Shown here: piece by piece, positions 1 through 64,000 of the stretch
Layout of the letters: each line of letters opens with the position of its first letter
Numbering within the stretch: position 1 is the stretch's first letter
From: Pseudacidovorax sp.
Lineage (GTDB): Bacteria > Pseudomonadota > Gammaproteobacteria > Burkholderiales > Burkholderiaceae_C
Reading direction: 5' to 3'
Assembly: GCF_017991995.1 (NCBI RefSeq)
Contig: NZ_JAGOPN010000014.1
Location: forward strand, 1 to 64,000
DNA length: 64,000 nt
The notes under the pieces: model-generated
The model's database searches: none
Seen by the model: only the letters and a program-made list of their open reading frames with translations
What the model was told of the DNA's origin: nothing
Position numbers and translations under genes: made by a program

Positions 1-711
1 TTGCGCCCTTCGAAGGTCAATCTGGCATTCTTATGGCTGTTCACTCGGAAGGTCCCTCTGGTGACTGAAGCGTGGTAACTCCAGTCTCCCAGACCCTTCC
101 GGGTGAACAACCTATTGAGACATGACAACTAGGCGCCTGCGCTGTCCGTATAGGGATCGCGATGCGCATCGTGGTGCTCTCGCGGGGCCAGATCGGACGT
201 AAGCGTCCCCTCACGCTACCCTGCAGTGCAGGTTGCAATACAGCAGCATGCCTGCACTTGCGAGACAGAGCACCCATCCCGATGTGGCGCGATGAGCGCA
301 TCGAGCGCACCAACGCAGGCGGCCGTCATCGTTGTCCGTTCCGATCAATGGAGAGTGGCCCCTCATGGGCCCGGCGGGAAAGTGCAAAGGTCTTGTATTG
401 GGGCGACGCCAACACCCAAGGTTCGCCACCCCCGACGGTGCGCGTCGGGACGCGTCTCAACTCAGTCCGTGCTTATGGACGAGGCGCCACCGCTTTCGCG
501 CCGGCTGCGTTGGGGCAGTAGCCCACGCAGTGCCCGAGCGCTTCCGGGAACGCCTGACTGAGGAGGAGCGTCCTGTCCAGAACGACCTGCAGGCGAATAC
601 GGGGAGCAGCGTGTACGGCCGCAGGAGGCGCTCGGCTGGGCCGAGGCCGTCGAAGTGTTAGCCCGAGCTATGGACGGTGCGCTCCTGATGAGAGCGTTCC
701 GGCGTTGCCCC
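1..711. other. gene-poor region downstream of glmS
   Basis: No protein in these 711 bases could be recognised on either strand. Several overlapping open frames of 70-120 codons exist, but none has a family signature and they shadow one another. The region contains the inverted repeat at 35-112. It lies immediately 3' of glmS, which is the attTn7 position in many bacteria. I looked for Tn7-like ends and found none. It may be decayed accessory DNA. Confidence 0.4.
35..112. repeat. imperfect inverted repeat
   Basis: The arms at 35-52 and 95-112 match at 16 of 18 positions in inverted orientation (core GTTCACYCGGAAGG). Weaker similarity continues inward (TCTGG, GACTG), so almost the whole 78 bp can fold as one hairpin. 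It could be the end of a lost mobile element or a REP-like unit. No transposase is nearby and the family is not identified. Confidence 0.55.
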
Positions 712-2589
712 TCACTCCACCGTCACGCTCTTCGCCAGGTTCCGCGGCTTGTCCACATCCGTCCCCCTTGCGCAGGCCGTGTGATACGCCAGCAGCTGCA
801 GCGGCACCACATGCAGCAGCGGTGACAGGCGACCGTAGTGCTCGGGCATGCGGATCACGTGCAGGCCTTCGCTGTTCTCGATGTGCGTGTCACCGTCGGC
901 CAGCACGTAGAGCACGCCGCCGCGGGCGCGCACTTCCTGCAGGTTGCTCTTGAGCTTGTCCAGCAGCGCGTCGTTGGGCGCCACGGCCACCACGGGCATC
1001 TCGCTGGTGACCAGCGCCAGGGGCCCGTGCTTGAGCTCGCCGGCGGCATAGGCCTCGGCGTGGATGTAGGTCACTTCCTTGAGCTTGAGCGCGCCTTCCA
1101 GGGCAATGGGGTAGTGCAGGCCGCGGCCGAGGAAGAGCGCGTTCTCCTTGCGCGCGAAGTCCTCGGCCCAGGCCACCACCTGCGGCTCCAGTGCCAACAC
1201 CGACTGCAGCGCCACGGGCAGGTGGCGCATCTCCTTGAGGTAGCGGGCTTCGTCCTCTTCGCTCAACCGGCCCTTGGACTGGGCCAGCGCCAGCGTCAGC
1301 AGGAAGAGCCCGGCCAGCTGCGTGGTGAAGGCCTTGGTCGAGGCCACCCCGATCTCCACCCCGGCGCGCGTGATGTAGGCCAGCTTGCATTCGCGCACCA
1401 TGGCGCTGGTGGCCACGTTGCAGATGGTCAGGGTCTGTTCCATGCCCAGGCTGCGCGCATGGCGCAGGGCGGCCAGCGTGTCGGCCGTCTCGCCCGACTG
1501 GCTGATCGTGACCACCAGCGTGCGCGGGTTGGGCACCGAATCGCGGTAGCGGTATTCGCTGGCGATCTCCACCTGTGTCGGCACGCCGGCGATGCCCTCC
1601 AGCCAGTACTTGGCGGTGCAGCCGCTGTAGTAGCTGGTGCCGCAGGCCAGGATCAGCACCTGGTCGATCTCCTGGAACACGCGGTAGGCGCTGGCGCCGG
1701 GCTGGCCGTCCACCTCGGCGCCGTCGAAGAGCTCGGGCACGATGCCTTCGACGCCTTCCAGCGTGTCGGCGATGGCACGGGGCTGCTCGAAGATCTCCTT
1801 CTGCATGTAGTGGCGGTAGGGGCCCAGCTCGGCCGCGCCACTGTGGGCATGCACGGTGCGCACGCGGCGCTCGACGCGCTTGTGGTGGCGGTCGGCGATC
1901 CAGTACTTGCCGGGCTGAAGGTCGACCAGATCACCCTCTTCCAGGTAGACGATCTGGTCGGTCACGCCGGCCAGGGCCATGGCGTCGCTGGCCAGGAAGT
2001 TCTCGCCCTGGCCCACGCCCAGCACCAGCGGCGAGCCGGCGCGCGCGCCGACCACGCGGTGCGGCTCGTCGCGGCAGATGACGGCGATCGCATAGGCGCC
2101 ATGCAGTTGGGCCACCGCGGTCTTGACGGCCTCGAACAGGTCGCCGTCGTAGGCGCTGTCGATCAGGTGGGCGATGACCTCGGTGTCGGTCTGGCTGGCG
2201 AAGACGTAGCCGCGCGTCTGCAGTTGGGTGCGCAGGCTCTCGTGGTTCTCGATGATGCCGTTGTGCACCAGCGCGATCCGCGGCGGCCGCTGGCTGTTGG
2301 GCAGCTCGCCCACGCCATGGCTGAAGTGCGGATGGGCGTTGTGCACGGCCGGCGCGCCGTGCGTGGCCCAGCGCGTGTGGGCGATGCCGGTCTGGCCCTC
2401 GATGTGCTCGGTGCTCACCTGCGTGAGCAGGTCGGCCACGCGCGAGGTGGTGCGCGCCCGCCCCAGGCCGCCGCCCGCATGCACGGCCACGCCGCAGGAG
2501 TCATAGCCGCGGTATTCCAGCCGCTGCAGGCCCTGCACCAGCAGGGGAACGATGTCGCGATGGGAGGCTGCGCCGACGATGCCGCACAT
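712..2589 (-). CDS. glmS: Glutamine--fructose-6-phosphate aminotransferase (isomerizing)
   Basis: Converts fructose-6-phosphate and glutamine to glucosamine-6-phosphate, the first step towards UDP-GlcNAc for peptidoglycan and LPS; cytosolic. The 625-residue protein starts MCGIVGA with the N-terminal nucleophile Cys2 of class II amidotransferases and has the RLEYRGYDS motif. The C-terminal half carries two SIS domains ([18 protein letters not shown]) and ends [13 protein letters not shown], as in the family. Length is close to the E. coli enzyme (609). It is divergent from an Lrp-type regulator, with glmU just beyond, so the two ends of the pathway sit together. A GGAG precedes the ATG. No glmS ribozyme is expected in proteobacteria and none was noticed. 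Confidence 0.97.
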
Positions 2590-2713
2590 GGGGAGGTCTC
2601 CAGAAAGGTGGGAGCAGCAGGCGTGCTGCCGAGGTGGGCGATGCTAGGCGAGGCAGAATGAACGTTGCTTTCGTTTTTCTTTCCTAATTGACTATTTATT
2701 CCGTTGCCTCCGA

Positions 2714-2736
2714 TGAATGGAATAAACCCTCATTCA
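2714..2736. promoter_or_regulatory. dyad upstream of the Lrp-type gene
   Basis: A perfect dyad TGAATG-N11-CATTCA sits in the unusually AT-rich glmS/Lrp divergent spacer, ending 11 nt before the chosen Lrp start at 2748. Lrp/AsnC proteins commonly autoregulate through dyads of this type. Binding is inference. Confidence 0.4.
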
Positions 2737-2747
2737 AGCATCAATTC

Positions 2748-3218
2748 ATGGAATTTTCTAACCTCGATGCCATTGACCGGCGTCTGCTGGAAGCCCTCCA
2801 GCGCGATGCCTCGCGCACCAACCAGCAGCTGGCGGCCGACCTGCACCTGTCGCCTCCTACCTGTCTGCGGCGCGTGCAGCGCCTGCGCCAGTCGGGCCTG
2901 ATCGCGCGCGAGGTGGCGTTACTGGACGTGGACCGCCTGGGCGCCACGCTCACGGCCATCGTGGAGATCTCGCTGGACCGGCAGGACGAGCAATCCCTGA
3001 CCGCCTTCGAGGCGCGCGTTGCCCCGGACGAGGCGGTGCAGCAGTGCTACCGCGTCTCGCCCGGGCCGGACTTCGTGCTCATCGTCACCGTGCGCGACAT
3101 GCCCGCCTACCAGGCGCTGGCGCAGCGACTGTTCACCAGCGATGCGAACGTGCGCAACGTGAAGGCCTTCTTCAGCGTGCGCCGGGCCAAGTTCGAGCCG
3201 CGGGTGCCGTTGGAATAG
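2748..3218 (+). CDS. Lrp/AsnC family transcriptional regulator
   Basis: A 156-residue DNA-binding regulator. The N-terminal HTH begins LDAIDRRLLEALQRDAS and continues with LSPPTCLRRVQRLRQSGLI. The C-terminal RAM/AsnC ligand domain contains the CYRVSGPDFV-type region (here VSPGPDFVLIVTV). An in-frame ATG at 2688 would add 20 residues, but the ATG at 2748 gives the normal family length and leaves the dyad at 2714-2736 outside the gene. It lies between glmS and glmU, divergent from glmS and convergent with glmU, so a role in amino-sugar or amino-acid sensing is possible. The effector is unknown. Confidence 0.9.
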   Translation: MEFSNLDAIDRRLLEALQRDASRTNQQLAADLHLSPPTCLRRVQRLRQSGLIAREVALLDVDRLGATLTAIVEISLDRQDEQSLTAFEARVAPDEAVQQCYRVSPGPDFVLIVTVRDMPAYQALAQRLFTSDANVRNVKAFFSVRRAKFEPRVPLE

Positions 3219-3338
3219 GGCACCTGCCCATTGCACCTGGACGGCGAACCCTTCTCCCCGTGCGGCAGTGGGATTGGGGGAAAGGGGATGCTTCACCCCA
3301 GCCGGGCCGCGCGCCCGCACTGCGGCCCCTCGTCCCCA

Positions 3339-3360
3339 CCCTCTCCGGCGACGGAGAGGG
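3339..3360. other. perfect hairpin between convergent genes
   Basis: CCCTCTCCG and CGGAGAGGG form a perfect 9-bp stem with a 4-nt loop, between the convergent Lrp gene and glmU. It lacks a clear U-run, so it may be a weak bidirectional terminator or a REP-like unit. The rest of 3219-3374 shows nothing recognisable. Confidence 0.4.
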
Positions 3361-3374
3361 AGCCGGTCATGCTG

Positions 3375-4808
3375 TCAGGGCTTCTTCGCGCCCTTCACGG
3401 GCCGCTTCCAGTTCGCGAAGCTCACCTGCCGCGCCCGGGCCACCGTCAACGCACCGGGCTCGGTGCTCTTGCCGATGGTCGAGCCGCCGCCGATGGTGCC
3501 GCCGGCACCGATCGTCACCGGCGCGATCAGCACGCAGTTGCTGCCCACATGCACGTCGTCGCCGATCACCGTGCGGTGCTTGTTGGCGCCGTCGTAGTTG
3601 GCCGTGATGCTGCCGGCGCCGTAGTTGACGCGCTCGCCCACCGTGGCGTCGCCCAGGTAGGCCAGGTGATTGGCCTTGGCGCCGTCGGCCAGGATCGAGT
3701 TCTTCACCTCGACGAAGTTGCCGATGTGCACCTCGCGGCCCAGTTGCGCGCCGGGGCGCAGGCGGGCATAGGGGCCGATGAGCGCGCCCGCGCCCACGAC
3801 CACGCCGGCCGCTTCGCCGGCGATGTGGGTGTAGGGATGGATCACCGCACCGGCCTCGATGCGCGCATCCGAGATGACGCAGTGCGCGCCGATGCGCACG
3901 CCCTCGCCCAGGTTCACGCGGCCTTCGAAGATGCAGTTGATGTCGATCTCGACATCGGCGGCGCATTCCAGCTCGCCGCGCAGGTCGAAGCGCGCCGGGT
4001 CGGCCAGGCGCACGCCGGCACCCATCAGGCGCTCGGCCTGGCGGCGCTGCCAGTCGCGCTCCAGGGCAGCCAGTTGCGCGGGGCTGTTGATGCCGGCCAC
4101 CTGCAGCGCGTCGGTGGTCTTCTGCGCCACCACGGGCAGGCCCTCGGCCACGGCCATGCCGACCACGTCGGTCAGGTAGTACTCGCCCTGGGCGTTGTCG
4201 TTGGACAGCCGCGCCAGCCAGCCGGCCAGCGCGCGGGCGGGCGCCGCCATCACGCCCGAATAGATCTCGCGCACCTGGCGCTGGGCCTCGGTCGCGTCCT
4301 TGTGCTCGACGATGGCCTGGACGCCGCCGGCCGCATCGCGCAGCACCCGGCCGTAGCCGGTGGGGTCGGGCAGGTCGATGGTGAGCAGCGCCAGACGCTC
4401 GCCGCCGCTGGCCTCGACCAGGGCGCGCAGCGTGTCCTCGGCGATCAGCGGCACGTCGCCCGACAGCACCAGCACCACGCCATCGCCGGCCAACGCGGGC
4501 ACGGCCTGCTGCACGGCGTGGCCCGTGCCCAGTTGCGGCGACTGGCGCACGCAGCGCACGTCGGCACCCAGCTGCCAGGCGGGGATGGCGGCCTCGACCT
4601 CCTCCGCGCCGTGGCCGGTGACCACCACCACGCGCCGCGCGCCCAGGCCGGCGGCCGTACGCAGCACATGGGCAAGCAGCGGGCGGCCAGCCAATCGATG
4701 CAACACTTTGGGCAGGCGACTCTTCATGCGCGTGCCCTTGCCGGCCGCCATGACGACGACATCGACGGCGATCGAGGAAAGGCTGGACGTGGTGGGTGCA
4801 ATGGTCAT
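3375..4808 (-). CDS. glmU: Bifunctional UDP-GlcNAc pyrophosphorylase / glucosamine-1-phosphate N-acetyltransferase
   Basis: Makes UDP-N-acetylglucosamine: the C-terminal domain acetylates glucosamine-1-phosphate and the N-terminal domain uridylylates it. The 477-residue protein has the nucleotidyltransferase signature VVVMAAGKGTRMKSRLPKVL near residues 16-35, the QLGTGHAVQQA segment, and GYGRVLR. The C-terminal left-handed beta-helix contains the hexapeptide repeats and GNFVEVKNS, AYLGDATVG and NYDGANKHRT. It is slightly longer than E. coli GlmU (456) because of about 12 extra N-terminal residues, so a later start is possible. Together with glmS it covers three of the steps from fructose-6-phosphate to UDP-GlcNAc. 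Confidence 0.96.
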   Translation of the reverse strand: MTIAPTTSSLSSIAVDVVVMAAGKGTRMKSRLPKVLHRLAGRPLLAHVLRTAAGLGARRVVVVTGHGAEEVEAAIPAWQLGADVRCVRQSPQLGTGHAVQQAVPALAGDGVVLVLSGDVPLIAEDTLRALVEASGGERLALLTIDLPDPTGYGRVLRDAAGGVQAIVEHKDATEAQRQVREIYSGVMAAPARALAGWLARLSNDNAQGEYYLTDVVGMAVAEGLPVVAQKTTDALQVAGINSPAQLAALERDWQRRQAERLMGAGVRLADPARFDLRGELECAADVEIDINCIFEGRVNLGEGVRIGAHCVISDARIEAGAVIHPYTHIAGEAAGVVVGAGALIGPYARLRPGAQLGREVHIGNFVEVKNSILADGAKANHLAYLGDATVGERVNYGAGSITANYDGANKHRTVIGDDVHVGSNCVLIAPVTIGAGGTIGGGSTIGKSTEPGALTVARARQVSFANWKRPVKGAKKP

Positions 4809-4893
4809 GGTCGGTGCTGCGTCGGCAGCGTGCGATGAGGCGGAAAGCGGTCCGCGCGAGGGGCCGCGAGGCGGCGGCAGCGGGCTGCGAAAA

Positions 4894-5748
4894 GTGGCGC
4901 GGATTATCGGCGCGCTGCTCCTGGCGGTCGTGCTCGGCGGCTGCAGCGCGGTGCGTCTGGCCTACAACAACCTGCCCGAGATCAGCTACTGGTGGCTGGA
5001 CGGCTACCTGGACTTCGATGGCGCCCAGAGCCTGCAGGTGAAGGCGGCCCTGGCCGGGCTGCAGGAGTGGCACCGCCGCGAGGAGCTGCCCCGCTTCGTC
5101 GCCCTCGCCGGCCAGGCTCGCGACCTGGCGCGGGGCGACATCACGGCCGCGCAGGTCTGCGCCATGTCGGAGGCCGTACAGGCGCGCCTGCTGGCGCTGG
5201 CCGTGCGCGCCGAGCCCGAGGCCACCACGCTGGCCCAGAGCCTGTCGCCCGCCCAGCTGCAGGTGCTGGAGCGCAAGTTCACCCGCATCAATGGCGAGTT
5301 CCGCCGCGAGTGGCTGCGCCTGCTGCCGGCCGAGGTGCAGGACAAGCGCTACGACACCTTCCTGGACCGCTACGAGGACTTCTACGGCCCCTTGGACTTG
5401 CGCCAGCGTGAGCTGCTGCGGCAGGCGGTGCGCCAATCGGCCTTCAGTCCGCAGAAGCTGGACAACGTGCGACGGGCGCGACAGGCCGAAGTGATGGCGT
5501 TGCTGCGGGGACTGCAGCAGCAGCCCGGCCTGCCGGCGGCGGAGGCGCAGCAACGTGTGCATGCGCTGGTGATGCGCGTCTTCGAGCCGCCGCCGGGCGA
5601 ATGGCGCACACAGCAGGACGCGCTGACGCAGGAGGGTTGCCGCAACACGGCCCAGCTGCATGCCGCGATGAGCCCCGCGCAACGCGAACGGGCGGCTCAG
5701 CGCATCGAGGGCTATCGGCAGGACCTGATCGCGCTCACCGCGCCTTGA
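4894..5748 (+). CDS. DUF6279-type lipoprotein
   Basis: Predicted lipoprotein of 284 residues. From the GTG at 4894 it starts with MARIIGALLLAVVLGGCSAV, a short signal with a lipobox LGGC (Cys17). The mature part begins VRLAYNNLPEISYWWLDGYLDF, characteristic of the family. The rest is helical and Arg/Gln-rich with YEDFYGPL. The frame stays open upstream across antisense glmU; the GTG is chosen because it directly precedes the signal peptide, while ATGs at 4801/4807 would bury it. It diverges from glmU. Function is unknown. Confidence 0.8.
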   Translation: MARIIGALLLAVVLGGCSAVRLAYNNLPEISYWWLDGYLDFDGAQSLQVKAALAGLQEWHRREELPRFVALAGQARDLARGDITAAQVCAMSEAVQARLLALAVRAEPEATTLAQSLSPAQLQVLERKFTRINGEFRREWLRLLPAEVQDKRYDTFLDRYEDFYGPLDLRQRELLRQAVRQSAFSPQKLDNVRRARQAEVMALLRGLQQQPGLPAAEAQQRVHALVMRVFEPPPGEWRTQQDALTQEGCRNTAQLHAAMSPAQRERAAQRIEGYRQDLIALTAP

Positions 5749-5760
5749 GGCGCCGGCGAA

Positions 5761-6510
5761 TCAGAGGAGGGGGACCGGCCGCATTGGGCGCTCGAAGTAG
5801 TCGCCCAGCGCCTCCAGCGCATGGGGCTCCAGGATCTCCAGCCAGCCGCCTTCCAGCCGGTGCAGGCCCAGGCGCTGCAGCTTGCGCAGCGTCTTGTTGG
5901 TGTGCACCAGCGACAGGCCCAGCGCATCGGCGATGTGCTGCTGCTGGAAGGGAAACTCCACCTTGTCGCCTTCCGTCATGCCCAGGTGCTGGGCACGGCG
6001 GTACAGGTGCATCAGCAGCATCGCGACCCGTTCGGCCGCCGTGCGGCGTCCGGTGGTGACGAGGTTGTCGTCCACCATCTTCTCCTCGCGCGCGGCCAGC
6101 CAGGTGATGTCGTAGCCCAGCTTGGGATGCTGCAGAAAGAAGTCCCACAGCCGGTCACGGGGAAAGGTGCAGAGCACCACGTCCGAGGCGGCCTCCACGC
6201 CGTGGGTACGGCCATCGGCGAACTCGTCCTGCAGGCCGAGCAGGTCACCCGGCAAGAGGAAGTTCAGGATCTGCCGCCGCCCATCGCCGAGCGTCTTGTA
6301 GCGGAAGGCCCAGCCCGAATAGAGCGTGTAGAGCTGGTCGCTGCGCACATGCTCGCCGATGATGCGTTCTCCCGCGGCCACACGCCGGCTGCCGGTGCGC
6401 CATTCGGCGACGGCCCGGCGCTCGGGTTCGGAGAGGGCAAGAAAGGCGGGAAGGCTGCGCAGGCGGCATTCGCTGCACGGATGGCCACAGGCCGAATGGG
6501 ACACCGACAT
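5761..6510 (-). CDS. Crp/Fnr family transcriptional regulator (Fnr-like cysteines)
   Basis: 249-residue regulator with an N-terminal cyclic-nucleotide-binding fold (GWAFRYKTLGDGRRQI, LLPGDLLGL) and a C-terminal winged helix (QQQHIADALGLSLVHTNKTLRKLQ). N-terminal cysteines C8, C12 and C15, plus C114 in VVLCTFP at the place of E. coli Fnr Cys122, suggest an Fe-S cluster. The spacing C-x3-C-x2-C differs from classical Fnr, and the usual third cysteine position is Pro21. The start at MSVSHSACGH gives the normal length; an upstream in-frame ATG at 6579 adds 23 residues. It is divergent from a BLUF photoreceptor gene. Oxygen or redox sensing is inferred. Confidence 0.85.
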   Translation of the reverse strand: MSVSHSACGHPCSECRLRSLPAFLALSEPERRAVAEWRTGSRRVAAGERIIGEHVRSDQLYTLYSGWAFRYKTLGDGRRQILNFLLPGDLLGLQDEFADGRTHGVEAASDVVLCTFPRDRLWDFFLQHPKLGYDITWLAAREEKMVDDNLVTTGRRTAAERVAMLLMHLYRRAQHLGMTEGDKVEFPFQQQHIADALGLSLVHTNKTLRKLQRLGLHRLEGGWLEILEPHALEALGDYFERPMRPVPLL

Positions 6511-6545
6511 CGGGCAGATGCAAGGGTTAGGGGTGCGCCAATATA

Positions 6546-6573
6546 GACATTCGGCCTGTGTCTTTTGACATTC
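6546..6573. promoter_or_regulatory. direct repeats in the Fnr-like/BLUF divergent promoter
   Basis: GACATTC occurs at 6546-6552 and again at 6567-6573, exactly 21 bp apart (two helical turns), between the two divergent genes. A TATATT -10-like hexamer for the leftward gene overlaps 6540-6545. This may be a shared operator. No TTGAT-N4-ATCAA Fnr box is present. Confidence 0.35.
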
Positions 6574-6618
6574 CTCCAACGCCGCCCAGCGTCGGCCGGC
6601 GCCCTAAAGTGGATGGCG

Positions 6619-7026
6619 ATGCCTGCTGACGCCCACAGCCTCTACGAGTTCTTCTACACCAGCCAACTCGATCCCCAGACCTCCCCCACGGTGGTGGGAC
6701 AGATCCTGTCGAGGGCCAGGCCCCACAACGCGCAGGCGGGCGTGAGCGGACTGCTGGTGTTCGACGGCCTGCGCTTCTTCCAGCACCTGGAAGGCCCACG
6801 CGCGATGCTCGAACCGTTGATGGGCCGCATCGTCGGCGACGCCCGGCACGAGGACGTGCGCATCCTGTATGAAGGCGTGCTCGACCAGCGGCGCTACCAC
6901 CGCTTCGACATGGGCTACGCCCAGACCGACGACCTCGATGCGCTTGCCGCATTGATCAGCCTCTCCGGCCTGCCCGCCGTCGAGCGCTTTTTGCATATGC
7001 GATCAGGCTTCGACATCCAGGCCTGA
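6619..7026 (+). CDS. BLUF-domain blue-light sensor protein
   Basis: Stand-alone FAD-binding BLUF photoreceptor of 135 residues. The key residues are visible: Tyr13 (EFFYTSQ), Asn37 (ARPHNAQAGVSGLL), Gln55 (RFFQHLEG) and Met98 (FDMGY). The Trp usually two residues before this Met is Phe96, which may alter the photochemistry. No output domain is fused, so it probably signals through a partner protein. ATG 6619 is chosen because a TAAAGT -10-like box lies 8 nt upstream; ATG 6613 is an alternative. Divergent from the Fnr-like gene, which suggests joint light and redox control (inference). Confidence 0.88.
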   Translation: MPADAHSLYEFFYTSQLDPQTSPTVVGQILSRARPHNAQAGVSGLLVFDGLRFFQHLEGPRAMLEPLMGRIVGDARHEDVRILYEGVLDQRRYHRFDMGYAQTDDLDALAALISLSGLPAVERFLHMRSGFDIQA

Positions 7027-7083
7027 CGGCGCGCCGACGCGCTGCATTCAAGCCGCGCGCGCCACGTCCATCCGATCTCGGGC

Positions 7084-7191
7084 GGCCGCGGAGCAGACCA
7101 AGCGGGACCATCCGCGGAACCGGCTGCGCCGGGCCGCAGGATGTGCCCCCTGAAAGGGGGTGGGCGGCGCGCAAAGCGCAGAGCCTGGGGG
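7084..7191 (-). repeat. interspersed repeat, copy B
   Basis: About 108 bp matching 25489-25594 at roughly 80% by eye when reverse-complemented. Shared blocks include CCCCCAGGCTC, CTGCGCTTtGCGC-like sequence, AGGGGGC, GCGGCCCGGC and GCCGGTTCCGCGGATG. It starts at the base directly after the stop codon of the DUF2917 gene (7192-7194) and is oriented with that gene. It contains self-complementary CCCCCT/AGGGGG-type and CCGGC/GCCGG arms. Confidence 0.8.
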
Positions 7192-7506
7192 TTAGTCTTG
7201 ATCCCAGGTGTAGGTCGCGCCGAAGCCGTCCCACGGCTCCATCACGATGCGCTGGCCGGCCTCGACCACCAGCGACTCGCCGGGGCCGACGACCAGGTCT
7301 TCGCTGCCCCATTGGGCCGTGGCGTCGCGGGTGACCCACACGCGGCCCTGCCGCAGCCGCAGCACGCTGCGGCTCTGTGCCCGCAGGCTGATGGCCTGCC
7401 CCGCCTTGAGCTGCCAGGCGCCACGGCGCACGGCCGGCGGAATCGCAGCGGCGGGCGCGGCGATCAGGGCTTCGCGGGTCGTGGTGCTCAGGGTGGCGGC
7501 GGTCAT
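7192..7506 (-). CDS. DUF2917 domain protein
   Basis: Small 104-residue protein of unknown function. The central part is a cupin-like beta segment (GAWQLKAGQAISLRAQ, LRLRQGRVWVTRDA, GESLVVEAGQRIVMEPWDG), as expected for DUF2917. The start at 7506 has a GAGGAGAA ribosome-binding site; an upstream in-frame ATG lacks one. It is transcribed away from the LysR gene at 7666, and that pairing suggests regulation by, or functional coupling to, the neighbour. A second DUF2917 gene in this window (19417-19797) also faces a regulator. Confidence 0.8.
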   Translation of the reverse strand: MTAATLSTTTREALIAAPAAAIPPAVRRGAWQLKAGQAISLRAQSRSVLRLRQGRVWVTRDATAQWGSEDLVVGPGESLVVEAGQRIVMEPWDGFGATYTWDQD

Positions 7507-7614
7507 GGCGGTTCTCCTCGTCGGGCAGCGTGTCGCCCATTGCGCCACGTCTGCTTCGGGAACCGATCATCTGCAGCACGGCGCGGCCGGTCCAATGAAA
7601 ACGCGCTAGGCTAC

Positions 7615-7633
7615 TGATGCCGGCGACGCATCA
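7615..7633. promoter_or_regulatory. LysR-type operator candidate
   Basis: TGATGC-N7-GCATCA is a perfect dyad that also fits TGAT-N11-ATCA, the T-N11-A LysR box. It lies between DUF2917 and the LysR gene, 33 nt before the LysR start, just after a TAGGCT -10-like hexamer at 7608-7613. Confidence 0.5.
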
Positions 7634-7665
7634 ATCGCCGCCCGCCCCTCCTGTCCGTCCCGCCC

Positions 7666-8649
7666 ATGCAGCACTCCCAGACCCACCTGCGCACCCGGCC
7701 CATCGGCGCCGGCTACCTGCGCGCCTTCGAGGCCGTGGCCCGACATCTGAACTTCCGCGCCGCGGCGGAGGAGATGGCGCTGACGCAGTCCGCGGTCAGC
7801 CGCCAGATCCAGTCGCTCGAAGAAGAGGTGGGCGTGCCGCTCTTCCTGCGCCACACCCGGGCGGTGGAGCTGACCAGCGCCGGCGCACAGTTGCTGCTGG
7901 CCACGCAGCAGGCGCTGCCGCGCATCGACGGCGCCGTGCGGCTCATCCGCCAGAGCGCCGGCCGCAAGAGCGTGGCGCTGACCACTTTTGCCTCTTTCGC
8001 ATCGATGTGGCTGATCCCGCGGCTGGAGGCCTTCCAGCAGGAGCATCCGGACATCGACATCCGCATCGATGCCAGCGACGTGGCGGTGGACCTGGAACTG
8101 GTCGACATCGACATGGCGCTGCGCTACGGCCCCGCCGAAGCCATGCCCGCGGGCGCGGTGCGCCTCTTCGGCGAGACGCTGATGCCGGTGGCCAGCCCCT
8201 GGCTCATCAAGAGCAGCCCGGCCATCCGTGAGCCGGCGGACATCACCCGCTTCACGTTGATCGAGGCCGGTGACGCGCACCGCACACACCTCGAATGGCT
8301 GACCTGGCGCCGCTGGTTCGAGACCAATGGCCTGGCCCGCTCGCAGCCGCGGCGCTGGTTGTATTTCAACTATGCCTACCAGATGGTGCAGGCCGCGCTG
8401 TCGGGCCAGGGGGTGGTGCTGGCGCGCAGCCCCCTCATCGCCGAAAGCCTGGCCAGCGGCGACCTCGTGGAGGTGCTGCCGCGCCAGCGCATGGATTCGC
8501 CGATGGCCTACTGGCTGCTGGTGGCGCCGCGCAGCACCGCACGGCCGGAGATCCGCGCCTTCTGCGACTGGCTGCGCCAACAGGCCGCGGTCACGCGCAA
8601 GACCATCGGCGACGGGCCGGACCCGGACACGCTCACGGAGTTGGACTGA
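7666..8649 (+). CDS. LysR family regulator, GcvA-like
   Basis: 327-residue LysR regulator. The N-terminal HTH reads YLRAFEAVARHLNFRAAAEEMALTQSAVSRQIQSLEEEVG. The substrate-binding domain begins near residue 100 (VALTTFASFASMWLIPRLEAFQ) and includes the DVAVDLELVDIDMALRYG segment typical of the GcvA/AmpR branch. The C-terminal tail is extended. Divergent from DUF2917, with a T-N11-A dyad between them. The effector is unknown. Confidence 0.9.
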   Translation: MQHSQTHLRTRPIGAGYLRAFEAVARHLNFRAAAEEMALTQSAVSRQIQSLEEEVGVPLFLRHTRAVELTSAGAQLLLATQQALPRIDGAVRLIRQSAGRKSVALTTFASFASMWLIPRLEAFQQEHPDIDIRIDASDVAVDLELVDIDMALRYGPAEAMPAGAVRLFGETLMPVASPWLIKSSPAIREPADITRFTLIEAGDAHRTHLEWLTWRRWFETNGLARSQPRRWLYFNYAYQMVQAALSGQGVVLARSPLIAESLASGDLVEVLPRQRMDSPMAYWLLVAPRSTARPEIRAFCDWLRQQAAVTRKTIGDGPDPDTLTELD

Positions 8650-8734
8650 ACACCGGCCGCGCAGGGTGTCTGCGCGGTCGGCGCAATCGCCCATCCAGCG
8701 AGATCGGTACCCATAAGGCACCCAGAGGCGCAGG

Positions 8735-9352
8735 TCAGCCGACGGGCCAGACCACGCCGTTGTCGTTGAGGATCGCGTCCAGCGGCACGTCGTGCGCCTC
8801 GGGCTCGAAGTCGTCGACGAAGCCGTTGGCAAAGCCCAGGCCCACGGTGAAGGGCCGGGGCTCCAGCGCCGCCAGCGTGCGGTCGTAGAAGCCGCCGCCG
8901 TAGCCCAGCCGGTAGCCGCCGGCGCTGTAGCCCAGGCAGGGCACGAACAGCAGCGTGGGCACGATCAGCTCGGTGTCCTTGGGCTTGGGGATGTCGTAGG
9001 CATCGTTCTCCATCGGGCAGCCGGGGTACCAGACGTGGAAAGTGAGCGTCTTGGTCTCGCGGTCCACCACCGGCAGGCCGATGCGGCGGCGCTGGGGCTC
9101 TTCCATCAGCTCGCCGTCCTCCTTCCAGCGATGCAGCGCCGGCAGGGGGTCGAACTCGCCCTTGATGGGCCAGTAGGCGCCGATCACCGTGTCGGGCCGG
9201 CCCACCAGCCAGAAGCGCATCACGCGCTGCAGCAGGTCGGCGCGCTGTAGGCGGTCGGGCATCGCCAGGCGTTGCTCGATGAGCGCCGCGCGGACCTGGG
9301 ACTTGAGAAAGGCCGCCGTGCCCGCGCGTTCTTCACCGTGTGCTTTGTCCAT
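8735..9352 (-). CDS. 5-formyltetrahydrofolate cyclo-ligase
   Basis: Converts 5-formyl-THF to 5,10-methenyl-THF with ATP. The 205-residue protein has the C-terminal signature LFVPCLGYSAGGYRLGYGGGFYDRTL near residues 145-170 and an N-terminal KSQVRAALIEQR helix with basic substrate-binding residues. Start MDKAHGEE at 9352; a second in-frame ATG at 9373 is possible. The slt start codon is only 9 nt away on the other strand, so the promoters of the two genes must overlap. YgfA/FAU1 family. Confidence 0.9.
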   Translation of the reverse strand: MDKAHGEERAGTAAFLKSQVRAALIEQRLAMPDRLQRADLLQRVMRFWLVGRPDTVIGAYWPIKGEFDPLPALHRWKEDGELMEEPQRRRIGLPVVDRETKTLTFHVWYPGCPMENDAYDIPKPKDTELIVPTLLFVPCLGYSAGGYRLGYGGGFYDRTLAALEPRPFTVGLGFANGFVDDFEPEAHDVPLDAILNDNGVVWPVG

Positions 9353-9355
9353 AAT
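9350..9355 (+). promoter_or_regulatory. slt -10 candidate, leaderless spacing
   Basis: CATAAT lies 6 nt before the slt ATG at 9362 and overlaps the start codon of the leftward cyclo-ligase gene. No good -35 was seen. Confidence 0.4.
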
Positions 9356-9361
9356 CCTTCG

Positions 9362-11359
9362 ATGCAGTTTCAAGGCATTTTGTCACCCCGCCGCGGCTGG
9401 CTCGCCGCCCTGGCCCTGGTGGCCGCCACCCTCGCACCGCCAGCCTGCGCCCAGGCCAACCGCAACGACGATGTGCTGCTGCAGATGAAGCAGGCCTTCC
9501 AGCGCGGCGACAAGGCCCGCCTCACGGCCCTGCTGCCGCAGGCCCGCGGCCATGTGCTCGAACCCTGGGCCGCGTACTGGGAGCTCAAGGCGCGCCTGGG
9601 CGACGCGAGCAGCGACGAGGTCAACGCCTTCTTTGCGCGCTACCCCGGCACCTACCAGGAAGACCGCCTGCGCAACGACTGGCTGCTGCTGATGGGCCAG
9701 CGCCGCGCCTGGGACGAGTTCGCCGCCGCGCATGCGGCCTTCCGCATGAACGACGACCGCGAGGTGCAGTGCTATGCCGTGCTGGTCGATGCGCTGCGCA
9801 GCGGTCGCGCCACCACGGCGCAGGTCGAGCAGGTGCGCCGCAACTGGCTGGCGCAGCGCGACCTGGACGACGGTTGCCTCACCGCCGCCGATCGGCTGAT
9901 CGCCGCCGGCGCCATGCCGAAGTCCGACGCCTGGAAGAAGGCGCGCATCGCCATGGAGGCCAATCGCCCCAGCGCCGCCCGCGCGGCCATCAACCTCGTC
10001 GCGCCCGAGGCGCTGCCCACCTTCGACCAGGTCAACGCCAGCGCCGTCAAGTTCCTGCTCGGCGCGGCCTCGGCCGCCTCCCGTGGCCGCAAGGAGATGG
10101 TCGTGCTGGCGCTGCTGCGCATGGCCGTGGCCGATCCCGACACCGCCGCCGCGCAGCTCGACAGCAAGTGGGGCCCGATGCTCAGCCCCGAAGAGCGCAA
10201 CTGGGTCTGGGGCAGCATCGGCCGCCAGGCCGCGCAGAAGCTCTCGCCGCAGGCCTTCGGCTACTTCGCCAACGTCAGCAAGAACGGCGACCTCACCGAC
10301 GACATGCTCGGCTGGAAGGTGCGCGCATCGCTGCGCATGGGCCAGTGGAAGGAGGTCGACGCCGCCGTCCGCGCCATGAGCGAAGAGGCGCAGCAGGACC
10401 CGACCTGGGTCTACTGGCGCGCCCGCGCCCTCCTGGCCCAGGGTGGCGAACGCCGCCAGCAGGAGGCCCGCACGCTGCTGGAGACCATCGCCGGCACGCG
10501 CGGCTTCTACGAACTGCTGGCGCTCGAAGAACTGGGCCAGCGCGCCCAGGTGCCCACGCCGCCCGCGCCCCTCACGCCCGAGGAGCGCGCCGCCGCGCAG
10601 AACAACCCCTCGCTGCAGCGCGGCCTCTACGCCATCGCCATGGGCCTGCGCCCCGAGGGCGTGCGCGAGTGGAACTACGCCACCAACCTGCACGACCGCG
10701 GCGGCATGGACGACCGCGCGCTGCTGGCCGCCGCCGACCTGGCGTGCCAGCGCGAGGTGTGGGACCGCTGCATCAACACCAGCGAACGCACCAAGGGCAC
10801 CATCGACGCGGTGCAGCGCTTTCCCATGCCCTTCCACGACACGGTTCTGCGCAAGAGCCAGGACATCGGCCTGGACCCGGCCTACGTCTACGGCCTGATC
10901 CGCCAGGAAAGCCGCTTCATCATGGATGCGCGCTCGGGCGTCGGCGCCTCGGGCCTGATGCAGGTGATGCCCGCCACCGCACGCTGGACGGCGCGCAAGA
11001 TCGGCCTGCCCTATTCGCCGGACATGATCACCGACCGCGAGACCAACATCACCATCGGCACCAACTACCTCAAGCTGGCGCTGGACGACTTCGACGGCTC
11101 CATGCCGCTGGCCGCCGCCGCCTACAACGCCGGCCCGGGCCGGCCGCGCAACTGGCGCAACGGGCCGGTGCTCGACGCCGCCATCTGGGCCGAGAACATT
11201 CCCTTTGCCGAGACGCGCGACTACGTGAAGAAGGTGATCGCCAACACCACCAACTATGCGGCGCTGATCTACGGCCGGCCGCAGTCCATCAAGGAACGCC
11301 TGGGCAGCGTGGGCCCGCGCAACCCGACAGAGCCCGAACCCAACAAGGACCTGCCCTGA
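9362..11359 (+). CDS. slt: Soluble lytic murein transglycosylase
   Basis: Periplasmic exo-lytic transglycosylase that cleaves peptidoglycan to 1,6-anhydromuropeptides. 665 residues. Signal peptide MQFQGILSPRRGWLAALALV, with cleavage near ACAQA. A long helical superhelical U/L region follows, then the C-terminal SLT domain with catalytic Glu in LIRQESRF and SGASGLMQVMP-like VGASGLMQVMPATA, plus AAAYNAGPGR. Length is close to E. coli Slt70 (645). Its anhydro products are substrates of AmpD, also encoded here (46613). Start chosen at the ATG that gives the signal peptide. Confidence 0.93.
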   Translation: MQFQGILSPRRGWLAALALVAATLAPPACAQANRNDDVLLQMKQAFQRGDKARLTALLPQARGHVLEPWAAYWELKARLGDASSDEVNAFFARYPGTYQEDRLRNDWLLLMGQRRAWDEFAAAHAAFRMNDDREVQCYAVLVDALRSGRATTAQVEQVRRNWLAQRDLDDGCLTAADRLIAAGAMPKSDAWKKARIAMEANRPSAARAAINLVAPEALPTFDQVNASAVKFLLGAASAASRGRKEMVVLALLRMAVADPDTAAAQLDSKWGPMLSPEERNWVWGSIGRQAAQKLSPQAFGYFANVSKNGDLTDDMLGWKVRASLRMGQWKEVDAAVRAMSEEAQQDPTWVYWRARALLAQGGERRQQEARTLLETIAGTRGFYELLALEELGQRAQVPTPPAPLTPEERAAAQNNPSLQRGLYAIAMGLRPEGVREWNYATNLHDRGGMDDRALLAAADLACQREVWDRCINTSERTKGTIDAVQRFPMPFHDTVLRKSQDIGLDPAYVYGLIRQESRFIMDARSGVGASGLMQVMPATARWTARKIGLPYSPDMITDRETNITIGTNYLKLALDDFDGSMPLAAAAYNAGPGRPRNWRNGPVLDAAIWAENIPFAETRDYVKKVIANTTNYAALIYGRPQSIKERLGSVGPRNPTEPEPNKDLP

Positions 11360-11382
11360 ACCGCTGAACCACCCGAAGCGCC

Positions 11383-11961
11383 ATGGACTGGATGGACATC
11401 GTCGCCGACACGCTGGCCACCGAGTTCTCGGACGTGCCCGATCTCGCCCAGCTGGTGCGCATCGTGGTGCGCCTGCTTCTGGCGGCGCTGCTGGGCCTGC
11501 TGCTGGGCTTCGAGCGCGAGTACGAGGGCAAGGCCGCCGGGGTGCGCACGCACATGCTGGTGGCCATCGGCTCGGCGCTGTTCGTGCTGGTGCCGCAGCA
11601 GGCCGGCATCGAGCCGGCCGACATGAGCCGCGTGATCCAGGGCCTGGTGGCTGGGGTCGGCTTCCTGTGCGCCGGCACCATCCTCAAGCGTGGCCGCAAT
11701 GAGGAGCAGGTGGAAGGCCTGACCACCGCCGCCGGCCTGTGGATGACGGCCGCCATCGGCATGGCCTGCGGGCTGGGTCGCGAGGTGACGGCCATCCTGA
11801 GCGCGCTGCTCGGCTTGGCGGTGCTGCAGGCCATGCCGCGGCTGGTGATCTGGGTGAGCCGCAGGGCCGGGCCGCCGCGCGGCGCCGACCGCATGGACGA
11901 GACGCGGATGACCGCCAGCCGGGGCGTCGACACCAAGCAGGGCCGCAGCACGAGGGACTGA
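11383..11961 (+). CDS. MgtC/SapB family membrane protein
   Basis: 192-residue inner-membrane protein with four to five transmembrane helices. It shows the family motif LLLGFEREYEGKAAGVRTHMLVAIGSALF near residues 40-68, with the conserved GxERE and GxRTH elements, and GVGFLCAGTILK. It begins 23 nt after slt, so co-transcription is plausible. Members of the family act in Mg2+ or acid stress and phosphate homeostasis; the specific role here is unknown. The C-terminal tail is short and hydrophilic, without an ACT domain. Confidence 0.88.
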   Translation: MDWMDIVADTLATEFSDVPDLAQLVRIVVRLLLAALLGLLLGFEREYEGKAAGVRTHMLVAIGSALFVLVPQQAGIEPADMSRVIQGLVAGVGFLCAGTILKRGRNEEQVEGLTTAAGLWMTAAIGMACGLGREVTAILSALLGLAVLQAMPRLVIWVSRRAGPPRGADRMDETRMTASRGVDTKQGRSTRD

Positions 11962-12009
11962 GCGATGCGCTGGCGCCGGATGCCGCCACGCGGCGGCAGC
12001 GAAGCCGCT

Positions 12010-12044
12010 GGCACGGCACGGCACGGCACGGCACGGCACGGCAC
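12010..12044. repeat. GGCAC pentanucleotide tandem repeat (7 copies)
   Basis: Seven perfect tandem copies of GGCAC lie in the spacer between the MgtC-like gene and the GST gene, 94 nt before the GST start. Slippage could alter promoter spacing. A TAGCAT hexamer follows at about 12093-12098. Confidence 0.9.
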
Positions 12045-12137
12045 GCATCAATCTCCGCCATTTTTTGCATCGATGGGCCGGGGAATCGCCCCTAGCATGC
12101 CTCTCGCCCGCTCTTTCACTCAGCCCCGGAGATCTCC

Positions 12138-12830
12138 ATGTCCACCCTCCAGCTCTACATCGGCAACAAGAACTACTCGTCCTGGTCCATGCGCCCCTGG
12201 GTGCTGATGAAGCAGGCGGGCATCCCCTTCGAGGAGGTGATGGTGCGCTTCGACAGTTTCGAGGCCGACTCGCGCTTCAAGGCCGTGGTGGGTGCCGTCA
12301 ACCCGACGGGCAAGGTGCCGGTGCTGGTGGATGGTCCGGTGGTGGTGTGGGACACGCTGGCCATCGCCGAATACCTGGCCGAGCGCTTCCCCGACAAGCA
12401 GTTGTGGCCTGCCGACGTCGCGGCCCGCGCACATGCCCGCAGCATCTGCGCCGAGATGCATGCCGGCTTCGGCGCCCTGCGCAACCACTGCGGCATGAAC
12501 ATCGAGGCCTCGCTGCCCGAGGTGGGCGCCCGCCTGATGCGCGAAGAGCCGGCCGTGGTCGCCGACCTGGCGCGCATCTGCCAGATGTGGGAAGGCCTGC
12601 TGCAGCGGCACGGCGGCCCCATGCTCTTCGGCGAATTCGGCATTGCCGACGCGTACTACGCGCCGGTGGCCACGCGCATCCGCACCTATGCGCTGCCCGT
12701 GCCCGCCGCCATCGATGCCTACATCGACCGCCTCTACGCGCTGCCCGGCGTGAAGGCCTGGATCGACGAGGCGCTGGCCGAACACGACTTCGTCCCGATG
12801 GACGAGCCCTACCGTACCTCGCGCGACTGA
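12138..12830 (+). CDS. Glutathione S-transferase family protein
   Basis: 230-residue GST. The N-terminal thioredoxin-like domain reads LQLYIGNKNYSSWSMRPWVLMKQAGIPFEE, with catalytic Ser in the YSSWSMRP motif, and PTGKVPVLVDGPVVVWDTLAI provides the cis-Pro and glutathione-binding Asp/Thr. The C-terminal helical domain ends FVPMDEPYR. GGAG precedes the ATG. The substrate is unknown. It stands alone between mgtC and cca. Confidence 0.9.
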   Translation: MSTLQLYIGNKNYSSWSMRPWVLMKQAGIPFEEVMVRFDSFEADSRFKAVVGAVNPTGKVPVLVDGPVVVWDTLAIAEYLAERFPDKQLWPADVAARAHARSICAEMHAGFGALRNHCGMNIEASLPEVGARLMREEPAVVADLARICQMWEGLLQRHGGPMLFGEFGIADAYYAPVATRIRTYALPVPAAIDAYIDRLYALPGVKAWIDEALAEHDFVPMDEPYRTSRD

Positions 12831-12905
12831 GCCACTCAGCCGCTGAGCGAAAGAGCGGCCAAGCGGGCAGGCGGCAACGCCACCGATCAGCGGTGCGCCC
12901 GCCCC

Positions 12906-12911
12906 TACACT
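12906..12911 (+). promoter_or_regulatory. cca -10 candidate, leaderless spacing
   Basis: TACACT ends 6 nt before the cca ATG at 12918. No Shine-Dalgarno and no convincing -35 is seen. Confidence 0.4.
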
Positions 12912-12917
12912 GCCCCG

Positions 12918-14168
12918 ATGCAGAAGTTTCTTGTGGGCGGCGCCATCCGCGATGCGCTGTTGGGGCGGCCCGGCAGCGACCGCGACTGGGTGGTGGTCGG
13001 CGCGACCCCGCAGCAGATGCTGGACGCCGGCTACTTGCCGGTGGGCCGCGACTTCCCGGTCTTCCTCCATCCCGACACGCGCGAGGAATACGCCCTCGCC
13101 CGCACCGAGCGAAAGAGCGGTCCGGGCTACCGCGGCTTCGTGGTCCATGCCGCGCCCGAGGTCACGCTGGATGAGGACCTGGCCCGCCGCGACCTGACCA
13201 TCAACGCCATCGCCCTGCCGGCCGACCTGGCCGACACCGAGCCGCTGCGCACCGACGCCCTCGTCGACCCCTTCCACGGCCAGCGCGACCTGCAGCAGAA
13301 GGTGCTGCGCCATGTGACCGACGCCTTCCGCGAGGACCCCGTGCGCATCCTGCGCCTGGCGCGCTTCGCCGCCAAGCTGCACGACTTCAGCGTGGCGCCC
13401 GAGACCCTGGCGCTGATGCGCGGCATGGTCGAGGCGGGCGAGGCCGATGCGCTGGTGCCCGAGCGCGTGTGGCAGGAACTGGCCCGCGGCCTGATGGAGC
13501 CGAAGCCTTCGCGCATGTTCGAGGTGCTGCGCGCCTGTGGCGCCCTGCGCGTGCTGTTGCCGGAAGTGGACCGCCTGTGGGGCGTGCCGCAGCGCGCCGA
13601 GCACCATCCAGAAGTCGACACCGGCGTGCACCTGATGATGGTGCTGGACATGAGCGCCCGCCTGCAGGCGCCACTGCCCGTGCGTTTCGCCTGCCTCACG
13701 CACGACCTGGGCAAGGGCACCACGCCCGCCGACGTGCTGCCGCGCCACATCGGCCACGAACAGCGCAGCGCGCGCATCTTGGCCGGCCTGTGCGAGCGCT
13801 GGCGCGTGCCCACCGAGGTACGCGAGCTGGCCGACGTGGTGGCACGCGAGCACGGCAACATCCACCGCAGCGATGAACTGGGCCCGGCCGCCCTTCTGCG
13901 CCTGCTGGAGCGCTGCGACGCCCTGCGCCGGCCCGAGCGCTTCGCGGATGCACTCCTCGCCTGCGAATGCGACGCCCGCGGCCGCCTGGGCTTCGAGGAG
14001 CGGCCCTATGCGCCGCGCGAGCGCCTGCTGGCCGTGCTGGCCGCCGTGCAGGCCGTGGCCACCGAGCCCATCGCCCGAGAAGCCCTGGCCCGCGGCGCCA
14101 AGGGACCGCAGATCGGGCAGGCGATCCAGGCGGCGCGCGAAGCGGCGATTTCAGGGATGACGGGCTGA
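12918..14168 (+). CDS. cca: Multifunctional CCA tRNA nucleotidyltransferase
   Basis: Adds or repairs the 3'-CCA of tRNAs. 416 residues, as E. coli (412). The N-terminal class II nucleotidyltransferase head has the [14 protein letters not shown] motif and catalytic [19 protein letters not shown] follows. [16 protein letters not shown] is the nucleotide-recognition region. The C-terminal HD domain has [13 protein letters not shown], typical of proteobacterial enzymes with phosphatase/phosphodiesterase activity. The 3' end overlaps the convergent membrane-protein gene by 18 bp. Confidence 0.96.
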
Positions 14169-15266
14169 TCCCGCGGGTGGACCGGCAACGTCGGGCATGG
14201 GGCGCAGCACAAGCTCCACGGCACTGTCCGCCACCGACACCCGCGGCGCTTCGGGATCCGCGTCCCAGCCGTTGATGCGGCGCACCTGCAGCACCCAGCG
14301 GCCGCCGCCGCGCAGATCGACGCGGGCCGTCACGGCATTGCCGTACTCACGGCAGCCCGCGCCGGCCGCTTCGTCGGCCAGCTTGAAGGGCAGGTCGCCC
14401 TTGCGCACGGGCACCGCCGACAGCAGCGTCAGGCAGGCCGCGCGGTTGACCCGGAGCTGCGATTCGCCGTCGATCCGCAGACCGACCACCGTGGCTGCGG
14501 CTTCGGCAATGAATCCGGCCCGGCCGACGAAGACGATCAGGCCGAGCAGGAGGCCCACGAAGACGGTGCTGACCAACGAGGCGCCCTTTCCCAATCCGGG
14601 CAGTGCATTGATCACGGTGAGCAGGCATGGCGCCGCCAACAGCGCGAGCCAGACTCCCCACTCTGGCACGTCGGGGTCCAGCACGCCGAGCTTCAGAAGC
14701 CCGATCAAGGCGCCAAGGGCGAGCGCACAGCCCCCCGTACCGCTCGCCAGCACACTCAGCGTAGCGCGCCACCATCTCGCCCTCCTTGCCCGAATCAGTC
14801 GAAAGAGCGCCCCAGCCACCACGGCGAGTGCGATGACCAAGCCTCCGATCCATCCCGAAGCGTCACGCGTGGTCCTCGCGACAATCCATATGGCGAATGC
14901 CAGAAACGCCACCAACTGTGTGAGCACGGCCTCCTTGAAGCCGAGACGCGGAAGTTCATACAGCGCGGTGATCCAGACCGGCGCCTGCAAAAGAATCCAC
15001 AGGCTCACCAAGCCCAGCAGCACGACCAGCGCGACGGCCGCCCCGAAACCGATCGACACGCTCGCCTCCGGGCCATAGCCGATCAACATGCAGTAGCGGT
15101 GCACCACCGCAGCGCCCGCCATCACCGACAGCGCGCTCAGCGCCGCCATCGGCACTTCCTGGAGCGTGGCAAAGAGGTTGCGCGCGACCGGCCACCAGAA
15201 CGACCGCGATGGCCCTTGAGTGCTGCGCTTTCGCGCAGCCATCCGCGCGGATGGCTTGATGGACAT
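14151..15266 (-). CDS. Uncharacterised multi-pass membrane protein
   Basis: 371-residue protein that I do not recognise. After about 25 basic N-terminal residues it has eight or so hydrophobic segments, including [46 protein letters not shown] and [13 protein letters not shown]. It ends in a soluble domain of about 100 residues ([11 protein letters not shown] to the end), with two cysteines, predicted to be on one face of the membrane. The N-terminal half resembles Yip1-like or rhomboid-like topology only in a general way. Start at [16 protein letters not shown] at 15242 is an alternative. Convergent with cca. Confidence 0.65.
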
Positions 15267-15410
15267 GGGGTGGCTTTCAGCAGTTCTCACAGACTCCCTC
15301 CTCCTTGACGGACTGGTATGACTGCGCCCATCGGCGCGAGCGCAGATCATCGTCCCTGCGCCCTCAGCACCGCGCGGCATTGGCCGACGCAGCCCCCGCC
15401 CTCTGGCTGC

Positions 15411-15416
15411 TAAGGT
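15411..15416 (+). promoter_or_regulatory. otsB -10 candidate, leaderless spacing
   Basis: TAAGGT lies 7 nt before the otsB ATG (15424), without a Shine-Dalgarno. Confidence 0.35.
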
Positions 15417-15423
15417 CCAGTCG

Positions 15424-16173
15424 ATGCAAATGCCTTTCCTGCCAGGGCGCGACGCCGCCCTGTTCCTGGACTTCGACGGCACATTGGTCGGCATCGCGGA
15501 GACGCCCGAGGCCGTCAAGGTGCCCGACGGCCTGGTGCCGCTGCTGGCCCAGTTGCACGACGCCCTGGAGGGCGCCGTGGCCATCGTCTCCGGCCGGCCT
15601 GTCGATGTGCTCGACCGCTTCCTCGCCCCCCTGCGTCTGCCTACCGCCGGTGAGCACGGCGCGCATCGGCGCGATGCCGACGGGCACTTGATGGAGCGTG
15701 CGCCCACCGACCTGTCCGAAGTCATTGCCGCAGCCAACGCGCTGGCCAACCGCCATACCGGCCTGCTGGTCGAGCGCAAGCAGGCCGCCGTCGCGCTGCA
15801 CTACCGCCTCGCACCCGAGCTCGAGCAACTCTGTCTGGACACCATGGCCGAGACGGTCGGCGACCGCCCGGAGTTCGAACTGCTGCACGGCAAATGCGTG
15901 GTGGAGATCAAGCCGGCCGGCACCAACAAGGGCACGGCCATCACGGCCTATCTGAAAGAAGCACCCTTCCTCGACCGCAAGCCCTTCTTCTTCGGCGACG
16001 ACACCACCGATGAGAGCGGATTCGCCGTGGCACAGGCCCATGGCGGTCTGGGCATCAAGGTGGGGCCGGGCAGCACCCGCGCCACGGCGCGGGTCGATGG
16101 TCCGGCTGCCGTGTACGAATGGCTCAAGCAGGCGGCCGACGCGTTGGCCGGCCCAGGGACGGCGCCCCGCTGA
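15424..16173 (+). CDS. otsB: Trehalose-6-phosphate phosphatase
   Basis: Dephosphorylates trehalose-6-phosphate to trehalose; HAD superfamily. 249 residues (E. coli 266). HAD motif I LFLDFDGTLVGIA has the nucleophile Asp and acid/base Asp; motif II is VAIVSGRP; GEHGAHRR follows. Lys in VVEIKPAGTNKGTAI and motif IV FFFGDDTTDESGF are present. It is the first gene of otsBA, 35 nt before otsA, so both steps of trehalose synthesis are co-transcribed for osmotic or desiccation protection. Confidence 0.95.
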   Translation: MQMPFLPGRDAALFLDFDGTLVGIAETPEAVKVPDGLVPLLAQLHDALEGAVAIVSGRPVDVLDRFLAPLRLPTAGEHGAHRRDADGHLMERAPTDLSEVIAAANALANRHTGLLVERKQAAVALHYRLAPELEQLCLDTMAETVGDRPEFELLHGKCVVEIKPAGTNKGTAITAYLKEAPFLDRKPFFFGDDTTDESGFAVAQAHGGLGIKVGPGSTRATARVDGPAAVYEWLKQAADALAGPGTAPR

Positions 16174-16208
16174 AGCGCCGCACAACCGACGAGGAGAAGC
16201 AAAGAGAC

Positions 16209-17594
16209 ATGGCAAGACTGGTCGTGATTTCCAACCGGGTGGCAGACCCGCGCAAGGTGGCCGCAGGCGGCCTGGCAGTGGCCTTGGGCGAATCCCTGCA
16301 GCAGACGGGCGGCCTCTGGTTCGGCTGGAGCGGCACCATCGTCGAGGACGGGCCCACCGGCGAAGGCGAGCTGCACCGCCACCAGGCCGGCAAGGTGACG
16401 CTGGCCACGCTGGACCTGTGCCGCGAGGACCACGACGCCTACTACCTGGGCTACAGCAACAAGGTGCTCTGGCCCGTCTTCCACAACCGGCTGGACCTGG
16501 CGAATTTCGACGCCGGCTTCATCGGTGGCTACCGCCGCGTCAACCAGCTGTTCGCGCGCAAGCTGATGCCCCTGCTGCAGGAAGACGACATCCTGTGGGT
16601 GCACGACTACCACCTGATCCCACTGGCCGCCGAGCTGCGCGCCATGGGCTGCAAGCAGAAGATCGGCTTCTTCCTGCACATCCCGCTGCCGCCGCAGATC
16701 ATCCTGGCGGCGATTCCGCAGCACGAGTGGCTGATGCGCTCGCTGTTCGCCTATGACGTGGTGGGCTTCCAGGCGCAGCAGGACGTGCAGCACTTCGAGC
16801 GCTACGTGAGCAACGAGGCGCATGGCGAGGCACTGGGCAACGACCAGTTCCGCGCCTGGGGCCAGACGGTGCGGGCGAGTGCCTTTCCCATCGGCATCGA
16901 CGTGGACGAGTTCCTGGCGCTCACGCATGCCAAGGAAGCGCGCGACATGCACGAGACGGTGCGGCGCGAGTATTCGCAGCGCCGCCTGCTGCTGGGCATC
17001 GACCGGCTCGACTATTCCAAGGGCATTCCGCAGCGGGCGCGGGCCTTCCGCGAGCTGCTGGCACGCTATCCGGAGAACCACCGCAGCGCCACGCTGATCC
17101 AGATCGCCTCGCCCACGCGCGAGGACGTGGATGCCTATGGCGACATCCGCCGCGAGCTGGAGTCGCTGTGCGGCGCCATCAACGGCGACTACGGCGAGCT
17201 CGACTGGATGCCGGTGCGCTACATCCACCGCACGGTGGCCCGCAAGCGGGTCCCGGGCCTGTGCCGCGCGGCGGCCGTGGGCCTGGTGACGCCGCTGCGC
17301 GATGGCATGAACCTGGTGGCCAAGGAGTACATCGCCGCGCAGGATCCGGCCGATCCGGGGGTGCTCGTGCTCTCGCGCTTCGCGGGTGCCGCGGAGCAGC
17401 TGAAGGAAGCGTTGCTGGTCAATCCCTACGACACCCACGGCACGGCCGAGACCATCCAGCAGGCCCTGCACATGCCGCTGGAAGAGCGCCGGGCCCGCCA
17501 CCAGAAGCTGCTGTCGCGCATCCGCGAGCAGGACGTGCACTGGTGGCGCCGGACCTTCCTGGACGCGCTGCGCGACGCGCCGGGCGTGGACTGA
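16209..17594 (+). CDS. otsA: Trehalose-6-phosphate synthase
   Basis: GT20 glycosyltransferase joining UDP-glucose and glucose-6-phosphate to trehalose-6-phosphate. 461 residues (E. coli 474). It starts [16 protein letters not shown]. Conserved blocks include GLWFGWSG, the [14 protein letters not shown] sugar-binding region, [27 protein letters not shown] with the Arg/Lys phosphate ligands, and GMNLVAKEY near the C terminus. The start codon at 16209 is preceded by GAGGAGAAG. Second gene of otsBA. Confidence 0.96.
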
Positions 17595-17612
17595 CCGCGC
17601 CGCGCAGAGTGC

Positions 17613-18536
17613 TCAGCGGCTGCGGGCCGCGTCGTCCTCGGCCAGGGCCTGGCCGACCAGGCCGGCCAGCCAGTCCATGAAGACCTGCAACCGGCGCGGC
17701 ACCTGCCGCCGGTGCGCATAGAGCAGCGTGATCGGCAGCGGTGGCGCGCGCCATTCGGGCAGCACCTCCACCAGTTCTCCGCGCGCCAGCGCCTCCCGGT
17801 GGCCCAACACGGGCGCCTGGATCAGCCCCAGGCCGGCGCGGCAGGCGGCCTCGTAGGCCAGCGTGTTGTTCACCGTGATCACCGCCGGCATCTCGAAGCT
17901 GCGCGGCTCACCGCCCTCCTCGTACTCCCACAAGGCCGGCCAGCCCGCCAGGCGCGATGAATAGCGCACCAGCTGGTGGCCCTGGCGCAGCTCGTCCAGG
18001 TTGCGCGGGTGGCCGTGCTTCGCCAGGTAGGCGGGCGAGGCCAGGTTGGCCTGCACCATCTGCCCGACCGGCCGCGCCACCAGGCCCGACTCCTGCAGCA
18101 CCCCGACGCGCAGCACGCAGTCGAAGCCGTCGTGCACCAGGTCCACCCGGCGGTCGGTGCTGCCCAGATCCACTTCCAGCAAGGGATGGTCGGCCAGGAA
18201 GGCGGGCAGGTTCGGCAGCACCACGCGGGCGCCCAGTTGCAGCGGCACATCGGCACGGATGCGCCCACGCAACGATCCCGGCTGGCGGCTGAACAGTGAT
18301 TGCAGGTCCTCCGCCTCCGCCAGCAGCGCCTGCGCCCGCTCCACGAAGGCCTCGCCATCGGGCGTGACCCGCACGGTGCGGGTCGTGCGCTGCAGCAGCC
18401 GGGTGCCCACCGTCGCCTCCAGCTGCTGCACGACGGCCGACACGCGGGCCCGTGTCAGGCCCAGCCGCTCGGCGGCGCGGGTGAAGCTGGCCAGCTCGGC
18501 CACCTGGACATACACACGCAAGGAATCGAGGTCCAT
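17613..18536 (-). CDS. LysR family transcriptional regulator
   Basis: 307 residues. The HTH is LDSLRVYVQVAELASFTRAAERLGLTRARVSAVVQQLEATVG. The effector domain begins GRIRADVPLQLGARVVLPNLPAFLA and has the DCVLRVGVLQESGLVARPVG element of the large AaeR/DmlR-like clade that often controls a neighbouring SDR. Divergent from the SDR gene at 18645 across a 108-bp spacer that is AT-rich for this genome. It probably represses itself and controls the SDR. Effector unknown. Confidence 0.9.
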   Translation of the reverse strand: MDLDSLRVYVQVAELASFTRAAERLGLTRARVSAVVQQLEATVGTRLLQRTTRTVRVTPDGEAFVERAQALLAEAEDLQSLFSRQPGSLRGRIRADVPLQLGARVVLPNLPAFLADHPLLEVDLGSTDRRVDLVHDGFDCVLRVGVLQESGLVARPVGQMVQANLASPAYLAKHGHPRNLDELRQGHQLVRYSSRLAGWPALWEYEEGGEPRSFEMPAVITVNNTLAYEAACRAGLGLIQAPVLGHREALARGELVEVLPEWRAPPLPITLLYAHRRQVPRRLQVFMDWLAGLVGQALAEDDAARSR

Positions 18537-18539
18537 TGG

Positions 18540-18559
18540 TCACTCAGAAAAGACAGTGA
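18540..18559. promoter_or_regulatory. dyad in the LysR/SDR spacer
   Basis: TCACT-N10-AGTGA, starting 4 nt from the LysR start codon, followed by the palindrome TGAATTCA (18557-18564). A TAAAGT -10-like hexamer for the SDR gene sits at 18599-18604. Candidate LysR operator. Confidence 0.35.
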
Positions 18560-18644
18560 ATTCATTTTCTACGGCTTTTTCTGGAGATTGCATCTTCTTA
18601 AAGTACCAGTCATCCCATCCACCTCTCCCCACAAGGAAGCAGCC

Positions 18645-19424
18645 ATGACCGACACCGCCACCACTTCGACGCCCCGCATCGCCCTCATCACCGGCGGCAG
18701 CCGCGGCCTGGGCAAGAGCGCCGCCCTGCACCTCGCCCGCGACGGCGTGGACCTGCTGATCACCTACCGCAACCGCGCCGACGAGGCCGAGGCCGTGGTG
18801 CGCGAGGTGCAGGCCCTGGGCCGGCGCGCCGTGGCCCTGCCCCTGGACGTGTCGCGGGCCGACACCTTCGCCGGCTTTGCCGCCGCCGTGCGCGAGGGGC
18901 TCGCCGCCACCTGGGGCCGCACGCAATTCGACATCCTGCTCAACAACGCCGGCATGGGCATCCACGCCAGCTTCGAGGCCACCACCGAGACGCAGTTCGA
19001 CGAGCTGATGGCCACGCACCTGAGGGGCCCCTTCTTCCTCACACAGGCGCTGCTGCCGCTGCTGGCCGACGGGGGCAATGTGCTGAACGTGTCCTCGGGC
19101 CTGGCGCGCTTCTCGCTGCCCGGCTATGCGGCCTACGCCACCATGAAGGGCGGCATCGAGGTGCTGACGCGCTACCTGGCCAAGGAACTGGGCCCGCGCC
19201 GCATCGCCGTGAACGTGATCGCCCCCGGCGCCATCGAGACCGACTTCGGCGGCGGCGTGGTGCGCGACAACGCGCAGATGAACGCCGCCATCGCCGCGCA
19301 GACCGCGCAGGGCCGCGTCGGCCTGCCCGACGACATCGGCGGTGCCGTGGCCGCGCTGCTGCGGCCGGGCAACCACTGGATGACGGCGCAGCGCGTCGAG
19401 GTGTCGGGCGGGATGTTCATCTGA
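18645..19424 (+). CDS. Short-chain dehydrogenase/reductase
   Basis: 259-residue NAD(P)-dependent oxidoreductase. Cofactor motif ALITGGSRGLGKS (TGxxxGxG), the NNAG motif in ILLNNAGMG, a Ser in LNVSSGLARFSL, catalytic YAAYATMKGG (YxxxK) and a GAIETDF segment are all present. The basic residues after the glycine motif (TYRNRA) favour NADPH. Good AAGGAAG before the ATG. It is the target of the divergent LysR gene by position. Substrate unknown. Its 3' end overlaps the convergent DUF2917 gene by 8 bp. Confidence 0.92.
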   Translation: MTDTATTSTPRIALITGGSRGLGKSAALHLARDGVDLLITYRNRADEAEAVVREVQALGRRAVALPLDVSRADTFAGFAAAVREGLAATWGRTQFDILLNNAGMGIHASFEATTETQFDELMATHLRGPFFLTQALLPLLADGGNVLNVSSGLARFSLPGYAAYATMKGGIEVLTRYLAKELGPRRIAVNVIAPGAIETDFGGGVVRDNAQMNAAIAAQTAQGRVGLPDDIGGAVAALLRPGNHWMTAQRVEVSGGMFI

Positions 19425-19797
19425 GCGCAGTCGGCCCACTGACCCTGCCGACGCGCGCCAGTCGCGCCAGGGCCGTCCGCCAGAGCGCCTGCAAGCCGGC
19501 CGCCAGCGCGGAGGTCGGCGCCGTTGGCGTGAGCCGGGCGACCCGCGCGGGCGCATCGTCCAGCGCCAGCACCTGAACCCAGCCCTCGGCATCGACCTGA
19601 TGGGCTTGGCCAGCGTCCAGATGCTGGGACACGGCCAGCATCTGCTCCGCCACCCAGCGCGGCGCCTCCACCACCCGCACATGGCCTTCGACGGCGAAGA
19701 GCAGGGTGCCGCGGCTCACCGGCAGCAGCAGGCATTCGCCAGGGGCGATGCAGGCCGGATCGGCAGCACGGGAAAGGGCGGCATGGCGGGCGGTCAT
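19417..19797 (-). CDS. DUF2917 domain protein
   Basis: 126-residue protein of unknown function, the second DUF2917 member in the window. The core ECLLLPVSRGTLLFAVEGHVRVVE and the HLDAGQAHQVDAEGWVQVLALDD segments form a cupin-like beta region. The start at 19797 follows AAGGAG at proper spacing. Divergent from the MocR-type regulator, paralleling the DUF2917/LysR pair at 7192-8649. Confidence 0.72.
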   Translation of the reverse strand: MTARHAALSRAADPACIAPGECLLLPVSRGTLLFAVEGHVRVVEAPRWVAEQMLAVSQHLDAGQAHQVDAEGWVQVLALDDAPARVARLTPTAPTSALAAGLQALWRTALARLARVGRVSGPTALR

Positions 19798-19978
19798 GGA
19801 AGCTCCTTGAACAGGGCGTGGAAGTGGCCTCCAGCGTAGGCCTGACGCTGCCAGCAAAACAGGCACACCCGGCGCGGACATCGACCGCAACAGCGGCGCC
19901 GAAAGGCGTTCTGTTATGGTCGATTCGCCGCCCAACTGCATCTGTTCCGATGCACCCGGCCGGCGCACCATCGCAGCC

Positions 19979-21439
19979 ATGTCCCCCCTGCCCCGCTACC
20001 GCCAGCTGGCCCAGCATTACACCCAGGCCATCCGCGCCGGCACGCTGCAGCCCGGCGAGCGCCTGCCCTCGCTGCGCGAGCTGATGAAGCTGCATGGCGT
20101 GAGCCTGTCCACCGCCTTGCAGGTCTGCCGCACCCTCGAAGGCGATGGCTTCGCCGAGGCGCGCGAGCGCTCGGGCTACTTCGTGCGCCAGCCGCGCCGC
20201 CTGGCCATGGTGCCCATGGACGAGCCCGCCGCCGACCGGCCGCCCGATCCGGCGCAGTTCGTCGGCATCCACCAGACGGTGTCGGACTTCGTCACCCGCC
20301 GCCGCTGGGGCGAGGTGCACCTGGACCTGTCCTCCGCCCGCGCCTCGCCCGAGTTCTACCCGGCCGAGGCCCTGCGCACGGCCATGATGCGCAGCCTGCG
20401 CCAGCGGCCGCAGTTGCTCACGCAGGCATCGCCCTCGCGCAGCCGCACACCTTTCCGCGAGGCGGTGGCGCGGCGGGCGCTACGCGCCGGCATGCACCTC
20501 GCGCCCGAGGACGTGCTGCCCACCAACGGCTGCATCGAGGCGCTGAACCTGGCGCTGCGCGCGGTCGCCCAGCCCGGCGACACGGTGGCCGTCGAATCGC
20601 CCACCTTCTACGGCCTGCTGCAGGCGCTCGAAAGCCTGGGCATGCGCGCACTGGAGATTCCCACCAGCCCGCAGACCGGCCTGTCGCTGGACGCGCTGGA
20701 GCTCGCCCTGCGCACCTACGAAGGCATCAAGGCCGTCGCGGTGGTGCCGCACCTGCAGAACCCGCTGGGCAGCGTCATGCCCGACACCCACAAGCAGCGG
20801 CTGGTGCAGTTGTGCCGCGCGCACGGCACCGCGCTGATCGAGGACGACACCTACACCGAGCTGCTGGACATGGACGCCGTCCCGCGTGCCGTCCAGTCCT
20901 TCGACACCGACGGCGGCGTGATCCATTGCGCCTCGCTGCACAAGGTGCTGGCGCCCGGGCTGCGGCTGGGCTGGATCCACGCCGGCCGCTGGCATGCGCG
21001 GGTGGAGATGCTCAAGTTCGCCCAGACGCGGATGAACGAGGAGCTGTCGCAATGGGCCGTGGGCGAGTTCATGGCCACGAGCGCCTACGACCGCCACCTG
21101 CGCCGCCTGCGCGAGACGCTGCGGCTGCAGCGCGAGCGCACGGCCGATGCCATCGCCGCGCACTTCCCGGCCGGCACGCGCATCAACCTGCCGCCCGGCG
21201 GGCTTCAGCTGTGGGTGGAGCTGCCGGCTGGCACGCAGGCCCAGGCGCTGTTCGATGCGGCGCTGGAAGAGCACATCCTCGTTGCGCCGGGCACGCTGTT
21301 CTCCAACAGCGCGCGCTGCGACGGATTTGTGCGCATCAACTGCGGCCTGCCCTGGTCACCGGCGCTGGCGGCAGGCTTGAAGCGGCTGGGGGAGTTGGCC
21401 GTCCAGGTGGCGAGGCCCGCGGTGCGCCGGGCGGCCTGA
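19979..21439 (+). CDS. MocR-type GntR regulator with aminotransferase domain
   Basis: 486-residue PLP-dependent regulator. The N-terminal GntR winged helix (YRQLAQHYTQAIRAGTLQPGERLPSLRELMKLHGVS) is fused to a fold-type I aminotransferase-like domain. The latter has LPTNGCIEALNLAL, PHLQNPLGS, the LIEDDTYTEL aspartate region, and the PLP lysine in SLHKVLAPGLRLGW. MocR proteins sense amino acids or vitamers and often control a divergent gene. An in-frame ATG at 19916 would extend the protein by 21 residues without homology to the family N terminus. Confidence 0.9.
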   Translation: MSPLPRYRQLAQHYTQAIRAGTLQPGERLPSLRELMKLHGVSLSTALQVCRTLEGDGFAEARERSGYFVRQPRRLAMVPMDEPAADRPPDPAQFVGIHQTVSDFVTRRRWGEVHLDLSSARASPEFYPAEALRTAMMRSLRQRPQLLTQASPSRSRTPFREAVARRALRAGMHLAPEDVLPTNGCIEALNLALRAVAQPGDTVAVESPTFYGLLQALESLGMRALEIPTSPQTGLSLDALELALRTYEGIKAVAVVPHLQNPLGSVMPDTHKQRLVQLCRAHGTALIEDDTYTELLDMDAVPRAVQSFDTDGGVIHCASLHKVLAPGLRLGWIHAGRWHARVEMLKFAQTRMNEELSQWAVGEFMATSAYDRHLRRLRETLRLQRERTADAIAAHFPAGTRINLPPGGLQLWVELPAGTQAQALFDAALEEHILVAPGTLFSNSARCDGFVRINCGLPWSPALAAGLKRLGELAVQVARPAVRRAA

Positions 21440-21499
21440 GCGGCCAGCCCCGACGCGCCGCTGTTCTCTTGCGCTGACGCTTCGCCGGACGTCAGCGGG

Positions 21500-22426
21500 T
21501 CAGTCGACCAGCGCCAGCGCGGCGTAGTCCCCGACCTTGTCGCCCAGGCCCGCTGCGACCAATTCCACACCCTCGGTGAGCGAGGGCAGGCGCCCCTCCA
21601 GTTGCGACTGCAGCCGCGGGAGCAGGAAGTCGCGGTTGTGCCAGAAGACGCTGCCACCCAGGCTGATGCGCGACAGGTCCAGCGCGGCCACCAGGTTGTA
21701 GAGCAGGCGGCCCATCACGCGGCACAGCGCGTCCACCGTGGCCAGGGCCTTTGCATCGCCCTGCTGTGCGGCACCGAAGAGTTCGGCCGCATCCACCCCG
21801 AAACGCCGGGCGATGGCGTTGCCCGCCACCAGCGACTCCACGTCGCCGCGGTTGCCGCAGCCGCACAACGCCTCGTTGTCGTCATCGCTGACGAACAGGT
21901 GGCCGGCGTGGCCCGCGTTGCCGTTCTTGCCACGCAGCGTGCGCCCGTCCACGCACAGGCCGACGCCCACGCCGGTACTCCAGGTGACGTAGGCGCAATG
22001 GTCCTGGCCCTGCAGCGCGCCCCAGCGGCGCTCGGCCTCCAGCGCGGCGACGGCGTCGTTCTCCACCCGCACGCGGCCGAAGCGGGCGGCCAGCGGCGCC
22101 TCGATGGGCGCGAAGGTCCAGTCGTTGGGCAGGCCCCGGTCCGGGCCCGCCAGGCCGCCGCAGATGTTGGGCGTGGCCAGGGCGATGGCGCCCTCGCGCA
22201 GCACGAAAGGGCCGGCCGACGACACGCCCACCTGGTCCACCGCCGACACCGGCACGCCGGCCTCGGCACAGGCCGCCTCGATGAGCTGCATCACCTGCCG
22301 GGCCACCGCCTCGTTGTCGCCGGTCTTGGCGGTGGGCGCGTTCTGCCGGGCAATCAGGTCGGTACTGCCAGCTTTGGCCAGGCTCACCGCCACCTTGGTG
22401 CCGCCGATGTCGACGCAGGCTTTCAT
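21500..22426 (-). CDS. ROK family sugar kinase
   Basis: 308-residue ROK kinase (N-acylmannosamine kinase, fructokinase or glucokinase type). Phosphate-1 motif CVDIGGTKVAVSLA is at the N terminus; VENDAVAALEAERRWG carries the catalytic Asp; VTWSTGVGVGLCVDG is the phosphate-2 region; and GHAGHLFV provides the sugar/Zn His. The zinc motif reads CGCGNRGDVE: the last Cys of CxCGxxGCxE is Asp, so zinc binding may be altered. ATG at 22426. It precedes a DUF2905 gene. The sugar is unresolved. Confidence 0.85.
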   Translation of the reverse strand: MKACVDIGGTKVAVSLAKAGSTDLIARQNAPTAKTGDNEAVARQVMQLIEAACAEAGVPVSAVDQVGVSSAGPFVLREGAIALATPNICGGLAGPDRGLPNDWTFAPIEAPLAARFGRVRVENDAVAALEAERRWGALQGQDHCAYVTWSTGVGVGLCVDGRTLRGKNGNAGHAGHLFVSDDDNEALCGCGNRGDVESLVAGNAIARRFGVDAAELFGAAQQGDAKALATVDALCRVMGRLLYNLVAALDLSRISLGGSVFWHNRDFLLPRLQSQLEGRLPSLTEGVELVAAGLGDKVGDYAALALVD

Positions 22427-22465
22427 GCGCGGGTTTCCTTGGATCGTTGAAAGAGAAGAGGAAGC

Positions 22466-22660
22466 TCAGAGTAAGCGCGCCACGCCGGCCGCGATCATGC
22501 TCAGCACCACGGTGCTGGCGATGGGCACTTGCCACACGCGGCCGAAGAGCTTGAATTGGAAGTCGCCCGGCAGCCGGCCGAAGCCGAGCTTGCGCAGCCA
22601 GCCCGTGAGGCCCTGCAGCAGCAGCAGGGCCAGCATGGTGACAAGCAGCCAGCGCAGCAT
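22466..22660 (-). CDS. DUF2905 small membrane protein
   Basis: 64-residue inner-membrane protein with two transmembrane segments (LLVTMLALLLLQGL and STVVLSMIAAGVARLL) around GRLPGDFQFKLFGR, the loop characteristic of DUF2905. Length is normal for the family. It lies between the phosphatase gene and the ROK kinase gene on the same strand. Function unknown. Confidence 0.8.
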   Translation of the reverse strand: MLRWLLVTMLALLLLQGLTGWLRKLGFGRLPGDFQFKLFGRVWQVPIASTVVLSMIAAGVARLL

Positions 22661-22682
22661 GAGCGACGGGGTTGCGGCTCGC

Positions 22683-23444
22683 TCAGCCAGCCAGGGCCGC
22701 GAGGGCCTGTCGGTGCAGCTCGGGCGTGGCGGCGGCGACCACGCGGCCGTCGGAATGCAGGCCCAGCGGCTGGCCGGCCCAGTCGGTGATCACGCCGCCC
22801 GCTGCCTCCACCAGGCCGGCGGGGCCCAGGTAGTCGTAGGGCTGCAGGCCGGCCTCGACCACCAGGTCGATGGTGCCGCCGGCCAGTTGGGCATAGCTGT
22901 AGCAGTCGCCGCCGAAGCGGCGCATGGCGCACTGGCGGCTCAGGCGGTCGAAGGCCGTCCATTCGTCGGCCGAGAAGATGTCGGGCGAGGTGGTGAAGAT
23001 GCGCGCCTCGGACAGCTGCGTGCATTCGCGCACGCGCACCGGTTGGCCGTTGCGCATGGCCACGCCGTCCTGACCCACCCAGCGCTCGCCGAGCACCGGC
23101 ATGTCGACCAGGCCGAGCACCACGCGCCCGCCCTCCATGGCGCCGATCAGCGTGCCCCACAGGGGGGAGCCGGTGATGAAGCTGCGCGTGCCGTCGATGG
23201 GGTCGAGCACCCACACGCGGGCCGCGTCCAGGTTCTGCTGGCCATGCTCCTCGCCATAGATGCCGTCCTGCGGCAGGGCCTGTCCCAGGATGTCGCGCAT
23301 GGCCTGCTCGGCCGCGCGGTCGGCCAGCGTAACCGGGCTTTCGTCGGCCTTGGTGATGATGTCCAGCGGCTGGCGGAAATGCGCCATCGACTGGGCGGCG
23401 GCGGCATCGGCCAGGGCGTGGGCGGTACGGAGCAGGTCGTTCAT
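22683..23444 (-). CDS. Inositol monophosphatase family protein (HisN-like phosphatase)
   Basis: 253-residue Mg2+-dependent, Li+-sensitive phosphatase. Metal-binding motifs: ESPVTLADRAAEQ, GEEHG, WVLDPIDGTRSFITGSP (DPxDGT) and QPYDYLGPAGLVEAAGG (the usual W-D-x-A-A is here YDYLGPAG). The specific variant resembles histidinol-phosphatase HisN. The reading frame stays open far upstream (to 25448) through the antisense of other genes; the start at 23444 (MNDLLRTA) matches the family N terminus. Alternative roles are inositol-1-phosphatase or CysQ-like activity. Confidence 0.88.
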   Translation of the reverse strand: MNDLLRTAHALADAAAAQSMAHFRQPLDIITKADESPVTLADRAAEQAMRDILGQALPQDGIYGEEHGQQNLDAARVWVLDPIDGTRSFITGSPLWGTLIGAMEGGRVVLGLVDMPVLGERWVGQDGVAMRNGQPVRVRECTQLSEARIFTTSPDIFSADEWTAFDRLSRQCAMRRFGGDCYSYAQLAGGTIDLVVEAGLQPYDYLGPAGLVEAAGGVITDWAGQPLGLHSDGRVVAAATPELHRQALAALAG

Positions 23445-23488
23445 GGGCGGGCGGGGATGGCGCGATGCGGTCGGTGAAATCAAAGGAA

Positions 23489-24601
23489 TCAGAGCGTGTG
23501 GCTGCGGTCGCCCTGGCGGAAGCCGATGGCGTCCCACGGCTCGCCAGCGGCGAAGGCGAGCACCTTGAACAGCTCGCCCATCTCGTGCTCGTGGATCAGG
23601 CGGGCCGCCAGGGCCCGTTCCGCCAGCGGGGCGGCCATCATGCGCTCGGCCAGGCCGCAGTCGAGCAGAAAGCGCGCCTGGCTGGTGTAGCCCAGCACTT
23701 CCAGGCCGGCGTCCTGGCCGGCCAGCGCGACGCCGGTGAAGTCGACGTGGGCGGTGATGTCCTTGTCGCCCACGGCCACGAGGGGGTTGTCGTCGGAGCG
23801 GTGGGCCTGGTGGCACATCAGCGTGCCCATGTGGCGCTGCGGGTGGTAGTACTCGACCTCGGGAAAGCCATAGTCCAGGAAGTAGGCGGCGCCGCGCTTC
23901 AGGCGCTCGGCCAGCGTGGCGATGAAGGCGCGGGCCTGGGGATGCACCTCGGTCAGGTAGTCCTGAGGGCCGTCGGGCTCGACGGGCGGGCGCAGCCCGG
24001 TCGGTCGGTCGTCCCAGCCGAAGCGGCCATCGGTCTGCACGACGACGCCGCGCTCCAGCCACTCGCCGGCGCGCCGCACCAGCAGTTGGACCGGCATGGC
24101 GTCCAGCACCTCGTTGCCGACCACCACGCCTTCGATGCCGTCGGGCAGCGCATCGACCCAGCGCACGCGGCCGGCCCAGGGCGCGAGACGCTCCTGCTGG
24201 CGCGCGCGCAGGGCGCCGGAGAGGTCGACGATGGTGTAGCGCGCGACGCGCTCGCCCAGGCTTTCCAGCAGCTGCGCGGCCAGGGCGCCGCTGCCGGCAC
24301 CGAATTCCCAGACCTCGTCGGTACCCGTGTGCTCGAAGGCATCGGCCACGGCCACGGCCAGGCTCTGACCGAACAGCGAAGACAGCTCGGGCGCGGTCAC
24401 GAAGTCGCTGCCCGACTGCGGCAGGTGGCCGAACTTGCGGCTGCCGTGCGCGTAATAGCCCAGCCCCGGCGCGTAGAGGGCCAGCGCCATGAAGCGGTCG
24501 AACGGCAGCCAGCCACCGTCCCGCTCGATGGCGCGCCTCACCAGCGCTGCACAGGCAGAAGAGGCGGTCGGTACACTGGGCGGGGTCGTCGGGGTGCTCA
24601 C
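23489..24601 (-). CDS. SAM-dependent methyltransferase, MidA/NDUFAF7-like
   Basis: 370-residue DUF185-type methyltransferase, related to the mitochondrial arginine methyltransferase NDUFAF7. Motifs: LGYYAHGSRKFGHL, SDFVTAPELSSLFGQ, SAM motif VWEFGAGSGALAAQLL, GNEVLDAMPVQLL and AYFLDYGFPEVEYYHPQR. The GTG at 24601 is chosen because GGAG lies 9 nt upstream; ATG 24610 is the alternative. Divergent from the FolM-like gene. The bacterial substrate is unknown. Confidence 0.88.
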   Translation of the reverse strand: MSTPTTPPSVPTASSACAALVRRAIERDGGWLPFDRFMALALYAPGLGYYAHGSRKFGHLPQSGSDFVTAPELSSLFGQSLAVAVADAFEHTGTDEVWEFGAGSGALAAQLLESLGERVARYTIVDLSGALRARQQERLAPWAGRVRWVDALPDGIEGVVVGNEVLDAMPVQLLVRRAGEWLERGVVVQTDGRFGWDDRPTGLRPPVEPDGPQDYLTEVHPQARAFIATLAERLKRGAAYFLDYGFPEVEYYHPQRHMGTLMCHQAHRSDDNPLVAVGDKDITAHVDFTGVALAGQDAGLEVLGYTSQARFLLDCGLAERMMAAPLAERALAARLIHEHEMGELFKVLAFAAGEPWDAIGFRQGDRSHTL

Positions 24602-24707
24602 GGCACCCATTCTCCCTGCAACCTCCGGGTGGCCCGGCGCCTGGGGTCCTTGCCCTTTGGCGGCATGCCCGGCCGACCGACCGATGCCCCCCACCGATCA
24701 CCCATCC

Positions 24708-25484
24708 ATGAGTGCCCTTCCCTCCGCCAGTGAACCGCGTACCGTGCTGGTGACCGGCGCCGGCCGCCGGCTCGGCCGCGAGATCGCCCTGGCCCTGGCG
24801 GCGGGCGGCTGGCAGGTCGCGGTGCACTACCGCAGCTCGCGCGACGAAGCCCAGGCCACCGCCGCCGACTGCGCCCGGCTTTCCGGCCGCGCCGCGATCA
24901 TCAGCGCCGAGCTGGAGGACGAGGCCGCCGTCCGCGCGATGGTGCCGCAGGTGGTGGCCGAGTTCGGCCGGCTCGACGCCGTGGTGCACAGCGCCTCGCG
25001 GTTCGAGCACGACGATGCCGCCAGCTTTGGCTATGCCGCCATGGAGGCCCATCTGCGCAGCAACACCGGTGCCGCCATCGTGCTGGCCCAGGCGCTGCGC
25101 CAGCATCTGGACGAACGCGACGGCCAAGGCGCCGTGGTCCATCTGCTGGACCAGAAGCTGTGGAACCCGAATCCCGACTTCCTGAGTTACACGTTGTCGA
25201 AGGCCGCGCTGGAAGCCGCCACGCCGCTGCTGGCGTTGGCCCTGGCACCGCGCGTGCGCGTGGTGGGCGTGGCCCCGGGTCTCACGCTGACCAGCCACAT
25301 GCTGAGCGACGAGCGCTTCCAGCAGTTGCATCGCCTGTCGCCGCTGGGCCGCTCCTCCACGCCGCAGGACGTGGCGGCCACGGTGCGCTTCGCGCTCGAG
25401 AACAACTCGATGACCGGCACCACGCTGCTGGTCGACGGCGGCCAACATCTCATGCGCTTCGACCGCGACTTTTCATTGATGTGA
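24708..25484 (+). CDS. FolM-like short-chain reductase (dihydromonapterin/pteridine reductase type)
   Basis: 258-residue SDR. The cofactor motif VLVTGAGRRLGREIAL with GRRLG is typical of the pteridine reductase/FolM branch. LLDQKLWNPNPDFLSYTLSKAALE carries the catalytic Tyr-x3-Lys (YTLSK), with LLDQK in place of the usual SS region. The end is VDGGQHLMRF. It lies 159 nt before folB, which supports a pterin-related role in folate or tetrahydromonapterin synthesis. ATG 24708 preferred; 24684 is an alternative. A repeat element follows its stop codon. Confidence 0.85.
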   Translation: MSALPSASEPRTVLVTGAGRRLGREIALALAAGGWQVAVHYRSSRDEAQATAADCARLSGRAAIISAELEDEAAVRAMVPQVVAEFGRLDAVVHSASRFEHDDAASFGYAAMEAHLRSNTGAAIVLAQALRQHLDERDGQGAVVHLLDQKLWNPNPDFLSYTLSKAALEAATPLLALALAPRVRVVGVAPGLTLTSHMLSDERFQQLHRLSPLGRSSTPQDVAATVRFALENNSMTGTTLLVDGGQHLMRFDRDFSLM

Positions 25485-25488
25485 AACA

Positions 25489-25594
25489 CCCCCAGGCTCC
25501 GCGCTTCGCGCTGCGCCTCCCCCTCCAGGGGGCGCATCCAGCGGCCCGGCAAAGCCGGTTCCGCGGATGCCCACGCGTGGCCTGCTCCGCGGCC
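25489..25594 (+). repeat. interspersed repeat, copy A
   Basis: About 106 bp matching 7084-7191 (reverse strand). It begins 5 nt after the stop codon of the FolM-like gene, in the same orientation relative to that gene as copy B has to its own upstream gene. Internal arms (CCCCCT/AGGGGG and CCGGC/GCCGG) can form hairpins. It could act as a terminator-like or REP-like element. Confidence 0.8.
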
Positions 25595-25643
25595 CTCTGC
25601 ATCCCGCAGGCGCATCGGCCGCCGACTCTCTTCACGACATGCC

Positions 25644-26030
25644 ATGAATGTCCAGCCTACTTCTCCCCTCCACGGCCAGCAACGCCTGACGCTCACGGGC
25701 CTGCGCTTCGATGCCAACCTGGGCATCCTCGACAGCGAGAAGACGGCGCCGCAGCCGATCCGCGTCGATGCCGAACTCAACCTGGGTCCGCAGCCGCTGG
25801 CACCGCAGGACGACGACATCTTCCATGTGCTCGACTACCGCAAGGTGCGCAAGATCATCATCGACGAGTGCACCGCGCACCATGTGAACCTGCTGGAAAG
25901 CCTGATCGGCCAGGTGGCCGGCCGGCTGATGCAGCTGCCCGGCGTGCTGGGCGTGCGGGTGAAGATCGCCAAGCTGGAAATCTTCGACGACTGCGAAGTC
26001 GCGATCCAAGTCGAGACCGGCCAGTGGTGA
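25644..26030 (+). CDS. folB: Dihydroneopterin aldolase
   Basis: 128 residues. Converts dihydroneopterin to 6-hydroxymethyl-dihydropterin in folate synthesis. Visible motifs: LTGLRFDANLGILDSEK (substrate Glu/Gly region of the FolB/FolX family, with LDSEK for the usual GVYDWE-type segment), HVLDYRKVRKIIIDE (Tyr) and HHVNLLESLIGQVAGRL (LLE). C-terminal KLEIFDDCEVAIQVE. Downstream of the FolM-like reductase. FolX-type epimerase activity cannot be excluded. Confidence 0.88.
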   Translation: MNVQPTSPLHGQQRLTLTGLRFDANLGILDSEKTAPQPIRVDAELNLGPQPLAPQDDDIFHVLDYRKVRKIIIDECTAHHVNLLESLIGQVAGRLMQLPGVLGVRVKIAKLEIFDDCEVAIQVETGQW

Positions 26031-26067
26031 GCGCAGGCGAGGCCCATCGAGTCGGATTGCATCGCGC

Positions 26068-27057
26068 TCATTCGGGTTGGATCCCGGCACGCTTGGCGAG
26101 CGTGCCGTAGAGGCCGATGTCCCGGTGGAGGAGTCCCGCCAGCTGACGCGGCTCGCCGCCCACCGGCACCAGACCCTGCTGCGCCAGCACCTGGCGCATG
26201 CCCGGATCGTCGAGCGCCGCACGCACGTTGGCATTCACGGTCCCGATGACGGCGTCCGTGGTTCCGCGCGGCGCAAAGAGGCCGTACCACAGCGTCATCT
26301 CCAGGCCGGCCAGACCGCTCTCGGCAAAGGTGGGAACGTTCGGGAAATCAGCGCTGCGGCGCTTGGCCGCGAACGCCAGGGCCCTCAGGCGACCCACCTG
26401 CAGCTGGGGCCCGACGCTGGGCGCCGAGCCGATCAGGAACTGCACGTCTCCCGCCATCAGTGCGGTGACGGCCTCTCCTGCGCCTTTGTAGGGAATGTGG
26501 ACGGCCTGCACGCCAGCGACATTGAGGAAGTTCTCGGCGGCCAGGTGAAAGGCATTGCCCACACCCGGAGAGGCATAGGCCAGCTTGGCGCCCGGCCGTT
26601 TGGCCGCCGCGATGAAGTCGGCCAGCGTCCTGGCAGGGTTGGCCGCATTGACGACGAGCAGCATGCCCTCGGCCGCACAGACCTCCACCACCGGGCGCAG
26701 GTCGCGCTCCGTATCGAAGGGAAGCTTCTTGTAGATGCTGGGATTGATGGCCAGGGAAGGACCATGCAGGAGCAAGGTATGGCCATCCGGCGGCGCCTTG
26801 GCCACGATGTCCGCGCCGATGTTGCCGTTGGCACCCGCGCGGTTCTCGACGATGAAGGTGTTTCCGGTGCGCTGGCCCAGCACATTGGCCAGCAGGCGGG
26901 CCACGATGTCGGGCGCACCGCCCGTGCCGAAGGGAACGATGATCCGCGTTACCCGGCTGTCGCGCTCCTGCGCCAGCACCGGCGGCACGCCACCCAGGCA
27001 GGCTGCGGCGGCCAGTGTGGCAAGGAAGGATTTTCTTGTGATTCCAGAGTCGGACAT
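26068..27057 (-). CDS. Tripartite tricarboxylate transporter (Bug/TctC) substrate-binding protein
   Basis: 329-residue periplasmic binding protein. N-terminal signal with twin basic residues, ITRKSFLATLAAAACLGG, and cleavage near VLAQE. Family motifs: RIIVPFGTGGAPDIVARLLA, VENRAGANGNIGADIVA, LAYASPGVGNAFHLAAENF, VHIPYKGAGEAVTALMAGDV and WYGLFAPRGT. No TctA/TctB membrane genes are nearby, so it is an orphan receptor, as is frequent in Burkholderiales. GGAG before the ATG. Last gene of the leftward hydrolase operon; the ligand is probably a small carboxylate linked to those hydrolases. Confidence 0.9.
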   Translation of the reverse strand: MSDSGITRKSFLATLAAAACLGGVPPVLAQERDSRVTRIIVPFGTGGAPDIVARLLANVLGQRTGNTFIVENRAGANGNIGADIVAKAPPDGHTLLLHGPSLAINPSIYKKLPFDTERDLRPVVEVCAAEGMLLVVNAANPARTLADFIAAAKRPGAKLAYASPGVGNAFHLAAENFLNVAGVQAVHIPYKGAGEAVTALMAGDVQFLIGSAPSVGPQLQVGRLRALAFAAKRRSADFPNVPTFAESGLAGLEMTLWYGLFAPRGTTDAVIGTVNANVRAALDDPGMRQVLAQQGLVPVGGEPRQLAGLLHRDIGLYGTLAKRAGIQPE

Positions 27058-27121
27058 GGTGTCTCCAAGGTAGGGCCTGCGCTGTCTGGCCGGCCTCTTT
27101 CTGAGCCCGAGGGCTTCTGCT

Positions 27122-27892
27122 TCACGGTGACAGGAAGGCGTCCACCGTCTCGGTGAACGTCGCAGCCTGCTCGACATGACTCATGTGCGCGGCGTCGGCC
27201 ATCAACCGCAACTCGGCATGCTGGATGCACGCGGCCAGCGCCTGCGAGACCGCCGGGCTGACCGCCATGTCCTGTTGACCTGCGATCACCAGCGTCGGCA
27301 TCTCCAGCCGCCCCAGGGAGGCGATGTGGTCCAGCCCGCAGATGGCATGGACCGCCGTGGTGTATCCCGTCACGGAGGTGTCGGCGACCATGCGGCCGAT
27401 CCAATCGGTGGTCGCGGGCGCACGGCCCAGGAAGTCCGGCGTGAACCACCGGTCCAGGGTCGGGCGGACCTGCTGCGCCATGCCGCCGGCCTGTGCGTCC
27501 GCCACCCGCTGCTGCCAGACGGCCCTCACCGGCGCCGGCGTCACCGCGCCGCAATGCGCGAGCACCAGTCGTCGGATGCGGGAGGGCGCCGCGAGCGCCA
27601 TGGCCTGGGCCACCATGCCGCCGAACGACAGGCCTGCGAGGGAAAACTCCCGCAGCCCGAGGGGCTCGAGCGCGAGCAGGACCGCGGCCGCGTAGTCATG
27701 CAACGCCGCCCCGGGTGGCAGGGCCGCAGAGCGGCCATGGCCGGGCAGATCCGGAACGATGACGCGGAAGCGACGCGCCAGCACGGGAATCTGCAGGCGC
27801 CATGCCTCCGCGCGGGTCGCGATGGGATGCAGCAGGACGACGGCTGGCGCGGACTCGGCACCGAAGACGTCCAGGTGCAGCGGCCAGCTCAT
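27122..27892 (-). CDS. Alpha/beta hydrolase (3-oxoadipate enol-lactonase-like)
   Basis: 256-residue hydrolase. VVLLHPIATRAEAW is the oxyanion region, DLPGHGRSA follows, the nucleophile elbow is LAGLSFGGMVAQ, the acid Asp lies in VIAGQQDMAVS, and the catalytic His in ADAAHMSHVEQ. This arrangement resembles PcaD-type enol-lactone hydrolases. The ATG overlaps the stop of the upstream hydrolase gene (ATGA), indicating translational coupling. Substrate unknown, probably an intermediate of aromatic or lactone degradation. Confidence 0.87.
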   Translation of the reverse strand: MSWPLHLDVFGAESAPAVVLLHPIATRAEAWRLQIPVLARRFRVIVPDLPGHGRSAALPPGAALHDYAAAVLLALEPLGLREFSLAGLSFGGMVAQAMALAAPSRIRRLVLAHCGAVTPAPVRAVWQQRVADAQAGGMAQQVRPTLDRWFTPDFLGRAPATTDWIGRMVADTSVTGYTTAVHAICGLDHIASLGRLEMPTLVIAGQQDMAVSPAVSQALAACIQHAELRLMADAAHMSHVEQAATFTETVDAFLSP

Positions 27893-29046
27893 GCCGGAAC
27901 TCCCAGCTGACCCGCAAGCCAGGCAACGATGGTGGGCAGGGTCTGCGGCGTCAGGCCCATGTGCCCGCCCGGAAACAGCCGCACATGCTTGGGATTGCCG
28001 TGTTCTGTCAGCAAGTGCAGATCGGCGATCGGGCACTGCTTGTCCTCGCGCCCGTTGACCAGCAGCAGCGGTGCGCTGCGGCGGTCGAGCAGTCCCTGGT
28101 CGAGCAGGGACAGGCGCTTGAAGAAGGCCAGGTATTCCTCGTCGTTGCGGGCACCCAGCATGCGGCAGCGTGTCTCCACCAGTCCCATCAGGTAGCTGTC
28201 GGGGTAGCGGGACGCGCCGATCCATTCAGGCTGGAACATGTAGTGCGCGCCACCGCCCCAGTTCACTGCGCCCCGCAGCCGGTCGGGGTAGAGCAGTGCA
28301 AGTTTGGTGGCCCAGTAGCCGCCGAACGAACGGCCCAGGCAGGCCAGGCGTTGGCCGTCGAGATCGGACTGCGTGTCGATCCAGTCGAACACCGTGGTGA
28401 ACTGCCTTTCGGCGTCCTGCACACCCTTGACCGGGGACTCCCCCGTGCCCGCGTTGTCCATCGCGACCGTCGCGATGCCCAGCGCCAGCAGGGCATCGCA
28501 GGCCTGGGTCATCTGCTCCTTCCAGGCATCGACGCCGCCCCACATGACCACGACGGGAGGACGTTCGACATTCGCGGGCCTGCGCAGAAGGGCGGTGATC
28601 GAGTCCCCCTCGCCCTCCCGGCCAGCGAACGGAATGCGCACCACCTGCACCGGCAGCGTCCAGAGCCGGGCGGCTCTCAGGTAGGTTTCCCGCTCGCGTT
28701 CGGCGCAGCGCAGCTTGGCCGGATGATCCGGGCAGGGGAAGCGGCCCATGAAGTAGAGACCGCTCGCCTTCATGAACAGCTTGCAGGCCTCGTCCAGGGC
28801 GCCCGCCTGCTCGGCCTTTTCCGCGGAGGCGCTGCAGGCATCGCCTGCCTCGCGCCAATGCGCGGCCCACTGGGCGCCGTCGAGTCCCGGAAGGCGGTCG
28901 ATCAGGTCGACGCCCTCGTCCGGATCCAGCGCGTTCATCGGGTGGGTGCGAGAGCGCAGCCTCGTCTTCATCCAGACACGCGCCTCGGCGAGCGTCTTGG
29001 GGCGTCCCTGGACATCGCCGTCCGGCGTCTGCTGGGCATCCTGCAT
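27889..29046 (-). CDS. Alpha/beta hydrolase (pseudooxynicotine-hydrolase/FrsA-like)
   Basis: 385 residues. A helical N-terminal region of about 130 residues precedes the alpha/beta hydrolase core: VVVMWGGVDAWKEQ, the VAMDNAGTGESPV segment, nucleophile in CLGRSFGGYWATKLAL, acid Asp in LVNGREDKQCPI and catalytic His in FPGGHMGLT. This layout matches C-C bond hydrolases such as 2,6-dihydroxypseudooxynicotine hydrolase and the FrsA/YafA group. First gene of the leftward operon; AGGAGA precedes the ATG. Divergent from a LysR gene. Confidence 0.82.
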   Translation of the reverse strand: MQDAQQTPDGDVQGRPKTLAEARVWMKTRLRSRTHPMNALDPDEGVDLIDRLPGLDGAQWAAHWREAGDACSASAEKAEQAGALDEACKLFMKASGLYFMGRFPCPDHPAKLRCAERERETYLRAARLWTLPVQVVRIPFAGREGEGDSITALLRRPANVERPPVVVMWGGVDAWKEQMTQACDALLALGIATVAMDNAGTGESPVKGVQDAERQFTTVFDWIDTQSDLDGQRLACLGRSFGGYWATKLALLYPDRLRGAVNWGGGAHYMFQPEWIGASRYPDSYLMGLVETRCRMLGARNDEEYLAFFKRLSLLDQGLLDRRSAPLLLVNGREDKQCPIADLHLLTEHGNPKHVRLFPGGHMGLTPQTLPTIVAWLAGQLGVPA

Positions 29047-29128
29047 GGGGTCTCCTGTTCAATCGGCGTTGTTCGCAACGGGACTGTGCCAGTGGGCGGG
29101 CATAAGCAAAAACTGTTCTTGTGGATTC

Positions 29129-29153
29129 AAACTATTTGCCTGACCTATAGTTT
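29129..29153. promoter_or_regulatory. LysR operator overlapping -10 of the LysR gene
   Basis: AAACTAT-N11-ATAGTTT is a perfect 7-bp dyad with the T-N11-A core. It overlaps TATAGT (29146-29151), which lies 6 nt before the LysR ATG at 29158. This position fits autorepression plus control of the divergent hydrolase operon. Confidence 0.7.
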
Positions 29154-29157
29154 GCGG

Positions 29158-30090
29158 ATGCGCATCAACCGGCTGGACCTCAATCTCCTCGCATGTCTGG
29201 ACGCATTGCTGGCGCACCGCAACGTCAGCCGGGCGGCGAAGCAGATGCACCTGAGCCAGCCTGCGACCAGTGCCGCGCTGGCAAGGCTGCGGGACTACTT
29301 CCAGGACCCATTGCTGCTGCGGGAAGGGAGGCATTACGCGCTGACGCCGTTTGCGGAATCCCTGGTCGACCCTGTGCGGGACATCCTGTCGCGCGCCCAG
29401 GCGCTGACGCAGTTGCGGCCCGAGACGGACCCGCTGCGCATGGAGCGGAACATCACGATCGTGGCGTCGGACTATGTGTTCAGTACCGTCCTGGTGCCGC
29501 TGTTCCGGATGGCCGAGACGACCGCGCCACGGCTCACGTTCGCGGTCCGGCCGGTCTCGGGATACGACTCGCCCGAACTGGAGAACCAGCATGTCGACCT
29601 GGTGTTGCTGGGCGCCTCCGCCGTCGCCAGCCATCACCCCAGCGAGCTGCTGCTCTCGGACTCGTTCTGCTGCATCGCGTGGGCCGAGAACCCCCTGATC
29701 GGCCGGACCCTTTCGCTCAAGGCCTTCCAGAAGATGGGGCACGTCGTTCCGCTCCTCGGCGACGGCCGATTGCCGACCCTGGATCAGGTCGCTTATGAGA
29801 TGCAGGGCGTCGTGCGGCGCATCGCGATGCGCGTCCCGACCTTTTCGGCCGTGGCGGATTGCGTGGTCGGGACTTCGCACATCGCCACCATTCCGAAATC
29901 CTTCGCCAAGGGCTTGTTGAAGACGCTGCCGCTGCGGCTGATGACCTGCCCGATCCACATCCCGCCCGTGCGCATCGCGATGCAGTGGCACCGGCACCAG
30001 GTGGACGACCCGGTGCTGCGCTGGGTGAGGCGCAACCTGCAGGATGTGGCGGTACAGCAGGGATTCCTCCGCCCGCACTCTCCGTCGTGA
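29158..30090 (+). CDS. LysR family regulator, NodD/NahR-like
   Basis: 310 residues. The [47 protein letters not shown], with an [20 protein letters not shown] linker, is typical of the NodD/NahR/LinR branch, which controls degradation operons. The effector domain starts [18 protein letters not shown]. Divergent from the two-hydrolase/Bug operon, whose inducer is likely its ligand. The transcript probably starts at or near the ATG, since the -10 is 6 nt away. Confidence 0.9.
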
Positions 30091-30210
30091 ACATCGCTGG
30101 CGTGGTCGCGCAGAAATCGTCCGCGATAGTCAGCGCCCGAGGCATCCCTGCGCACCGCCGTTTCACGGCACCGAAGGCCCGCGCGGTCCATGAGGATGTG
30201 GCGTCCCGGG

Positions 30211-30216
30211 CAAAAT
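30211..30216 (+). promoter_or_regulatory. ttcA -10 candidate, leaderless spacing
   Basis: CAAAAT lies 8 nt before the ttcA ATG at 30225. Weak match to TATAAT. Confidence 0.25.
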
Positions 30217-30224
30217 CGCGCCCC

Positions 30225-31166
30225 ATGAACGCCGTCTGGACCGAACCCGAAGCCCCTGCAGCCGCCGCCCCCAGCCACCAGGCGGCCGCGAAGATCGAGC
30301 GCGAGACGCACAAGCTCGAAAAGCGCCTGTGTCGCGAGGTCGGCCGCGCCATCACCGACTACAACATGATCGAAGAGGGCGACAAGGTCATGGTGTGCCT
30401 CTCGGGCGGCAAGGACAGCTACGGCATGCTGGACATCCTGCTCAAGCTCAAGGCCCGGGCGCCGGTCAACTTCGAGCTGATCGCCGTCAACCTCGACCAG
30501 AAGCAGCCCGGCTTTCCGGAAGACGTGCTGCCGGCCTATCTGAAGCAGGTGGGCGTGCCTTTCCACATCGAGGAGCAGGACACCTACAGCATCGTCAAGC
30601 GCGTGGTGCCCGAGGGCAAAACCACCTGCGGTCTGTGCTCGCGCCTGCGCCGGGGCATCCTCTACCGCGTGGCCGACGAGCTGGGCGCCACCAAGATCGC
30701 GCTGGGCCACCACCGCGACGACATCCTGGCGACCTTCTTCCTCAACATGTTCTTCGCCGCCAAGCTCAAGGCCATGCCGCCCAAGCTGGTGAGCGACGAC
30801 GGCCGGCATGTGGTGATCCGCCCGCTGGCCTACGTGGCCGAGAAGGACCTCGTGCGCTGGGCCCAGCACCGCGGCTTCCCCATCATTCCCTGCAACCTCT
30901 GCGGCAGCCAGGAGAACCTGCAGCGCCAGGTGGTCGGCGACATGCTGCGCGACTGGGAACGCAAGCATCCCGGCAGGCTCGAGAACATGCTCCACAGCCT
31001 GCAGAACGTGGCGCCCTCGCACCTGCTGGACGGAACCCTGCACGACTTCAAGGGTCTGAAGCCGACCGGCGTGGCCAGCGAGGACGGCGACCGGGCCTTC
31101 GATCCGCCCGAACTGCCGCCCGTGCCCGCCATGCCCTCGGCGGTGCAGGTGTTCAGCCTCGGCTGA
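30225..31166 (+). CDS. ttcA: tRNA 2-thiocytidine biosynthesis protein
   Basis: Thiolates cytidine 32 of certain tRNAs using ATP and an Fe-S cluster. 313 residues (E. coli 311). PP-loop [16 protein letters not shown] near residue 60; first CxxC in [15 protein letters not shown]; second in [30 protein letters not shown]. The N-terminal 20 residues are Ala/Pro-rich and poorly conserved, and a few more downstream starts are possible. In related genomes this gene often follows folB closely; here about 4.2 kb separates them. Confidence 0.95.
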
Positions 31167-31268
31167 CGCGCGCTTCCCGCCGACTTCCAGCCACGACGCG
31201 CCGCCGCGCGTCCAGCCGATGCGACAACGACACAGGGGCCGGCCAACGGCCCCAGGGATGACGACGAC

Positions 31269-31985
31269 ATGCAACGCGCATTGCGACTCCTCGGCCTGGC
31301 CGCCGTGACGGCGGTGGCCGCCGGCCTGACGGGCTGTGCCACCTCCTACGTGGTGGACAACAACGTCCAGAGCTATGCCAAGGCACCCATTCCGCCTGGC
31401 GCCACCTACCGCTTCGAACGCCTCCCCTCGCAGCAAGCGAACGACGCGGCCCAGACCGACCTGGAAACCCTGGCCGAGCCCTCGCTGGCCGCCGCCGGGC
31501 TCCGGCGCGACGACGCCAATCCGCGCTATGCCGTGCAGGTGAGCGCCCGCTCGCAGCTGGAACTGTCGCCCTGGGCCGATCCGTGGTTCGATGGTCCGGG
31601 CTGGGGCCCCGGCTGGGGTCCGCGCTGGGGCGTGGGCCTGGGCTATGGCCGCCCCGGCTGGTACGGCGGCGGCTGGTGGGGCCCGGGCGCCCTGCCGCCC
31701 AACCAGACCTGGTACGGCCGCGAGGTGTCGATCGTGATGCGCTCGCTGCCCGACCGGCAGGTCGTCTACGAGACCCATGCCCGCCACGACGGCCCCTACC
31801 CGGACACGCGGCGGATCCTGCCGGTGATGTTCCATGCGGCGCTGCAGGGCTTTCCCAACCCGCCGCAGGCCGTGCGCCGCGTGGATGTGACGGTCGAGAC
31901 GAAGCCGCCCGCGTCCACGCAGGCCGCCCCGCAGCCCGCAACGGCCGCGCCGGCTGCCCCGACGCCGACGCCCGCGCGCCCTTGA
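31269..31985 (+). CDS. DUF4136 lipoprotein
   Basis: 238-residue predicted outer-membrane lipoprotein. Signal peptide with lipobox LTGC (Cys23), followed by the DUF4136 core: TYRFERLPSQQAN, LAAAGLRRDDANPRYAVQV, and YGREVSIVMRSLPDRQVVYETHA. A Gly/Trp/Pro-rich insert (residues 105-140, WGPGWGP repeats) and a Pro/Ala tail are low-complexity. A GGGGCCG/CGGCCCC hairpin precedes the gene (31235-31253). Function unknown. Confidence 0.82.
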   Translation: MQRALRLLGLAAVTAVAAGLTGCATSYVVDNNVQSYAKAPIPPGATYRFERLPSQQANDAAQTDLETLAEPSLAAAGLRRDDANPRYAVQVSARSQLELSPWADPWFDGPGWGPGWGPRWGVGLGYGRPGWYGGGWWGPGALPPNQTWYGREVSIVMRSLPDRQVVYETHARHDGPYPDTRRILPVMFHAALQGFPNPPQAVRRVDVTVETKPPASTQAAPQPATAAPAAPTPTPARP

Positions 31986-32047
31986 GCGCCTCGCGGGGAG
32001 TGGGCAGGCGCCCCGCCCACCGCCGCGTTCTCGGTGACACTCGCCCG

Positions 32048-32695
32048 ATGGACATCACCCGCCTCATCGCCGTGCGCCACGGCGAGACGCTCTGGAACGT
32101 CGACACCCGCATCCAGGGCCAGCTCGACATCCCGCTCAACGACGAAGGCCAGTGGCAGGCGCAGCAGGCGGGCCGCGCGCTGGCCGAGGAGCCCGTCGCC
32201 GCCATCTACGCCAGCGACCTGGCCCGCGCCTGGCAGACGGCCAGCGCCATCGCCGAGGCCCATCCCGACGCGCCCCCACTCATCGCCGAACCCCGGCTGC
32301 GCGAGCGCGGCTTCGGCATCTTCGAGGGTCGCACCTTCGCCGAGATCGAGGCCGAGCTGCCCGAGCAGGCGCTCAAGTGGCGCAAGCGCGTGCCCGACTT
32401 CGCCCCCGAGGGCGGCGAAAACCTGCTGGTCTTCCGGGACCGCATCGTGGCCGTCGCCGCCGAACTGGCGGCACGCCATCCCGGCGAGCTGGTGGTCCTG
32501 GTCGCCCACGGCGGCGTGATGGACGTGCTCTACCGCGCCGCCACCGGCCAGGAGCTTCAGGCGCCTCGCACCTGGGAGCTGCGCAACGCGGCCATCAACC
32601 GTCTGCTGTGGACGCCGGAGGGCTTCTCCCTGGTGGGATGGGCCGACACGGGACACCTCAACCGGGATCTGGCGCGCGACGAGACGAGCACCTGA
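32048..32695 (+). CDS. Histidine phosphatase (phosphoglycerate mutase-like)
   Basis: 215-residue member of the branch-1 histidine phosphatase superfamily. Catalytic motif [19 protein letters not shown] (RHGET) at the N terminus; [13 protein letters not shown]; the proton donor Glu in [12 protein letters not shown]; and the second His in [15 protein letters not shown]. Similar to GpmB/CobC-type phosphatases rather than true cofactor-dependent mutase. A weak GACACT lies 6 nt before the ATG. Substrate uncertain. Confidence 0.88.
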
Positions 32696-32728
32696 GGCCA
32701 CCTAGAATCCGCGCTCGCCAGCCTCTGG

Positions 32729-33172
32729 ATGAACCCCATGAACCGCTGCAGCCTCCCACATTTCCTGCTTGCCGCCGCCCTGAGCTGTATGGGCACCGCG
32801 GCCCTTCTCTCGCCCCTGCCTGCGCAGGCCCAGACCCAGAACGAAGCGGCCGTCGGCGGCCGCAACTTCCCCGACGGCACATTGCGCGGTCGCCTGCGCA
32901 TGCTCGACTTTCCGCAGGCCGACCTCGACGGCCGGCTGGAAGTGCTGGCCCCCGGCACCCGCATCCGCAATGCCCAGAACATGGTCGTGACCGGCAGCAC
33001 GCTGCTGGGCCAGGACCTGGCGGTGAACTACCTGCGCGATCCCGCCGGGCAGGTGCAGCAGATCTGGATCCTCTCGCCCGACGAGGCTGCCACCGACCGC
33101 GCGACGGCCAGTGGCAAGCCGCTGCTCAACATCTGGCCCTTCGTCACTCGGGCCGACAACGAAGGCAGCTGA
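32729..33172 (+). CDS. Uncharacterised exported protein
   Basis: 147 residues that I do not recognise. N-terminal signal peptide [21 protein letters not shown] with a likely cleavage after PAQAQ. The mature 110 residues include [36 protein letters not shown] beta repeats and end with a [10 protein letters not shown] segment. A TAGAAT -10-like box is at 32703-32708. It lies between the phosphatase gene and miaB on the same strand. Probably a small periplasmic beta protein; function unknown. Confidence 0.7.
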
Positions 33173-33294
33173 GCGCGCCGCCCCGGCGCCCAGCCCGCGG
33201 GGCACGGCCGGCCACCGCTGCGCTACGCCTCTCCATTCGATTCCAGCCTCCGGCGCCCCCCGGCAGCCCCCCCTTTGCACAGAAAGCCCCCACC

Positions 33295-34662
33295 ATGTCC
33301 CGCAAAGTCTTCATCAAGACCTTCGGCTGCCAGATGAACGAGTACGACTCGGACAAGATGGCCGATGTCCTCGCCGCCGCCGACGGCTACGAGCCCACCC
33401 AGAACGTGGACGAGGCCGACCTGATCCTCTTCAACACCTGTTCCGTGCGCGAGAAGGCGCAGGAAAAGGTCTTCTCCGACCTCGGCCGCGTGCAGCACCT
33501 GAAGGCCAAGGGCGTGAAGATCGGCGTCGGCGGCTGCGTCGCCAGCCAGGAGGGCGAGGCCATCATTGCCCGCGCGCCCTACGTGGACGTGGTCTTCGGC
33601 CCGCAGACCCTGCACCGTCTGCCCGAGCTGCTGGCCCGCCGCGAGGCCGAGCGCCGGCCGCAGGTGGACATCTCCTTCCCCGAGATCGAGAAATTCGACC
33701 ACCTGCCGCCCGCGCGCGTCGAGGGCGCCACGGCCTATGTGTCGATCATGGAAGGCTGCTCCAAGTACTGCAGCTACTGCGTGGTGCCCTACACCCGCGG
33801 CGAGGAGGTCAACCGCCCGCTCGACGATGTGCTGGTCGAGGTGGCGGGCCTGGCCGACCAGGGCGTTCGCGAGGTCACGCTGCTGGGCCAGAACGTGAAC
33901 GCCTACCGCGGCAGGATGGGCGACACCGCCGAGATCGCCGACTTCGCCACGCTGATCGAATACATCGCCGAGATTCCTGGCATCGAGCGCATCCGCTACA
34001 CCACGAGTCACCCCAACGAGTTCACGCCGCGGCTGATCGAGACCTACGCCAAGGTGCCGCAGCTGGTGAGCCACCTGCACCTGCCGGTGCAGCACGGCAG
34101 CGACCGCATCCTGATGGCGATGAAGCGCGGCTACACCGCCATGGAATACAAGAGCACGATCCGCAAGCTGCGCGCCATCCGGCCGCAGCTGGCGCTGTCC
34201 AGCGACTTCATCGTCGGCTTCCCGGGTGAGACCGAGGACGACTTCGCGAAGATGATGAAGCTGATCGAGGACGTGGGCTTCGACGCCAGCTTCAGCTTCA
34301 TCTTCAGCCCGCGGCCCGGCACACCCGCCGCCGCGCTGCACGACGACACGCCGCACGAGGTCAAGCTCGCGCGCCTGCAGCACCTGCAGAAGACCATTGA
34401 CGACAACGTCCGGCGGCTGTCCGATGCGCTGGTCGGTACCACGCAGCGGCTGCTGGTCGAAGGGCCTTCCAAGAAGAACCCGGCCGAACTGATGGGCCGC
34501 ACCGACTGCTTCCGCGTCGTCAACTTCGAGGCGCCCGCGCGCCTGGTGGGCCAGATGGTGGACGTGACGATCACCCAGGCCCTCTCGCACACCCTGCGCG
34601 GCGAGGTGCTGACGCACGAGCATGACGGAGCCGGCGCCAAGCGCGCCGCGCAGGCCGCCTGA
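33295..34662 (+). CDS. miaB: tRNA-2-methylthio-N6-dimethylallyladenosine synthase
   Basis: Radical-SAM methylthiotransferase acting on i6A37 in tRNA. 455 residues (E. coli 474). N-terminal UPF0004 cysteines in [23 protein letters not shown] and VGGCVAS bind the auxiliary cluster. The radical-SAM motif is [15 protein letters not shown] (CxxxCxxC), and [12 protein letters not shown] and [12 protein letters not shown] follow. The C-terminal TRAM domain ends near [17 protein letters not shown]. The stop overlaps the start of glrK (TGATG), suggesting coupling. Confidence 0.97.
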
Positions 34663-36089
34663 TGTCGGCCGGCCGGCCACGCGCCCGCGGCTCCTTCCAG
34701 CAGTTGATGCTGGCCGCCTTTCTGGTGGTCACGGCGCTGGTGGTGGGCGTCGCGCTGCGCGCCGTCTTCCAGTACGACCAGCTCATCACGCAAAGCCGCG
34801 AGGCGGCGCGTCGGGCGCTGCTGCTCTCGGGTGCCGCCCAGTCGCTGGCCGAGCGCAGCGCGGCCATGGAACGCTCGGGCCGCCAGTCGCTGGTGCTCAA
34901 CGACGCCGTGCTGCGCCGCCGCTTCGCCGACGCGCAGAAGGATGCGCAGAACGTGGTGCAGCGGCTGGTCGACAACGGGCTGCTGCCGCAATCGGCCCAG
35001 CAATGGCGCGCCCAGATGGCCACCATCGAGGACCTGATGAACGGCGCGCCCGAGACGGCCCTGGCCCGCGAGGGCTCGATGGCGCTGCAGTTCCGCGAAC
35101 TGGATGCGCTCAACACCCAGCTCGCCCAGCAGGCGCAGATGCTGATCGAGGCCCAGAACAACGCCCTGGCCGACCGGCTGGAGGCCGCGCGGCGCCGGCT
35201 GACGCTGCAGGTGGTGGCGGCCAGCGGGCTGGCCGCGGCCCTGGCGCTGGCCTTCGGCATCTGGCTGGCGCGGCCCTTCAAGCGGCTGGAGCGCGCCATC
35301 GTGCGCCTGGGCGAGAACCGGCTGGACGAGCCCATCGACATCCGCGGCCCGGCCGACGTGCGGCGCGTGTCGCAGCAGCTGGACTGGCTGCGCCTGCGGC
35401 TGATGGAGCTGGACGCCGACAAGGCGCGCTTCCTGCGCCATGTGTCGCACGAGCTCAAGACGCCGCTGGCGGCGCTGCGCGAAGGCGTGTCGCTGCTGGA
35501 GGACGGCGTGACCGGCGAGCTCAACCCGGCCCAGCGCGAGGTGGCGCAGATCCTGCAACAGAACGCCGTGTCGCTCCAAAGCCAGATCGAGGCGCTGCTG
35601 CGCTTCAACGCCGCCGCCTTCGAGGCCCGCCAGCTCAAGCGCGAACGCTGCAACCTGGTCAAGCTGGTGCAGGAGCAGATCGACGCCCAGCGGCTGCAGT
35701 GGCAGTCGCACGGCCTGACCGTGCGGGTGGAGGGCGAGCCGGTGACAGTGATGGCCGATCCGGCCAAGCTGGGCACGGCGGTGGCCAACCTGCTGTCCAA
35801 CGCGATCCGCTTCTCGGCCCGAGGCGGCACCATCGCGCTGGCCGTCTCCAGCACCGGCGACACCGCCAGCATCGAGATCAGCGACGCCGGTCCCGGCATC
35901 GCGCCGGACGACCGCGACCGGGTGTTCGAGCCCTTCTTCCGCGGCGAGCGCCAGCCGGAGCACACCGTGAAAGGCACAGGCATCGGCCTGTCCATCGTGC
36001 AGGAGTACATTGCAGCCCATGGTGGCCGCATTGCGCTGCTGCCCACCGGCCCCGGCGCGCGATTCCGCATCGACCTGCCGCGCGGCTGA
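34662..36089 (+). CDS. glrK: Sensor histidine kinase GlrK (QseE-like)
   Basis: 475 residues, the same length as E. coli GlrK. TM1 LMLAAFLVVTALVVGVALRAV near residues 15-35; periplasmic four-helix region to about 175; TM2 LTLQVVAASGLAAALALAFGIWLA; HAMP (RPFKRLERAIVRLGENRLDEPI). H-box FLRHVSHELKTPLAALREG; N-box VANLLSNAIRFS; G1 ISDAGPGIA; G2 KGTGIGLSIVQEY. It heads the glrK-qseG-glrR set and is translationally coupled to miaB. It should phosphorylate GlrR in response to envelope or cell-wall signals. Confidence 0.88.
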   Translation: MSAGRPRARGSFQQLMLAAFLVVTALVVGVALRAVFQYDQLITQSREAARRALLLSGAAQSLAERSAAMERSGRQSLVLNDAVLRRRFADAQKDAQNVVQRLVDNGLLPQSAQQWRAQMATIEDLMNGAPETALAREGSMALQFRELDALNTQLAQQAQMLIEAQNNALADRLEAARRRLTLQVVAASGLAAALALAFGIWLARPFKRLERAIVRLGENRLDEPIDIRGPADVRRVSQQLDWLRLRLMELDADKARFLRHVSHELKTPLAALREGVSLLEDGVTGELNPAQREVAQILQQNAVSLQSQIEALLRFNAAAFEARQLKRERCNLVKLVQEQIDAQRLQWQSHGLTVRVEGEPVTVMADPAKLGTAVANLLSNAIRFSARGGTIALAVSSTGDTASIEISDAGPGIAPDDRDRVFEPFFRGERQPEHTVKGTGIGLSIVQEYIAAHGGRIALLPTGPGARFRIDLPRG

Positions 36090-36109
36090 CCTCTCCCAAC
36101 CCCACGCCC

Positions 36110-36781
36110 ATGACGACCTTGTCCGTCCGCAGCCCTCTCCTTGCCGTTGCCCTGGTCCTGGCCGGGGTGCTGGCAGGCTGCGCCACCCCAGCGCCCACGC
36201 CGAGCGTGCCGGCCCCTGCGCCAGCCACCACGGCCAACCCACCCGTGCCGGCCACCCGGCCGGCCGTCCAGCCGGTGGAAGTGCAACCCGTCGCCCCAGC
36301 CACCCAGATGCAGTCGGCTGGCAACGGCATGGCAGCCAGTGGCTACGGCAGTGCCAGCAGCGAAGCGCTGTCCCGCATGCTGGCCTACGCCGACCGGGCC
36401 CGCAGCCTGCAGTCTGGCGAGGCGGCCGCGGAGATCGCCCGCATCGGCGACCCCGGCGACTCGGCCCCCCTGCAGATGCAGCTGGCCCTGGCGCTGGCGC
36501 AGACCCGCAACCCTGCCGATCTGGCGCGCGCCACGGCCCTGATGCAGCGCGTCGCCGGCAGCACGCAGGCCGAGGCCCAGCCGCTGCAGCCGCTGGCGCG
36601 GGTGCTGGCCGCCCGCTACCTGGAGCAGCGCCGCGTCGAGGACGACCGCGACCGGCAGGTGGCGCAGCTCAAGGAAGCGCAGCGGCGCATCGACCACCTC
36701 AATGACCGCATCGAGGCGCTGCGCGCCATCGAACGCAGCTTCGGCCGCCCGTCCAACGGCGCGGCGCGCCCCTCGCCCTGA
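36110..36781 (+). CDS. QseG-like lipoprotein
   Basis: 223-residue predicted lipoprotein. Signal peptide with lipobox LAGC (Cys24), then a Pro/Ala-rich linker to about residue 70, then a helical repeat region with QMQLALALAQTRNPADLARA and a C-terminal coiled coil (QVAQLKEAQRRIDHLNDRIEAL). Its position between the GlrK-type kinase and the GlrR-type regulator equals qseG/yfhG in E. coli (237 residues), an outer-membrane lipoprotein that works with the kinase. Primary-sequence identity to QseG is not obvious; assignment rests on synteny. Confidence 0.75.
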   Translation: MTTLSVRSPLLAVALVLAGVLAGCATPAPTPSVPAPAPATTANPPVPATRPAVQPVEVQPVAPATQMQSAGNGMAASGYGSASSEALSRMLAYADRARSLQSGEAAAEIARIGDPGDSAPLQMQLALALAQTRNPADLARATALMQRVAGSTQAEAQPLQPLARVLAARYLEQRRVEDDRDRQVAQLKEAQRRIDHLNDRIEALRAIERSFGRPSNGAARPSP

Positions 36782-36822
36782 ACCGGCCGGCCCGGCCGCA
36801 CCCACCCGATCCAGGCAAGCCC

Positions 36823-38241
<1,419 letters not shown>

Positions 38242-38283
38242 GTCGTTGATTTGAAAAGGATTGGCCGCCACCCCTCGGCGAGT

Positions 38284-38301
38284 TGTCGGGCTGTGGCGAC
38301 A
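38284..38301. promoter_or_regulatory. GlrR-type site 2 (TGTC-N10-GACA)
   Basis: Second exact TGTC-N10-GACA (TGTC 38284-38287, GACA 38298-38301) in the glrR-opgH spacer, 67 bp from site 1 and about 129 bp upstream of the predicted start. Confidence 0.7.
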
Positions 38302-38363
38302 GATTCGGTGCTATTACGGCCGCGACGGCTGAAAACGCCAAGAATCAATCGAGAAAATCTCCG

Positions 38364-38376
38364 TAACTCGCTGATT
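38364..38376 (-). promoter_or_regulatory. IHF-like site
   Basis: On the minus strand AATCAGCGAGTTA matches WATCAANNNNTTR at all but one defined position. It lies between the GlrR sites and the sigma-54 promoter, in an AT-rich stretch, where IHF typically bends DNA. Confidence 0.35.
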
Positions 38377-38394
38377 TTCAACAATTAAATCGTG

Positions 38395-38411
38395 TTGGCA
38401 TGGGGATTGCC
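38395..38411 (+). promoter_or_regulatory. sigma-54 promoter upstream of opgH
   Basis: TTGGCATGGGGATTGCC: GG at 38397-38398 and GC at 38409-38410 are separated by exactly 10 nt, and the motif fits YTGGCACGRNNNTTGCW except two positions. Predicted transcription start is about 38422. Confidence 0.7.
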
Positions 38412-38422
38412 CCATAGCCTGC

Positions 38423-38626
38423 ATGACCCTCCTCACCACCCCCCCTGTCATCCTGCGTCCGCAGCGTGACGCCCTGCGTCGCAAGAACGCGCAGACGGCG
38501 CGCGCCCGCTCGACGCGGAGCCAGGCCCATGCGCCGGCACTCGCCGCCAGCGCCAGCGCGGACTGCGTCTTCAAGCGCCTCCCCGCCATCGGTGAGACCC
38601 CCCTTTCGAATTTCCAGCACTGGTAA
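38423..38626 (+). CDS. possible small ORF in the opgH leader
   Basis: 67-codon open frame starting at the predicted sigma-54 transcript start and ending 9 nt before opgH. The product is Arg/Ala-rich (LRPQRDALRRKNAQ, RSTRSQAHAPALAAS), without recognised homology. It may be a leader peptide coupled to opgH, or only part of a 214-nt untranslated leader. Confidence 0.3.
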   Translation: MTLLTTPPVILRPQRDALRRKNAQTARARSTRSQAHAPALAASASADCVFKRLPAIGETPLSNFQHW

Positions 38627-38635
38627 GGACTCGCC

Positions 38636-40645
38636 ATGAAACCGAACGAGTTTTCGCACCTGAAGGTCCTGACGCCCGAGCAGTTCCAGCCGCGCCGCCC
38701 TGCCGCCCGCGAGGAACGCCATCCCAACGCCGTCACTGCGCCCCCGATCAACCGCGGTTCCATGACGCCTCGCCCCTGGCGCGGTTTCTGGAACAGCATC
38801 GGCACCGCCCTCCTGCTCAAGATGGGCGCGGGTCGTGCCACCGCGGCCGCCCAGCCTGCCGGTCCGGTCCAGCCCTGGGAGCGCGCCGCCAAGCGCCGCC
38901 GACTGACCTTCACGATGCTGGCCCTGTTCAGCACCGTGCTGGCCTCGGCCCTGTTTGCCCAGGTGCAGCCCTACTACGACAACGCCTTCCTGGAATATGG
39001 CCAGATCGCGCTGTATGGCCTGCTCTCCGGCTGGGTGGTCACCGGCTTCGTGACCGCGCTGATGGGTTTCTACGTGTCTGTGCGTGGCGACAAGTACGCC
39101 CTGTCGGCCAAGCAGGTCGCCGACCATCCGATGAATCCGGAGGCCCGCACCGCGATCATCATGCCGATCTGCAACGAGGACGTGGCCACGGTGTTCGCCG
39201 GCCTGCGCGCCACCTGCGAATCGGTGGCCAACACCGGCCATGCGAAGCAGTTTGATGTGTTCGTGCTGTCCGACAGCTACAACCCCGAGATCGCCAAGGC
39301 CGAACGTGCCGCGTGGGAAGAACTGCGCGCCGCCCTGGCCCAGTCCTTTGCCGACAGCCCGAACAAGCCGCAGGTCGAGGTGTACTACCGCCTGCGCACC
39401 CGCCGCACGCACCGCAAGGCCGGCAACGTGGCCGACTTCTGCCGCCGCTGGGGCAAGGACTACCGCTACATGGTCGTGCTCGATGCCGACAGCGTCATGA
39501 GCGGCGACTGCCTGACCAGCATGGTCAAGCTGATGGAAGCCAATCCCACCGCCGGGATCATCCAGACCGCCACGCAGGCCATCGGCCACGTGACGCTGCA
39601 CGCACGCGCGCAGCAGTTCGCCAGCCGCGTGACGGGCCGCCTGTTCACCCTGGGCATGCAGTTCTGGCAGCTGGGGGAATCGCACTACTGGGGCCACAAC
39701 GCCATCATCCGCGTCGCGCCCTTCATGGAGCACTGCGCGCTGGCCCCGATCAAGGGCACGGGCGGCATGTCCGGCGGCATCATGAGCCATGACTTCGTCG
39801 AGGCCGCCCTGATGCGCCGCGCCGGCTACCACGTCTGGCTGGTGTCCGACCTGGTCGGCAGCTACGAGCAGCAGCCGCCCGATCTGCTGGCCGAACTGCA
39901 GCGTGACCGCCGCTGGTGCCAGGGCAACCTGCAAAACGCCCGCCTGATGGCCGAGCCCGGCATCCACCCCGTGCACCGCGCCATGTTCGTGACCGGCACG
40001 ATGGCTTATGTGTCCGCCCCGATGTGGCTGGCTTTCATGACCCTGGGCACCGCCCTGTGGCTGACCGGCTCGCGTCTGGTCCAGGACTGGGCCGTGCTGC
40101 CCATGGAGCTGGCCGGACTGTGGATCTGGACGCTGTGCCTGCTGTTCCTGCCCCGCATCCTAGGCGTGGCCGCGGTGTTCATGCGCGGTGAGCAGAAGAA
40201 CTTCGGCGGTGCGTTCAGCCTGTTCAAGAGCGCCGCGCTGGAAAGCGTCATGGCCATCGTGCAGGCACCCGTGCGCATGCTGGCCCACTCGCTGTTCGTG
40301 ATCGTCGCCCTGACCGGCCTCAAGCTGGAGTGGAAGTCGCCCCCGCGGGAAGCGGCCGCCGTGCCGTGGAGCGAGGCCTTCAACCGCCTGGCGCCAATGA
40401 GCGGTCTGGTGGCTGTGCTGGCCTGCGGCGTGGCGCTGATCGACGCCAGCGCGCTGGTGTGGCTCATGCCCGTCGGCCTGCCGCTGCTGCTGGCCATTCC
40501 CATGGCCGTGCTGACCAGCCGCATCGATGTCGGTGGCGTGATGCGCGAGCGTCACTACCTGCTGATTCCCGAGGAATCCCGGTCGCCCGCCGTGCTGCGC
40601 CGCGCGTGGGCCCACGCGGACCGACTGGCCCTGAAGGCAGCCTGA
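38636..40645 (+). CDS. opgH: Glucans biosynthesis glucosyltransferase OpgH/MdoH
   Basis: Inner-membrane GT2 enzyme that polymerises UDP-glucose into the backbone of osmoregulated periplasmic glucans. 669 residues, shorter than E. coli OpgH (847) at both ends. N-terminal TMs around RLTFTMLALFSTVLASALFA and GQIALYGLLSGWVVTG. Catalytic elements: IIMPICNEDV, VLDADSVMSG, SHDFVEAALMRRAGYHVWLVSD and QRDRRWCQGNLQ (QxxRW). C-terminal TMs follow. No opgG is adjacent, unlike the usual opgGH operon. Preceded by GlrR sites and a sigma-54 promoter; followed by a terminator. Confidence 0.93.
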   Translation: MKPNEFSHLKVLTPEQFQPRRPAAREERHPNAVTAPPINRGSMTPRPWRGFWNSIGTALLLKMGAGRATAAAQPAGPVQPWERAAKRRRLTFTMLALFSTVLASALFAQVQPYYDNAFLEYGQIALYGLLSGWVVTGFVTALMGFYVSVRGDKYALSAKQVADHPMNPEARTAIIMPICNEDVATVFAGLRATCESVANTGHAKQFDVFVLSDSYNPEIAKAERAAWEELRAALAQSFADSPNKPQVEVYYRLRTRRTHRKAGNVADFCRRWGKDYRYMVVLDADSVMSGDCLTSMVKLMEANPTAGIIQTATQAIGHVTLHARAQQFASRVTGRLFTLGMQFWQLGESHYWGHNAIIRVAPFMEHCALAPIKGTGGMSGGIMSHDFVEAALMRRAGYHVWLVSDLVGSYEQQPPDLLAELQRDRRWCQGNLQNARLMAEPGIHPVHRAMFVTGTMAYVSAPMWLAFMTLGTALWLTGSRLVQDWAVLPMELAGLWIWTLCLLFLPRILGVAAVFMRGEQKNFGGAFSLFKSAALESVMAIVQAPVRMLAHSLFVIVALTGLKLEWKSPPREAAAVPWSEAFNRLAPMSGLVAVLACGVALIDASALVWLMPVGLPLLLAIPMAVLTSRIDVGGVMRERHYLLIPEESRSPAVLRRAWAHADRLALKAA

Positions 40646-40665
40646 GTCCGGCGCCTCGCCAAAAC

Positions 40666-40695
40666 AAAACGCCCGCGAATTTCGCGGGCGTTTTT
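40666..40695 (+). terminator. rho-independent terminator of opgH
   Basis: AAAACGCCCGCGA pairs with TCGCGGGCGTTTT across a 3-nt loop and is followed by TTTTT/TCATTT. The A-run on the left makes it potentially bidirectional, also serving the convergent ffh gene. Confidence 0.9.
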
Positions 40696-40754
40696 CATTT
40701 GGGAGATCGGTAGTTTTACCGAAGGATGGATGGGTCGAAGGGCTTGCGCCGAGG

Positions 40755-40778
40755 ATTCGACAGGCTCAGCCCGAACGG
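40755..40778. repeat. REP-like short repeat
   Basis: A TTCGACAGGCTCAGCCCGAACGG-type sequence lies between the opgH terminator and ffh. From general knowledge, similar short sequences recur between genes in Burkholderiales and pseudomonads. Only one copy was noticed here. Confidence 0.4.
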
Positions 40779-40823
40779 CCTCGGGTCAACCGGACCGCAT
40801 GACCGGGCGACCCGCTCCTCGCG

Positions 40824-42218
40824 TCAGAACGGCAGCTTGGGCCCACCCGGCCCGCCCATTCCCGGCAGCCCGGGCATGCCCTTCATGCCGCCCAGGCGCT
40901 TCATCATCTTCATGAGGCCGCCGCCCTTCATCTTCTTCATCATGCCCTGCATCTGCTCGAACTCGTTGAGCAGGCGGTTGACCTCCTGGACCTGCACGCC
41001 GGCGCCCGTGGCGATGCGCTTCTTGCGGCTGGCCTTGATGAGCTCGGGCTTGCGGCGCTCGGTGGGCGTCATGCTGTGGATGATGCCTTCCTTGCGGCGA
41101 ATGTCGCGCTCGGCGCGCGTCAGGTCGGCCTCGCTGGCCTTGGCGGCCAGTTGGGTGGGCAGCTTGTCCATGAAGCTGGAGAGGCCGCCCATCTGCTTCA
41201 TCTGCTGCAACTGGGCCAGGAAGTCTTCCAGGTCGAAGTGGCCGCTCTTGACCTTGGTGGCGAGCTTCTTGGCCGCCTCCATGTCGACACCGGCCGAGAC
41301 CTGCTCGACCAGCGCCACGATGTCGCCCATGCCCAGGATGCGCCCGGCATGGCGCTCGGCGTCGAAGACCTCCAGCCCGTCGATCTTCTCGCTGGTACCA
41401 GCGAACTTGATCGGCACGCCCGTGATCTGCCGCACCGACAGCGCCGCACCGCCGCGCGAGTCGCCGTCCATCTTGGTCAGAATGATGCCGGTCAGCGGCA
41501 GCGCGTCCTTGAAGGCCTTGGCGGTGTTGGCCGCGTCCTGGCCCTGCATGGCGTCGACGACGAACAGGGTCTCGACCGGATTCAAGGCGCCGTGCAGCGT
41601 CTTGATTTCCTCCATCAGCACTTCGTCGATGGCCAGGCGGCCGGCGGTGTCGACCAGCAGCACGTCGAAGTAGTGCCGCTTGGCGTAGTCGAGCGCGGCG
41701 CGGGCGATGTCCAGCGGCTTCTGGTCGGGCGTGCTGGGGAACCACTCGGCGCCGGCCTGCTTCGTCACCGTCTTGAGCTGCTCGATGGCCGCCGGGCGGT
41801 AGACGTCGCCCGAGACGGTCAGCACCTTCTTCTTGCGCTTCTCGATCAGGTGCTTGGCCAGCTTGGCGGTGGTGGTGGTCTTGCCGGCGCCCTGCAGGCC
41901 GGCCATGAGCACCACGGCCGGCGGCTGGGCGTTGAGGTTGATGTCCGAGACGCCCTCGCCCATGGTCGCCGCCAGTTCGCGGTTGACGATGCCCACCAGC
42001 GCCTGGCCGGGCTTGAGGGAACCCATCACCTCCTCGCCCATCGCCTTGTCCTTGACCCGGTTGACGAAGTCGCGCACCACCGGCAGCGCGACGTCGGCCT
42101 CGAGCAGCGCCATGCGCACCTCGCGCATCATGTCCTGCACGTTGGTTTCGGTGATGCGCGCCTGCCCGCTCATCTGCTTGACGAGGCGGGAGAACTTGTC
42201 GGTGAGGGCGGTGGCCAT
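40824..42218 (-). CDS. ffh: Signal recognition particle protein Ffh
   Basis: SRP54 GTPase that binds signal sequences with 4.5S RNA and targets ribosomes to FtsY. 464 residues (E. coli 453). N domain MATALTDKFSRLVKQMSG; G1 VVLMAGLQGAGKTTTTAKLA; the DTAGRLAIDEVLM motif; TKMDGDSRGGAALS; and GMGDIVALVEQ linking to the M domain. The C-terminal M domain is Met-rich (QMQGMMKKMKGGGLMKMMKRLGG). The open frame upstream of 42218 is not needed. Divergent from the YpjD-like gene. Confidence 0.97.
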   Translation of the reverse strand: MATALTDKFSRLVKQMSGQARITETNVQDMMREVRMALLEADVALPVVRDFVNRVKDKAMGEEVMGSLKPGQALVGIVNRELAATMGEGVSDINLNAQPPAVVLMAGLQGAGKTTTTAKLAKHLIEKRKKKVLTVSGDVYRPAAIEQLKTVTKQAGAEWFPSTPDQKPLDIARAALDYAKRHYFDVLLVDTAGRLAIDEVLMEEIKTLHGALNPVETLFVVDAMQGQDAANTAKAFKDALPLTGIILTKMDGDSRGGAALSVRQITGVPIKFAGTSEKIDGLEVFDAERHAGRILGMGDIVALVEQVSAGVDMEAAKKLATKVKSGHFDLEDFLAQLQQMKQMGGLSSFMDKLPTQLAAKASEADLTRAERDIRRKEGIIHSMTPTERRKPELIKASRKKRIATGAGVQVQEVNRLLNEFEQMQGMMKKMKGGGLMKMMKRLGGMKGMPGLPGMGGPGGPKLPF

Positions 42219-42331
42219 GGATGGGAGGGGAAGAAGGCTGGGGAAGGAAGCGGCCGCGCCGCGGCGGCGGCCGAGTCCGGGGCGGGCACGGCGGGGTGTC
42301 CGGCGGGCCCCGTCCGCTGGGGGCCAAAGGC

Positions 42332-42337
42332 TAAACT
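42332..42337 (+). promoter_or_regulatory. -10 candidate for the cytochrome-assembly gene, leaderless spacing
   Basis: TAAACT ends 6 nt before the ATG at 42344; no Shine-Dalgarno is visible. Confidence 0.45.
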
Positions 42338-42343
42338 CAGCGG

Positions 42344-43153
42344 ATGATTCTAGCGAGCCCCTCCCCACTCAGCGTGGCCCTGGGCATCGCCACGGCCGCG
42401 GCCTACGGCGTGGCCGCCGCCTTCTCCCACAAGCTCAACCGCAGCGCCACCCAGACCGTCGTCGCCATCGCGTGGCTGCTGCACGCGGCAGCGCTGGCCG
42501 CCGGCCTGCTGCCAGGCACGCCGCGCTTCGGCTTCGCACCGGCCCTGTCGATCACGGCTTGGCTGGTGATGACGGTCTATGCCGTGGAAAGCCGGCTCTT
42601 CCCGGGCCTGACGGTGCGCCGCGTGCTGGCGGGGCTGGGCGCGCTGGCGGCACTGCTGGCCGCAGCCTTTCCGGGTTCGCCGCTGCACATGAATGCCTCG
42701 CCCTGGCTGCCGCTGCATCTGGCACTGGGCATCGCCAGCTACGGGCTCTTCGGCGCAGCTGTGGTGCATGCCTGGCTCATGACGCGGGCCGAGCAGCGCA
42801 TCCGCCAGGCGGCCGATCCGCATGCGGGCCTGCCGCTGCTGACGCTGGAGCGCCTGACCTTCCGCTTCGTCACGGCCGGTTTCGTGCTGCTGTCGGCCAC
42901 GCTGCTGGCGGGCCTGTTGTTCAGCGAGACGCTCTACGGGCCCCAGGTGCGCGCCTGGAAGTGGGACCACAAGACGGTGTTCTCGCTGCTGGCCTGGCTG
43001 AGCTTCGCCATCCTGCTGGCCGGCCGCAGCCGCTTCGGCTGGCGGGGCCGCACGGCCAAGCGCGTGCTCTATGCGGGGGCCGTGCTGCTGCTGCTGGCCT
43101 ACGTGGGCTCGCGCTTCGTGCTCGAAGTGGTGCTGCACCGGCCCGTCGCCTGA
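42344..43153 (+). CDS. CcsA/YpjD-like cytochrome c assembly family membrane protein
   Basis: 269-residue protein with eight predicted transmembrane helices. The conserved core has LPLHLALGIASYGLFGAAVVHAW, with the His of the haem-handling family, and YGPQVRAWKWDHKTVFSLLAWLSFAILLAGR, with a second conserved WxWDxK/H region. E. coli YpjD is the closest well-known relative by layout. It is followed by the PP0621-like gene with a TGATG overlap. True haem-handling function is unproven for this subgroup. Confidence 0.85.
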   Translation: MILASPSPLSVALGIATAAAYGVAAAFSHKLNRSATQTVVAIAWLLHAAALAAGLLPGTPRFGFAPALSITAWLVMTVYAVESRLFPGLTVRRVLAGLGALAALLAAAFPGSPLHMNASPWLPLHLALGIASYGLFGAAVVHAWLMTRAEQRIRQAADPHAGLPLLTLERLTFRFVTAGFVLLSATLLAGLLFSETLYGPQVRAWKWDHKTVFSLLAWLSFAILLAGRSRFGWRGRTAKRVLYAGAVLLLLAYVGSRFVLEVVLHRPVA

Positions 43154-43392
43154 TGAAATTCCTGCTCGTGACCCTCGTGGTGGCCGTGGCCATCTGGATC
43201 TGGCGGCGCAACCGCCAGGAAGAACTGGACGCCGCATCGCCGCCCCGGCCCAACGCCCGGCCGGCCGTCCGGGGGCCACAGCAGATGGTGCGCTGCGCCC
43301 ATTGCGGCCTGCACCTGCCGGCCGCCGACGCCGTGTCCGGCCGCCACGGCACCTATTGCAGCGACCGGCACCGCAACGCCGCGGAGCCATGA
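43153..43392 (+). CDS. PP0621-like small zinc-ribbon membrane protein
   Basis: 79 residues. N-terminal TM LLVTLVVAVAIWIWRR, then a linker, then a treble-clef/zinc-ribbon-like end MVRCAHCGLHLPAADAV with the later YCSDRHRN (Cys pair plus Cys and His). Both ends overlap neighbours: TGATG with the YpjD-like gene and ATGA with pilS, indicating translational coupling within a single operon. Function unknown; the genomic position next to pilS is the main clue. Confidence 0.8.
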   Translation: MKFLLVTLVVAVAIWIWRRNRQEELDAASPPRPNARPAVRGPQQMVRCAHCGLHLPAADAVSGRHGTYCSDRHRNAAEP

Positions 43393-45086
43393 CACCGGAC
43401 ACGGACTTTCCGTCGTCAAACACGGACTGGTCCGCGCTGGAAACCCGCACCGAGCGCAGCCAGGCCCTGCAGCGGGTGTGGCGTGGCTTCATGACGGCCC
43501 GGCCGGCGGTGGGACTGCTGCTGCTGGCGCTGCAGGGCATTGCCTTCGCCCTGGGCCAGTCCACGCACGCGCCGACCCTGGCCATCACGGCCCTCTACGC
43601 CGCCTTCACCCTGGCCGACCGGCTGCGTACACCCGCGCGCCTGCCGCTGCGACGGCTGGGCATGACCTGGCTGCTGTGCATCGGCCTCGACGTTGCCGTG
43701 TTCGCACTGCTTCAGGCGCTGCAGACCGGCACCACGGTCAACTACACGCCCTTGCTGGCCCTTCCGGTGCTCATGGCGGCCGTGGCCGGGGGCCTGGTGG
43801 TCGGGCTGGCCACCACCTCGGCCGCCACGCTGCTGATGCTGGCCGAGGCGCTGCGCTTCCAGCTCACGGCCGGCCCCGACGGGCCGGGCCGGTTGCTCCA
43901 GGCCGCACTGACCGGCACGGGCCTGTTCGTGCTGTCGCTGCTGGCCCACCAGCTGGCGCTGCGGCTGGCCCGCGAAGAGGCCCGCGCCAGCCGCAGCCAG
44001 GATTCGGCCCAGTTGCAGGCGCAGATCAATGCCCTCGTGATCGAGGCGCTGGCCGAAGGCGTGCTGGTGGTGGACGAGGCCGGCCGCGTGCACACGGCCA
44101 ACCCGGCCGCCGATGCCCTGCTGGGGGGCGGGCTGGACCGCGGCTCGCTGCCGCGCTCGCTGCTGGCCCATCCGGCGTGGCAGCCGCTGGCCAGCCTGGC
44201 GCAGCGCACCTTCGAGGACAGGGCCGACCTCGGCGCCGACCTGCCGATCGCCCAGCCTCAGGCCACGCCGCGCGAGCTGCGGGTGCGCACCCGGCTGACG
44301 GCCGTGGACGGCGCCCGCGACCGCGGCTTCTGCGTGATGTTCCTGCAGGACCTGCGACAGCTGGAAGCCCGCATCCGCACCGAGAAGATGGCTGCGATGG
44401 GCCGCATGTCGGCGGCCGTCGCGCACGAGATCCGCAATCCGCTGGCCGCCATCACGCAGGCCAGCGCCCTGCTGGAGGAGGATCTGACCGAGCCGGCACA
44501 GCAGCGCCTCAATGCCATGGTTCAGCAGAACGCACGCCGGCTCGGCCGCATCGTCGACGAGGTGCTGGACGTCGCGCGCGTGCGCCAGCAGGGCAGTGAC
44601 CTGGGCCAGGGAACGGCCCTGCCCCTTGCCGCCAGCGTCTACACCATGGTCGACGAGTGGAGCCGCCAGAGCGGCCGCGCGCAGCCGGCCCTGCGCCTGG
44701 TGGAAAGTCTGCCGGCGGTGCGCTTCAACGAGGAGCACCTGCGGCGCATCCTGGTCAACCTGCTGGACAACGCCGCCCGCTATGCAGGACCGGGCGAGGA
44801 ATCCATCCGCGTCCACACCTTCGCCGCGGGCGACGGCCGGCCCACCCTGGCCGTCTGGAGCGACGGCGCGCCCCTGGAGCAGGGCGTGGAACGCCACCTG
44901 TTCGAGCCCTTCTTCTCGTCCGAGAGCCGCTCCAGCGGGCTGGGCCTGTTCATCTGCCGCGAGCTGTGCGAGCGCCATGGGGCCACCATCCGCTACGAAC
45001 GCCTGCGTCCCGCACCCGACGTGCCGGCCGGCAATGCCTTCCTGCTGAGCTTCGCGCCAGCGCAGGCGGGCGCTTTGCCACAATAG
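43389..45086 (+). CDS. pilS: Sensor histidine kinase PilS-like
   Basis: 565 residues. About six N-terminal transmembrane helices (VGLLLLALQGIAFALG to LTGTGLFVLSLLAHQLAL), then a PAS-like domain (VIEALAEGVLVVDEAGRVHTANPAADALL), H-box AAVAHEIRNPLAAITQASALLEE, N-box LVNLLDNAARYA and G2 SSGLGLFICRELCERHG. The G1 box, usually DxGPG, is degenerate (WSDGAPLEQG). This layout and the following sigma-54 regulator fit PilS-PilR, which controls pilin transcription, though no pilA is in the window. Confidence 0.85.
   Translation: MTPDTDFPSSNTDWSALETRTERSQALQRVWRGFMTARPAVGLLLLALQGIAFALGQSTHAPTLAITALYAAFTLADRLRTPARLPLRRLGMTWLLCIGLDVAVFALLQALQTGTTVNYTPLLALPVLMAAVAGGLVVGLATTSAATLLMLAEALRFQLTAGPDGPGRLLQAALTGTGLFVLSLLAHQLALRLAREEARASRSQDSAQLQAQINALVIEALAEGVLVVDEAGRVHTANPAADALLGGGLDRGSLPRSLLAHPAWQPLASLAQRTFEDRADLGADLPIAQPQATPRELRVRTRLTAVDGARDRGFCVMFLQDLRQLEARIRTEKMAAMGRMSAAVAHEIRNPLAAITQASALLEEDLTEPAQQRLNAMVQQNARRLGRIVDEVLDVARVRQQGSDLGQGTALPLAASVYTMVDEWSRQSGRAQPALRLVESLPAVRFNEEHLRRILVNLLDNAARYAGPGEESIRVHTFAAGDGRPTLAVWSDGAPLEQGVERHLFEPFFSSESRSSGLGLFICRELCERHGATIRYERLRPAPDVPAGNAFLLSFAPAQAGALPQ
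45079..45084 (+). promoter_or_regulatory. pilR -10-like hexamer
   Basis: CACAAT ends 6 nt before the GTG start of pilR (45091), inside the end of pilS. Could allow separate leaderless pilR transcription. Confidence 0.3.
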
Positions 45087-45090
45087 CTCG

Positions 45091-46629
45091 GTGAGCAGTT
45101 CTCCCGCATCGCCGCCGGCGCAGATCCTCGTCGTGGACGACGAGCCCGACCTGCGCACCCTCTACGAGCTGACCCTGCTGCGCGAGGGCTACCTGGTCGA
45201 AGCGGCCAGCAGCGTGGAGGAGGCGTGGCAGCACCTGCAGGCCAACCGCTTCGATGCCGTGATCACCGACATGCGGCTGCCCGACGGCCTCGGCCTGGAA
45301 CTGCTGCAGCGCATCGCCCGCCACCAGCGCAGCGAGCGCTGCGTCGTGATGACCGCCTACGGCTCGGCCGAGAACGCTGTCGAGGCGCTCAAGGCGGGCG
45401 CCTTCGACTACCTGACCAAGCCGGTGGACCTGAAGCAGTTCCGCAGCGTGGTGGCCTCGGCCGTGCAGGAGCGCCCGGGCGGCACGCCGGCACGTCCCGC
45501 GTCGCCACGCGAGTCCGCGCCGATCGTGCCGGCCGAAGAAGCGCCGGCCGAGGCAGGCGTCGCGCCCGCGGCCCGCGCCGCGCTGGCGCGCCTGGTGGGC
45601 GAGTCGGACGTCATGCGCGCCGTCAAGGCCCGCATCGTGCGTGTGGCACGCGGCATGGCGCCGGTGCTGATTCACGGCGAATCGGGCACGGGCAAGGAAT
45701 TGGTGGCGCGCGCCCTGCACGGCTGCAGCCAACGGGCGGGAGGCCCCTTCGTCGCCGTCAACTGTGGCGCCATTCCGGAGGCGCTGCTGGAAGCCGAGTT
45801 CTTCGGCGCACGCAAGGGCTCCTACACCGGCGCGATGCAGGACCGTGACGGCTACTTCCAGGCGGCGCGCGGGGGCACGCTCTTCCTCGACGAGATCGGC
45901 GACCTGCCGCTGGCCATGCAGTCCAAGCTGCTGCGGGCCATCCAGGAACGCTGCGTGCGCCCCATCGGCAGCACACAGGAGGAGCCCGTGGACGTGCGCA
46001 TCGTCAGCGCCACACACAAGGACCTGCAGGCCGAGGTGCTGGCGGGCCGCTTCCGGCAGGACCTGTTCTACCGCCTCAACGTGATCGAGGTCCGGCTGCC
46101 GCCGCTGCGCGAGCGCCGGGAAGACCTGTCGGCCCTGTGCACCGCCCTGCTGGCGCGCATCGCCGAGGAAAGCGGCCAGCCGGTGCCGAGGATGACGATG
46201 CAGGTGCTGCTCAAGCTCGAATCGCATCCGCTGCGCGGCAACGTGCGCGAACTGGAGAACCTGCTGCATCGCGCGGTGGCACTCAGCGAGGGTGACACGC
46301 TGCAGCTGGACGTCGAGGCCGCGGACGGCAGCGGTATGCAGGACCTGTCCATGCCGCTCTTTGCCACGCCAGCGCCGGGCGCCGTGACGGCCGTTCCCGT
46401 GCCGGAGGCCGCGCCCACCCGATCGCCGGCAGTCGCGGGAGCCCCCCCCGTGCCCACTGATCTGCAGCAGTACCTCGACGACCAGGAACGCGGCATCGTC
46501 GAGCGCGCGCTGCGCGAGGCCAACTACAACCGCACCGCCGCCGCAGCGCGCCTGGGCCTGAGCCTGCGCCAGATCCGCTACCGCATCGCGCGTCTGGGCA
46601 TCGCGGTGCCGCATGGCGACGATGACTGA
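45091..46629 (+). CDS. pilR: Sigma-54-dependent response regulator PilR-like
   Basis: 512 residues. Receiver domain (ILVVDDEPDLRTLYELTLLREGY; phospho-Asp in AVITDMRLPDGLG; DYLTKPVDLKQF). AAA+ core: HGESGTGKELVARALHG, sigma-54 loop GSYTGA, GTLFLDEIGDLPL and SATHKDLQAEV. A Pro/Ala-rich linker precedes the Fis-type HTH (NYNRTAAAARLGLSLRQIRYRIARLG). GTG start 4 nt after pilS. In relatives it activates pilA and other surface genes. Confidence 0.88.
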   Translation: MSSSPASPPAQILVVDDEPDLRTLYELTLLREGYLVEAASSVEEAWQHLQANRFDAVITDMRLPDGLGLELLQRIARHQRSERCVVMTAYGSAENAVEALKAGAFDYLTKPVDLKQFRSVVASAVQERPGGTPARPASPRESAPIVPAEEAPAEAGVAPAARAALARLVGESDVMRAVKARIVRVARGMAPVLIHGESGTGKELVARALHGCSQRAGGPFVAVNCGAIPEALLEAEFFGARKGSYTGAMQDRDGYFQAARGGTLFLDEIGDLPLAMQSKLLRAIQERCVRPIGSTQEEPVDVRIVSATHKDLQAEVLAGRFRQDLFYRLNVIEVRLPPLRERREDLSALCTALLARIAEESGQPVPRMTMQVLLKLESHPLRGNVRELENLLHRAVALSEGDTLQLDVEAADGSGMQDLSMPLFATPAPGAVTAVPVPEAAPTRSPAVAGAPPVPTDLQQYLDDQERGIVERALREANYNRTAAAARLGLSLRQIRYRIARLGIAVPHGDDD

Positions 46630-47203
46630 GCCCGACACCGCCCCCTGGGACGGTGGCTGGCTGCGGGCGGCGCGGCGGCTGGACACCCCCAACTTCGGCC
46701 CCCGTCCGGCGGGAGCCTGCATCGACCTCCTGGTGGTGCACTCCATCAGCCTGCCGCCCGGCCACTATGGCGGCGAGGAGGTGCAGCAGCTCTTCACCAA
46801 CCGGCTGGACTGGGACGCGCATCCCTACTTCGCGCAGATCCGGGGCCTGGAGGTCTCGGCGCACTTCTACATCCGTCGCAATGGCGAACTCTGGCAGTTC
46901 GTGAGCGTGGACGACCGGGCCTGGCACGCGGGCGTCTCGCAGTGGCGGGGTCGCGCCAACTGCAATGACGATTCGGTCGGCGTGGAACTGGAAGGCCTGG
47001 AAGGCGAGCGTTTCGAGGACGCGCAGTACGAGACGCTGGCCCAGCTCGCGCGGGCACTGTCGGCCCGCTATCCGATTGCCCACATCGCCGGCCACGAACA
47101 CATCGCCCCCGGCCGCAAATACGACCCGGGGCCGGGCTTCGACTGGGCCCGCTTGGCGCGGCAGCTGGCGGGCACCGCCATCGCCTTCCCGGCCGCTCCT
47201 TAA
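46613..47203 (+). CDS. ampD: 1,6-anhydro-N-acetylmuramyl-L-alanine amidase AmpD
   Basis: Cytosolic zinc amidase of the peptidoglycan recycling pathway; it cleaves anhydromuropeptides released by enzymes such as Slt. 196 residues (E. coli 183). Amidase_2 fold: LLVVHSISLPPG with the first zinc His, VSAHFYIRRNGELWQFV, AWHAGVSQWRGR, NDDSVGVELEG, and the last zinc ligands His and Asp in GHEHIAPGRKYDPGPGFDW. Overlaps the 3' end of pilR; ATG 46622 is an alternative start. Its activity affects induction of AmpC-type beta-lactamases where present. Confidence 0.93.
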   Translation: MATMTEPDTAPWDGGWLRAARRLDTPNFGPRPAGACIDLLVVHSISLPPGHYGGEEVQQLFTNRLDWDAHPYFAQIRGLEVSAHFYIRRNGELWQFVSVDDRAWHAGVSQWRGRANCNDDSVGVELEGLEGERFEDAQYETLAQLARALSARYPIAHIAGHEHIAPGRKYDPGPGFDWARLARQLAGTAIAFPAAP

Positions 47204-47423
47204 ATTTTTCAATCGGACCCCGGGGAGCGATGGCGCCAGCGCTCCGGGGCGGGCCGGATGGCCGGACGTCGCCAAGCCCCTGTTCATGCGGGTTTGCGCG
47301 CCAAATCGCCCGCCAAGCCCCATCGTTGCGGCCTCGGCCGCGCAGGCACCTACTGCTGCTTGGCTCCGGCGCGAAATCCTGGGGTTTCACCGGAAGTCAA
47401 GCTTGACCCGGCAGCCCGACCAA

Positions 47424-47439
47424 ACACTACCGGTAGTGC
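47424..47439. promoter_or_regulatory. NrdR box 1
   Basis: ACACTACCGGTAGTGC contains the perfect palindrome CACTACCGGTAGTG and matches the outer positions of the 16-bp NrdR box acaCwAtATaTwGtgt. It is directly upstream of the -35. Confidence 0.65.
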
Positions 47440-47440
47440 A

Positions 47441-47469
47441 TTGGCTCTCCTCCGGACACCAGATATAGT
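47441..47469 (+). promoter_or_regulatory. nrdA sigma-70 promoter
   Basis: TTGGCT (47441-47446), a 17-bp spacer and TATAGT (47464-47469). The -10 is embedded in NrdR box 2. Confidence 0.7.
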
Positions 47470-47471
47470 GC
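47456..47471. promoter_or_regulatory. NrdR box 2
   Basis: ACACCAGATATAGTGC matches 13 of 16 positions of the NrdR consensus. It starts 32 bp after box 1, about three helical turns, the phasing expected for NrdR pairs, and overlaps the -10 of nrdA. Confidence 0.75.
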
Positions 47472-47552
47472 CCCTCCATCGACGCGGCGGCATGGATCCC
47501 TGCCCGCCCGCGCCCTGATCGACGAACACCAAGCCCCCTCAAGAGGAACCGC

Positions 47553-50492
<2,940 letters not shown>

Positions 50493-50516
50493 TTCCAGCG
50501 CGCGTCGCGCGTTGCT

Positions 50517-50549
50517 GCATGCGTTCCTGCGCAAAGCAGGAACGCATGC
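50517..50549 (+). other. hairpin 1 in nrdA-nrdB spacer
   Basis: A perfect 14-bp inverted repeat, GCATGCGTTCCTGC / GCAGGAACGCATGC, with a 5-nt loop, starting 24 nt after the nrdA stop. No U-run follows, so it is not a typical terminator. Confidence 0.8.
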
Positions 50550-50559
50550 CTTCATGTCG

Positions 50560-50586
50560 GGGCATCGGACGACAGACCCGATGCCC
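50560..50586 (+). other. hairpin 2 in nrdA-nrdB spacer
   Basis: GGGCATCGG and CCGATGCCC form a perfect 9-bp stem with a 9-nt loop. Confidence 0.7.
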
Positions 50587-50602
50587 AGGCACAACAAAAT
50601 TC

Positions 50603-50646
50603 AGCAACGACACAGCCGAAGAACTTTTCAATCGCGTGTCGTTGCT
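50603..50646 (+). other. hairpin 3 in nrdA-nrdB spacer
   Basis: AGCAACGACAC (50603-50613) and GTGTCGTTGCT (50636-50646) are a perfect 11-bp inverted repeat with a 22-nt AT-richer loop, ending 26 nt before the nrdB ATG. A GATAAT (50649-50654) just after could be a -10 for separate nrdB transcription. Confidence 0.7.
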
Positions 50647-50672
50647 CTGATAATTGAGCATTGGATTTTTCT

Positions 50673-51878
50673 ATGTTGACCTGGGACGACGAAGTCAAGC
50701 CCTCCAATTCGGGCGCACTGTCGAATGCATCGGACATGGCCGCAGGCCGGTCGATGGCATCCCCTTCCTCCCCCGCTTCCTTTGCACAGCCGGCGCTGGC
50801 CACGCACAGCTTCAGCGCTCCTGCTGCTGTGCAACCCGGTGCTGCCACGACTGCCGCCGCGCGCCGCGTGAATGCCGCCGACAAGCGCATCATCAACGGC
50901 CAGACCGACGTCAACCAGCTTGTGCCCTTCAAGTACAAGTGGGCCTGGGAAAAGTACCTCGCCACCTGCGCCAATCACTGGATGCCGCAGGAGGTCAACA
51001 TGAATCGCGACATCGCTCTGTGGAAGGACCCGAACGGCCTGACCGAGGACGAGCGCCGCATCGTCAAGCGCAATCTCGGCTTCTTCGTCACCGCCGATTC
51101 GCTCGCCGCCAACAACATCGTGCTGGGCACCTACCGGCACATCACCGCGCCCGAATGCCGCCAGTTCCTGCTGCGCCAGGCCTTCGAGGAAGCGATCCAC
51201 ACCCATGCCTACCAGTACATCGTGGAGTCGCTGGGCCTGGACGAGTCCGAGATCTTCAACGCCTACAACGAAGTCCAGTCGATCCGCGACAAGGACGAGT
51301 TCCTGATCCCGTTCATCGACGCGATCATGGACCCCGACTTCAAGACCGGCACGCCCGAGACCGACCAGACGCTGCTGAAGTCGTTGATCGTCTTCGCCTG
51401 CCTGATGGAAGGCCTGTTCTTCTACGTCGGCTTCACGCAGATCCTCGCGCTCGGACGCCAGAACAAGATGACCGGTGCCGCCGAGCAGTACCAGTACATC
51501 CTGCGCGACGAGTCGATGCACTGCAACTTCGGCATCGACCTGATCAACCAGCTCAAGCTCGAGAACCCGCATCTGTGGACGCCCGAGTTCAAGGCCGAGA
51601 TCAAGGCCCTGTTCCAGAAGGCGGTCGAGCTCGAATACCGCTATGCCGAAGACACCATGCCCCGCGGCGTGCTCGGCATGAATGCCTCCATGTTCAAGGG
51701 CTACCTGCGCTACATCGCCAACCGGCGTGCCACACAGATCGGCCTGGAAGCGCTCTTCCCGAACGAAGAAAACCCGTTCCCCTGGATGAGCGAAATGATC
51801 GACCTGAAGAAAGAGCGCAATTTCTTCGAAACCCGCGTGATCGAATACCAGTCGGGTGGCGCGCTCTCATGGGACTGA
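50673..51878 (+). CDS. nrdB: Ribonucleoside-diphosphate reductase, class Ia small subunit
   Basis: Di-metal/tyrosyl-radical subunit, 401 residues. After a variable Ser/Ala-rich N-terminal region of about 65 residues, the core has [13 protein letters not shown], then [15 protein letters not shown], in which the metal ligands Glu and His and the radical Tyr keep the E-x2-H-x3-Y spacing of E. coli E115/H118/Y122. The second ligand set lies in [14 protein letters not shown] and [10 protein letters not shown]. The start MLTWDD at 50673 is preferred; a TTG at 50661 is less likely. Pairs with nrdA; a terminator follows. Confidence 0.95.
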
Positions 51879-51917
51879 GCACGCCTCTTTCCTGAAGGAC
51901 GAATGGATCTGAGACCC

Positions 51918-51962
51918 GCCCCGGACGCCAGACGCACCCCAGAGTGCGGCGTCCGGGGCTTT
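51918..51962 (+). terminator. terminator of nrdB
   Basis: A perfect 12-bp stem GCCCCGGACGCC / GGCGTCCGGGGC, with an inner GCAC/GTGC pairing, followed by TTTCCC. Confidence 0.75.
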
Positions 51963-52072
51963 CCCATTCGTGGTGGCGGGGTGTGCCCCGACGTCACGGA
52001 TCGCTGGCCGCAGGCACACGGGCGGCCGGTGCAATTCGAAGGTTGATTTCCAACTTGATCAAGGAGAAAGAA

Positions 52073-52648
52073 ATGGCAACTGCAAAGAAGGCTCCGGCCA
52101 AGAAGGTCGCTGCAAAGAAGGCCGCTCCGGCCAAGAAGGTCGCGGCGAAGAAGGCGGCTCCGGCCAAGAAGGCTGCCGCACCGGCAAAGAAGGTCGCCGC
52201 CAAGAAGGCTGCACCGGCAAAGAAGGTCGCAGCGAAGAAGGCGGCACCGGCCAAGAAGGCAGCGCCGGCGAAGAAGGTTGCGGCCAAGAAGGCGGCACCG
52301 GCCAAGAAGGTCGCGGCGAAGAAGGCTGCGCCCGCCAAGAAGGCCGCAGCGCCGGCGAAGAAGGTTGCAGCCAAGAAGGCAGCAGCACCTGCGAAGAAGG
52401 TCGCCGCCAAGAAGGCTGCACCGGCCAAGAAGGTCGCCGCCAAGAAGACGACGGCGGCCAAGACGGCTGCGGCCCCCAAGGCCCCCGCCAAGAAGGCCGC
52501 TGCCAAGAAGGCCGCCGCCAAGAAGCCTGCCCCTGCGAAAGCGCCTGCCCCTGCGGCTGCGCCCGCGCCCGCCGCTGCAGCCCCTGCAGCACAGACCACG
52601 CTGAGCCCGCAGGCCGCCTGGCCCTTCCCCACGGCCAGCAAGCCCTGA
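52073..52648 (+). CDS. Histone H1-like Ala/Lys/Pro-rich DNA-binding protein
   Basis: 191 residues made almost wholly of repeats of the type AAPAKKVAAKK (about residues 5-130), changing to an APAAAPAPAAA tail and ending WPFPTASKP. Highly basic and disordered, like the H1/HctB/AlgP-type nucleoid proteins of Burkholderiales and pseudomonads. The strong AAGGAGAAAG site before the ATG indicates high expression. The near-identical codon repeats make copy-number change by recombination likely. Follows the nrdB terminator and ends at its own terminator. Confidence 0.88.
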   Translation: MATAKKAPAKKVAAKKAAPAKKVAAKKAAPAKKAAAPAKKVAAKKAAPAKKVAAKKAAPAKKAAPAKKVAAKKAAPAKKVAAKKAAPAKKAAAPAKKVAAKKAAAPAKKVAAKKAAPAKKVAAKKTTAAKTAAAPKAPAKKAAAKKAAAKKPAPAKAPAPAAAPAPAAAAPAAQTTLSPQAAWPFPTASKP

Positions 52649-52687
52649 GGCTGAACGAAGCGCCGCGCCAGCGGCCTTCGACGCCCG

Positions 52688-52719
52688 AACCCGGCGACCG
52701 CAAGGCGCCGGGTTTTTTA
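52688..52719 (+). terminator. terminator after the H1-like gene
   Basis: AACCCGGCG / CGCCGGGTT stem with a 9-nt loop and a six-T run; typical rho-independent form. Confidence 0.92.
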
Positions 52720-52739
52720 TTGCCGCGTCGCGAGCCCGC

Positions 52740-53642
52740 TCAGAGGCCCAGCGCGGCGCGGTCGACCTGGTAGTTCTGGGGGCCGCGCTGTGCGATCTTG
52801 AGCGCGCCAAGACGATTGCCCAGTTCGGCGCAACGCACCAGATCCCAGCCCTGCTCCAGACCATACAGCAGGCCGCCGCGCCAGGCGTCGCCACAGCCGG
52901 TGGGATCGACCACGGCCTCGGGCGTCACGGGCGCCACGCGCGTCGCCTCACCACCCACCCACACATCGCAGCCCTCGGCGCCCAGGGTGACCACCATGCC
53001 GCGCACGCGGCGCGAGATCTCGGCCGTGCTCCAGCCCGTGCGCTCGCTGAGCATGCGGCCTTCATAGTCGTTGACCACGACCCAGTCGGCCTGATCGATG
53101 AAGTGGGCCAGGTCCTTGCCGTCGAACATGGGCAGGCCCTGGCCCGGATCGAAGACGAAGGGAACGCCGGCAGCCTTGAACTGCGCGGCATGCTGCAGCA
53201 TCGCCTCGCGGCCGTCGGGCGCGATGATGCCCAGGCGGATGTCCTCGCGTGCCTCGATGCGGTTGAGGTGGGCCTGCTGCATCGCGCCCGGGTGGAAGGC
53301 CGTGATCTGGTTGTTGTCGCGGTCGGTCATGATCATGGCCTGCGCTGTGTAGCTGTCGTCCAGCTGCAGGATGAACTCGGTGCCCACGCCCAACTCCTTC
53401 AGGCGCTGCACGTAGTCGGCGCCATCGCTGCCCACGGCCGCCATGGGCAGGGCGCGACCGCCCAGCGCATTCAGGCTGTAGGCGATGTTGCCGGCGCAGC
53501 CGCCGAAGTCCCGGCGCAGGCCGGGCACCAGGAAGGACACGTTCAGGATGTGCAGTTGGTCGGGCAGGATCTGCTCGGCGAAGCGACCCTCGAAGGTCAT
53601 GATGGTGTCGAATGCGAGCGAGCCGCAGATCACGGAAGCCAT
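52740..53642 (-). CDS. PfkB-family carbohydrate kinase
   Basis: 300-residue ribokinase-fold kinase. N-terminal SLAFDTIMTFEGRF; the GGCAGNIAYSLNALGG substrate-binding glycine motif; DNNQITAFHPGAM; VVNDYEGRML; and the C-terminal DPTGCGDAWRGGLLYGL with catalytic Asp and anion hole. Resembles the adenosine kinase/ribokinase branch, but the substrate is uncertain. It follows the DUF3426 gene on the same strand and is likely the last gene of the leftward acc-prmA group. Confidence 0.88.
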   Translation of the reverse strand: MASVICGSLAFDTIMTFEGRFAEQILPDQLHILNVSFLVPGLRRDFGGCAGNIAYSLNALGGRALPMAAVGSDGADYVQRLKELGVGTEFILQLDDSYTAQAMIMTDRDNNQITAFHPGAMQQAHLNRIEAREDIRLGIIAPDGREAMLQHAAQFKAAGVPFVFDPGQGLPMFDGKDLAHFIDQADWVVVNDYEGRMLSERTGWSTAEISRRVRGMVVTLGAEGCDVWVGGEATRVAPVTPEAVVDPTGCGDAWRGGLLYGLEQGWDLVRCAELGNRLGALKIAQRGPQNYQVDRAALGL

Positions 53643-53710
53643 GGCGGGATCAATCCTGCAGAAGCGGTGGGAGACAAGGCGAAGCCGCGGGCACGGTATG
53701 ACCGTCGGCC

Positions 53711-55144
53711 TCAGGGATAGAAGGCGAGCACGCTGTGGCCCACCACGGAAGGCAGCGGCCGGCCGGCCGCCGCGTGCAACTCGAGCGCCAGCGCGACCTC
53801 CTCTTCGGCCCGGCCCGGCAATACGGCAGCACGCGCCATCTCGACCGGCTGGACGACGCGCCGCAGCACCGGGCGTTCGGAGCCGTCGAGCAAGGACAGT
53901 TCGATCGCCGGCATGGCCACGGCCACCGGCGCCGCATTGCGCAGCGTGAAGACCAGCCGGTAGCGGCCTTCCGCGCCGTCGCGCATCAACGTGGAGCCAT
54001 CCACGCGGATGTCGTCGATGCGGCGCGGTGCCTCGATCGTGCAGGCCGTCGCCTGGCACACGGCCGTCAGCAACGGCAGCAGGGCTGGCCGGGACAGCGC
54101 CCACTGGTCGCGTTCATGCCGCATCACCTGCGCGCCCAGCACGATCAGCAGGCCCAGTGCGGCCAGCGACCACAGCCAGAAGCGGCGGCGACGCGGCGCC
54201 CCGCCTTCTTCTGGCGCGTCCGGCGTGTCCAGAAAGCTGGGGCGCAACGGGGTGAACGGCGGCGCCGCCAGGTCGTCACGGGCAGCCGGCTCATCGGCCA
54301 TCGGCAGAGCGGACGACGGCGGGGTCGACTCCGCCGTCGGGGACGCTTCGACCAACGGCTGGGGCGCCTGTCCCTGCGCTTCGTCGATGTCGGCGTCTAG
54401 GGATGGGCGGTCAAGGCCCGCATCCGGCGCGGGGACGACCGGGGCCGGCGGCAGATCCGACTCCAGCGAGGGCTCGAAGGGGGCCGGGCGCGGCTGTACC
54501 GCGGCGCGACCGGGCCGCAGGAAGGCGGCGAGCGCGGTGGGCTCGGCATTCACCCATGCGCGACCGCGGCGCAGGACGCGGCCGACCTGCGCCGCGTCGG
54601 CCGCCGGGCGCCCGGGGATGGCCGAGGGCATGGAGGACGCCGACGGCGCCTGGGCATCCTGCGTCGACGCCGCCCTGTCTTCGGGCTGCGCCAGATCCAG
54701 CAGGTCGTCGCGCGCACGCATCCGGGGCTCGATGCGTTCAGCCGCCGGGGGCGCAGATGTCGCACCACCCGCAGACAGATCGAGCCAGTCGACAGAGGGC
54801 CAGGGCTGGGCGGTCGGCGAAGTGTTGGCAGACAGCGAGGGCGACGCTGCGCCGGGCACATCGTCGTCCACCGGCACACTCTCTGCGTCCCGCATCGCAG
54901 AGGCCGACTCCGCGTCGCCCAGCCCCGCCGCAGCCCCCGGCTCCGCGACAGGCCATGCGCCCCCGGAGGCGGGCGCCGCCAGCACCACCCAGCGACCGTC
55001 AGGCAACTGCTCGCGCAGGTCGGACTGCGCATCGAACACCTCGCCGCAACGGCCACAGCGCACCCATCCGTCGGACAGCCGCAACTGGTCGCGCACCACC
55101 TTGAAGGCGGTCGCGCAGGACGGACAGCGGGTGACGAGACTCAT
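53711..55144 (-). CDS. DUF3426 zinc-ribbon membrane protein
   Basis: 477 residues. N-terminal zinc ribbon of the MJ0042 type: TRCPSCATAFKV and WVRCGRCGEVFDA (two CxxC pairs). A long disordered Pro/Ala/Asp-rich region runs to about residue 325, then a single TM (FWLWSLAALGLLIVLGA), then the periplasmic DUF3426 domain (IDDIRVDGSTLMRDGAEGRYRLVFTLRN). Start overlaps the prmA stop (ATGA). Function unknown. Confidence 0.88.
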   Translation of the reverse strand: MSLVTRCPSCATAFKVVRDQLRLSDGWVRCGRCGEVFDAQSDLREQLPDGRWVVLAAPASGGAWPVAEPGAAAGLGDAESASAMRDAESVPVDDDVPGAASPSLSANTSPTAQPWPSVDWLDLSAGGATSAPPAAERIEPRMRARDDLLDLAQPEDRAASTQDAQAPSASSMPSAIPGRPAADAAQVGRVLRRGRAWVNAEPTALAAFLRPGRAAVQPRPAPFEPSLESDLPPAPVVPAPDAGLDRPSLDADIDEAQGQAPQPLVEASPTAESTPPSSALPMADEPAARDDLAAPPFTPLRPSFLDTPDAPEEGGAPRRRRFWLWSLAALGLLIVLGAQVMRHERDQWALSRPALLPLLTAVCQATACTIEAPRRIDDIRVDGSTLMRDGAEGRYRLVFTLRNAAPVAVAMPAIELSLLDGSERPVLRRVVQPVEMARAAVLPGRAEEEVALALELHAAAGRPLPSVVGHSVLAFYP

Positions 55145-56034
55145 GCCGCGCGGCGGCCGGTCATCAGGATCCAGCCGTCTTCGGTGTCGGCGACCTCGAG
55201 CGCGATCCAGGGCGCATAAGCCCCCTTCAACTCGTCGGCCTGCCGCGCCAGAATGCCGGCCAGCACCAGGTGGCCGCCCGGTCGCACGTGGGCGCAGAGC
55301 AGCGGCGCCAGCACCTTGAGGGGTGTGGCCAGGATGTTGGCAAGCACGGTGTCGTATTCGCCCTGGGCCCGCTCGGGCAGGCCGGGCGAGAGCTCGACGG
55401 CATTGGCATCGGCATTGAGGCGGGTCGATTCCACGGCCGCCTCGTCGATGTCGACGGCATCGATCTCGGTGGCGCCGAACTTCGCGGCGCAGATGGCCAG
55501 GATGCCCGAGCCGCAACCGTAGTCGAGCACGCGCGAACCCAGCACGTTGGCCGGCTGGGTCGCGATCCAGCGCAGGCACATGCGCGTGGTCGGATGCGTG
55601 CCGGTGCCGAACGCCAGGCCCGGATCGAGGCGGATCACCTCCACGGCCTGCGCGGGCGGCTCATGCCAGGTCGGGACGATCCAGAAGCTCCCGGTGATCT
55701 CCACCGGCGCAAACTGCGACTGGGTCAGCCGCACCCAGTCCTGCTCGGGCACTTCGGCGATGCCCGCCAGGCTGCAGCCTTCGAAGAAGTCCTGCGCCTG
55801 AAGCAGCGCGGCGGCCTCGTCGGCCTTGGCGCGGGTGTCGAAGAGGGCCACCACGCGCGAGCGCTGCCAGCCTTCGCGCGGCGGCGGCATGCCGGGCTCG
55901 CCGAACAGGGCCTGCTCTGCCTCGGTGTGGGCATCGGCGTCCTCCACCGAGACGGAGAGGGCATCGAGCGCATCGAGCGCATCGCCCACCACCTCGACCC
56001 GGTCTTCGGGCGCCAAGAGCCGCAGTTCGAACAT
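55141..56034 (-). CDS. prmA: Ribosomal protein L11 methyltransferase
   Basis: Trimethylates L11 with SAM. 297 residues (E. coli 293). The N-terminal substrate-recognition domain begins MFELRLLAPEDRVE; the central linker contains PGLAFGTGTHPTTRMCL, a PrmA hallmark; SAM motif VLDYGCGSGILAICAAKFGA; DIDEAAV; and post-motif NILATPLKVLAPLL. An upstream in-frame ATG (56082) adds 16 residues without support. Lies between accC and the DUF3426 gene; the stop overlaps the next start. Confidence 0.96.
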   Translation of the reverse strand: MFELRLLAPEDRVEVVGDALDALDALSVSVEDADAHTEAEQALFGEPGMPPPREGWQRSRVVALFDTRAKADEAAALLQAQDFFEGCSLAGIAEVPEQDWVRLTQSQFAPVEITGSFWIVPTWHEPPAQAVEVIRLDPGLAFGTGTHPTTRMCLRWIATQPANVLGSRVLDYGCGSGILAICAAKFGATEIDAVDIDEAAVESTRLNADANAVELSPGLPERAQGEYDTVLANILATPLKVLAPLLCAHVRPGGHLVLAGILARQADELKGAYAPWIALEVADTEDGWILMTGRRAA

Positions 56035-56176
56035 GAATCGCCTTTCCTCAACGGGCCGCGCGCCCATGCCACGCGGCCCCATAACGAACGCGCCGCGGAC
56101 CGGAAGGCCGGGCCGCGGCGCAAGTCTTCACAAAGTATCGCCGGTGCGGGTCGCCCCGCCCAGGTCCGCGCGCCGA

Positions 56177-57518
<1,342 letters not shown>

Positions 57519-57526
<8 letters not shown>

Positions 57527-57644
57527 TGCAGCCTCCGCGGCGCGATCGCCCGCACGCTGCGCGTGCCAGTGCGATGTGCCGGCCTTCGGCCGTCCGCGCC
57601 AGCGCGCGAGCGCCGCGGTTCGCGACCAGGATCTTCTTGAACAT
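57519..57644 (-). other. 41-codon ORF carrying a duplicated accC 5' end
   Basis: 57611-57644 repeats the accC start segment 57493-57526 (34 nt, one mismatch). The ORF from the ATG at 57644 therefore begins [11 protein letters not shown], like AccC, then continues with 30 unrelated residues ([24 protein letters not shown], Arg/Ala-rich) and ends with a TAA overlapping the accC start by 8 nt. The single TTC-to-TTT difference is what creates that TAA. It is either a duplication scar or a small upstream ORF coupled to accC. Confidence 0.8.
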
Positions 57645-57652
57645 TCAGGCGC

Positions 57653-58120
57653 TCACTCGATGATGAACAGCGGCTGGCCGTATTCGACGGCTTGGCCGTT
57701 CTCGCCGAGGATCTGCTTGACGGTGCCCGACTTGTCGGCCTCGATCTCGTTGAGGATCTTCATCGCCTCGATGATGCAGAGGGTGTCGCCCTCCTTCACC
57801 TGGGAGCCGACCTCCACGAACGCGGCGGCGCCGGGACTGGAGGAGCGGTAGAACGTGCCGACCATGGGCGACTTCACCACATGGCCCGAGGGCGCCGCCT
57901 CTGCGGACGCAGCGGCCGGCGCCGCAGCTTGCGCTGCCGGGGCAGCCGCCATGACGGCAGGCGCCGCTGCCGCGGGCATGGCAGCCTGGACATACTGAAC
58001 GGGGGCGGCTTCGCCCGCCTTGACGATGCGCACCTTGCCTTCGGCTTCGGTGATCTCGAGTTCGGAAATATTGGATTCAGACACCAGGTCGATCAGTGTC
58101 TTGAGTTTGCGCAGATCCAT
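57653..58120 (-). CDS. accB: Acetyl-CoA carboxylase, biotin carboxyl carrier protein
   Basis: 155 residues (E. coli 156). N-terminal [16 protein letters not shown]; an Ala/Pro-rich linker (residues 45-75); and the C-terminal biotinyl domain with [19 protein letters not shown] and [11 protein letters not shown], where Lys121 is the biotinylation site. ATG 58120 agrees with the family N terminus. It precedes accC, as in most bacteria, here with a 126-nt spacer containing the duplicated accC start. Confidence 0.96.
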
Positions 58121-58218
58121 GATTCTCCAGCGCCGGCCGCGGAGGCCGTCTATCGAACTTGCTTGAAAGTCGGCGTACGTCGGCGTTTTGACGCCATCTG
58201 CCGAGAAGGTCGCGGATT

Positions 58219-58767
58219 CTAGCCGTGAACCACTGCGCGCTGCCAAGCCTGCAGGTCAGCCGGCTCGACCTTGCCCATTCTACGGTCGCGCACGGCACCG
58301 CCCGAATCGAGCACGAGCGTGAAGGGCAGGCCGCCGCTGTCATTGCCCAAAGCCTTGACCAGCGACAGGGCCTGCGCGCCTGCGATGCCGATCGGGAAAA
58401 CCACCGGAAGCCGCGCCAGGAACCTGTCCACGGGCTCCGCGCGATCGACGGCGATGCCGACCACCTGCCAACCATTGGCCGTGTTTTCGCGGTGGAAACG
58501 GTCGAGCAGCGGCATCTCCTCGACACAGGGGGGACACCAGGTCGCCCAGAAATTGACCAGCGTCGGCTTGCCGCGCAGCGCCGCGAGGGCCAGCTCGCCA
58601 CCGCCGGGCCGCGGGAGGCGCAGCGACCACAGCGCGTCCGGGACCTCCCCCGTCGCCGACACGCCGACCTGCGGCTGTTCACGATGCCGCCACAGTGCCA
58701 GGCCCGCGCCGGCGGCCACCGCGGCGGCACCGCCATACGCCAGCCACTGCCGACGGTTGGCTGTCAT
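58219..58767 (-). CDS. TlpA-family thiol:disulfide reductase
   Basis: 182 residues. N-terminal anchor or signal [20 protein letters not shown], then a thioredoxin-like AhpC/TSA domain with [21 protein letters not shown]; the CxxC active site is [20 protein letters not shown] and [14 protein letters not shown] (cis-Pro) follow. Likely periplasmic and membrane-tethered, reducing a cytochrome c maturation or other exported client. The start overlaps the stop of the upstream gene (ATGA). Confidence 0.9.
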
Positions 58768-59354
58768 TGCCCCTCCTCCACCAAGCGCCGGACCGACGCC
58801 AGATCGCCCCGGGGTGTGCGCCCCTGGCTGTCGGGCCGCAAGGCACCGCGCAGGTCGTCCAGGTCATAGATCATCAGGTGCACCCCCACTTCGGTACCCA
58901 GTTCGCGGCTGCGGGCATGGACGCTGAGCGCCTCGACGCTTTCGCCGTGGAAGCCGGTCACGGTACGGGGCTCGTACTCGACACGGTGGTCGATGAGCGC
59001 GATTTCCGCCGACTTGGAGTCATCGCAGAACAGCTGGATATAGATGTCGCTCAGGCGGGTGGCGGTCCCGTGCCAGACAGACCCCCCGAGATGCGGCCTG
59101 AAGGCCGCCATGTGCTCCATCCATTCGAGCGCCAGCCGTCGCAGTGCCTGCAGTTCGGCCGGCTGGGTGTCGGCGCAGAAGATGCGGATGTAGTCGCGCA
59201 CCTCCTCCTCGACCTCGTCGTTGCCGGGCAGGGCCGTGCGTTGCGGCAGGCCGAGGTCGCGCAGGGCACGGCGCTTGGCAGGGCCGTATTCGAGCCCCTC
59301 CTCCACGATGAGGCGGGCAGCGGCGGCAGCGATGTCGCGCTTGGCGGAGTCCAT
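58764..59354 (-). CDS. Uncharacterised conserved protein next to mpl
   Basis: 196 residues. The N-terminal part (IAAAAARLIVEEGLEYGPAKRRAL and DEVEEEVRDYIRIF) and the middle (FRPHLGGSVWHGTATRLSDIYIQLFCDDSKSAEIALIDHRVEY) resemble a nucleotidyltransferase-like fold (GxxxxGxxxxxxDI). I do not know a function. Divergent from mpl with 69 nt between starts; translationally coupled to the tlpA-like gene. Start MDSAKRD at 59354. Confidence 0.75.
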   Translation of the reverse strand: MDSAKRDIAAAAARLIVEEGLEYGPAKRRALRDLGLPQRTALPGNDEVEEEVRDYIRIFCADTQPAELQALRRLALEWMEHMAAFRPHLGGSVWHGTATRLSDIYIQLFCDDSKSAEIALIDHRVEYEPRTVTGFHGESVEALSVHARSRELGTEVGVHLMIYDLDDLRGALRPDSQGRTPRGDLASVRRLVEEGQ

Positions 59355-59411
59355 CGGCGCATTGTGCCGCCCCGAGGCCGGCCCCGGGGCGGACGGCCCT
59401 GCGGCCCTTCC

Positions 59412-59417
59412 TAGAAT
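59412..59417 (+). promoter_or_regulatory. mpl -10 candidate, leaderless spacing
   Basis: TAGAAT ends 6 nt before the mpl ATG at 59424; no Shine-Dalgarno. Confidence 0.45.
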
Positions 59418-59423
59418 CCGCCG

Positions 59424-60899
59424 ATGCATATTCACATCCTCGGCATCTGCGGCACCTTCATGGGTGGCCTGGCCGCCCTGGCCCGCGAGGCCGGCCACCG
59501 CGTCACCGGCTGTGATGCGGGCGTCTATCCGCCGATGAGCACCCAGTTGCGCGAGCTCGGCATCGAACTGCTCGAAGGCTATGGCGCGGACCAGTTGGCG
59601 CTCGCGCCCGACATGTTCGTGATCGGCAATGTCGTCTCCCGTGCGCGACTGGCCGATGGCCGTCCCAAGTTCCCGCTGATGGAAGCGATCCTGGACGCCG
59701 GCGCGCCCTACACCAGCGGCCCGCAGTGGCTGGCCGAGCATGTGCTGCAGGGCCGCCATGTGCTGGCCGTGGCCGGCACCCATGGCAAGACCACGACCAC
59801 CTCGATGCTGACCTGGGTGCTGGAGCAGGCGGGCCTGCAGCCCGGATTCCTGGTGGGCGGCGTGCCGCTGGACTTCGGCGTTTCCGCGCGCCTGGGTCGC
59901 GGGGCTGCCGAAGCCCTCGCCTCGACGGGCATGGAAGAAGCGGCCGTCGCTTCCGCGGCGCAAGCAAGCCATCCAGCCCCCTTCGTCATCGAAGCCGACG
60001 AGTACGACACCGCCTTCTTCGACAAGCGCAGCAAGTTCGTCCACTACCGGCCGCGCACGGCGGTGCTGAACAACCTGGAGTTCGACCACGCCGACATCTT
60101 CGACAACCTGGCGGCCATCGAGCGGCAATTCCACCACTTGGTGCGAACCGTGCCCTCCACCGGCCGATTGGTCGTCCACGCGGGCGAACAGAGCCTGGAG
60201 CGGGTGTTGGCCCAGGGCTGCTGGAGCGAAGTCGCCCGCTTCGGCGAGGCGCCGGAAGCACCGTGGCGCGCCCGCGGCCCCGCCCATGCCTTCGACGTGC
60301 TGCGCGGCGACGAGGTGGTCGGCCGCGTCGAGTGGGCGCTGAGCGGCCAGCACAACCAGGCCAACGCGCTGGCCGCCATCGCCGCGGCCGAGCATGTGGG
60401 CGTGGCGCCGGCGCAGGCCGCCGAGGCGCTCTGCCGCTTCCGCAATGTGCGACGCCGCATGGAACTGCGCGGCGAAGTGGCGCGGCAGGGCGGCGAGCCG
60501 ATCCGCGTCTACGACGACTTCGCCCACCATCCGACCGCCATCCAGACCACGCTGGATGGCCTGCGCCAGCGGCTGGACGCCGACGGGCGCCAGGGCGAGC
60601 GCATCGTGGCGATCTTCGAGCCGCGCAGCAACACCATGAAGCTCGGCACCATGGCCGCCCAGTTGCCGGGCAGCCTGCGCGACGCCGCCCTCGCCTTCTG
60701 CCACACGGCCGGCCTGGACTGGGACGTGGCCGACGCGCTCGCGCCGATGGCCGAACGCGCGGTCTGCTTCGACAACGTCGACAGCCTGGTCGAGGCCGTG
60801 GCCGCTGCTGCGCGACCGGGCGACCATCTGGTTTGCATGAGCAATGGCGGCTTCGGCGGTATCCATGGCAAGCTGATCGCCGCATTGCAGGCCGCCTGA
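59424..60899 (+). CDS. mpl: UDP-N-acetylmuramate:L-alanyl-gamma-D-glutamyl-meso-diaminopimelate ligase
   Basis: Recycles murein tripeptide by ligating it to UDP-MurNAc. 491 residues (E. coli 457). It starts MHIHILGICGTFMGGLA, with VAGTHGKTTTTSMLTWVLE as the Mur-ligase ATP motif, EADEYDTAFFDKRSKF, LEFDHADIFDNL and YDDFAHHPTAIQTTL. An insert of about 20 residues near 155-185 (LASTGMEEAAVASAAQA) is unusual. Works with Slt and AmpD, also in this window, in peptidoglycan recycling. Followed by a DUF985 gene. Confidence 0.95.
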   Translation: MHIHILGICGTFMGGLAALAREAGHRVTGCDAGVYPPMSTQLRELGIELLEGYGADQLALAPDMFVIGNVVSRARLADGRPKFPLMEAILDAGAPYTSGPQWLAEHVLQGRHVLAVAGTHGKTTTTSMLTWVLEQAGLQPGFLVGGVPLDFGVSARLGRGAAEALASTGMEEAAVASAAQASHPAPFVIEADEYDTAFFDKRSKFVHYRPRTAVLNNLEFDHADIFDNLAAIERQFHHLVRTVPSTGRLVVHAGEQSLERVLAQGCWSEVARFGEAPEAPWRARGPAHAFDVLRGDEVVGRVEWALSGQHNQANALAAIAAAEHVGVAPAQAAEALCRFRNVRRRMELRGEVARQGGEPIRVYDDFAHHPTAIQTTLDGLRQRLDADGRQGERIVAIFEPRSNTMKLGTMAAQLPGSLRDAALAFCHTAGLDWDVADALAPMAERAVCFDNVDSLVEAVAAAARPGDHLVCMSNGGFGGIHGKLIAALQAA

Positions 60900-60918
60900 A
60901 CGCCGGAGAACCCACCAC

Positions 60919-61434
60919 ATGGCCCAAGCCACATCGCGCGCCCGGCAGCTGATCGAGACGCTGCAACTGCAGCCCCATCCCGAGGGCGGTTGGTACCGCG
61001 AGGTGTTCCGCGCACCGACCCCGGTGCAGCCCGCCGACCACCGGGGACCGCGTGCGGCACTGACCAGCATCTACTTCCTGCTGGAGGCCGGCCAGCATTC
61101 GCGCTGGCACCAGGTGCTGTCGGACGAACTCTGGGTGCATCTGGAGGGCGTGCCGCTCACCCTGTGGACCGCCGACGCCGCCTTCCGCACGGCGCCGGCC
61201 CATGTTCGCCTGGCCCCGGTGGACGTCCACGGCGGCCGCCCCCAGCACGTGGTGCCCGCCGGCCAGTGGCAGGCGGCGCAACCCGTGGCCACGCACAGCG
61301 CCGGCGACTACACGCTGGCCGCCTGCGCCGTCGCGCCGGGCTTCGACTTCGCCGACTTCACGCTGATGGATGCCCAGGGCGAGGTGGCCGCCGCCGTGCG
61401 GCACCACTGGCCCGCACTGGCTTCCTTCATCTGA
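60919..61434 (+). CDS. DUF985 cupin protein
   Basis: 171-residue single-domain cupin. LQPHPEGGWYREVFRA at the N terminus, TSIYFLLEAGQHSRWHQVLSDELWVHLEGVPLTL in the core, and a C-terminal APGFDFADFTLMD (usually VAPGFDFxDF) match DUF985. Starts 19 nt after mpl, with GGAGAA before the ATG, so probably co-transcribed. Likely a sugar-nucleotide or metal-binding protein; function unknown. Convergent with aroG, 1 nt between stops. Confidence 0.88.
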   Translation: MAQATSRARQLIETLQLQPHPEGGWYREVFRAPTPVQPADHRGPRAALTSIYFLLEAGQHSRWHQVLSDELWVHLEGVPLTLWTADAAFRTAPAHVRLAPVDVHGGRPQHVVPAGQWQAAQPVATHSAGDYTLAACAVAPGFDFADFTLMDAQGEVAAAVRHHWPALASFI

Positions 61435-61435
61435 T

Positions 61436-62551
61436 TCAACCGCGACGTTTCTTCACCGCCTGCGACAGCACATCCAGCAGGCTGCGCGAATCGTCCCACC
61501 CCAGGCAGGCGTCGGTGATGCTCTTGCCGTATTCCAGCGCCGACGGCACATCCTTGCCCGGCGAGAACTTCTGCGCGCCGGCCTGGATGTGGCTTTCCAC
61601 CATCACGCCGAAGACCTTGCGGCTGCCGCCGGCGATCTGCTCCGCGATGTCCCGTGCCACGTCGACCTGTTTCTGGTGCTGCTTGCTGCTGTTGGCATGG
61701 CTGCAGTCCACCATCAGCGTGGGGGGCAGCCCGGCGGCCTCGAGGTCGCGGCAGGCGGTCTCGACGCTGGCGGCGTCGTAGTTGGGTGCCTTGCCGCCAC
61801 GCAGGATCACGTGGCAATCCTTGTTGCCATTGGTCTGCACGATGGCGACCTGGCCGTTCTTGTGCACCGACAGGAAGTGGTGGCCGCGCGCCGCCGCCTG
61901 GATGGCGTCGGTGGCGATGCGGATGTTGCCGTCGGTGCCGTTCTTGAAGCCGATGGGCGCCGACAGGCCAGAGGCGAGCTCGCGGTGCACCTGGCTCTCG
62001 GTGGTGCGCGCGCCGATGGCGCCCCAGGCGATCAGGTCGCCGATGTACTGGGGCGAGATCACGTCCAGGAACTCGCTGCCCGCCGGCAGGCCCAGGCGGT
62101 TGATGTCGATGAGCAACTGGCGCGCCATGCGCAGGCCCTCGTCGATGCGGTAGCTCTCGTCCAGGTACGGGTCGTTGATCAGGCCCTTCCAGCCGACGGT
62201 GGTGCGCGGCTTCTCGAAGTACACGCGCATCACGATCTCCAGCGAGTCGGCGTACTTTTCGCGCTCGACCTTCAGGCGGCGGGCGTAGTCGAGCGCCGCG
62301 GCGGGGTCATGGATGGAACACGGCCCCATCACCACCAGCAGCCGGTCGTCCTGGCCGGCCATGATGTTGTGGATGTTGCGGCGGGTGTCGGTGATCAGCT
62401 TCTCGACGGCCGTGCCGTGGATGGGGAAGAAGCGGATGAGGTGTTCCGGAGGGGGCAGCACGTTGATGTCCTTGATGCGTTCGTCGTCGGTCTGGCTTGT
62501 TTTCTCGACGGGCGCATACCAGGGATTGGCGGTGGCGTTGCTGCTGTTCAT
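61436..62551 (-). CDS. aroG: 3-deoxy-7-phosphoheptulonate (DAHP) synthase, class I
   Basis: Condenses PEP and erythrose-4-phosphate, the first step of the shikimate pathway. 371 residues (E. coli AroG 350). Motifs: LLVVMGPCSIHDPAAALDYA (PEP/metal region), FEKPRTTVGWKGLINDP, GARTTESQVHRELASGLSAPIGFKNGTDG, and SHANSSKQHQKQ with conserved His and metal ligands. The ATG at 62551 has AAGAAGGA upstream. The feedback specificity (Phe, Tyr or Trp) cannot be told by eye. Expression appears to be under an attenuator with an aromatic-rich leader peptide (62601-62767). Confidence 0.95.
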   Translation of the reverse strand: MNSSNATANPWYAPVEKTSQTDDERIKDINVLPPPEHLIRFFPIHGTAVEKLITDTRRNIHNIMAGQDDRLLVVMGPCSIHDPAAALDYARRLKVEREKYADSLEIVMRVYFEKPRTTVGWKGLINDPYLDESYRIDEGLRMARQLLIDINRLGLPAGSEFLDVISPQYIGDLIAWGAIGARTTESQVHRELASGLSAPIGFKNGTDGNIRIATDAIQAAARGHHFLSVHKNGQVAIVQTNGNKDCHVILRGGKAPNYDAASVETACRDLEAAGLPPTLMVDCSHANSSKQHQKQVDVARDIAEQIAGGSRKVFGVMVESHIQAGAQKFSPGKDVPSALEYGKSITDACLGWDDSRSLLDVLSQAVKKRRG

Positions 62552-62600
62552 GGGAACGATCCTTCTTGTGGGTTGATGTGTGACGGAAAACGGGGGGACG

Positions 62601-62637
62601 AAAAAAAACCGCCGGGCTTTTGGCACCGGCGGTTTTT
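62601..62637 (-). terminator. aroG attenuator terminator
   Basis: On the minus strand AAAAACCGCCGG pairs with CCGGCGGTTTTT over a short loop and is followed by T8. It lies between the leader peptide stop (62657) and aroG (62551). Its first arm CCGCCGG (62626-62632) can instead pair with CCGGCGG in the leader ORF (62676-62682), giving an antiterminator. Confidence 0.88.
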
Positions 62638-62656
62638 GAGGGTTGGGTTGTTGCGT

Positions 62657-62731
62657 TTACGCGCGCGCCTCTCGTCCGCCGGAGTCCGGGAACCAAAAGT
62701 AGGCAAAGTAATAAGCGCGTTGAGCGAACAT
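62657..62731 (-). CDS. aroG leader peptide (aromatic-rich)
   Basis: 24-codon ORF with 8 aromatic residues, MFAQRAYYFAYFWFPDSGG at its start, including the run YYFAYFWF at positions 7-14. The following codons PDSGGR contain CCGGCGG, which can pair with the terminator's left arm. This is the classical layout of ribosome-mediated attenuation for aromatic amino acids. The -10 TAGAGT is 8 nt upstream of the ATG, so the leader transcript may be nearly leaderless. Confidence 0.85.
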   Translation of the reverse strand: MFAQRAYYFAYFWFPDSGGREARA

Positions 62732-62739
62732 GGAGCGCG

Positions 62740-62767
62740 ACTCTAGCACGTGAAAACGGCTTGCCAA
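62740..62767 (-). promoter_or_regulatory. aroG sigma-70 promoter
   Basis: On the minus strand TTGGCA (62762-62767), a 16-nt spacer and TAGAGT (62740-62745). It follows the tldD stop (62781) and precedes the leader peptide start (62731). Confidence 0.75.
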
Positions 62768-62780
62768 GCTGTATTTATGT

Positions 62781-64000
<1,220 letters not shown>

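Follow-up and report, generated by a model that had tools for sequence, protein, structure and literature searches.

A GlrK-GlrR-IHF-sigma-54 module is predicted to drive directly a leaderless message encoding a small protein and then OpgH in the Pseudacidovorax sp. DNA analysed here (64,000 nucleotides of contig NZ_JAGOPN010000014.1, hereafter the window). As an explanation of the whole locus, this reading was assigned a probability of about 0.9. Envelope stress sensed by GlrK, together with a QseG-like lipoprotein that would take part in the local control, would lead to phosphorylation of GlrR, which would bind two sites designated UAS1 and UAS2. IHF would bend the DNA both in the stretch between UAS1 and UAS2 and in that between UAS2 and the promoter, allowing the AAA+ domain of GlrR to open sigma-54 RNA polymerase at a -24/-12 promoter. 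Transcription would start at the AUG at 38423 or no more than about 2 nt from it, and the leaderless mRNA would encode a protein of ~67 aa followed by OpgH. In relatives, the same promoter would serve opgG-opgH or opgH directly.

Gene neighbourhood of opgH

The following genes are present at the locus.

34662..36089, + strand: glrK-like sensor histidine kinase, 475 aa (Pfam HAMP, HisKA, HATPase_c)
36110..36781, + strand: qseG-like lipoprotein, 223 aa (by position; lipobox-like start by eye)
36823..38241, + strand: glrR, sigma-54-dependent response regulator, 472 aa (best NCBIfam model GlrR, NF011695)
38423..38626, + strand: conserved small ORF, 67 aa, unannotated, predicted leaderless first gene, with coding constraint
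38636..40645, + strand: opgH (mdoH), glucan glucosyltransferase, 669 aa (NCBIfam NF003960)

The glrK product is 31% identical to E. coli GlrK. The lipoprotein gave no Pfam or NCBIfam match and has 25% global identity to E. coli QseG, a negligible similarity; the order glrK-qseG-glrR was found in the window and in relatives, with a middle gene weakly like E. coli QseG. The local GlrR is 58% identical to that of E. coli and contains the Pfam domains Response_reg and Sigma54_activat, the C-terminal HTH being recognized by alignment with E. coli GlrR alone. The sequence RNRTEFY in the HTH is common to both proteins; the initial annotation described a nearly identical recognition helix. The score with NF011695 was 610 bits compared to 417 bits for the runner-up model, and the curated equivalog cut-off of 763 bits was not reached; thus, the protein is regarded as a GlrR-like homologue and not as a certified equivalog. 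OpgH scored 1230 bits with NF003960 (MdoH equivalog), above the cut-off of 829, and is 99% identical to OpgH of Pseudacidovorax sp. NFM-22. One rpoN was found in the genome. A lone opgG/opgD-like gene (G000 C3:119387-120877), 41% identical and unlinked to opgH, was also found. Since neither an exact UAS, a UAS pair nor a strict promoter is present in its 4.5-kb locus, this gene was rejected as a second GlrR target.

Predicted control elements at the end of glrR and ahead of opgH

The following elements were predicted, with the sequence WATCAANNNNTTR, which we take to be the IHF consensus, used to call IHF sites.

38217..38234, + strand: UAS1, predicted GlrR site inside the 3' end of glrR, exact TGTC-N10-GACA
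38239..38251, - strand: predicted IHF site 1, overlapping the glrR stop codon, exact match to WATCAANNNNTTR
38284..38301, + strand: UAS2, predicted GlrR site, exact TGTC-N10-GACA, 67 bp from UAS1
38364..38376, - strand: predicted IHF site 2, one mismatch to WATCAANNNNTTR
38396..38411, + strand: predicted sigma-54 -24/-12 promoter TGGCATGGGGATTGCC, GG 38397-38398, GC 38409-38410

The positions of both exact sites and of the promoter, with 10 nt between GG and GC, agree with those first reported, and for the IHF-like site mentioned there an exact match and a one-mismatch match were found. Placement of the sites between glrR and opgH holds for UAS2 and the promoter but not for UAS1, which lies within the glrR frame upstream of the stop codon at 38239-38241. 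The distance from the start of UAS2 to the promoter GG is 113 bp. With at least two UASs, an IHF site, a -24/-12 promoter and the spacing of glmY, the interval has the features of a glmY-type promoter.

Exact TGTC-N10-GACA sequences occur 4 times in the window compared to 0.67 expected. The genome contains 61 compared to 42 in the reversed control, a mild enrichment so near the control that single sites mean little. Pairs of exact UASs within 200 bp are expected ~0.12 times genome-wide, and a site followed by N80-110 and TGGCN7TTGC was found once in the 6.24-Mb genome, at the opgH locus, with 0 in the control. The promoter pattern alone is weak, with 8 occurrences in the window compared to 4.1 expected and 4 of 100 shuffles reaching 8. 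A third exact TGTC-N10-GACA, at 39075-39092 within opgH, was rejected as a GlrR site; it was readable in 40 of 80 relatives (4 exact, 34 with one mismatch and 2 with more), a comparison by which it looks codon-driven. Also rejected were a sigma-70 promoter ahead of opgH, a consensus scan of 38150-38700 (a weak test) having found no sigma-70-like site, and an sRNA in the glrR-opgH interval, a scan of 37800-39200 having given no Rfam match up to E 1.

Conservation of the module among OpgH relatives

The search of relatives proposed in the initial annotation was performed with the best 80 of 587 OpgH relatives. In 78 of them (the named loci), glrR precedes opgH, whereas L043 and L063 are short contigs; since the loci were chosen by OpgH similarity, the set is biased towards glrR-opgH linkage. 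The full module was defined as two UASs with at most one mismatch, 60-72 bp apart, and TGGY-N8-TGC 75-145 bp downstream. Of the 78 named loci, 74 carry it downstream of glrR, with a mean of 0.0 in shuffled sequences. The control search inside glrR gave a match in 1 of 77 named loci, which is the displaced module of L075 itself in a read-through frame.

The spacing between the UASs is 67 bp in 66 of the 74 module loci, 65 bp in 7 and 68 bp in 1, and that from the start of UAS2 to GG is 113 bp in 54. For IHF site 1, 70 module loci have an exact match, compared to a shuffled expectation of 0.1, and the site occupies one of two adjacent offsets in all 74. IHF site 2 matches exactly in 38 loci, with one mismatch in 32 and with two mismatches in 4, and its distance from the promoter is the same in 69. 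The full module within the set limits is missing from L027, L060, L075 and L077; a wider look revealed the UAS pair and promoter in L027, L060 and, further upstream, in L075, and one UAS with the promoter in L077. Behind the module in the named loci are opgG-opgH, opgH, or the small ORF and opgH, with opgG lying between glrR and opgH in 30 of 78. The comparison of sequences demonstrates the module, its position and its link to glrR and the opg genes.

Predicted leaderless start

The first ATG is located 12 nt past the -12 GC in 71 of the 78 named loci and 13 nt past it in 7; in the window, the A of the ATG at 38423 follows the C of the promoter GC by 13 nt. The ATG behind the promoter opens opgG in 30 of 30 opgG-type loci, those printed having signal-peptide-like starts, and opens the small ORF in 42 named loci. 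It opens an N-terminally extended OpgH in L049, L054, L069, L070 and L073, and likewise in L012, where the promoter match is aberrant. In another family (L154-L156), opgH also starts at the promoter-proximal ATG. The exceptions are L109 and L110, which have no such ATG, L104, in which it does not open opgH, and L088-L090, in which opgG starts ~50 nt further on. By reading, the BON and EF-hand-like outputs described below start ~36-88 nt downstream, many with Shine-Dalgarno-like sequences. In E. coli glmY, the annotated 5' end lies 13 nt downstream of the equivalent C, a spacing identical to that of the ATG in the window. Since the ATG lies 12-13 nt after GC, where glmY has its 5' end, the message of the opgH locus is predicted to be a leaderless sigma-54 mRNA starting at its start codon.

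Small ORF ahead of opgH

The small ORF is 66-70 codons long and open in 42 of 42 loci, with a stop in frame +1 in 42 and in frame +2 in 13. Among 17 diverged representatives, the mismatch at the three codon positions was 0.32/0.28/0.45 (0 of 10000 permutations), a comparison that demonstrates coding constraint. The pooled pN/pS was 0.53, and 0.37 to 0.39 for Pseudacidovorax versus Xenophilus only; hence, the constraint is moderate. The conserved core of the protein is DCVFKRFPAIGDTP, with the motif DCVFKRxPAIGDTP. The protein gave no Pfam or NCBIfam match, and structure prediction yielded neither a confident fold nor any secondary structure (mean pLDDT 61.6, pTM 0.15). A Shine-Dalgarno-like AAGGA precedes the opgH start at 38636.

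The small ORF was detected at E<=1e-26 in 7 of 250 family genomes, comprising the window's own, three of the same genus, two of genus g461 and G355; weak matches in five further genomes were rejected as the motif is absent. No opgG lies between glrR and opgH in the loci in which the small ORF was found. In L049, which does not have the small ORF, an apparent C-terminal remnant of opgG was seen by eye between the promoter and opgH, and opgG was therefore probably lost there. At the G355 locus (L103/L212), the small ORF, UAS pair and promoter are kept with no opgH behind them, and no opgH was found elsewhere at E<=1e-60 in this assembly, which is 92% complete and fragmented.

Co-occurrence of GlrR and OpgH in the family

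A less biased sample comprised 60 genera of the family, with GlrR detected at E<=1e-150 in 15 and OpgH at E<=1e-60 in 14. Both were present in 11 genera, GlrR alone in 4 (G355, G326, G328 and G339), OpgH alone in 3 (G342, G346 and G350) and neither in 42 (Fisher p 1e-6, not corrected for phylogeny). Either opgH or opgG-opgH follows glrR in 11 of the 11 genera having both. The full module was found in the set search range in 10 of the 15 GlrR-bearing genera (shuffle mean 0.0; glrR-internal control 0 of 15). It is also present in L106, further downstream than the set range; in L108, the UAS pair is present with no promoter match, in L112 and L113 a promoter accompanies UASs spaced 78-79 bp, and L111 has the promoter only. 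A second GlrR of G335 (L117, 55% identical) has none of these module elements. The ~5.3 kb upstream of the three glrR-less opgH genes contains no exact UAS, strict promoter or UAS pair (0 of 3); in one of them, L146, a loose single UAS and a loose promoter are located inside a long reading frame.

The initial annotation had proposed that the GlrK-QseG-GlrR system drives OPG synthesis. This proposal is supported by conservation of the module, co-occurrence and constant adjacency of glrR and opgH, absence of the module at the three glrR-less opgH loci, and the likeness in layout to glmY with a 58%-identical GlrR.

Relation to known GlrR targets

QseF/GlrR with IHF activates E. coli glmY, which has three UASs (TGTN12ACA), IHF and sigma-54, as stated in the part of PMC6075780 consulted, and the UAS consensus TGTCN10GACA is quoted in an excerpt of PMC8745638. 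In E. coli K-12, the exact UASs of glmY are at -230, -197 and -134 with GG at -26; an exact IHF site is 2 bp after the middle UAS and a one-mismatch site is at -58. The spacing of the last two UASs is 63 bp compared to 67 bp at the opgH locus, and the last UAS starts 108 bp from GG compared to 113 bp. Both loci have an IHF site just past the first UAS of the pair, on the same strand, and a sigma-54 promoter. They differ in that glmY is an sRNA gene upstream of glrK with a third UAS in E. coli, whereas the opgH locus has a glucan synthase gene downstream of glrR, the small ORF and the predicted leaderless start. Thus, the same layout appears to serve a different gene here.

The E. coli rpoE P2 promoter, also activated by QseF/GlrR in the account excerpted from PMC6075780, resembles the opgH locus in GlrR/sigma-54 control of an envelope-stress output. 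A table in the portion of PMC10100675 consulted places opgG under RpoE and GlrR among the regulators of rpoE, and E. coli GlrR may therefore reach opgG indirectly, via RpoE, whereas the link at the window locus would be direct. Among the literature matches listed, PMC10100675 was the only paper to contain both GlrR and periplasmic glucan, and it lists them separately. The two-component systems Rcs and EnvZ-OmpR are linked to OPG in Dickeya and Yersinia (excerpts of PMC4726272 and PMC7013093), these being regulators other than GlrR with sigma-54 unmentioned in the excerpts. A link between GlrR/QseF and opgGH was not stated among the literature matches listed, with subscription papers mostly outside their coverage, nor was a GlrR-OPG link in the excerpts of PMC12194929, PMC3162934, PMC11722255 and PMC11594007.

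Alternative explanations

The GlrR-driven promoter could be real with the small ORF or an RNA as its main product, opgH being transcribed mostly from another, sigma-70, promoter. The position of the small ORF as first gene and its coding constraint are consistent with this explanation, as is its retention in G355 with the UAS pair and promoter in the absence of a detected opgH, although the incompleteness and fragmentation of that assembly weaken the case. In other loci, opgG or opgH lies immediately next to the same promoter, and the scans for sigma-70-like sites, albeit a weak test, and for Rfam families found none, which together make the explanation improbable. That the sites serve feedback of GlrR on its own operon, with opgH a bystander, is suggested by the location of UAS1 within glrR and by the module lying next to glrR in the majority of loci read, most of which were, however, found via glrR or opgH. 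The promoter is directed away from glrR and towards opgH and abuts opg start codons, and at L096 the pattern precedes a BON gene with no glrR in the 3-kb locus; autoregulation is thus very improbable. Chance motifs kept through close kinship would account for single TGTC-N10-GACA sites near the genome background and for a promoter pattern that is weak alone, but hardly for fixed spacing over diverged sequence, a mean of 0.0 in shuffles, fixed IHF positions and the similar layout of E. coli glmY, and this explanation has the slightest likelihood.

Direct control of opgH by GlrR is hence preferred, and the sequence comparison supports a control module of known type that acts on a new direct target and is shared by many genera; its message is probably leaderless, and the small protein is new. 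If true, GlrK-QseG-GlrR would, outside Enterobacteria, act directly on a structural output, namely periplasmic glucan synthesis. Regulation of OPG synthesis becomes testable in the genetically tractable Variovorax, and the opgGH promoter is a conserved candidate for leaderless sigma-54 messages.

Module outside the family

Like the leaderless ATG and the small ORF, the outputs of the module in other families were omitted from the initial annotation. When 300 genomes of the order were scanned with the pattern, 20 gave a match, including the window's own, compared to 6 matches in 5 genomes for the control. Of these 20 loci, 14 lie directly behind glrR, with 7 before opgG/opgH and 7 before BON-type small secreted-looking proteins. 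Pfam confirmed BON for 7 of 7 proteins tested (L087, L092, L093, L094, L096, L097 and L114), representing five of the seven glrR-adjacent loci of the order scan plus L096 and, from the family sample, L114; L095 and L098 were assigned by similarity. The scan of 276 genomes of the class gave a match in 11, with glrR in 2 (L118 and L124) of 12 new loci.

GlrR searches matched 61 of 150 order genomes and 37 of 184 class genomes, and the best-scoring loci included 57 that were new and 55 that were usable, L149 being from the window's family and several duplicating places from the pattern scan. The full module was found in 13 of the 55 (shuffle mean 0.0; glrR-internal control 0 of 55), the remaining 42 having no full module as searched. 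The genes behind it are BON (L151, L152), BON-like (L161, L169), opgH (L154-L156), EF-hand-like (L159, L180) and glycine-zipper-like (L164, L171); L162 and L184 are the other module-bearing loci. The EF-hand and glycine-zipper labels were assigned by eye, as were other output names unless from tblastn or Pfam. Since the module precedes other genes in other families, opgGH is a lineage-specific output, and GlrR alone does not imply OPG control.

A broader proposal, given even odds, is that a portable GlrR-IHF-sigma-54 cassette has been rewired by lineage to envelope effectors (glmY RNA, opgGH, BON and EF-hand-like proteins), with a leaderless sigma-54 mRNA conserved in the opgGH lineages; in one group of these, the message would begin with the new small protein, a possible effector of OpgH. 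If so, one promoter layout would have been kept while the target gene was exchanged.

The module or pattern was also seen before small EF-hand-like secreted-looking proteins (DxDxDG by eye) in L121, L124, L125, L159 and L180, the genes in L124, L159 and L180 sitting behind glrR. In another order of the class (L118/L195), glrR is followed by an 82-aa ORF and then opgG, the spacing of the UASs being 84 bp.
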